Below are positions 1 to 32,081 of a stretch of DNA of 32,081 nucleotides, one piece after another. This DNA is from Alphaproteobacteria bacterium. Its GTDB lineage: Bacteria > Pseudomonadota > Alphaproteobacteria > Acetobacterales > Acetobacteraceae. The notes beneath the pieces are model-generated. The model was given only the letters and a program-made list of their open reading frames with translations. It was not told the DNA's origin and searched no databases. Position 1 is the stretch's first letter, and each line of letters starts with the position of its first letter. Both the position numbers and the translations under genes were made by a program. Location: contig JAPLOJ010000239.1 in assembly GCA_026400795.1 (NCBI GenBank), positions 1 to 32,081 on the forward strand, given 5' to 3'.

Positions 1-646
1 GCACGCTGAACAGCGGTTCGAATAATGAGATATCAATCACCTGTCCCTGACCCGTAGCCTCCGCGTGGCGGAGCGCGATCATGGCGGCAGCGGAACCATA
101 AAGCCCGGCATAGGCATCGCCCATGAACATCGGCGGCAGAACGGGTTCGCGGTCTTCAAAACCATTGATGGCGGCGAAGCCGGAATAGCCTTCGACCAAA
201 GTGCCGAAGCCTGGCTTGTGGCGGTATGGCCCGTCTTGCCCCCAGCCGGAAACGCGCGCAATGACCAGGCGCGGATTTGCGGCGAGCAGGCTTGCGGGAT
301 CAAGCCCCATGGCTTCCAGCACGCCGGGGCGGAAGCTTTCTACCAGCATGGCGGCGCCCTGGGCCAAGGCGCGCACGGCGGCGATGCCCTCAGTGCTTTT
401 CAGATCGAGGCAGATACTTTTCTTGTTGCGGCAAATGGTTTTCCAGCTTGTCTCCACGCCGCCCACGCGCCAGGCGCGTAGTGTGTCGCCTTCGGGCGGT
501 TCCACTTTGATCACTTCCGCGCCGTGATCGGCAAAGACCTTGGTGAGAATATTGCCAGCGACGAGGCGCGAGAGGTCCACCACGCGCACGTCATCCATGG
601 CGCCCTTCGCGGCTGGGTCGAAATTTTTGCGGTGCATTTCGGCCAT
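1..646 (-). CDS. CaiB/BaiF (type III) CoA-transferase, partial (N-terminal part)
   Basis: The reverse strand reads from an ATG at 646 and stays open to the window edge, giving 215 residues of the N-terminal half; the family is usually about 400 aa. Visible features are an early VRVVDLSR-type strand, the stretch around FADHGAEVIKVEPPEGD, the RNKKSICLDLK block, and SGWGQDGPY followed by the GDAYAGLYG segment, all typical of family III CoA-transferases that move CoA between carboxylic acids. The catalytic Asp of the family lies near residue 170 (family knowledge; not assigned here). The gene begins 4 bases after the stop of the upstream TctC gene, so the two are very likely cotranscribed and the binding protein may supply an organic acid that this enzyme activates (inference). 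The substrate cannot be told. Confidence 0.88.
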   Translation of the reverse strand, partial: MAEMHRKNFDPAAKGAMDDVRVVDLSRLVAGNILTKVFADHGAEVIKVEPPEGDTLRAWRVGGVETSWKTICRNKKSICLDLKSTEGIAAVRALAQGAAMLVESFRPGVLEAMGLDPASLLAANPRLVIARVSGWGQDGPYRHKPGFGTLVEGYSGFAAINGFEDREPVLPPMFMGDAYAGLYGSAAAMIALRHAEATGQGQVIDISLFEPLFSV

Positions 647-650
647 CAGA

Positions 651-1619
651 TCAATCCAGCTTGATGTTGGCGGCGGTGGCCACTTCGCGCCAGCGCGCGA
701 GTTCAACGCGAAGAAGCTCGGTAAAGGCTTGTGGTGTGGCGGGTGATGGGCGGGCACCTTCGGTTTGCAAAAGCTTCGCCATTTCCGGATCAGCGAGCGC
801 GGCGTTTGCTTCGGTGTTCAGGCGCGCAAGGATTTCTGGTGGCAAGCCGCGCGGCGCGAAAAGCCCCCACCAGATATCGCTTTCATAATCAATGCCTGTT
901 TCCTTGACGGTAGGGCCGGGGGGCGAGCCATCCGGCGCGCCTGGCGCCGTATAGGCCAAAAGCCGTACGCGGCCTTCGCGCACCACGCCGGCCGCGCTTG
1001 GCATGGTGGTGATCAGCACGGGGATATGGCCTGCCACCAGATCAGTCACCGCGGGCGGCATGCCGCGATAAGGCACGTGGTTCATCTGAATGCCGGCGCG
1101 CAGGCAAAAATATTCGGTGACGAAGTGATTGATCCCGCCAGGGCCTGAGGAGCCGTAATCAATCGCGCCAGGCCTTTCGCGCGCCATCCGCACCAAATCA
1201 GGCACGCTGCGCGCGGGGAAGTCCGGATGTACCAGTACGATAAAGGGTGAGCGCGCCAGTAGCGCGACGGGCGTGAAATTCTCCAAAACCCCCCAAGGCA
1301 CGCGCTGCGTGATGGAAGTGGTGGCGAAGGATGAGGAGGAGACCATGAGCGTATAGCCATCCGCCGGCGCCTGCGCGACCGCGGTCGCCCCAATCGCCCC
1401 CCCAGCCCCGGCGCGGTTTTCGATAACCACGGGCTGGCCTAGGCGCGCTTGCAAGCGCTCAGCCAAGGGTCGGGCGACAACGTCGTTGGACCCGCCGGGC
1501 GGGAAGGGCACGACGATGCGGACTGGCCTCGCGGGCCAGGGCGCCTGGGCGAGCGCTGGGGCGGCAAGCGGCGCAGTGGCGGCCAGTAAAAGGGCGCGGC
1601 GGGGCAGGGCAGGGGTCAT
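651..1619 (-). CDS. TctC/Bug-family tripartite tricarboxylate transporter substrate-binding protein
   Basis: A 322-aa periplasmic binding protein. The first 25 residues form a signal peptide: an Arg-containing start, a hydrophobic Leu/Ala core and an ALAQA cleavage site. The Bug family landmarks follow: RIVVPFPPGGSNDVVAR (about 33-49), which lines the ligand pocket, VVIENRAGAGG, and DGYTLMVSSSSF. The family binds carboxylates such as citrate, tartrate or aromatic acids in the periplasm. Only the binding protein is here; no TctA or TctB gene is in the window, so it is an orphan Bug protein or serves a distant transporter. A GGAGA ribosome site lies about 7 bases before the ATG at 1619. The CoA-transferase gene follows at a 4-base gap. 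The ligand is unknown. Confidence 0.92.
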   Translation of the reverse strand: MTPALPRRALLLAATAPLAAPALAQAPWPARPVRIVVPFPPGGSNDVVARPLAERLQARLGQPVVIENRAGAGGAIGATAVAQAPADGYTLMVSSSSFATTSITQRVPWGVLENFTPVALLARSPFIVLVHPDFPARSVPDLVRMARERPGAIDYGSSGPGGINHFVTEYFCLRAGIQMNHVPYRGMPPAVTDLVAGHIPVLITTMPSAAGVVREGRVRLLAYTAPGAPDGSPPGPTVKETGIDYESDIWWGLFAPRGLPPEILARLNTEANAALADPEMAKLLQTEGARPSPATPQAFTELLRVELARWREVATAANIKLD

Positions 1620-1747
1620 CAGGCGGTCTCCGGAAGGCAGTTTGGATAGTTTCGCCTATTGTGGCGCTTCTGCGAAGCGGGTTTGCCCCTGTTCATGATC
1701 GGCGGCATTGGCCATCATGGGTTTTTCAATGAGGATTCTGGTTGGCA

Positions 1748-2257
1748 ATGGCCGATGAAAGGCCTTTCAGGGAATGGCCCTTGGATCAGCTCGCCGAACA
1801 TGCGGCGCAGCATAAGTCCGATCGCGTCCTGCTTTCCCAATTATTGATTGAAACGGAACGTCGCCCGGGCGCGCGCGCCAAGCTGATTGCGCGGCGGATT
1901 GAGAATACGCTGGCGAATATCCTGACCAAGCTGCCAGGCCGTGGCGCGCCGCCTGAGGAAATGCGCCGCTATCTTGCGATTGCTGCCGAAGAAATCGCTG
2001 TACTGCGCAAGCGCTTGCAGGATGCAGAGGTTGAGCTGAAGCAGCTCAAGGAAACCCCTGCGGATGGCAGCCCACATGCACGCGTATATCTTACACCGAA
2101 CGCGCCGCTGTGGCTGATTGTGGAGGTGCGCCGCGCCTTTCGCCGGCGCTACCATCCGGACAAACAAACTGATCCGATGAAGCGCCAGAATGCAGAGGAA
2201 ATCTTTAAGCGTGCGGAGGAAGTTTTTGAAAACCTGAAGGGGCGCGAGGAAGATTGA
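1748..2257 (+). CDS. J-domain (DnaJ-like) protein with C-terminal J-domain
   Basis: A 169-aa protein from the ATG at 1748. An in-frame TTG at 1742 is better spaced from the GAGGA at 1731-1735 (6 bases against 12), so the true start may be two codons earlier. The N-terminal two thirds are helical and charged, with a probable coiled coil around residues 75-102. The C-terminal 50 residues resemble J-domain helices II and III: a WLIVEVRRAFRRRY helix, the HPD motif at residues 136-138 that stimulates Hsp70 ATPase, then a helix rich in Glu, Lys and Phe. Helix I is not obvious. It is probably a specialised DnaK co-chaperone, with the client unknown. It converges on the bcp gene with 13 bases between the stops. 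Confidence 0.72.
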   Translation: MADERPFREWPLDQLAEHAAQHKSDRVLLSQLLIETERRPGARAKLIARRIENTLANILTKLPGRGAPPEEMRRYLAIAAEEIAVLRKRLQDAEVELKQLKETPADGSPHARVYLTPNAPLWLIVEVRRAFRRRYHPDKQTDPMKRQNAEEIFKRAEEVFENLKGREED

Positions 2258-2270
2258 CGCTACGAGTTTT

Positions 2271-2741
2271 TCACCCAAGCGTCTTGGCTGCGGCCAATAC
2301 CTCGGCCGCATGGGCTTCCGGCTTCACCTTGCGCCAGATTTTCACGATCTTGCCATCGGCGCCGACCAGAAAGCTTGATCGCTCCATCCCCATATATTTC
2401 TTGCCATACATGGATTTTTCTACCCAAACGCCATAGGCCTCGGCGGTCTCGTGTTCGGGGTCTGAGGCGAGCGGAAATTCCAGCCCGTATTTCTTGGCGA
2501 ATTTTTCAATCGGCGGCATGGCATCGGGCGATACGCCAATCACCGTCAGGCCAAGCTTGCCAAGCTGGGGCAGCGCTTCCTGCACGCCGCAAGCCTGCTT
2601 GGTGCAGCCCGGCGTATCCGCCTTGGGGTAGAAATAGAGCAAATAGGGCTTCCCCTTAAGGCCGGCTGAGGACACTTCCTGCCCGCCGCTTGCTGCCATT
2701 TTAAAGGCGGGTGCCTTTTTGCCTTCGGCCAATTCACTCAT
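2271..2741 (-). CDS. bcp: Thioredoxin-dependent peroxiredoxin (BCP/PrxQ type)
   Basis: A 156-aa cytosolic peroxiredoxin that reduces hydrogen peroxide and organic hydroperoxides using thioredoxin. The thioredoxin-fold core holds YFYPKADTPGCTKQACG, with the peroxidatic Cys46 and, five residues on, Cys51 as the resolving cysteine; this spacing marks the atypical 2-Cys PrxQ/BCP class. The later RSSFLVGADGKIVKIW segment is also typical. The length matches the family. Its ATG overlaps the TGA of glnE in an ATGA junction, so translation is probably coupled to glnE. There is no functional reason for that pairing that can be seen here. Confidence 0.93.
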   Translation of the reverse strand: MSELAEGKKAPAFKMAASGGQEVSSAGLKGKPYLLYFYPKADTPGCTKQACGVQEALPQLGKLGLTVIGVSPDAMPPIEKFAKKYGLEFPLASDPEHETAEAYGVWVEKSMYGKKYMGMERSSFLVGADGKIVKIWRKVKPEAHAAEVLAAAKTLG

Positions 2742-5719
2742 GACTGTTTCCCCTGATCCAGCCGGCCAAGCCGGTCTTCGAAAACCTTGCGCACCAAGGC
2801 TGCGCTTTCTTCCATCTGAGCGCGCAGGCCCGGAAGGTCAACGGGCGGCGTTGCGCAAAGCGGGCCCGCCACACGCAGCACGGTGGAAGCGGCGGGTTCG
2901 GGCAGCGCATCCTCGCGCCAGGGGCCAAGGCTGAGGCGCAGAATGCCGCTAATGCCACGCCAGAGCCGTTCGGCGGCGATCAGCGCCTCGGCTTCCGTCG
3001 CATCCAACGCGCCCATCTTGGCCAGATTGGCGATGGCGATGTGTGTGGTGGTGGCCAGCACTTCCGGGTGGCGGGGCGCGTGGTGCAATTGCAGCGCCTG
3101 GGCGATGAATTCCACCTCCACCAACCCACCGGGGCTGAGCTTCACATCCCATGGCCCATCGCCCGGCAATTCGCGCAGCATGCGCGCGCGCATGGCCAGC
3201 GCATCGGCAATGGCAGTCTTGGCCTTTTCGGGGTTGGAAAGTGCCGCGCGGATGGCCGCAGCAATGCGCCGCGCCAGCGCCGGCGGCCCCGCGACCACGC
3301 GGGCGCGCGTCAGCGCCATGCGTTCCCAGCTCCAGGCATCTTCCGCCTGGTAGCGCTGAAACGCACCAAGCGAGACTGCCACCGGCCCCTTCGATCCCGA
3401 CGGCCTGAGGCGCATATCCACCGCATATAATTTGCCCTCGGCGCCAGGGGCGGTGATGGCGCCGACCATTTGATGCGCAAGGCGCGTGAAATACTGACTT
3501 GTCGGCAAGGGGCGGATTGGCGGCGCGCCGCGCTTGGCTTTCGCTTCGCTGGCTTCCGCTTCTGCTGCGTGATCATAGACCAGGATCAGATCAAGGTCTG
3601 ATCCGGGCAGCATTTCCCGCCCGCCGAGCTTGCCCAAAGCGACAACGGCAAGCTGCCCGCCCTTCACCACGCCGTGCCGCGCGGCAAATTCGCCCGTCAC
3701 ATGCGGCAGCAGCGCCGCAATCGCAGCATCTGCCAGTGCGCTGCGTGCCTCGCCCGCCGCATCGGGGTCTATGGCGCCTTCAAGGGTTGCGGCATCAATG
3801 TCGAACTTACCTTCCTGTACCAGGCGGCGGGAAGCTTCCATCGCTTCTTCGAAATAGCGCGCCTCCTTCACCAGCGCGGGCAAGGCAGAGGCAGCGCTGC
3901 CAATACCGCCGCCCGCCCCCACCAGCAGCCCTTCAAGCGCTGCCGTGTGATGCGCCAAATGATCTGCCAATTGCGGCGCCGCCCCCAGAATCCCGGCCAG
4001 GCGTTCCAGCATCGGCGGATTGCGATGCAACAGGCTCAAGACCTGCACGCCTGTGGTCAGCCGGCCAAACAGCGCATCAAGGCGCATCAGCGCCGCATCT
4101 GGGTCGCGCTGCTTGGCGAAGGCAGCCAGCAGGCTTGGCATGAGCGCCGTCAGCAATTCGCGCGCGCGTTCACTGCGAATGGCGCGCGCATGGCCGTGAT
4201 GCCAACCACGCACACTGGCGGCGATACTGCCGGGATTGGCGTAGCCCATGGCGCGTAGTGTTGCGATGGTGGCGGGGTCATCCTCCACGCCGGTAAAAAC
4301 CAGATCGCCCTGCACCGCATCGGCGGCGAGTGTTGGTTCGGCTTCAAACATGCGCCCGTAATGCTGTTCCACTCGGCGCAGATGAAATGCGAAATCTTCG
4401 GCAAAACTGGCGCTATCGGCGTAGCCCAGGAAGGATGCGATGCGCGCGATCCCTTCCGCATCTTCCGGCAGGCGATGCGTCTGCCGATCGGCCACCATTT
4501 GCAGCCGATGTTCAAGCCGTCGCAGGAAGCCATAAGCATCGGCCAGGTCAGCGGCGGCGCGGCGTTCTATCTTGCCCGCACCAGCCAGTGCGGAAAGCGC
4601 GCCAAGCGTGGTCGGGTCGCGCAGCGCGGGATCGCGCCCGCCCCAGATCAATTGCAGTACCTGCGCGGTGAATTCGATTTCGCGAATGCCGCCCCGGCCA
4701 AGCTTCACATCATGCCCGGCCAATTGCACCGTATCATGCGCGCCCTTCGCCCCTTTATGGGCGTGGATTTGCCGCTTGATGGAATGGATATCCGCCACCG
4801 CCGCGAAATCCAGATAACGCCGCCAGACAAAAGGACGAATCTCGCGAAGAAAAGCATCCCCCGCCGCGCGATCCGCCGCCACAGGCCGCGCCTTGATCAT
4901 GGCCGCGCGTTCCCAATTCTGGCCCATGCTTTCGTAATAGGTGATGGCGGCGGGGATGGAGACGGCAAGCGGTGTCGCCGCCGGATCGGGCCGCAAGCGC
5001 AAATCCGTGCGAAACACATAACCATCGGCGGTGCGTTCTTCCATCAGGCGCACCAAATCACGCGCGATGCGCACATAAATCGCCTGAGCGCGATCCGGGT
5101 CCTGCGCCGCCGCGGGATCATAAAGCACCATCAGATCAACATCTGATGAGTAATTCAGTTCCCGTGCGCCAAGCTTGCCCATGCCAAGGATCACCAGCCC
5201 TGATTGGCGGCCAATGGCTTTGGGATCTGTCCGGCTGCCGCCCGTATGGCGCAAATCGCCCCGCGCCGCGGCATCGCGCAGCAAATGGGCGCAGGCTGTG
5301 TCTATGCTGAGTTCCGCCAATTCGGATAGCGCGCCGGTCACGCGGTCCAGCCCCCAAAGCCCGCGAATATCGGCGAGTGCAGCCACCAGCGCCCCCTGGC
5401 GCTTGGCCTGGCGCAGCAGGGCCGCTAAGGCGGGCCGGGGTGTTGCAGGGTCAAGCCGCGTCAGCGGGTCCATGGCGCGGGCAAAAGCGTCATCCGGGCC
5501 ACGTTCGGCCATGAAAAGCAGGGTGGCTCCCTCCCGCACCGCCAAATCGGCTAGATAGGGGCTATGACCACCAAGCGCTTCCAGTATCGCTGCGCCTTCC
5601 GCGCTTTCGGCAAAGCGACGTTCCGCTTCCCCCTTATCGGCGAAATGCGCCTGGGCGAGGGTGGCGGCGGCCTTGTCGAATCCGCGTGGCAGGGCAAAAG
5701 CTGCTGGGGCAAGGGTCAT
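2738..5719 (-). CDS. glnE: Bifunctional glutamine synthetase adenylyltransferase / adenylyl-removing enzyme
   Basis: A 993-aa protein, the normal size for GlnE, which adenylylates and deadenylylates glutamine synthetase in answer to nitrogen state signalled by PII. It has two nucleotidyltransferase domains. The N-terminal (adenylyl-removing) one carries GMGKLGARELNYSSDVDLM near residues 179-197; the C-terminal (adenylylating) one carries ALGKLGGREMLPGSDLDLIL near 690-710. In both, the paired Asp of SDxDL binds metal. Helical GlnE linker segments follow each domain, including GRGGIREIEF and SPGGLVEVEF. The ATG is at 5719. The divergent YhdP-like gene starts only 17 bases away, so the promoters must sit within each other's coding sequence or overlap. 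bcp follows with a 4-base overlap. Confidence 0.95.
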   Translation of the reverse strand: MTLAPAAFALPRGFDKAAATLAQAHFADKGEAERRFAESAEGAAILEALGGHSPYLADLAVREGATLLFMAERGPDDAFARAMDPLTRLDPATPRPALAALLRQAKRQGALVAALADIRGLWGLDRVTGALSELAELSIDTACAHLLRDAAARGDLRHTGGSRTDPKAIGRQSGLVILGMGKLGARELNYSSDVDLMVLYDPAAAQDPDRAQAIYVRIARDLVRLMEERTADGYVFRTDLRLRPDPAATPLAVSIPAAITYYESMGQNWERAAMIKARPVAADRAAGDAFLREIRPFVWRRYLDFAAVADIHSIKRQIHAHKGAKGAHDTVQLAGHDVKLGRGGIREIEFTAQVLQLIWGGRDPALRDPTTLGALSALAGAGKIERRAAADLADAYGFLRRLEHRLQMVADRQTHRLPEDAEGIARIASFLGYADSASFAEDFAFHLRRVEQHYGRMFEAEPTLAADAVQGDLVFTGVEDDPATIATLRAMGYANPGSIAASVRGWHHGHARAIRSERARELLTALMPSLLAAFAKQRDPDAALMRLDALFGRLTTGVQVLSLLHRNPPMLERLAGILGAAPQLADHLAHHTAALEGLLVGAGGGIGSAASALPALVKEARYFEEAMEASRRLVQEGKFDIDAATLEGAIDPDAAGEARSALADAAIAALLPHVTGEFAARHGVVKGGQLAVVALGKLGGREMLPGSDLDLILVYDHAAEAEASEAKAKRGAPPIRPLPTSQYFTRLAHQMVGAITAPGAEGKLYAVDMRLRPSGSKGPVAVSLGAFQRYQAEDAWSWERMALTRARVVAGPPALARRIAAAIRAALSNPEKAKTAIADALAMRARMLRELPGDGPWDVKLSPGGLVEVEFIAQALQLHHAPRHPEVLATTTHIAIANLAKMGALDATEAEALIAAERLWRGISGILRLSLGPWREDALPEPAASTVLRVAGPLCATPPVDLPGLRAQMEESAALVRKVFEDRLGRLDQGKQS

Positions 5720-5736
5720 TGGGGTCTAGGGAAAGA

Positions 5737-8700
5737 GTGAGACGGGTCGCAGGTCAAGCGGGGCGAGGGTTGAAACTGCTGGCGAGGGCCTGCCTGACCC
5801 TGTCGCTGCTGGTGGGTCTTGCCTTGGCCGGGCTGGTTTGGCGGCTGGAACAGGGCCCGATCAGCCTGCCTTGGCTGGCCCGCCAGGCGGAGGACGCCGC
5901 CAATCAGGCGCTGGCTGGCCAAAAGGCAAATATAGCCGAGGCGGCGATTTCCTGGGCGGGCTGGCGGGAAGGGCATCGTTCACCCATTGCGGTGCGCTTT
6001 TCCGAAATCAGGCTGGCTGACAAGGATGATGGGCTGATTGCCGTTTTGCCGCAGGTGGATGCCTCCCTTTCACTGGGCGGCTTGCTGCGCGGGCATATCG
6101 GCTTGCGCGCGCTGGAATTGCGCGGGCTCAGCCTGCTCGCAAATCGTGATAAGGCGGGCGGGCTTTCGCTGGGGCTGGCGGCGGCCGCCAAGGCCGAGGC
6201 CACCGAAGCACCGGACACCGCGCTTCACGCCCTGGCCGAGATCATCGCCGCCTGGCTTGAGCCCCCCAATGAGGGAACGGCGCTTTCGGCGATCAGGCGC
6301 ATCGCCTTGCTGGATGCCAAGCTTGCACTTTCCGAGGAAGGTTCTGGGCGTGTGCTACGCGCGAACCTTGCCGAGCGTAGTCTTCAGCGCCGCGCCGCGG
6401 GTGGGCTGGATTTGGCCGGACAGGCGCTGCTGGAAGTGGCGGATCAGCGCATTCCCTTCGAGATCGCCGGCAGGCTTGAACGCGCGCTCTGGCGCGGAGA
6501 GGCTTCCTTCACCGCACGCGGCATCCGTCCGGCGGCGCTTGCCAAGATCAGCACGGAATTGGCGCCTTTGGCTGCGCTGGATGCGGAGGCGGAAATCAGC
6601 CTCATCGCGCGCTTTACCGGCGCGCCGCAGCCGGATTTGCTGATGGCGCGGATACGCACCGGCGCTGGCGTGCTGCATGTTCCGGATAATGGCGGGGATT
6701 TGCCCTTCGCGGCCATCGCGCTTGATGCGACCCTGGCCGAAGATGTGGTGCGCGTGGAACGCTTGGTCTTTTCGCCCCAGCCATCGCCGCGCCCAGGCGC
6801 CAGCCCCCCCCCAGTGGTTGGCGCATCAGGGGAGGCGCGCCTGAAGGATGGCGCCTGGCAAGCAGCGGCTGATGTCAGAATGAGCGGTTTGGACATTGCC
6901 GATCTGACGCATTACTGGCCGCCCAGCGTTGCGCCGAAGCCTCGTGAATGGCTGGCTGAAAACCTGACCGCCGGCATGCTGCGCGAAGGCGCCTGGCGGT
7001 TTGAAGCGCGGATCGGTGCGGATGGCAGTGCGGCGGAAATCACGGGCCTGAGCGGAATAGCGCGGGCGGATGGCGTGACCGTTCACTGGCTGCGACCCAT
7101 CCCCCCATTCGAGGGCGCCGCTGGAGAGGCGCGTTTTTCGCTCGACAAGATCGAGATTACGGCGACCAGCGGCCAGCAATCCGGCACCGGGATTGTGACG
7201 GATGGTGCCACGGTTTCGATCAGCTTCGCGACTGACCCGGAAATCACGCGCGTTGAAGCCAAGCTGCGCGGCCCGCTGGCCGATGCCTGGGCCGTTCTGC
7301 GCCATCCCAGGATGAAGATTTTCGAAAACCGTCCGCCGCCGATCAATGACCCAACTGGCACGCTTACGGCCGGAACGCTCACGCTTGTTTTTCCGCTGAT
7401 CAAGACCCTGGACATTGAGGATATTGATATCCAGGCCGAATTTGAGGTGCGGGATTTGCGCATCCCGCGCATTGCTTTTGATCGGGATTTGGAAAAGGGC
7501 GTGGCCAAGGTTTCGCTGCGCAATTCAGGGCTGACGGCAATTGGCACCGGCGTGCTTGGCGATATTGAAGCCCGCATCCAGCAGGAGACGGATTTCCGCA
7601 ACGGTGCGCCCACGGATATTGTGGCGCGGGAAATCATCTCCGCCCGCGCCGATGCCAGGCAATTGGCGGCACTTGGCTTGGATGGCCGACCTTTATTGGA
7701 AGGGCCGGTGCAGCTTGATCTTCGCAATGAAACCCGCCGCAATGGGCAAGCGCGGCTTTCGGTGCGGGCTGATTTGCGCGCTGCTACACTGAGTGTGGAA
7801 CCTTTGGCCTGGAGCAAGCCGCCGGGGGTCGCCGGCAATGCGGAGGCGATGGTGCTGATGCAGGGCGGTGCGGTGACGCTGATTGAAAGTTTTCGTATTG
7901 AAACGCCCGATGCACAGGTGCGGGGCCGCGCCAGTGAGCTTCGCCAGAACGTCCCGCAACGCATAGACCTGACCAGCGCGAATATCGGGCGTTCGCGTTT
8001 CAGCGGGCTGTTGCGCCCGCCGGCACAGCGCGGCACAGGCCAATGGATCATTTCCTTGACTGGGCCGGTGCTTGATCTGGCGCCCGTCCTCGCACGGCAT
8101 GAGGTGCCAGAGGCCAATCCGGAAGAAAGCGCGGCGGCCCAATTGGTAGCGCGGTTTGAACGGGTTCTGCTGCCACATCAGCGTGAGGTAAGCGCGCTTG
8201 AGGCGCAATTATTGGTCAATAGCCTTGGGGTGATGCAGCAGGCGCGCATCAATGGACGCTTGTCCGAACGCGGCGGCTTCACCGTCACGATCACGCCCAA
8301 TGGCCAGCGCCGCGCGGTAACGGTGACAAGCGATAATGGCGGCGAATTGCTGCGTGCCTTTGATGTGCTGAAAAGCCTGCAAGGCGGGAAGCTTTCGGTG
8401 ACCGCAAGTTATGATCACTCCCGCCCCGGCGCCACGCTGAGCGGAGATGCGGTGCTGGAGGATTTCGCCGTGCGCGATGCGCCAGGCCTTGGCAAGGTCC
8501 TGCAGGCCATGACGCTTTACGGGTTGGTGGATGCGCTCAGTGGCCCTGGGCTGAATTTCACGCGCGCGACACTCCCCTTCAGCCTGAGCCATGAGGCGCT
8601 GGTGTTGCGGGATGTGCGCGCCTTTTCATCTTCCCTTGGTTTGACGGCGAAGGGGCGCATTGATCGAGCGCGTGACACGCTTGACATGGAAGGCACCATT

Positions 8701-8925
8701 GTGCCGGCCTATATCTTCAATAGTTTGCTTGGGCGCATTCCGGTTTTTGGTCGGCTTTTCAGCCCGGAAGAAGGTGGCGGGTTATTTGCCGTTGCCTACC
8801 GCATGCGCGGGCCGCTCAGCGATCCGCAGACCAGCATCAATCCATTGGCGGCACTCACCCCCGGTTTTCTGCGCGGCATATTTGGGATTGGTCAGGAACC
8901 GGCGGGGCAGGCACCAAGGCAGTAG
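5737..8925 (+). CDS. YhdP/AsmA-like (DUF3971-type) large envelope protein
   Basis: A 1062-aa protein if it starts at the GTG at 5737, chosen because AGGGA ends 4 bases upstream; earlier in-frame starts at 5686 and 5719 would run into glnE. A single membrane segment lies near residues 11-33 (LLARACLTLSLLVGLALAGL), after which the long remainder should be periplasmic. The rest has the repeated beta-rich, low-cysteine pattern of the AsmA/YhdP superfamily. The C-terminal part, with the DxRAFSSSLGLTAKGRIDRARD-like stretch and YRMRGPLSDPQTSINPLAALTPG, matches the YhdP C-terminal region. Family members are bridge-like proteins thought to move phospholipid from inner to outer membrane. Assignment is by pattern; no enzymatic residues are expected. 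Confidence 0.85.
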   Translation: MRRVAGQAGRGLKLLARACLTLSLLVGLALAGLVWRLEQGPISLPWLARQAEDAANQALAGQKANIAEAAISWAGWREGHRSPIAVRFSEIRLADKDDGLIAVLPQVDASLSLGGLLRGHIGLRALELRGLSLLANRDKAGGLSLGLAAAAKAEATEAPDTALHALAEIIAAWLEPPNEGTALSAIRRIALLDAKLALSEEGSGRVLRANLAERSLQRRAAGGLDLAGQALLEVADQRIPFEIAGRLERALWRGEASFTARGIRPAALAKISTELAPLAALDAEAEISLIARFTGAPQPDLLMARIRTGAGVLHVPDNGGDLPFAAIALDATLAEDVVRVERLVFSPQPSPRPGASPPPVVGASGEARLKDGAWQAAADVRMSGLDIADLTHYWPPSVAPKPREWLAENLTAGMLREGAWRFEARIGADGSAAEITGLSGIARADGVTVHWLRPIPPFEGAAGEARFSLDKIEITATSGQQSGTGIVTDGATVSISFATDPEITRVEAKLRGPLADAWAVLRHPRMKIFENRPPPINDPTGTLTAGTLTLVFPLIKTLDIEDIDIQAEFEVRDLRIPRIAFDRDLEKGVAKVSLRNSGLTAIGTGVLGDIEARIQQETDFRNGAPTDIVAREIISARADARQLAALGLDGRPLLEGPVQLDLRNETRRNGQARLSVRADLRAATLSVEPLAWSKPPGVAGNAEAMVLMQGGAVTLIESFRIETPDAQVRGRASELRQNVPQRIDLTSANIGRSRFSGLLRPPAQRGTGQWIISLTGPVLDLAPVLARHEVPEANPEESAAAQLVARFERVLLPHQREVSALEAQLLVNSLGVMQQARINGRLSERGGFTVTITPNGQRRAVTVTSDNGGELLRAFDVLKSLQGGKLSVTASYDHSRPGATLSGDAVLEDFAVRDAPGLGKVLQAMTLYGLVDALSGPGLNFTRATLPFSLSHEALVLRDVRAFSSSLGLTAKGRIDRARDTLDMEGTIVPAYIFNSLLGRIPVFGRLFSPEEGGGLFAVAYRMRGPLSDPQTSINPLAALTPGFLRGIFGIGQEPAGQAPRQ

Positions 8926-9001
8926 CGCCTGTCCGGAAGGGCTGGACCGAGGCGCATCTTTTGGGGATGCTGCGTTCAAACAGATGGGAAGGAAGCGCGC
9001 C

Positions 9002-9772
9002 ATGCAATTCAACAGCGGCGATTGGCGGATTGATGTTCTGATCCAGGGCTACCCGGGCAAATCCACGCAGCATGGGGGCCTGGGCTGGAGCACGGTGGCG
9101 CTGCTGCGCGGCCATGGTCGTATCGTGGTGCTGGATGGCGGCGGCTATGGCATGCGCAAGCCGCTGGTCGAAGCGCTCGCCAAGCAGGGCGTGAAGCTTT
9201 CCGATGTGACGGATTTGCTGGTCAGCCATTTGCATCATGATCATGTGGTGAATTGGCCCATGTTCCGCGATGCGCGGATTCATGTTGGGCGCAAGGAATT
9301 GGCGTGGGCGCTTGGCGTGGGATGGGGTGAGACTGCCGTGCCGGAACACGCGGTTGAAGCGCTCAGCCGTTGGCCGACCATGCAATTGATGGATGATGGG
9401 CAGGAAGTGCTGCCTGGCATCACGGCGCATCTTTCGGCGGGCCATACGCCTGGGCATTTGCTGTTCCTGATTGAAGGCGCGCCGCAGACGGTGGTGCTGT
9501 TGCAGGATGCGGTGAAGAACCGCGTGGAGCTGATCACGCGCACCACCGACATGACCTATGACGCTGCTGTCAGCCGCGCGACGATTGAAATGGTGTGGGA
9601 GATTTGCCGCACCCATCCCGGATGCGTGCTGATCCCCGGGCATGATGTGCCGGTGATGGTGGAAAATGGCTTGCCGCGTGCGCTTTCCAGTCATAGCGCC
9701 GGCATACGTTCCTGGTTCGGCAAGGATTTGCAGGATACGACGATGTTTTCTCTGGCGCCGACTTCACCTTGA
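9002..9772 (+). CDS. MBL-fold metallohydrolase (lactonase/glyoxalase-like)
   Basis: A 256-aa cytosolic hydrolase. The metal ligands of the metallo-beta-lactamase fold are all visible: HxHxDH at residues 76-81, His148 in GHTPGH, Asp169 in LLQDA and His214 in IPGHD. This gives a two-metal site, as in N-acylhomoserine lactonases and related enzymes. The N-terminal strand VVLDGGGYGMRKPLVEAL is typical of the lactonase-like branch. The ATG at 9002 is chosen because of a GGAAGGAA ribosome site about 8 bases upstream and because translation upstream of it overlaps the YhdP-like gene. The carboxymuconolactone decarboxylase-like gene follows after 28 bases, so the pair may act in one catabolic step series. 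The substrate is unknown; quorum quenching is possible but not shown. Confidence 0.88.
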   Translation: MQFNSGDWRIDVLIQGYPGKSTQHGGLGWSTVALLRGHGRIVVLDGGGYGMRKPLVEALAKQGVKLSDVTDLLVSHLHHDHVVNWPMFRDARIHVGRKELAWALGVGWGETAVPEHAVEALSRWPTMQLMDDGQEVLPGITAHLSAGHTPGHLLFLIEGAPQTVVLLQDAVKNRVELITRTTDMTYDAAVSRATIEMVWEICRTHPGCVLIPGHDVPVMVENGLPRALSSHSAGIRSWFGKDLQDTTMFSLAPTSP

Positions 9773-9800
9773 ATACGGCATCACCCGAAAGGATAGAATA

Positions 9801-10196
9801 ATGGATCAGCAAGAAGCCCATGATGCACTACGCGAAGAAGGCCGCGCTGTGATGCATGAAGTGCTGGGCCGCGCCTATATGGAAAAGCGCGATGCCGGCA
9901 CCAATCCCTTCAACGCGGCAGTGCGCCGGCTTTCCGAGGAATTCGCCTATGCCACGCTATGGCAAAGGCCGGGGCTTGATCGGCGCGAACGCAGCCTGAT
10001 CACGCTTGCGATGATTTGCGCGCTCAATCGCCCGCATGAACTGCGCATCCATCTGGTGGCAGCGCTGAATAATGGCTGCACGGCTGAGGAAATCTCAGAA
10101 ATCTTCACGCATTCCGTTGCCTATTGCGGCTTTCCCGCAGCGATTGATGCGCTGCGTGTTGCGGAAGAAGTGCTGAAGGAACAGGGCAAGCTTTGA
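9801..10196 (+). CDS. Carboxymuconolactone decarboxylase (CMD) family protein
   Basis: A 131-aa all-helical protein with the PcaC-like core: ERSLITLAMICALNRPHELRIHL (about 56-78), the NNGCTAEEISEIFTHSVAYCGFPAAIDAL block, and a final amphipathic helix. Cysteines are present, but not as the CxxC pair of AhpD-type peroxidases, so a decarboxylase/lactone type is more likely than a peroxidase. PcaC converts 4-carboxymuconolactone to beta-ketoadipate enol-lactone, but no other protocatechuate gene is here, so the exact substrate is open. The ATG at 9801 is preceded by AAAGGATAG. It lies 28 bases after the MBL hydrolase and is probably cotranscribed with it. Confidence 0.88.
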   Translation: MDQQEAHDALREEGRAVMHEVLGRAYMEKRDAGTNPFNAAVRRLSEEFAYATLWQRPGLDRRERSLITLAMICALNRPHELRIHLVAALNNGCTAEEISEIFTHSVAYCGFPAAIDALRVAEEVLKEQGKL

Positions 10197-10221
10197 ACAT
10201 GAGCGGCGGCGATGGTGTGAT

Positions 10222-11211
10222 TTAATCCGCGGTCGCGCCGGCATCCTTCACAATTTCGGCCCAGATCGGCATTTCCGCCTGCACGAAACGGCCAAAGGCT
10301 TCTGGGCTTTCACTCGTCAAGGCTTGCAGCCCTTCCTGTGCCAAGCGCGCCTGCACGGCTTGTTGCGCCAGCACCGCACGAAAGGCAGTGAAAAGCCGAT
10401 CGCGAATGGGGTTGGGCAAACGCGCCGCGGTCCAAACACCCCACCAGCCGGTGATATCCAGCGCGGGCAGGCCGGCGGCTTCACTGCCCAGCACATCGGG
10501 AATAGCGGGGGAGGGAAGGCGGGTGCTGAGCGACAGCGCCTTCAAGGTGCCCGCGCGGATTTGCGGCAGCGCCACGGGCGGCGTGCCGACCAGGATTTGC
10601 ACATCCCCCGCCAGCACAGCTTGCAGGGAAGGCGCGCCACCGCGGAAGGGAACATGGGTGATATCCTCACCCGTTACCTTGGCAAGCTTGGCGCCGACCA
10701 AATGGCTTGGCGTGCCAATGCCCGGCGTGGCGTAATTCCAGCGCCCCGGTTGGGCGCGCATGCGCGCGGCAAGTTCCGCCAAATTATTGATCCCGGCATC
10801 GGCGCGTACGGCAATGATCAGCGGCAAATCGCTGATCCGCGTAATGGGCGTGAAATCATTGATGGGATCAAAGGGCAGGCGGCGATAAAGGGCCGGGTTC
10901 ACCGAATGGGTGAAATTGCCGCCAAGCAGGATGGTATAGCCATCTGGCTCGCTCCGCGCGACATGTTCGGCGGCGATATTGGAACCAGCACCTGGGCGGT
11001 TATCCACGAGGATGGTCGCACCACCCAATTCGCGGGCGAGGGGTTCGCTCAGGGTGCGCGCCAGGAAATCGCCTGAGCCACCAGGCGGAAAGCCAACCAC
11101 GAGCCGAATGGGCCGCCCGGCGGGCCAGGCAGCGCCGGACTGCGCGGCGGCCTGTTGCGATGCGGCTGCCAGCGCGAAGGGCGCGGCGAGGAGGTTTCTA
11201 CGGTGGATCAT
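10222..11211 (-). CDS. TctC/Bug-family substrate-binding protein
   Basis: A 329-aa secreted binding protein. The signal peptide runs to about residue 24, with an Ala-rich core ending in QAAAQS. Bug landmarks are RLVVGFPPGGSGDFLAR, ILVDNRPGAGSNIAAEHVA and DGYTILLGGNFTH, followed by the domain-2 GTPSHLVGAKL and FRGGAPSLQAVLAGD segments. An AGGAGG lies 7 bases before the ATG, so the start is secure. It faces the lipoprotein gene across a 147-base divergent gap and converges on the CMD gene. No transporter membrane subunit is nearby. Sequence alone does not give the ligand. Confidence 0.92.
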   Translation of the reverse strand: MIHRRNLLAAPFALAAASQQAAAQSGAAWPAGRPIRLVVGFPPGGSGDFLARTLSEPLARELGGATILVDNRPGAGSNIAAEHVARSEPDGYTILLGGNFTHSVNPALYRRLPFDPINDFTPITRISDLPLIIAVRADAGINNLAELAARMRAQPGRWNYATPGIGTPSHLVGAKLAKVTGEDITHVPFRGGAPSLQAVLAGDVQILVGTPPVALPQIRAGTLKALSLSTRLPSPAIPDVLGSEAAGLPALDITGWWGVWTAARLPNPIRDRLFTAFRAVLAQQAVQARLAQEGLQALTSESPEAFGRFVQAEMPIWAEIVKDAGATAD

Positions 11212-11358
11212 TAATTCCTCCTGTTGTAGTTTTGATGGGCCTTTAGGGAAGGCTCAGACCATGATTGGAAGGTTGAGGCGAGTCCAATGAGAATAAAATT
11301 GTTGCATCTTCCTGAAAATTCTTCAATGTCCTTTCAGCCGATTTTCTGGAGGGTTTGT

Positions 11359-11772
11359 ATGTTTTCCCGTGTGCGACTTTCACTAGCATTATTGCTGATT
11401 TCAGCTTTACCGGGCTGCTCTGCGGTGATGCATGCAAGCCGTCCCGATCCCGTCGATATCAATAAATTTGTGATAGGACAGAGTAGAGTATCAGTGCTGG
11501 CAGAACTAGGTACTCCGCGCGCTACAACACCAGATGGCGACAAGTCCTGCGACATTTACAGGCTCTACACGCGTGGCCCCGGCCCGGCGTTGAAAGGGGC
11601 TATCGTTGCCAGTCAGATTGTTGCGGGTGTGCTTACCTTGGGATTGTCCGAAATCGTCCTCACGCCCGTGGAGGCTGCTACCAAAGCAACGCCCCGGACT
11701 GTCCTTTTTTGTTACGGGTCAGATAACAAGTTGGCAGGGGTGGTGGAAGCGCAAGAGGCTGTGCATGGCTAA
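11359..11772 (+). CDS. Predicted lipoprotein, possibly BamE/OmlA-like fold
   Basis: A 137-aa protein from the ATG at 11359, chosen because GGAGGG lies just upstream and because it gives a clean lipoprotein signal: Arg-containing start, hydrophobic core LALLLISAL and a Cys20 in LPGC. Pro at -2 is not the commonest lipobox residue. The mature part begins with VDINKFVIGQSRVSVLAELGTPRA, which resembles the start of SmpA/BamE folds, where a similar G-x-S-x-x-x-V-x-x-x-LG-x-P pattern is common. The second half has a hydrophobic stretch around AIVASQIVAGVLTLGLSEIVL and two cysteines. Codon use is less GC-rich than in the neighbours, suggesting acquisition or low expression. Function is not known. 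Confidence 0.72.
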   Translation: MFSRVRLSLALLLISALPGCSAVMHASRPDPVDINKFVIGQSRVSVLAELGTPRATTPDGDKSCDIYRLYTRGPGPALKGAIVASQIVAGVLTLGLSEIVLTPVEAATKATPRTVLFCYGSDNKLAGVVEAQEAVHG

Positions 11773-11861
11773 GCGATTTAAGCCTTAGTCGGGGTTTTTC
11801 CCAATCCAGTTAGGTTTTCGCCTCGATCGGCTGGCGGGGATCGGCAAAAAGATCAATACCC

Positions 11862-12290
11862 TCAACTTGCCCCCAACCGCTTCCAAACCCCATCCGCATG
11901 GGCAATCAACTTATCGCCCGCGGTCAGCCGCCCGCGCACGAACACGATGGAGCGCGTCACGCGCATCACCTCGCCCTCCGCCACCAGGAAATCCCCCTGT
12001 TTGGCGCCGGAGATGAAATGCACATTCAACTGAATGGTGACATTCGGCCCGCGGTCAGAGGCTTCCCAGACGGTATGCCCAAGCGTTTGGTCCAAAAAGG
12101 TGGAGATCATGCCACCATGGACAATGCCGTGGATATTGCTGTGCTTTTCTTCCACCAGCAGCCCATGCAGGCGCTTGCCGTCCACGGTTTTGTGCCAGAA
12201 GGGGCCAACTAAAGCGGGGAAGCCATCCTCATGCCAGACGAAATCCGTCCAGCCATCGGCGGCGGGGTCATATTGGGTCTTCGCGTTCAT
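11862..12290 (-). CDS. PaaI-family hotdog-fold thioesterase
   Basis: A 142-aa single hotdog-domain protein. The HGG of the catalytic loop lies at residues 58-60 and is followed by Met and Asp67 in FLDQTLG, the usual acid residue on the hotdog helix. Later strands, including VTIQLNVHFISGAKQGD and GRLTAGDKLIAHADGVW, are typical of PaaI/4HBT thioesterases, which hydrolyse acyl-CoA or aromatic acyl-CoA esters in the cytosol. The gene is divergent from the GST gene (80-base gap). The substrate cannot be inferred. Confidence 0.88.
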   Translation of the reverse strand: MNAKTQYDPAADGWTDFVWHEDGFPALVGPFWHKTVDGKRLHGLLVEEKHSNIHGIVHGGMISTFLDQTLGHTVWEASDRGPNVTIQLNVHFISGAKQGDFLVAEGEVMRVTRSIVFVRGRLTAGDKLIAHADGVWKRLGAS

Positions 12291-12370
12291 GGGCGGGGGT
12301 GTAACCCAAAGCCGCCAGGGGTGAAATGCCGGGCCTCGTCAGATGGGGCATGACGGGTTAGCCTAACCCC

Positions 12371-12985
12371 ATGCAGCTTTTTCATTCCGCCGGCTCCCCC
12401 TATGCCCGTATCGCCCGCATGGCGGTGCTGGAACTTGCCCTTGAAGGGCGCATTCCCTTTGTGGAAACCACGCTGCGGGATCCCGCCTCCACCCTACTGC
12501 CGCATAACCCTGTGGGGCGTGTGCCTTCACTGGTATTGGCGGATGGCACCACGGTCACGGAAACCACGCCCATCCTGATGGTGCTGGATAGCCTCGTTGC
12601 GCCCGACAAGCGCCTGTTGGGTGATGGCGCGGATGGCTGGAAGCGGCTTGCCGCTTATGGCCGCGTTCTTGGCATGTTGGATGGCATCGCGGTCTGGAAC
12701 CGCGAATTGCGCCGGCCGGTATCCGAAAGATCACCCGGCGTTATTGCTTTGGAAGAAACCCGCGCCGCGCGCATCGCCGCCGCACTGCAAGATGATGTCG
12801 CGCGTGGCACCTATGCCGCGCCTGATGCCGGCTTCCTCGCTCTGCTCGCGGTACTTGGCTATTGCGAAAGGCGCCACCGCGTTTGGGCCTGGCGTGATGC
12901 CTTGCCGGGCCTGGCCGCCTGGTTTGACCGCGCGTCAGACCGCCCATCCTTCGCCGCCACCATGCCGCCGGTGAGTGGCATCTGA
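12371..12985 (+). CDS. Glutathione S-transferase family protein
   Basis: A 204-aa cytosolic protein with a thioredoxin-like N-terminal domain and a helical C-terminal domain. The active-site region is SAGSPYARIARMA (6-18), where Ser in place of Tyr or Cys suggests a Ser-type GST. GRVPSLVLADG (49-59) holds the conserved cis-Pro52, and ETT (64-66) is the glutathione gamma-glutamyl site. The C-terminal domain ends with the DALPGLAAWFDRASDRPSFA helix common to bacterial GSTs. The start is the ATG at 12371; no strong ribosome site is visible. The next small gene begins at or just before its stop. Substrate unknown. Confidence 0.88.
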   Translation: MQLFHSAGSPYARIARMAVLELALEGRIPFVETTLRDPASTLLPHNPVGRVPSLVLADGTTVTETTPILMVLDSLVAPDKRLLGDGADGWKRLAAYGRVLGMLDGIAVWNRELRRPVSERSPGVIALEETRAARIAAALQDDVARGTYAAPDAGFLALLAVLGYCERRHRVWAWRDALPGLAAWFDRASDRPSFAATMPPVSGI

Positions 12986-12986
12986 C

Positions 12987-13208
12987 ATGCTCCCACCAGC
13001 CCCCCGCCATAATGGCGGCCCACCGCTGGATGAAGAAGAAGATATCAACGCATCCTGGCGCGCCTGGAATTGGCGCCGTGCCCATAAGCGCGCCTGGAAG
13101 ACCCCGCCGCGCGAGATTGCGCTAAGGCGCCTGGCGCGCGCTGAGGAACTCGGCATCACCTATAAGGAGTATACGCTCGAGATTCTGGAGCGCGGCAAGT
13201 ATCTTTAG
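12987..13208 (+). CDS. Small conserved alphaproteobacterial protein (RHNGGPPL motif)
   Basis: A 73-aa basic protein from the ATG at 12987; an in-frame GTG at 12975 overlapping the GST stop would add four residues. It opens with PRHNGGPPLDEEE, a motif I recognise from small uncharacterised alphaproteobacterial proteins. A Trp- and Arg-rich middle follows (WRAWNWRRAHKRAWKTP), then a helix ending LGITYKEYTLEILERGKYL. No enzymatic residues or membrane segment can be seen. It follows GST directly and converges on the DUF296 gene with overlapping stops (13205-13208). The function is unknown; the charge pattern would fit nucleic acid or protein binding, but that is a guess. Confidence 0.68.
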   Translation: MLPPAPRHNGGPPLDEEEDINASWRAWNWRRAHKRAWKTPPREIALRRLARAEELGITYKEYTLEILERGKYL

Positions 13209-14044
13209 TTCGGCGTCAGCACCGCTTCCAGCGTCATCAGCACGGGATTATCGCCGGGGGTCAGCACCCCCGCGCTCAACTGCCCGGTCAAATCCACCAT
13301 CGCCACATCTAGCCGTGTGGCCCCTGGGCGGATCACGCCATCGCGGATCAGCATTTCGGTTGCGAAATTATCCACCGGCGGCGCATTGTCATAGCGCGCG
13401 CCGATGATGCTGCCGACACCGCCATGCAGCCGCGCTGCAGCAAAGCCAGCGCCCGCCGTCGCCGCTTCAAGTGCTGCGGTAATGTCCTGGTTCGGGCAAA
13501 GCCGGATCGCGATGCCATTGGCGCTGCCCGCACGCGGCGGCGTGGTGGCGACCGGGGTGAAAAGCTTGAACCCGGTCTCCGCATCCTGGAGGGCTTCAAA
13601 CCGCGCGCCGGAAATCAGCACACCCGTGGCACGGATCGGGACGGCGATGATGGTCTCATCAGGCAGCATATGGCCACCACCTGGCCGTCCATAGGCTTCG
13701 GTCCAGAAGCCATGGCAGTGAAAGAAGGGCGCGCCGTCACGAAAGCCGACCGTGATGGAAGCGATATCCAGCCGCGTCGCACCTGCGGGGCGAAAGGTGT
13801 CGCTATAATAAGCCGCATGGGATGGGTCAGGCGCGAGCGCCGGGATCACATAAGCAAAAGGCCCAAGCGCGCCGCCTGAAAGCGTGAGGCAGCCACCCTC
13901 CGCCCCATGCGCCCGCGCCAGATCATGCAGTGCCGTCAGCAGACTGGTGCCGCGTGGCAATTCTACATCAACCGCCTGGGCACGCACCGGATGGGCGATG
14001 ATGCGCTCAGGCCCCGCAGGCCCCGGTTGCTGGATATGGCGCAT
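13205..14044 (-). CDS. Tandem PPC/DUF296-domain protein
   Basis: A 279-aa protein that seems to hold two copies of the PPC (plants and prokaryotes conserved, DUF296) fold. In copy one the region around residues 92-138 carries the HxH (109-111) and the GGGH (122-125) typical of prokaryotic PPC proteins, which often bind metal and form trimers. Copy two (about 165-279) contains LHGGVGSIIGAR and ends with VAMVDLTGQLSAGVLTPGDN, but lacks the HxH. Plant relatives bind AT-rich DNA; the role of bacterial ones is poorly known. The product is soluble. It lies downstream of usg on the same strand (45-base gap) and may be cotranscribed. Its stop overlaps the convergent small gene by 4 bases. Confidence 0.75.
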   Translation of the reverse strand: MRHIQQPGPAGPERIIAHPVRAQAVDVELPRGTSLLTALHDLARAHGAEGGCLTLSGGALGPFAYVIPALAPDPSHAAYYSDTFRPAGATRLDIASITVGFRDGAPFFHCHGFWTEAYGRPGGGHMLPDETIIAVPIRATGVLISGARFEALQDAETGFKLFTPVATTPPRAGSANGIAIRLCPNQDITAALEAATAGAGFAAARLHGGVGSIIGARYDNAPPVDNFATEMLIRDGVIRPGATRLDVAMVDLTGQLSAGVLTPGDNPVLMTLEAVLTPN

Positions 14045-14089
14045 GGCTTGGCTGCCCCGCTTTCACTGATGGCCCAGTGTCGAGGGGTT

Positions 14090-14371
14090 TCAGTGCAAGG
14101 TAAACACCCCATTCGCATACCGAAGCTCCGCTGGCCGCGTCAGCGCGGCGGAAGCCACCCGCACGGAATGCAAAGGCCCATCAATTTCGCGCTGCCAAAA
14201 GGCCAGGAAGCGGTCCAATTCCGGGAAATCCGGCGCACGGTCCAGCTTCTGCCAGATGAAGCTTTGCAGCACATGCGGGTGATCGGGCAGATGATAGACC
14301 AATTCGGCCGTGGTCAGCCGCCAATCCGGCATACGTACCACGCTTTCCAACCCCTGAAACTTATGGCTCAT
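14090..14371 (-). CDS. usg: Usg family protein
   Basis: A 93-aa protein. Starting at the ATG at 14371, with AGGAAAG a few bases upstream, gives the family length; the longer in-frame reading to 14485 has no ribosome site and enters the groES control region. Conserved Usg blocks are RLTTAELVYHLPDHPHVLQ (18-36), SFIWQKLDRAPDFPELDRFL (37-56) and FWQREIDGPLHSVRVA (58-73). Usg is an alphaproteobacterial family of unknown function, first noted near trp genes, so no activity is claimed. It is divergent from groES across 282 bases that hold the heat-shock regulatory sites. Confidence 0.85.
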   Translation of the reverse strand: MSHKFQGLESVVRMPDWRLTTAELVYHLPDHPHVLQSFIWQKLDRAPDFPELDRFLAFWQREIDGPLHSVRVASAALTRPAELRYANGVFTLH

Positions 14372-14486
14372 GGTCTTTCCTGTGGCCTCCTTCAGCCGCT
14401 GCCGGCGGCGCAAGCCACCCGGGCCTTCGGCAAGCTTGCCATGACGACTCCGGGGTTTTGCAAGAAAATTATTTGATATCAACATA

Positions 14487-14513
14487 TTGGCACTAGCATT
14501 CCCCGAGTGCTGC
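14487..14513. promoter_or_regulatory. Upstream CIRCE-like palindrome (second HrcA site?)
   Basis: TTGGCACTA, nine bases, then GAGTGCTGC. Each half matches the CIRCE half-site (TTAGCACTC / GAGTGCTAA) at 7 of 9 positions, with exactly the standard 9-base spacer. It lies 38 bases upstream of the better CIRCE and just upstream of the possible -35. It may be a second HrcA site or a decayed copy. Confidence 0.5.
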
Positions 14514-14519
14514 CAAACG

Positions 14520-14549
14520 CTTGACGCGCCGCGCCGCGCGGCCTAAGTC
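14520..14549 (+). promoter_or_regulatory. Putative groESL promoter (RpoH-type or sigma-70-like)
   Basis: CTTGAC begins at 14520 and CCTAAGT lies at 14542-14548, a layout close to alphaproteobacterial RpoH promoters (CTTG, 17-18 bases, CYTATNT). Read as sigma-70, TTGACG at 14521-14526 is good but the -10 TAAGTC is poor. Either way the start of transcription would fall inside the CIRCE at 14551-14577, so HrcA could block initiation. Unproven by sequence alone. Confidence 0.5.
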
Positions 14550-14550
14550 G

Positions 14551-14577
14551 CTGGCACTCCTCTGGGGGGAGTGCTAA
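14551..14577. promoter_or_regulatory. CIRCE operator (HrcA binding site) of groESL
   Basis: CTGGCACTC, nine bases, then GAGTGCTAA: the right half is a perfect CIRCE half-site and the left half matches 7 of 9, with the standard 9-base loop. It sits 76 bases before groES and just after the candidate promoter, the usual place for HrcA repression that is relieved on heat shock. hrcA itself is not in the window. Confidence 0.9.
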
Positions 14578-14653
14578 CGGTCGGGGTGCTTCGGCAACCG
14601 GTCAGGCTTCCCAGAGCGAGCCGTCATCAACCCGAGGCTCAGGAGAGGATCTT

Positions 14654-14944
14654 ATGACCTTTCGTCCCCTACATGACCGCGTTCTGGTTCGCCGCGTTAC
14701 CGCGGAAGAAAAGAGCGCTGGTGGTATCATCATCCCCGACACCGCGAAGGAAAAGCCGCAAGAAGGCGAAGTCGTCGCCGTCGGCTCCGGCACCTTGAAC
14801 GAAAAGGGCGATCTTCGTCCGCTCGACGTCAAGGCTGGCGATCGCATCCTTTTCGGCAAGTGGTCCGGCACCGAAGTGAAGCTGAATGGCGAGGAGCTCC
14901 TGATCATGAAGGAATCCGACGTCATGGGCATCCTGACCGCCTGA
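14654..14944 (+). CDS. groES: Co-chaperonin GroES (Hsp10)
   Basis: A 96-aa co-chaperonin that caps the GroEL ring. It has the conserved start [13 protein letters not shown], the mobile loop around [11 protein letters not shown]-like residues ([14 protein letters not shown], 20-33), and the C-terminal [16 protein letters not shown]. An AGGAGAG ribosome site precedes the ATG at 14654. Control is probably by HrcA through the CIRCE at 14551-14577, perhaps with RpoH. groEL follows after 41 bases in the same operon. Confidence 0.97.
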
Positions 14945-14970
14945 TCGCCGATTTTCCAAATAAAACCTGA

Positions 14971-16631
<1,661 letters not shown>

Positions 16632-16657
16632 TCCATCGCGACCTGCGCGAAAAATGG

Positions 16658-16686
16658 GGGCGGCCCTGCGGGGCCGCCCTTTTTTT
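16658..16686 (+). terminator. Rho-independent terminator of groESL
   Basis: A perfect 9-bp GC stem (GGGCGGCCC / GGGCCGCCC) with a 4-base loop is followed at once by seven T residues, 27 bases after the groEL stop. This is a strong intrinsic terminator for the plus strand. Confidence 0.95.
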
Positions 16687-16784
16687 ATTGGGGTCTTGAG
16701 GGACAAAAATAGGCAAAAGCGTAAAAATAAGGCAATTCATCTGCGCCTTTATTGGGCAAAGTCAGACCTTCTCTGCTTCGCTTC

Positions 16785-17918
16785 ATGGCATGGAAGTTGC
16801 CTGCTCCTGATCATCTTCGGGAGGTTACAACCCTGTCTCAATCTGCCCAGCGCTTGACCTCGCAGCAATTGCTGCTGAACGGGATCGTTCACAGCTATGG
16901 CAATGCGCGTGCCGTTGATGATGTGACGTTGGAAGTGAAAGCCGGCGAGCTGGTCGCGCTGCTCGGCCCTTCTGGCTGCGGCAAGACGACGCTGCTGCGT
17001 ATCGTCGCGGGCTTTATTCGTCAGGCTTCCGGGCAGGTGGTAATTGGTGATCGCGCCGTGGATGATCTGCCGCCCAATCTGCGCGAAGTCGGCATTGTCT
17101 TTCAGAATTACGCGCTATTCCCGCACATGACGGTGGCCGAGAATATCGCCTATGGCCTGGTGGCCCGCGGTGTGGGCAAGGCAGAACAGCGCGCGCGCGT
17201 GGCTGAAATGCTCGCCACCGTGCGCATGGAAGGCTTTGCGGATCGCAAGCCCAGGCAGTTATCGGGCGGGCAGCAGCAGCGGATCGCGCTGGCGCGTGCC
17301 TTGGCCGTGCAGCCGCGCATCCTGTTGCTGGATGAACCCTTCGCCGCACTGGATAAGAATTTACGGCTGGATATGCAGATCGAAATCAAGCGCCTGCAAC
17401 GCCAATTCGGCCTGACTGCCATTCTGGTCACGCATGACCAGGAAGAAGCCATGTCCATCGCTGATCGCATCGCCGTGATGAATGGCGGCAGGATCGAGCA
17501 ATTGGGCACGCCGGTTGCGATTTACGACGAACCGGCGACGCCCTTCGTCAATAGCTTCATCGGGTCGTCGAATATCCTTGATGGTATTGTCGCGGATGGT
17601 GGGATTAGGCTTTCGGTTGGCGCGGTGCTGCCCTGCAATGCGCCTAACCGGCCGCAAGGTAAGCCGGTGCAGGTTTCCATCCGCCCCGAACAATTGATGC
17701 TGGTGCGCGAAGCCGCGCCGGATCGCTTTCCGGTGACGCTGACGCTCAGCCTGCCGATTGGTGGGCAGTTGATCCATGATGTCGCGGCTAGCAATGGCAC
17801 CACGCTCAAAATCGCGACCGCGCGGCATCCCGGCGATACCTCATCCTTGCCTGGCATTTGGCATTGCGCGCTGACGCCTGAAGCGCGGCCTTCGATCTTT
17901 CCCCTATCCACCCAGTAA
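16785..17918 (+). CDS. ABC transporter ATP-binding protein, polyamine/PotA-like
   Basis: A 377-aa ATPase of the importer at 16785-20609. From the ATG at 16785: Walker A GPSGCGKTT (61-69), Q-loop VFQNYALFPHMTV (105-117), ABC signature LSGGQQQR (159-166), Walker B ILLLDEP (179-185) and the switch His217 in VTHD. The C-terminal 120 residues (NSFIGSSNILDGIV onward) look like the regulatory TOBE domain of PotA/FbpC-type ATPases. The start is uncertain: the ATG at 16785 has no ribosome site, while a GGGAGG at 16819-16824 stands 8 bases before an in-frame CTG at 16833, which would give a 361-aa protein starting just before the fold. Four genes follow the usual ATPase, binding protein, permease, permease order. 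Confidence 0.92.
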   Translation: MAWKLPAPDHLREVTTLSQSAQRLTSQQLLLNGIVHSYGNARAVDDVTLEVKAGELVALLGPSGCGKTTLLRIVAGFIRQASGQVVIGDRAVDDLPPNLREVGIVFQNYALFPHMTVAENIAYGLVARGVGKAEQRARVAEMLATVRMEGFADRKPRQLSGGQQQRIALARALAVQPRILLLDEPFAALDKNLRLDMQIEIKRLQRQFGLTAILVTHDQEEAMSIADRIAVMNGGRIEQLGTPVAIYDEPATPFVNSFIGSSNILDGIVADGGIRLSVGAVLPCNAPNRPQGKPVQVSIRPEQLMLVREAAPDRFPVTLTLSLPIGGQLIHDVAASNGTTLKIATARHPGDTSSLPGIWHCALTPEARPSIFPLSTQ

Positions 17919-17935
17919 ACCCCAGGAGAATTCCC

Positions 17936-18949
17936 ATGGTATCCAGACGCCTTTTCCTTGCCGGCATGGCCGGTGCGCTTGCAGCGCCCAGCATTGCGCG
18001 CGCTTCCGGCCCCATGACTGCCGCGATCTATCCCGGCACCTGGGACGAAGCTTACCGCGAAGTCGTCGCCCCCCTGCTGCGTCAACGGCATAATGTGAAT
18101 GTTGCCTTCGAACCGCTTTTCGCGGTGGACCAGGTTGCCAAGGTGCGCGCTGCGCGCGGCGTTGCCCCCTTTGATTGCTTCGTGCTGGACCCCGGGCCGG
18201 CGGCAGCCGCGCGCCAGGCAGGGTTGTTTGAGCCGATTGACCCGAAGCTCATCACCAATGCAGGCAAGCTGCCTGATGGCATGCTGATCGCTGATTCAGC
18301 GACGGTTAATGTGCAGGTGGTTGGCATTTGCTACAACCCGAAGAAATTCCCTGAACCGCCGAAAAGCTGGGCGGATCTGTTCCGCTCACCCTATGTGGAG
18401 CGCCTCGGCCTCACGGGTTTTCAGACCACGTTCGGCACGGTTTCGCTGATTGAAATGGCGAAGGTGTTCGGCGGTTCCATCACCAATGTCGAACCTATTT
18501 TCGCCAAGCTGAGGGAAGTTCTGCCGAAGGTCGCGGCGGTTTCCACGCCGGCGGCCCTGCCTGGCCTGTTCCAGCAAGGCCAGATTGACATCATGTACAC
18601 CAATACGAACAACGCCGCGACCTTGAAGGCACGCGGCGTTGACATTGCCTTTGTGGCGCCAAGCGAAGGCGCCATCACCTTCGCCACCACGCTGCACATC
18701 GTGAAGGGTGCCGAAAACAAGGCCAATGCGCATCGCTATATTGATGTGGCACTTTCCGCAGAAGCGCAAAGCAAGCTGCAATTGTCACCCTTCAACATGA
18801 TCCCGGTGAACAAGGATGTGCAGCTGACGCCAAATCTGGACATCAAGTCGCTCGATGAATTGTCCAAGATGGTCACGCATGATTGGAACGTGATCAACCC
18901 GCGCCGCGCCGCCTGGATTGATCGCTTCAACCGCGAGATCACGAAGTAG
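17936..18949 (+). CDS. ABC transporter substrate-binding protein, PotD/Fbp-like
   Basis: A 337-aa periplasmic binding protein. The signal peptide begins SRRLFLAGMAGALAAPSIARA; the SRRxFL pattern suggests export by the Tat system, which fits a protein folded before export. The mature part has the PotD-class pattern: YPGTWDEAYREVVAPLL, FDCFVLDPGPAAAARQAGLFEPID, GICYNPKKFPEPPKSWADLF and a late SEAQSKLQL-like helix. The family binds polyamines, Fe(III), thiamine or other small organic ligands, and I cannot pick one. AGGAGAA lies 5 bases before the ATG. The gene starts 17 bases after the ATPase gene. Confidence 0.92.
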   Translation: MVSRRLFLAGMAGALAAPSIARASGPMTAAIYPGTWDEAYREVVAPLLRQRHNVNVAFEPLFAVDQVAKVRAARGVAPFDCFVLDPGPAAAARQAGLFEPIDPKLITNAGKLPDGMLIADSATVNVQVVGICYNPKKFPEPPKSWADLFRSPYVERLGLTGFQTTFGTVSLIEMAKVFGGSITNVEPIFAKLREVLPKVAAVSTPAALPGLFQQGQIDIMYTNTNNAATLKARGVDIAFVAPSEGAITFATTLHIVKGAENKANAHRYIDVALSAEAQSKLQLSPFNMIPVNKDVQLTPNLDIKSLDELSKMVTHDWNVINPRRAAWIDRFNREITK

Positions 18950-18953
18950 CATC

Positions 18954-19787
18954 ATGCGCGCAGCAGCGGTGGATTGGCGCCTGGCCGCGCCTTTGGGGAT
19001 TGTCTACCTCGCGTTATTCGCGGCACCGCTGCTGTTGTTGCTTGGCATCTCGCTCCATGCTGATCAGGATTTACAGCAATGGGGTTTGGATAACTGGACC
19101 AAATTCTGGAGCGACGCCTTTTATCGCGGCGTCGTCTGGGACACGCTTCGGCTTGGTGTGGCGGCGGTGCTGGCGACATCGCTTTTTGCCTGGCCGCTCG
19201 CGGTGTTTTTCTGCAACGCAAGCCCGCGCACCCAGAAGATCCTGATCTTCATCATCCTGCTGCCGCTGCTGACTTCGGTGGTCATTCGCACCTTCGCCTG
19301 GATTGTGATTTTGGCGCGGGAAGGCCTGGTCAATCAGGTAGTGCTGTCACTTGGCCTAAGTGCCACGCCGCTCAGGTTATTGCAGACGGAAACGGGGCTG
19401 ATCCTTGCTTTGATGCAGATTGAAATGCCGTTGATGCTGCTGCCGTTGATCTCGGTCATGCGCGGGCTTGATCCCAATCTGCTGGACGCTTCGCGCGCTT
19501 TGGGCGCTGGGATGTGGCGGAGCTTCTTTCGCGTCATCCTCCCGCTTAGCCTGCCTGGTTGGATCGCCGGCGCCACGCTGGTTTTCGCTTCCGCCTGCAC
19601 TGCTTTCATTTCGCAATCTGTCATTGGGGGCGCGCGGCTTGTCTATTTGCCATCGCTGATCTGGCAACAGGCCATGGTGGTCTATGATTGGCCCTTCGCC
19701 GCTGTCTGTTCCGTCACGCTGCTGTTGACGGTGCTGGCGGGGATCATGATGCTGAATTGGCTTGGCCGCTATGCAAGGACCGATTGA
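18954..19787 (+). CDS. ABC transporter permease, PotB-like
   Basis: A 277-aa inner-membrane protein with about six hydrophobic segments, the first at residues 10-32. The EAA loop that docks on the ATPase is DASRALGAGMWRSFFRVILP (near 186-205). The text around LRLGVAAVLATSLFAWPLAVFF and IFIILLPLLTSVVIRTFAW is typical of the PotB/CysU branch. The ATG at 18954 lies 4 bases after the binding-protein stop; the in-frame extension to 18918 is inside that gene and is unlikely. It pairs with the permease that starts at the next base after its stop. Confidence 0.92.
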   Translation: MRAAAVDWRLAAPLGIVYLALFAAPLLLLLGISLHADQDLQQWGLDNWTKFWSDAFYRGVVWDTLRLGVAAVLATSLFAWPLAVFFCNASPRTQKILIFIILLPLLTSVVIRTFAWIVILAREGLVNQVVLSLGLSATPLRLLQTETGLILALMQIEMPLMLLPLISVMRGLDPNLLDASRALGAGMWRSFFRVILPLSLPGWIAGATLVFASACTAFISQSVIGGARLVYLPSLIWQQAMVVYDWPFAAVCSVTLLLTVLAGIMMLNWLGRYARTD

Positions 19788-20609
19788 ATGAGCCAGCGCC
19801 GCACCTTCGCTGATCAAAGCTTTTCGCTGGTATTCGGCGGGCTCACGCTGCTTGGTCTGCTGATCCTGGTTGGCCCGGTGTTCATTGTGTTGATCACCAG
19901 CTTCACCACCTCGGCCTCCCTAAAATTTCCGCCGCCGGAATTGTCGCTCCGCTGGTATCAAGCGCTGTTTGATACAACGCGATCCGCGCATATCCATCGC
20001 GCGGCGGGTAATTCACTTTGGGTCGCCGGCATGGCGACTTTGGGGGCGAGTATTCTTGCCGTGCTCGCCGCACTCGCCATCGGGCGGTCCCGGAGGCCGG
20101 CGGCACGCGCCTTGGAAGCGAGCTTCCTGTCGCCGCTGATCTTGCCCTCACTTGCGTATGGGCTGGCGACGCTGATGTTCTTCTCATTGCTTGGGTTACG
20201 GCCATCGCTCACGCATCTGATTGGTGGGCATTTGGTGGTCATTGCGCCCTTTGTCTTCCGGACAACATTGGCGACCGTCACCCAATTGGAACCGGCGCTA
20301 TTGGAAAGCTCGGCCAGTCTGGGGGCAGGGCGCTTCATGACCTTCCGGCGCATCACTTTGCCGCTGATCGCCCCTGGCATTTTCGCCGGCGCCTTCCTGG
20401 CTTTTGTGGCATCCATGGATAATGTGCCGGTCTCGCTTTTCCTCTCCAGCGCGCGGACGGATATGCTGCCCATCCGCATGTGGGGCATGATGGAAAGCAC
20501 GCTTGATGTGCGCGTTGCCGCCGTTTCAGGCGTGCTCATTCTGGCGATCATGGTGCTGATGTTCCTGATGGACCGGCTGACTGGGCTGACGCGGCGGATG
20601 AGTCTGTGA
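19788..20609 (+). CDS. ABC transporter permease, PotC-like
   Basis: A 273-aa second permease whose ATG follows the TGA of the first permease with no gap, so the two are probably translated together. It has six predicted membrane segments and an EAA loop in LLESSASLGAGRFMTFRRITLPLIAPG. The late FVASMDNVPVSLFLSSARTDMLPIRMW region is characteristic of PotC-type subunits. With the first permease it would form the heterodimeric channel of the importer. It ends 7 bases from the convergent maf stop. Confidence 0.92.
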   Translation: MSQRRTFADQSFSLVFGGLTLLGLLILVGPVFIVLITSFTTSASLKFPPPELSLRWYQALFDTTRSAHIHRAAGNSLWVAGMATLGASILAVLAALAIGRSRRPAARALEASFLSPLILPSLAYGLATLMFFSLLGLRPSLTHLIGGHLVVIAPFVFRTTLATVTQLEPALLESSASLGAGRFMTFRRITLPLIAPGIFAGAFLAFVASMDNVPVSLFLSSARTDMLPIRMWGMMESTLDVRVAAVSGVLILAIMVLMFLMDRLTGLTRRMSL

Positions 20610-20616
20610 ACAGCCG

Positions 20617-21228
20617 CTACCGCAACAACACCCCATGCTGCCTTAAAAACCCAAGCAAGGGCAGCAAGGGCATTCCCAGAATGGCCGGCTGGTCACCCTC
20701 AATCCGATCAAATAATTGCGCCCCATGGCCTTCCAGCCGATAGGCACCGACCGAGGAAAGCAAAGCCTCGCCCTCCGCAGCCAGATAGGCGTCCAGAAAA
20801 GCGTCGGAGAAGTCGCGCATGGTCAAGCGCGGCTTCGCCACATGCTGCCAGATGCGCTGCCCACCGCGATGGCACACAAGCGCCGTCACCAATTCATGCT
20901 GGCGTGCGCGCAGGCGCTGCAAATGGCCGCGCGCCGCTCCCATATCGGGCGGCTTGTCGAACCAGACGCCTTCGCAGACCAGCAATTGATCAGCGCCAAT
21001 CACCAGCGCATCCGGGGCTTGCGCGGCCACGCGCACGGCCTTCGCATCAGCCAGCATCAACGCGGCATCTTCGGCGGGAATACCCTCGGCCTGCGCGGCT
21101 TCCTTAATGGCGGCTTCATCCACGCCAGCCACGCGTGTCTCAAACCGCAGCCCAGCGCCTTCAAGCACCGCGCGCCGCGCCGTGGAAGCAGATGCAAGAA
21201 TAAGCGCCGGCGCTGCGGCCTGGATCAC
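20617..21228 (-). CDS. maf: Maf family nucleoside triphosphate pyrophosphatase
   Basis: A 203-aa cytosolic house-cleaning enzyme that hydrolyses non-canonical or excess NTPs to NMPs. The family signature is at the start (LILASASTARRAVLEGAG; SxSxRR), with Asp in VIGADQLL and the C-terminal YRLEGHGAQLFDRIEGDQPAILGMPLLPLL. The length is normal. The start is a GTG at 21228 that overlaps the TGA of the broken TctC gene (GTGA), showing that these three minus-strand genes are one operon. Which Maf branch (dTTP/UTP, or m7GTP) is not clear. Confidence 0.93.
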   Translation of the reverse strand: MIQAAAPALILASASTARRAVLEGAGLRFETRVAGVDEAAIKEAAQAEGIPAEDAALMLADAKAVRVAAQAPDALVIGADQLLVCEGVWFDKPPDMGAARGHLQRLRARQHELVTALVCHRGGQRIWQHVAKPRLTMRDFSDAFLDAYLAAEGEALLSSVGAYRLEGHGAQLFDRIEGDQPAILGMPLLPLLGFLRQHGVLLR

Positions 21229-22122
21229 TGCCGCGCTTCCGGCCGTAGGCCGAGTGCCGCTTCTTCACCCGCCGTTGCCGCCAGATAGGCGGAATAGGCG
21301 GCGCCATCACGCAAATCTTCGGTCATGCCAAGCCGCGCCATGACGCTGCGCACCTGCGGCGACCGCAACGCCGCCGCGAAGGCCTCTTCCAATCTTTTGC
21401 GTTCGGCTGCCGGCATATTGGGCGGGCCGATCAGCCCGAAGGGGGCGGTTTCGGTCAGCCCATAGCCAAGCTCAACCAGGGTCGGCACATCAGGCCAGCG
21501 CGGATTGCGCGTGGGCGACCACAATGTCAGCCAACGTGCTTCGCCTTGATCCACCGCCGTGTGTAGCCGCGCACCGCCGGCCATCACATCCAGATCCCCC
21601 GCCATCAGCGCTTCGACACCATCGGCGGCACCGCGGAAAGGCAGATGCACGACCTGGATATTTTCCTTCACCATCAGCCGCGCCATGGTGACATGGCCCA
21701 CCGAGCCCACGCCGACACTGCCGAAGGAAAGCTGGCCTGGCTTCTGGCGTGCTTCCGCCAAGAAATCGCGCCAGCCGGCTGAGGCACATGATGGGCGTGG
21801 CATCCCGCCCCATGTTGAAATCCACGCCGCGCTCAACCAAGGCGCGGAGCGTCGCTACCGGAAACAGCATCACCACTGATCCATCCGGCGGCGCGCTGCG
21901 CAGCTGCGACAAAAGCCTGAGCCCCGTGCGGCTTGGCTTATTATCCAGCCGCACTTCCTGGCCTAGCGCTTTGCTCGCGTATTTCGCTACCGCGCGCATC
22001 ACCTGATCCGTGCTGCCGCCTTCGGCAAAGGGCACCAGTAGCGTGATACCGCGCTGCTGCGCCAGCGCAAGGTTTGGCGCAGCCAGCAGGCCAGCACTCG
22101 CCAAAAACAGCCGCCGCTTCAT
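21225..22122 (-). pseudogene. TctC/Bug-family binding protein, frameshifted by an apparent internal deletion
   Basis: Two overlapping frames make one Bug protein. The N-terminal frame (from the ATG at 22122) has a signal peptide ending NLALAQQ, then LLVPFAEGGSTDQVM and the block up to FNMGRDATPIM. The C-terminal frame resumes at about 21790 with AGWRDFLAEARQKPGQLSFGS and runs to a TGA at 21225. Intact paralogues in this window have about 22 residues between TPx and the start of that helix; here only about 7 remain, so roughly 44 or 47 bases appear to be missing. The start overlaps the upstream HD gene (ATGA) and the stop overlaps maf (GTGA). A consensus error is possible, but the size of the missing piece makes a single base-call error unlikely. 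Confidence 0.85.
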
Positions 22123-22641
22123 GTCATTTCACTCGCCAGCCTTGTCAGTGCTGCGCGATAGGTCGCATCGAACAGGGTATCCAGACCGGGATTCACACCC
22201 TTCAGCCCAGCGGCCACGCGCCCCGCCCAGCCGACATATTCAATGCGGCGCGCATGATTCCAATTCGCCGGGGGGCTATCGGCGATGGAGCGCAGATTCG
22301 AAAGCTTATCGGCTAGTTTCAACTGCTTGGCCGCTTCGCTATGCTTTGGCGCCTGGCTGATCTGCAAGGCCTTCCTGATTTCCTTAGGCTTTTCTGTATC
22401 ATCGGTCGCTTCCGCCACCAAGCCCGCAATCACAGGGCCGAAAACAGCGATAAGATCGGCGTCAGTGGTCTCGGTATCTTCCACCGTGTCATGCAGCAGC
22501 CCGGCCAGGGTGGCTTCCTCTGGCGCGTCCTGTTCGGTCAGGATCGCGGCGACCTCGATCACATGGTTCACATAGGCCTCAGCAGCCGCGCCCTTCCGCA
22601 CGGGTGGCGCGCAGAAGCTGCGCGGAGAAGCTGGCTTCCAT
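22119..22641 (-). pseudogene. HD-domain (p)ppGpp hydrolase-like (MESH1/RelA-SpoT-type), probably disrupted near its 5' end
   Basis: The main frame reads to a TGA at 22119 and holds an HD hydrolase fold: RKGAAAEAYVNHVIEVA, the HD pair in GLLHDTVEDT, and LKLADKLSNLRSIADSP. This matches short RelA/SpoT-like hydrolases that cleave (p)ppGpp or related nucleotides. The expected first helix is missing from this frame, but a short frame from an ATG at 22641 reads MEASFSAQLLRAT, just like the usual start. Joining the two needs about 10 lost residues and a deletion of 3n+2 bases near 22600. If it is expressed as it stands, a GTG at 22601 would give a 160-aa protein without helix 1. It overlaps the next gene by ATGA. 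Confidence 0.65.
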
Positions 22642-22716
22642 AAGGGTTCAGTAGCGCCCCAGGACAAAATCGGAAAGGGGATGCAAGCGCCGCCAAAGCC
22701 TGATATGGGCGCCGCC

Positions 22717-23691
22717 ATGCCGAGAGACATCATAACGCGCCGCGCTTTGATCGCGGCCAGCCCCTTGCTTGCTGCCCCCGCGCTGGCGCAGGCACCCTTT
22801 CCCAATCGTCCTATCCGCCTGGTGGTGGGCTTCACCCCAGGGGGGGCCACCGATATCTCGGCGCGCGCCTTTGCGCCCAAAATGTCGGAAGTGCTGGGCC
22901 AGCCGGTGATTGTGGAAAACCGCCCCGGTGCGGGCAGCAATCTGGCGACCGAGATCGTCGCCCGCAGCCCCGCCGATGGCTATACGATCCTGCTGGCAAC
23001 GCTTGGCGCGCTGGTGATCAGCCCCATGGTGATGCGCCTGCCGATAGACCCGGCGCGGGATCTGGTGCCGATCTCAATCGCCGTTGACCTGTTCAATATC
23101 CTGACCGTGCAGGCGGAGCGCCCCTGGCGCACCGCGGCCGATATCATCGCCGCTGCCAAGGCGCGGCCCGGAGAGCTTTCCTGGGGCCATAGTGGCATTG
23201 GCAGCGCGCCCCAATTGGCGGGCCTGCTTTTCGCCAAAATGGCCGGGATTGAGACAATTGAGGTCTCCTATCGCGGTGGCGGGCTGGTCGCGACGGATAT
23301 GATCTCGGGCCGCTTGGATTACGGCTTCCCGACCTCACCTTCTGTCATGACGCATATTGAAAGCGGTAAGCTGCGGGGGCTGGCGGTGCCAACGCTGCAA
23401 CGCTCTCGGCTGCTGCCGAATATCCCAACGGTCGCGGAAACCGGCCTGCCTGGCTTCAATGTGCCGTCCTGGTATGCGGTGGTGGCGCCGCGCGGGACGC
23501 CCGAACCTGCCGTTGAACGGCTGGCCCATGCCATGCGGATCGCTTTGGAAGACAGGGATGTGATCGGCATTCTGAACCGCAATGGTCTGGAAGCTATGCC
23601 CTCCACGCCCACGGAATTCGCCGCGGCCTGGGCTGCTGAGCGTACCAAATGGGAACCCATCATTCGCGAAAGCGGGATCAAGATCGAATAG
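22717..23691 (+). CDS. TctC/Bug-family substrate-binding protein
   Basis: A 324-aa binding protein if it starts at the ATG at 22717, chosen because it gives a compact signal peptide (MPRDIITRRALIAASPLLAA, then ALAQA). In-frame ATGs at 22681 and 22705 are possible; none has a well-placed ribosome site. Bug motifs are RLVVGFTPGGATDISAR, VIVENRPGAGSNLATE and DGYTILLATLGAL, then WGHSGIGSAPQLAGLLF and YRGGGLVATDMISGRL. All look intact. It is divergent from the HD gene and precedes proA by 50 bases. The ligand is unknown. Confidence 0.92.
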   Translation: MPRDIITRRALIAASPLLAAPALAQAPFPNRPIRLVVGFTPGGATDISARAFAPKMSEVLGQPVIVENRPGAGSNLATEIVARSPADGYTILLATLGALVISPMVMRLPIDPARDLVPISIAVDLFNILTVQAERPWRTAADIIAAAKARPGELSWGHSGIGSAPQLAGLLFAKMAGIETIEVSYRGGGLVATDMISGRLDYGFPTSPSVMTHIESGKLRGLAVPTLQRSRLLPNIPTVAETGLPGFNVPSWYAVVAPRGTPEPAVERLAHAMRIALEDRDVIGILNRNGLEAMPSTPTEFAAAWAAERTKWEPIIRESGIKIE

Positions 23692-23741
23692 CCGCGAGGG
23701 GCCGATTGGGTTTATGATTGGCCAGAAAGGATCTTCTGCCC

Positions 23742-25007
23742 GTGAACACCATGCCCCCCGATCCCACCCAGGCCTTGGAACAAGCCGCGCGCGCCGCGCG
23801 TGCGGCGACTATTGCGCTGGCTGGCGCGCCAAGCGCGGTGAAGGATCAGGCGTTGCTTTTGGCGGCGGCCGCCTTGCGTGAGCATCAAGCGCAGATCATC
23901 GCCGCCAATGCTGAAGACATCGCCGCCGCGCCTGGGTTGTCGCCCGCTTTTCGTGATCGGCTGCTGCTGAATGCTGCGCGCATTGAAGCCATGGCCAAAG
24001 GGCTTGAGGAAGTCGCCGCGCTGCCTGACCCCGTTGGCCGCGTGCTGGCGGAATGGCAGCGCCCCAATGGGCTGCGCCTTCAACGCGTGGCGCAGCCACT
24101 TGGCGTAATCGGCATGATTTTCGAAAGCCGACCCAATGTCACCGCCGATGCTGCCGCGCTCTGCCTCAAATCTGGCAATGCGGTGATTCTGCGTGGCGGG
24201 TCAGAAAGTCTGCGAAGCGCTACCGCCATCCATGCCTGCATGGCGCAAGGGCTGAAGCTGGCGGGCCTGCCGGAAGCTGCGGTGCAGGTTGCGCCGAGTG
24301 CTGACCGCGCCTTTGTCGGCGCCATGCTGCGCGCTTCCGGGCTGATTGACCTGATCGTCCCGCGAGGCGGCAAGGGCCTGGTGACGCGCGTTTTGGAAGA
24401 AGCGCGTGTGCCGGTGCTGGCCCATGCGGAAGGGCTTTGCCACACTTACATTCATGCTGGCGCGGATCACGCCATGGCGCGCGCCGTGCTGGCGAATGCC
24501 AAGATGCGCCGCACCGGCGTTTGTGGCGCAACCGAAACCCTGCTGATTGATGCCGCCATCGCGCCTGCACTTTTGCCCGCCCTAATTGCGGATTTGCGCG
24601 CCCTTGGCTGCGATTTCCGCGCTGATGAGGCAGCAAGCGCCATTGTGCCCGGCCTGATCGCCGCAACCGATGAAGACTACGGCACTGAATGGCTGGACGC
24701 GATCTTATCGGTGAAAGTGGTTGCCGGTGTTGACGAAGCGCTGGCGCATATCCGCCGCTTCGGCAGTGAGCATACGGAAGCGATCATCACCGAAGATGCC
24801 GCTGCCGCGCAGCAATTCCTGGATGGCATTGCTTCCGCGGTTGGGCTCTGGAATGCGTCCACGCAATTCTGCGATGGCAGCGAATTCGGCTTTGGCGCCG
24901 AAATCGGCATCGCGACCGGGCGGCTGCATGCGCGCGGGCCTGTGGGGCTCGAACAGCTTTGCACCTATCGCTACAAAATTTTCGGCACGGGTCAGGTCCG
25001 GCCGTGA
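23742..25007 (+). CDS. proA: Gamma-glutamyl phosphate reductase (glutamate-5-semialdehyde dehydrogenase)
   Basis: A 421-aa cytosolic enzyme that makes glutamate-5-semialdehyde from gamma-glutamyl phosphate with NADPH in proline synthesis. Landmarks are GVIGMIFESRPNVTADA (121-137), the LCLKSGNAVILRGG segment, the PRGGKGL loop (207-213), and the catalytic Cys261 in RRTGVCGATETLL. The C-terminal QFCDGSEFGFGAEIGIATGRLHARGP and LCTYRYKIFG are signature blocks. The GTG at 23742 has AGAAAGG 11 bases upstream; an ATG at 23751 is also possible. proB is not in the window. Its stop overlaps the next gene by one base (TGATG). Confidence 0.96.
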   Translation: MNTMPPDPTQALEQAARAARAATIALAGAPSAVKDQALLLAAAALREHQAQIIAANAEDIAAAPGLSPAFRDRLLLNAARIEAMAKGLEEVAALPDPVGRVLAEWQRPNGLRLQRVAQPLGVIGMIFESRPNVTADAAALCLKSGNAVILRGGSESLRSATAIHACMAQGLKLAGLPEAAVQVAPSADRAFVGAMLRASGLIDLIVPRGGKGLVTRVLEEARVPVLAHAEGLCHTYIHAGADHAMARAVLANAKMRRTGVCGATETLLIDAAIAPALLPALIADLRALGCDFRADEAASAIVPGLIAATDEDYGTEWLDAILSVKVVAGVDEALAHIRRFGSEHTEAIITEDAAAAQQFLDGIASAVGLWNASTQFCDGSEFGFGAEIGIATGRLHARGPVGLEQLCTYRYKIFGTGQVRP

Positions 25008-25927
25008 TGGGGCGGCGGTTTTTCGCGGCGCTGCTGATGGGCCTTGCGCTTACGCCCGCCGCTGAGGCAGCCTGCCCGGATGATACGGCGATTGCGCGCT
25101 TCGCCGGGCAGATACTGCAGCGCCAATCGCCCACCCCCTTCGCCGCGCTGTCACCCGCTGAGGGGCGCTGCGTACAGAACAAGCTGATTGCGATTTTCGC
25201 TCAACCGCAAAATTTTCCGTTGGTCGCATTTTCCGAGTCGCCAAGTGATTCCACTTGGCTTGAAAATGCTCCGGGCGATGTTGTCGGCTTCAAGCTTGGC
25301 CTGACCAATCCGGCTATCCAGCAACGCTTCGGCATTGATCACCCGATCCGTGGCAGTATTTTCCACGCCACCTTGCGCGCGAGTTCGGGCGCCGAGATCG
25401 AAGCGCGCTTTGGCGCTGTGCCAGTGCTGGAAGCGGATATGTTGGTGCGTATTGGCATGGGTGGTGTGGAGGCTGCGCTCAATGATCATGCCGCGCTGAT
25501 CCGCCATATTGATCAGGTTATCCCCTTCATTGAATTGCCCGATCTGGTCTATGCGCCCGATTACCGTCCAAGCCTTGGCGATCTGCTCGCTGCCAATGTC
25601 GGCGCGCGGCTTGGCGTACAGGGCCGGCCCATTGCCGTGACGCCAAGCGCGGAATTCGCCGCGGCCTTGGGGCGCATGAGTGTTTCACTCCATCAGGATG
25701 GGCGGGAGATTTCGCGCGCGCCGGGGGCGGCCATTCTCGGCCATCCCTTGAATGCACTCGCCTGGATCGCACGGGATCTGGCGCGGGAGGGGCGCCCCTT
25801 GCGAGAGGGGGACATGATCTCCTTGGGCTCCTTCTCCCCGCCGCAGCCGGTGGTGGCGGGTCAGGTCTGGACCGCGCGCTATGAGGGGCTTGGTGAGGCA
25901 CAGGATGTGGTGGTGCGCTTCCGGTAA
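25007..25927 (+). CDS. Secreted 2-keto-4-pentenoate hydratase/FAH-like protein
   Basis: A 306-aa protein from the ATG at 25007. The first 21 residues are a signal peptide (RRFFAALLMGLALTPAAEA), so the protein should be periplasmic. The mature part resembles the MhpD/fumarylacetoacetase C-terminal fold: VVGFKLGLTNPAIQQRFGI then HPIRGSIFH, a mid-segment LEADMLVRIG, VIPFIELPDLVY, and ILGHPLNALAWIARDL followed by LREGDMISLGSFSPP. LEADM and PFIEL sit where the family usually has its acidic metal ligands. MhpD-type hydratases are cytosolic enzymes of aromatic ring breakdown, so export is unusual. It is wedged between proA and nadD. The role is unknown; it could be an enzyme or a binding protein. 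Confidence 0.72.
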   Translation: MGRRFFAALLMGLALTPAAEAACPDDTAIARFAGQILQRQSPTPFAALSPAEGRCVQNKLIAIFAQPQNFPLVAFSESPSDSTWLENAPGDVVGFKLGLTNPAIQQRFGIDHPIRGSIFHATLRASSGAEIEARFGAVPVLEADMLVRIGMGGVEAALNDHAALIRHIDQVIPFIELPDLVYAPDYRPSLGDLLAANVGARLGVQGRPIAVTPSAEFAAALGRMSVSLHQDGREISRAPGAAILGHPLNALAWIARDLAREGRPLREGDMISLGSFSPPQPVVAGQVWTARYEGLGEAQDVVVRFR

Positions 25928-25969
25928 TGGCCATTTCGCCCTGGCGCTGAACCTGTTTATCCTAAAGCT

Positions 25970-26578
25970 ATGACTCCATCCCGTTTCGGCGATGGCCGCC
26001 GCCGCCGCATCGGCCTTTTGGGCGGGTCCTTCAACCCGGCCCATGCCGGGCATATCCATGTCGCGCGCCAGGCCATGCGGGCGCTTGGGCTGGATCAGGT
26101 CTGGCTGATGGTCTCCCCCGGCAATCCGCTGAAGCCCCGCGCGGGCATGGCGCCGCTGGCTGAGCGCCTGGCCAGTGCAAGGCGGATTGCCGATGGCAGG
26201 CGGGTGATCGCGACCGATATCGAAAGGCTGCTCGGCACGCGCTTCACGGCTGATACGCTGGCAAAACTGCACCGGTGCTTTCCGCGCGCGGTTTTCGTGT
26301 TCCTGATTGGCGCGGATAATCTGGTGCAGCTTCCCCGCTGGAAATCATGGCGCCGCATCGCCACTTCTATTCCCTTGGCGGTGCTGCCCCGCCCGGGCTG
26401 GACCAGACAGGCGCTGAATGGCGCGGCGGCTTCGGTGCTGCGCCGCCAGCGTTGCCGGCCCGGCGCGTTGCTTGCCAGCCCGAAGCGGGCTACGAAACGC
26501 GCCAGATGGTGTTTCGTTTCCGCCCGGGAACACGCCGCATCCGCCACCGCAATAAGGGCGGCAGCGCTGCACCGGTGA
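25970..26578 (+). CDS. nadD: Nicotinate-nucleotide adenylyltransferase
   Basis: A 202-aa cytosolic enzyme of NAD synthesis that adenylylates nicotinate mononucleotide. The nucleotidyl-transfer motif is GGSFNPAHAGHIH (18-30), with the ATP-binding HxGH-type site at 25-28. VWLMVSPGNPLKP and FVFLIGADNLVQLPRWKSW are typical NadD blocks; the last holds the GxDxxxxxxxW signature. SATAIRA close to the C-terminus stands for the usual STxIR ATP-binding motif. The start is the ATG at 25970, with no clear ribosome site. rsfS and rlmH follow, the usual bacterial order. Confidence 0.93.
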   Translation: MTPSRFGDGRRRRIGLLGGSFNPAHAGHIHVARQAMRALGLDQVWLMVSPGNPLKPRAGMAPLAERLASARRIADGRRVIATDIERLLGTRFTADTLAKLHRCFPRAVFVFLIGADNLVQLPRWKSWRRIATSIPLAVLPRPGWTRQALNGAAASVLRRQRCRPGALLASPKRATKRARWCFVSAREHAASATAIRAAALHR

Positions 26579-26606
26579 CACTTGGTTAAAAAGACAGGAG
26601 GCGGCC

Positions 26607-27503
26607 ATAGCCCGCAAGCCCACCCCGGCTGAAGAAAGCCCAAAGCGGCGCGTCGCCGCCGAGCCAAAACCCAAAGCCGCGACCAAGGCCAAGGCCAGCC
26701 CCAAGCCGAAAGCCGCCGCCGCGCCCAAGGTGAAGGCCGCGCCGAAAACCGCTGCCGCCAAGCCAGCGCCGAAGCGTGCTGCGGCCAAAGCCACCGCAGC
26801 CAAGCCAGCGCCAAAGCATGCCGCCAAGGCCAGCAAGGCCGCGCCGAAAACCGCGGCTGTCGCGCCAGGGCCGAAACGCGCCGCCACCAAAGCCGCCGCG
26901 GCTAAGCCAGTGCCAAAGCCTGCCGCCAAGGCCAGCAAGGCTGCGCCAAAAACTGCTGCTGCCGCGCCAGCGCCGAAGCGCGCCGCCGCCAAAGCCGCGG
27001 CAGCTAAGCCAACGCCAAAGCCTGCCGCCAAGGCCAGCAAGGCCGCACCAAAGACGAAGGCCGAGCCCAAGGCAAAACCCGCCACCAAGGTCACAGCGCC
27101 ACGCCCCGCCCGCGGCAGGCGGCGCGAAAAAATTGCACCGGACCGGCTGGAAATACTTGTAGAGGCCGCCCGCCAAAGCCTGGAAGACGACAAGGCCGAA
27201 AACATCGTGATCTTGGACGTGACTGGCCGCGCCGATTACACGGACCGGCTGATCATCGCGACCGGCCAGGTTGAACGCCAATTGCAAGCCATGGCGACGC
27301 ATTTGGATGAAGCGCTCGGCAAGGCGGGGTTGCACATCAAGCGCGATGCCATTCAGGCCTCGGGCGATTGGGTGCTGATTGATGCGGGCGATCTGGTGAT
27401 CCACCTGTTCCGCCCCGATGCGCGGGAACTCTATCGCCTGGAACGCATGTGGGGCCCCGAAAGCCCGCTGACGACGGAGGCTTCCGACGCCGCGCCCGAC
27501 TAG
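26607..27503 (+). CDS. rsfS: Ribosome silencing factor RsfS with long Lys/Ala/Pro-rich N-terminal extension
   Basis: The last 122 residues are a normal RsfS domain ([18 protein letters not shown], then [17 protein letters not shown], and [16 protein letters not shown]), which binds ribosomal protein uL14 and stops subunit joining under stress. In front lie about 176 residues of Lys/Ala/Pro-rich sequence in 34-residue repeats, like histone H1 tails; family members are usually 105-130 aa in total. No ATG is present at the expected start: AGGAGG at 26596-26601 is followed after 5 bases by ATA at 26607, in frame and open throughout. The first canonical start is a GTG at 26730, without its own ribosome site, giving 257 aa. 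I take ATA as the likely start (inference). Confidence 0.88.
26733..27059 (+). repeat. 102-bp tandem repeat in rsfS (34-aa Lys/Ala/Pro unit, three copies plus a partial)
   Basis: Copies begin at 26733, 26835 and 26937, exactly 102 bases apart, with a partial copy from 27039. Each codes for KAAPKTAA, then PKRAA, then KPxPKxAA and KASK. The copies differ by scattered substitutions, so the array is not brand new, but it stays in frame. Confidence 0.88.
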
Positions 27504-27504
27504 G

Positions 27505-27954
27505 ATCATCGCCATCGGGCGTATAAAGCCCGGGCCAGAAGCCGCCCTTTACGCGCATTACGCGGCGCGGCTACGCCCGGCGCCCGAATTGGTCGAAATC
27601 CCCGAAGCGCGCGGCAGTGAAGCCGAAATCCGCCGCCGCGAAGGCGCCGCAATCCTGGGCGCCATCCCGGCCGGCGCGGTGCCCATTGCCTTGGACCTTG
27701 GCGGCGCCATGCCCGATACGGAAAGCCTGGCCGCGCTGCTGACACGCTGGGATGAGGCCGGGCGCAGCGCCTGCTTCATCATTGGCGGGGCGGAGGGGCT
27801 GGATCCCGCCGTGCAGGCGCGCGCGGAATATCGGCTCTCACTCGGGCCGCTTACTTGGCCGCATTTTCTGGTGCGCGGCATGCTGGCCGAGCAGCTTTAC
27901 AGGGTGCAGGCGATCAGGACCGGGCATCCTTATCACCGGACTTGGCGGCCCTAA
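27505..27954 (+). CDS. rlmH: 23S rRNA (pseudouridine1915-N3)-methyltransferase RlmH
   Basis: A SPOUT methyltransferase that methylates pseudouridine 1915 of 23S rRNA. Typical blocks are [21 protein letters not shown] at the N-terminus, VEIPEARGS, the SAM-binding [11 protein letters not shown] and the C-terminal knot [19 protein letters not shown] then HPYHR. The frame is open from 27472, but there is no ATG, GTG or TTG before the conserved N-terminus; the first canonical start (TTG, 27589) would cut off the first beta strand. Candidates are ACG at 27487, 6 bases after a GGAGG at 27476-27480, or ATC at 27505, where I place the left end. rsfS ends at 27503. The start is uncertain; the gene identity is not. 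Confidence 0.88.
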
Positions 27955-27991
27955 TGCGCAAAGCGGTTGCTGCAATAAATCTGGCCTCTTG

Positions 27992-28100
27992 CGCCCGCCA
28001 AAGGCGGGCGAGCGCCCGAATGGGCGCCGCTGCTTATGCAGCGAAGCCTAGCGCGCGGAGGCGCGCGCCGGCGTCTGAGGGCGGATCGGCCACGATCCGC
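27992..28100. repeat. Array of five consecutive perfect hairpins (REP/BIME-like or structured RNA)
   Basis: In 109 bases between rlmH and ada there are five back-to-back perfect inverted repeats: 27992-28010 (8 bp, 3-base loop), 28012-28027 (6 bp, loop GAAT), 28028-28043 (6 bp, loop TTAT), 28051-28066 (6 bp, loop GGAG) and 28081-28100 (8 bp, loop GCCA). None has a T-run after it, so they are not ordinary terminators. The sequences of the five stems differ, so this is not one unit repeated. A mobile palindromic element or a folded leader RNA of ada would both fit. Confidence 0.75.
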
Positions 28101-28167
28101 GACACAGGAATTAAGTGAAAGCAAAAAGCGGATGGCGCGTGGGGCGCGCTTGGCCGAACTTACCAAC

Positions 28168-29232
28168 ATGAACGACACGCTCGAAAATCTTGATGATGCC
28201 CGCTTCGCCGCCGTGCTGGCGCGCGATCCCGCGTCCGCCTGTGGCGCTTTTCTTTACGCTGTTACCAGCCAGGGGATTTATTGCCGCCCCGGCTGTCCTT
28301 CCCCCGCGCCGCTGCGCCGGCATGTCCGTTTCTTTGCCGATTGGGGCTCGGCAGAGGCCGCTGGCTTTCGCCCCTGCAAGCGCTGCGACCCGCGCGGCGA
28401 TCGCGCGCGGATGCAAGCGGAGGCGGTGCGTGCCGCCTGCGCCATGATCGAAGCAGCCGAAGGAATACCATCGCTGGCGAGCCTCGCCGCGCGCGCTGGC
28501 TATGCGCCGCATCACTTTCAGCGAATGTTTCGGGACATCACCGGCGTCACGCCGCGTTCCTATGCTGAGGGCGTGCGCGGGAAGCGACTTTCAGCCGCAC
28601 TTGCCGAAGGGGCGCGCGTTGCGGAAGCCGTGGCAGGTGCAGGCTTTGGCAGCGAAAGCCGCGTTTATGAAAATACCGCGCGCCATCTTGGCATGCGCCC
28701 TGGCCGTGCGCGGCGTGGCGGCGCCGGTGAGGTCATTCGCATCGCCTGGGCCGAGAGCTCCTTCGGCCCGCTGCTGCTAGGCGCCACCGAACAAGGCGTG
28801 TGCTTCCTGGGCTTTGGTGAGGCGCGCGATGCGCTGGAGGGTGATTTGCGCGCACGCTTCCCCAAGGCGCGGGTGGAGGCAGCGCCCGAGGCTTTGGCCG
28901 CCCTGGCCAAGCGCGCGATTGGCTTCATCGCCGAACCGCGCGCCGCCCTGGATTTGCCGCTTGACCTGCGCGGCACGATTTTTCAGCGCAGGGTCTGGGA
29001 AGCGCTACGCGGCATTCCGCTTGGCCAGACCACAACCTATAGCGCGCTCGCCGCTGCCATGGGTGAGCCCAAGGCGACACGTGCGGTCGCGCGTGCTTGT
29101 GCGCAGAACCCAGTTTCGCTGGCGGTGCCCTGCCATCGCGTGGTGGGGAAGGATGGCGATGTGACGGGCTATCGCTGGGGGGTGGCGCGCAAGCGGGCGT
29201 TATTGGCGGGGGAGCGAGGCAAGCAGGCTTGA
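28168..29232 (+). CDS. ada: Ada: bifunctional DNA repair methyltransferase and AraC-type regulator
   Basis: A 354-aa protein, the same length as E. coli Ada. The N-terminal domain repairs methylphosphotriesters using Cys39, one of four zinc ligands (Cys39, Cys43, Cys70 and Cys73). An AraC-type helix-turn-helix follows (about 85-185: LASLAARAGYAPHHFQRMF). The C-terminal O6-methylguanine methyltransferase domain carries the acceptor Cys322 in PCHRV. Methylation of Cys39 turns E. coli Ada into an activator of its own regulon (family knowledge). The ATG at 28168 is chosen to match the family N-terminus; 28132 is an in-frame alternative. No alkB or alkA is adjacent. The hairpin array lies in its 5' region. 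Confidence 0.95.
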   Translation: MNDTLENLDDARFAAVLARDPASACGAFLYAVTSQGIYCRPGCPSPAPLRRHVRFFADWGSAEAAGFRPCKRCDPRGDRARMQAEAVRAACAMIEAAEGIPSLASLAARAGYAPHHFQRMFRDITGVTPRSYAEGVRGKRLSAALAEGARVAEAVAGAGFGSESRVYENTARHLGMRPGRARRGGAGEVIRIAWAESSFGPLLLGATEQGVCFLGFGEARDALEGDLRARFPKARVEAAPEALAALAKRAIGFIAEPRAALDLPLDLRGTIFQRRVWEALRGIPLGQTTTYSALAAAMGEPKATRAVARACAQNPVSLAVPCHRVVGKDGDVTGYRWGVARKRALLAGERGKQA

Positions 29233-29933
29233 AGCATGGCAGCGCGGCAAGGTTGTCTTGTGTCCGCCTGAGGCACGGTGCCTGATACTTCCCGCACCCG
29301 AGCCAGCTTCTCGGGCCGGTGGTTGTTGGGCGGGGCGGCTAGGCGCTGGCTTGCGGCCGATGGTTGCCGCGGACCTGGTCGATCTACCTCGCCGATCCAA
29401 GCGCCGGGGGCGCCTCGGGGCGACCCGGCGCGCTCGAATCGCAAGCATTCCGAGAAATTCTCCATCAAATCTTTGAGAAATGATCATTTTATAGGGAATC
29501 AACCATGCTCCAAATTAAGCTCTGACTAGGCGAACGGAAGTGAAAACTATTCCTCCGGAGGGATTTTCTCTGCCGCCTCGCAACGGCCTCCATCGCCCTG
29601 TCAAAAAGCTTGTCGACGACCTGGAGAATCAAGGGTGATCGGATTTCGTGTAGCGAGAAAGCTGAATCTTAAAAAATAACAGCCAAAATCTAGCTCCTTT
29701 ATGTATCTGAAGAACTCCTTGTAAGGTTCAGTTGGCAATTCAGCCATAACTGAGCCACTCGTTGTACTGCTGAATTTTAATCAAAATACTTCAAAACAGA
29801 GTCTTCGGAAATATACGAAGGCACATGTCGGATCACCCTTAACCTAAACATCGGTTTCCAAAGGCCTCACAGCCTTTGGCGAGGAGGTTCGGAGAGCCAG
29901 CGCCCCTCCGTTTTTTGCCTTTCATCTAATCCC
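29233..29933. other. Gene-free stretch with an AT-rich island
   Basis: About 700 bases without a supported gene. The first 220 bases are GC-rich like the neighbours. From about 29450 to 29860 the sequence is clearly richer in A and T than anything else in the window, with frequent stops in all frames. A perfect 10-bp inverted repeat (AAGGGTGATC at 29631-29640, GATCACCCTT at 29831-29840) bounds 190 bases of it. CCAAAGGC / GCCTTTGG (29858-29879) forms another hairpin. The island may be a remnant of acquired DNA; no transposase or integrase is recognisable. Confidence 0.6.
29890..29916 (+). terminator. Possible intrinsic terminator at the right edge of the AT-rich island
   Basis: CGGAG and CTCCG pair across 11 bases and are followed by six T residues (29911-29916). 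The stem is only 5 bp, and no gene ends just upstream on this strand, so the call is tentative. Confidence 0.35.
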
Positions 29934-31118
29934 TCACGCATTCCCGCTCAAATAATCCATCGCCGCCTGCACGCCGCCGGATTGATGCGGCACGCCCGCG
30001 GCGCGCAGCCCCATCTCCACGCCGCTCAGCGTGCCGGTTAGTTGCAGATCTCCGAAATCGCCGAGATGGCCAATGCGGAAGACGCGGTCATTCAATTGGC
30101 CAAGCCCATTACCCAGGCTCATGTTGAAGCGTTCCAGAATGGTGGCGCGCAGCGCATTGGCGCTATGGCCTTCCGGCAGGCGCACAGCGGTCAGCACCGA
30201 TGAGTAATGGCGCGGATCGGCGCATTGGATCTCGAAACCCCAATGGCGCACGGCGCGGCGCGCGGCTTCCGCGTGCCTATCGTGCCGGGCGAAGACATTT
30301 TCCAGCCCTTCTTCCAGCATCATATCCAGCGCCGTATCCAGCCCGTACAGAAGATTGGTTGCGGGCGTATAGGGGAAGTAGCCTGTCGCGTTGGAAGCGA
30401 GCATCGGCTTCCAATCCCAAAAACTGCGCGGCAGCTTGGCGGTATCACTTGCCTTGAGCGCCTTGGCGCTGACGGCGTTGAAGGAAAGCCCCGGCGGCAG
30501 CATCATTCCTTTTTGCGAACCCGAAATGGTGACATCCACGCCCCATTCATCATGCCGGTAATCCATGGACCCGAGTGAGGAGATGGTATCCACCAGCAAA
30601 AGCGCCGGGTGGCCGGCCGCATCCATCGCACGACGCACTTCGCCAATGCGCGATGTGGCGCCGGTGCTGGTTTCATTATGCACCACAGCGACGGCCTTGA
30701 TGGTATGGGCCTTGTCTTCGCGCAGCCGCGCTTCAATCGCTTCCACATCCGCGCCACGGCGCCAATCCGTTTTCACGTAATCCGTGACCAGCCCGAGTCG
30801 AGAGGCGATTTCATGCCAAAGATGCGCGAACCAGCCGGTTTCGCACATCAGCACGCGGTCCCCGGGGGAAAGCGTATTGGTCAGCGCCGCTTCCCAGGCA
30901 CCGGTGCCGCTGGCGGGGTAGATCACCACCGGGCCCTGGGTCTTGAACACATGGGGCAGTTTTTCCAGCAAAGCCTTGCCGAAGATGCCAAAATCCGGGC
31001 CGCGATGGTCCATTGTGGGGTTGTCTATCGCGCGCAGCACCCGGTCCGGCACATTGCTGGGCCCCGGAATTTGCAGGAAATGGCGCCCGGAAACGGGCTT
31101 GGACTGGAAATAGGCCAT
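29934..31118 (-). CDS. Serine-glyoxylate / alanine-glyoxylate type aminotransferase (class V)
   Basis: A 394-aa PLP enzyme from the ATG at 31118, chosen because AAGGATTCC lies just upstream; a longer reading to 31163 is less likely. It opens with HFLQIPGPSNVPDRVLRA, followed by TMDHRGPDFG, the phosphate-binding PASGTGAWEAA (68-78), Asp177 in LLLVDTISSLG, which contacts the PLP ring, and Lys203 in SGSQKGMMLPPG, which forms the Schiff base. This pattern is that of serine-glyoxylate aminotransferase (SgaA), which makes hydroxypyruvate and glycine. It is divergent (91-base gap) from the FAD oxidase gene, and the two might share a role in glycolate, glyoxylate or hydroxy-acid metabolism (inference). 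Confidence 0.9.
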   Translation of the reverse strand: MAYFQSKPVSGRHFLQIPGPSNVPDRVLRAIDNPTMDHRGPDFGIFGKALLEKLPHVFKTQGPVVIYPASGTGAWEAALTNTLSPGDRVLMCETGWFAHLWHEIASRLGLVTDYVKTDWRRGADVEAIEARLREDKAHTIKAVAVVHNETSTGATSRIGEVRRAMDAAGHPALLLVDTISSLGSMDYRHDEWGVDVTISGSQKGMMLPPGLSFNAVSAKALKASDTAKLPRSFWDWKPMLASNATGYFPYTPATNLLYGLDTALDMMLEEGLENVFARHDRHAEAARRAVRHWGFEIQCADPRHYSSVLTAVRLPEGHSANALRATILERFNMSLGNGLGQLNDRVFRIGHLGDFGDLQLTGTLSGVEMGLRAAGVPHQSGGVQAAMDYLSGNA

Positions 31119-31209
31119 GATGGAATCCTTGTTTGTGACCCCTACATGGGCGAAACCCCCCATTCATGCCAAGACCACCCGTGCAGAAGATGTTTTTGGA
31201 CCCTGAAGA

Positions 31210-32010
31210 ATGAACGCCCTGCCCCCTGGCCGGATCGCCCCCGGAGACCCCCGCCTGGCTGCCCGCTTGAGGCGTGAGACCAGCGCCGAGGTGCTGTTCC
31301 GCCCTGCCGATCGCGGCCGCTATGCCACTGATGCCTCAATCTATCAGCAGGAACCGATTGGGGTGGTGGTGCCGCGTTCCATCGCCGATGTGGAAGCGGC
31401 AATGGCCATTTGCCGGGAAGAAGGCGTGCCCATTTTGCCGAGGGGCGGCGGCACCAGCCAATGCGGGCAGACCGTCAACCGCGCCCTGGTGCTGGATTGC
31501 ACGAAATACCTCCGCCGCGTGCTGGAAGTGGATGCCAAGGCCGGCGTGGCACGGGTGGAACCGGGTATCACCTTGGGCGCCTTGAATGACGCGCTGAAGG
31601 CACAGGGCGTTTTCTACCCGGTGGACCCTTCCACCTGGCAGCGCTGCACCATTGGCGGCATGGCGGCGAATAATTCCTGCGGGTCCAAATCCATCCGCTA
31701 CGGGCTGATGGCCGATAATGTGCTGGCGATTGATGCGCTGCTGGCCGATGGGTCTCGGTTCCGCTTTGGCGATCTGCCGGATAATCTGGGCGCCGAAGTT
31801 CCGGGCGGCATTGCTGATCTGATCCAGCGCCTGCGGGCACTTGGTGCGCGGGAGGCTGAGGAAATCGCCGCCCGCTTCCCCGAACAACTCCGCCGCGTGG
31901 GTGGGTATAACATCGAAGCGCTGACGCCTGCGGCGCGGGCAGCGGGGCGTGGCAATCTGGCTCGGTTGCTGGTCGCTGTAAACGCACCGCAGGCACCGGT
32001 GGCGCCGTGA
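31210..32010 (+). CDS. FAD-binding oxidoreductase, YdiJ/GlcD-like, truncated N-terminal part
   Basis: A 266-aa reading that holds the N-terminal FAD (PCMH) domain of YdiJ-type oxidases, which join an FAD domain to an Fe-S domain in about 1000 aa. Landmarks are PRGGGTSQCGQTVN (77-90), VARVEPGITLGALND, the TIGGMAANNSCGSKS block and RFPEQLRRVGGYNIEALTP. In the family NLARLLV continues with GSEGTLA. Here, after LLV (codon ending at 31974), the text changes to AVNAPQAPVAP and stops at 32010; none of the three forward frames gives the expected block. The last 107 bases therefore seem unrelated, from an insertion, a rearrangement or a chimeric join. The substrate is probably a 2-hydroxy acid (family inference). 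Confidence 0.82.
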   Translation: MNALPPGRIAPGDPRLAARLRRETSAEVLFRPADRGRYATDASIYQQEPIGVVVPRSIADVEAAMAICREEGVPILPRGGGTSQCGQTVNRALVLDCTKYLRRVLEVDAKAGVARVEPGITLGALNDALKAQGVFYPVDPSTWQRCTIGGMAANNSCGSKSIRYGLMADNVLAIDALLADGSRFRFGDLPDNLGAEVPGGIADLIQRLRALGAREAEEIAARFPEQLRRVGGYNIEALTPAARAAGRGNLARLLVAVNAPQAPVAP

Positions 32011-32081
32011 CCTTGGGAACGGCCAAACCCGACATATCGGTGTACAGCGTCAACCCCACCGACCACGTGGTACCACGCTCA

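Follow-up and report, generated by a model that had tools for sequence, protein, structure and literature searches.

A five-hairpin block between rlmH and ada in an Acetobacteraceae genome is probably a decayed copy of a MITE-type mobile DNA element

The five-hairpin block at 27992-28100 between rlmH and ada is probably an old, end-decayed copy of a non-autonomous, MITE-type multi-hairpin mobile DNA element. It lies in a window of 32,081 nucleotides from contig JAPLOJ010000239.1, and all positions given here are on the forward strand of that window. The element is best described as working like a MITE or a REP-like mobile palindrome, and in membership it fits MITEs best. The block is not an ada-specific RNA. 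The best reading of the family is that it is new and consists of non-autonomous mobile palindromes of Alphaproteobacteria. It adds a widespread mobile palindrome family to this class that is not in Rfam, and no description of it was found in the open-licence literature searched, judged mostly from listings.

The position of the block between rlmH and ada was confirmed by Pfam, which identified both neighbours. The upstream gene rlmH (27511-27954) encodes a SPOUT methyltransferase (SPOUT_MTase, E 5.9e-37), 27511 being the edge of the Pfam query. The downstream gene ada (28168-29232) matched Ada_Zn_binding, HTH_18 and DNA_binding_1. An RsfS domain was also found among the neighbours. By its translation, the frame before this domain is a long low-complexity Ala/Lys/Pro-rich repeat region at window positions 26730-27140. 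The longest Ada frame opens within the third hairpin, at 28036. A likelier start is the ATG at 28168, which 18 of 19 aligned species share (ATA in G017). Because the longest frame reaches back into the element (28036-28167), automatic annotation may put the ada start inside it.

Direct reading and an exact-hairpin scan recovered the five perfect GC-rich hairpins in a row, with loops of 3-4 bases, that the original prediction had described. The stems are 8, 6, 6, 7 and 8 bp long, all perfect, and the G+C of the block is 0.76. H1 (27992-28010) has an 8-bp stem and the loop AAA. In relatives with TACC ends the first hairpin is either terminal or just internal to the TACC. The core hairpins H2 (28012-28027) and H3 (28028-28043) have 6-bp stems with the loops GAAT and TTAT, respectively. 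H2 is present also in relatives of the same genus and of other genera, and its base has two non-standard pairs in 8 of 24 window-type copies. One H3 pair is C-G in 18 and T-A in 5 of these 24. The linker between H3 and H4 (28044-28051) is AAGCCTAG in the window and AAGCCAAG in the family form, and the window copy is missed by the strict linker pattern because of this one change. H4 (28051-28068) has a 7-bp stem and the loop GAGG. The fold encloses it in a 3-bp GCC/GGC outer stem (28046-28072; 28046-28048 with 28070-28072), which is invariant in all 24 window-type copies. The linker CGGCGTCTGAGG (28069-28080) leads to the last hairpin H5 (28081-28100), with an 8-bp stem and the loop GCCA. H5 is replaced by a different last hairpin in other lineages, and two species carry a similar hairpin by itself at another site. 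The whole inserted unit probably covers 27960-28110 (about 151 bp), its edges being estimated from an alignment of 19 rlmH-ada regions, 8 of them without the stretch. It comprises a left arm of about 32 nt, the 109-bp hairpin block and about 10 nt on the right.

The density of self-pairing was unusual, as had been claimed. The window contained 46 perfect hairpins (stem at least 6 bp, loop 3-4), and the five within this 110 bp were the densest run. In 100 first-order Markov resamples of the window the mean total was 30.6 hairpins, and the maximum per 110 bp was 1 (11 resamples), 2 (86) or 3 (3). The block with its flanks (27960-28130) folded at -90.3 kcal/mol (z = -4.5) and none of 200 dinucleotide shuffles was equally stable. 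The high G+C of the block could suggest that such hairpins arise by chance or from base composition in GC-rich DNA, but the shuffles, the resamples and the lack of any control matches leave this a negligible probability, and the copies dispersed elsewhere refute it. A GC stem followed by a T run was sought at 27850-28250. No such terminator-like site was present there, in line with the hairpins as first described, and an intrinsic terminator is ruled out by the lack of a T run. No sigma-70-like promoter was found in the same interval.

Copies of the block are dispersed through related genomes. A search with 351 bp around the block in 35 genus genomes, the window's included, gave many matches to the hairpin block only (about query 109/113 to 221/225), besides matches to the rlmH and ada flanks. 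Twenty copies elsewhere in related Neoroseomonas genomes were approximately 90-97% identical to the window copy in alignment, with flanks that were unrelated or fell into a few shared sites. Short dispersed copies at unrelated places, a mark of MITEs, are found in the genus. A covariance model, R1, was built on the 24 window-type copies, leaving aside L039 (broken H5) and the interrupted L055-L057. Its E-values are rough, and at 1e-5 or better it matched in 30 of the 35 genomes. At least one match of at least 86 bits was found in 18 of 19 small-genome species (2.6-4.2 Mb; exception G024). Most large-genome species of the genus carry divergent relatives by R1, which have H2, H3, H4 and the linkers in common and different ends. 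Copy numbers are lower bounds, with 18-20 candidates scored per genome in sequence searches and 110-150 with R1. The many intergenic copies expected of a mobile palindrome were seen in relatives; the window's own genome (84% complete) gave this copy and one further divergent member of 47 bits among the 150 of 8400 candidates scored.

A linker pattern with H4 left free was found in 67 of 397 genomes of the family. These belong to 17 of 102 genera, and one genome has as many as 58 copies; the reversed-pattern control gave 0 matches in every row of this survey. In the class survey the pattern was present in 10 of 289 genomes, namely the window's own and 9 outside its family from 6 other families. 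These pattern surveys fix both linkers, so that linker conservation in them is by construction, and leave H2, H3, the ends and both parts of H4 (stem and loop) free. A wider record survey gave at least 120 loci, of which 80 have organism names from the records and the other 40 were examined by sequence. Carriers among the matches listed were Roseomonas, Falsiroseomonas, Neoroseomonas, Plastoroseomonas, Roseicella, Roseococcus and Rubritepida, and further Azospirillum, Nitrospirillum, Niveispirillum, Paramagnetospirillum, Sphingomonas, Erythrobacter, Qipengyuania, Croceicoccus and Sandaracinobacteroides. A few matches, Halochromatium and Acetatifactor among them, were rejected as chance pattern matches with no hairpin. 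Head-to-tail tandem copies were found at five loci (L112, L184, L203, L241, L242). The window block had no match in a plasmid search. Three plasmids, two of Niveispirillum and one of Tistrella, matched a relative from Azospirillum (L151); an incomplete gene table lists no gene under these matches.

Presence and absence were compared at fixed sites. At rlmH-ada, 19 intergenic regions were aligned, from the window and 18 species. The whole block was present in 5 of 19 (G000, G032, G004, G017, G031) and interrupted inside H3 by approximately 102 nt in 3 (G019, G028, G029). Remnants were found in 3, on the left in G005 and G018 and on the right in G003. The block was absent in the remaining 8 (G020-G027). 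On a tree of the flanking coding DNA, with mixed support, these states were spread over clades, and the empty junction was identical in several clades. The scattered presence and the same empty junction fit equally an old insertion with repeated loss, precise excision or exchange. At a second, convergent site with 16 aligned species, 4 had the element, 2 a lone H5-like hairpin, 6 a palindrome of another family and 4 neither. Of these last four, two had almost nothing at the site and the other two had neither palindrome. This alignment left out G025 (on two contigs) and 2 of 17 orthologues, L265 and L266, whose flanks are separated by about 0.8 kb of other DNA. The stretch that is present or absent matches intact relatives in size, with about 151 bp at ada and about 159 bp at the second site. 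Empty orthologous sites, also a mark of MITEs, were found at both.

Intact relatives are mostly 146-159 bp long with TACC...GGTA ends and 3-bp TNA target duplications. A TACC on the left and a GGTA on the right were found within range in 20 of 167 copies, and a few of these pairs look like chance. The outside 3-mers were equal in 12 of these 20 (permutation mean 4.6, maximum 11 in 10,000; p about 1e-4). In an earlier scan, which gave preference to equal 3-mers, the count was 13 of 21, with 12 of the 13 units at 146-159 bp and one at 200 bp. These counts exclude L183 and L189, which are matches without a hairpin, and L222 is also out of the 167. The ten copies fetched from G016, out of 15 R1 matches, all had TACC-type ends, in some cases with bases changed, and read by eye were flanked by TGA/TGA or TCA/TCA. 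G704 (CAIXKV, a metagenome-assembled genome) had 616 end motifs compared to 5 for the reversed control. In many G704 copies the TACC...GGTA ends are part of the terminal hairpins, and such ends are carried by copies of G016, G006 and G704. In the G704 stretches examined a scan gave eight pairs, all flanked by TGA or TCA, but it retained equal-3-mer pairs only and is therefore no test of duplication. Five of the pairs were 147-162 bp; the other three were a 51-bp unit of ends only and two longer pairs spanning more than one unit. The 51-bp unit (L333:520-570) consists of two TACC ends alone with TGA on each side and is a possible minimal, core-less form.

The window copy and 20 clean-ended loci of its sub-family, not all of them independent, have no TACC ends. 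These 21 loci also have no common flanking 2-9-mer at any edge offset tried. The case for mobility of the window sub-family thus comes from dispersal and empty sites. The mobile part of the original REP/BIME-like suggestion is supported by many intergenic copies in relatives, by empty orthologous sites and by the ends of relatives with their target duplications. No autonomous partner was found at the 26 of 35 end-motif sites accounted for in G016. Fifteen of the 35 were copies already found and 11 were read, 10 of which were element-sized (some with no H3 and H4) and 1 unrelated; the other 9 were weaker sites with 3 mismatches. Long inward-facing end pairs in the G704 stretches examined, with about 100 of the 616 sites listed, had no transposase-like frame by eye.

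The placement of copies was determined with a custom codon-usage gene caller. Of 123 copies with called neighbours, 46 were between convergent genes, 42 and 33 between co-directional genes and 2 between divergent genes. In the background of 427 adjacent gene pairs from the same loci, 74 were convergent and 91 divergent, and the two co-directional arrangements numbered 133 and 129. Seven further copies were inside called frames. The count omits L183, L189, L222, copies less than 400 bp from a locus end and copies missing a called neighbour on one side. Divergent promoters are thus avoided (2 of 123), and among co-directional copies neither strand is clearly preferred (42 vs 33). The convergent enrichment (46/123 compared to 74/427), together with the presence of different palindromes in different species at one convergent site, is what would be expected of hairpins that end transcription in both directions or protect mRNA 3' ends, recruited from mobile palindromes and retained. 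This is possible but on balance rather unlikely, as there is no T run, the convergent site is nearly empty in 2 of 16 species with neither palindrome in 2 more, and insertion that spares promoters yields the same placement.

The pairing of the stems was examined across copies. In 169 copies H4 had 82 different stems with 94% of pairs Watson-Crick, compared to a mean of 61% and a maximum of 70% in an arm-swap control (equal-length stems, 2000 shuffles). The H4 loop was GGA or GGAN in 70 of the 82 distinct stems, and C-G and G-C were about equally common at inner positions. In the 24 window-type copies 96.5% of cells pair. Cells with double changes numbered 6 vs 1.5 in shuffles, above all 500, but pairs with double changes numbered 2, an unremarkable value that 64 of 500 shuffles reached. 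Summed over H2-H4 there were 29 G-T and 23 A-C mismatches (p 0.49), although the stem-choosing rule favoured G-T. This count omits L183, L189, L222 and 3 of 172 copies with an unparsed or weak H4. In 15 tRNAs of the same loci, 7.8% of bracketed pairs were G-U (26 of 333), compared to about 1% in the element; A-C is not countable in this control, because ARAGORN brackets standard pairs only. Since G-T and A-C mismatches are equally rare, the data favour pairing kept at the DNA level over the RNA level, with the reserve that the comparison comprises 52 mismatches. Two pairs of intergenic sites with similar left and right flanks, L122 (a Croceicoccus metagenome-assembled genome) with L159 (Erythrobacter) and L198 with L217, were seen in a comparison that omits L183, L189 and L222. 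The H4 stems differ within each pair and still pair, as does H3 between L198 and L217. Such sites are a natural test of block-wise stem replacement.

The strong covariation of H4, the recurrent loops, a fold far more stable than shuffles and copies in probably transcribed regions could also be explained by a multi-copy structured non-coding RNA or an mRNA leader or 3'-UTR element, whose stems covary because the RNA must fold. This is judged improbable. Rfam 15 gave nothing on the element, either in window 27500-28600 (E up to 1) or in 10 loci (E up to 0.5), and the sole match above gathering score was an ordinary tRNA beside the copy in L086. G-T and A-C mismatches are equally rare, G-U is more frequent in the tRNAs than in the element, and orientation relative to co-directional genes is without clear preference. 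The more specific proposal of a structured RNA or leader controlling ada is rejected, as the block is dispersed, is missing from the ada site or reduced to a remnant there in 11 of 19 species and interrupted in 3 more, has no Rfam match and has no excess of G-T over A-C or of G-U. Stem diversity within genomes with near-perfect complementarity and no G-U excess makes the family a natural data set on the upkeep of inverted repeats, for which selection on the DNA fold, gene conversion and template switching are candidate routes. It is also a caution that such covariation is not proof of a functional RNA.

Bacterial MITEs such as Correia elements, RUP and ERIC are short, multi-copy, palindromic and intergenic, with inverted ends and small target duplications. 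The element is likewise short, multi-copy, palindromic and located between genes, and a subset of its relatives has inverted ends and small target duplications. It differs from MITEs in its internal array of three hairpins with freely varying stems and fixed linkers, in the TACC ends with TNA duplication of that subset and in having no known partner insertion sequence. With REP/BIME sequences as described in PMC3733652 it shares a palindromic and dispersed nature, mostly convergent or co-directional placement, heterogeneous stems and a patchy distribution over Alphaproteobacteria. REPs are reported to occur mainly between convergent and unidirectional genes (PMC3733652). A true REP/BIME, mobilized by a transposase of the RAYT (Y1 tyrosine) type, would account for intergenic palindromes, tandem copies and the avoidance of divergent regions, but is very improbable here. 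The RAYT domain PF01797 was found in 0 of 25 carriers tested and in 2 of 40 genomes overall (G125, G128), both of which lack a pattern match. The window sequence and the copy alignment have no GTAG tag beside a 20-40-bp stem. CGTC occurs in the element in the linker after H4, where it is followed by TGAGG and no stem. In CGTC-tagged REPs the tag precedes a stem of 8-9 bp whose first pairs are A-T, and such repeats are reported missing from Acetobacteraceae (PMC3733652). A CGTC-tagged REP is ruled out by the tag position, as the CGTC is not at the foot of a stem starting with A-T. REPs are single tagged stems of 20-40 bp (PMC3733652), whereas the element is 109-159 bp with no RAYT in the carriers tested, and its intact relatives, unlike those REPs, have TACC inverted ends and TNA target duplications. 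Strict REP/BIME membership was therefore not upheld on the absence of RAYT from the 25 carriers, the missing GTAG tag and the different placing of CGTC.

On the preferred MITE-type reading, an intact element would have TACC...GGTA ends within or next to the outer hairpins H1 and H5 and a core of H2, H3 and H4 with the linkers AAGCCAAG and CGGCGTYTGAGG. A putative transposase acting in trans may cut at the TACC ends and insert at TNA, which would produce the 3-bp duplication. The hairpins may be kept because they fold as single-stranded DNA or as a cruciform; the fold would be needed for mobility, or the hairpins could be perfected by template switching. Copies would survive where promoters stay unbroken. 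A more tentative proposal, itself unlikely, is that a putative enzyme reads the H2-H3-H4 core, in the form of a single folded strand of DNA, as a signal for transposition or maintenance. The enzyme would recognize loops and linkers (the GGA loop, AAGCCAAG and CGGCGTYTGAGG) and need only paired arms, so that stems could drift freely as blocks, from C-G to G-C with few wobble intermediates. The same core could then acquire different end types in different lineages. If true, this would be a class of mobile element defined by DNA fold and not by sequence.

Rickettsia palindromic elements (RPE), mentioned in PMC3733652, are, like the five-hairpin family, mobile palindromes of Alphaproteobacteria; they are known for in-frame insertion into genes, whereas the five-hairpin family is mainly intergenic. 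A second palindrome in the window, at 25206-25268 (GCATTTTC...CCAAG...CTTGGC...GAAAATGC), is RPE-like. It is an in-frame insertion of 63 bp, or 21 amino acids, in ORF 24959-25927, whose FAA_hydrolase match of 21.6 bits is below the Pfam cut-off. Of 17 aligned species, G000, G032 and G003 have the insertion and 14 lack it. At up to 3 mismatches there were 46 copies in the window genome (control 0), 39-127 in 7 other small-genome congeners and 0 in 4 large-genome ones; the copies often form tandem arrays at intervals of 55-60 bp. Copies of the first family can contain this second one: three species (L055-L057) have it inside H3 at ada, and several further copies (L090-L096) have it between H4 and H5.
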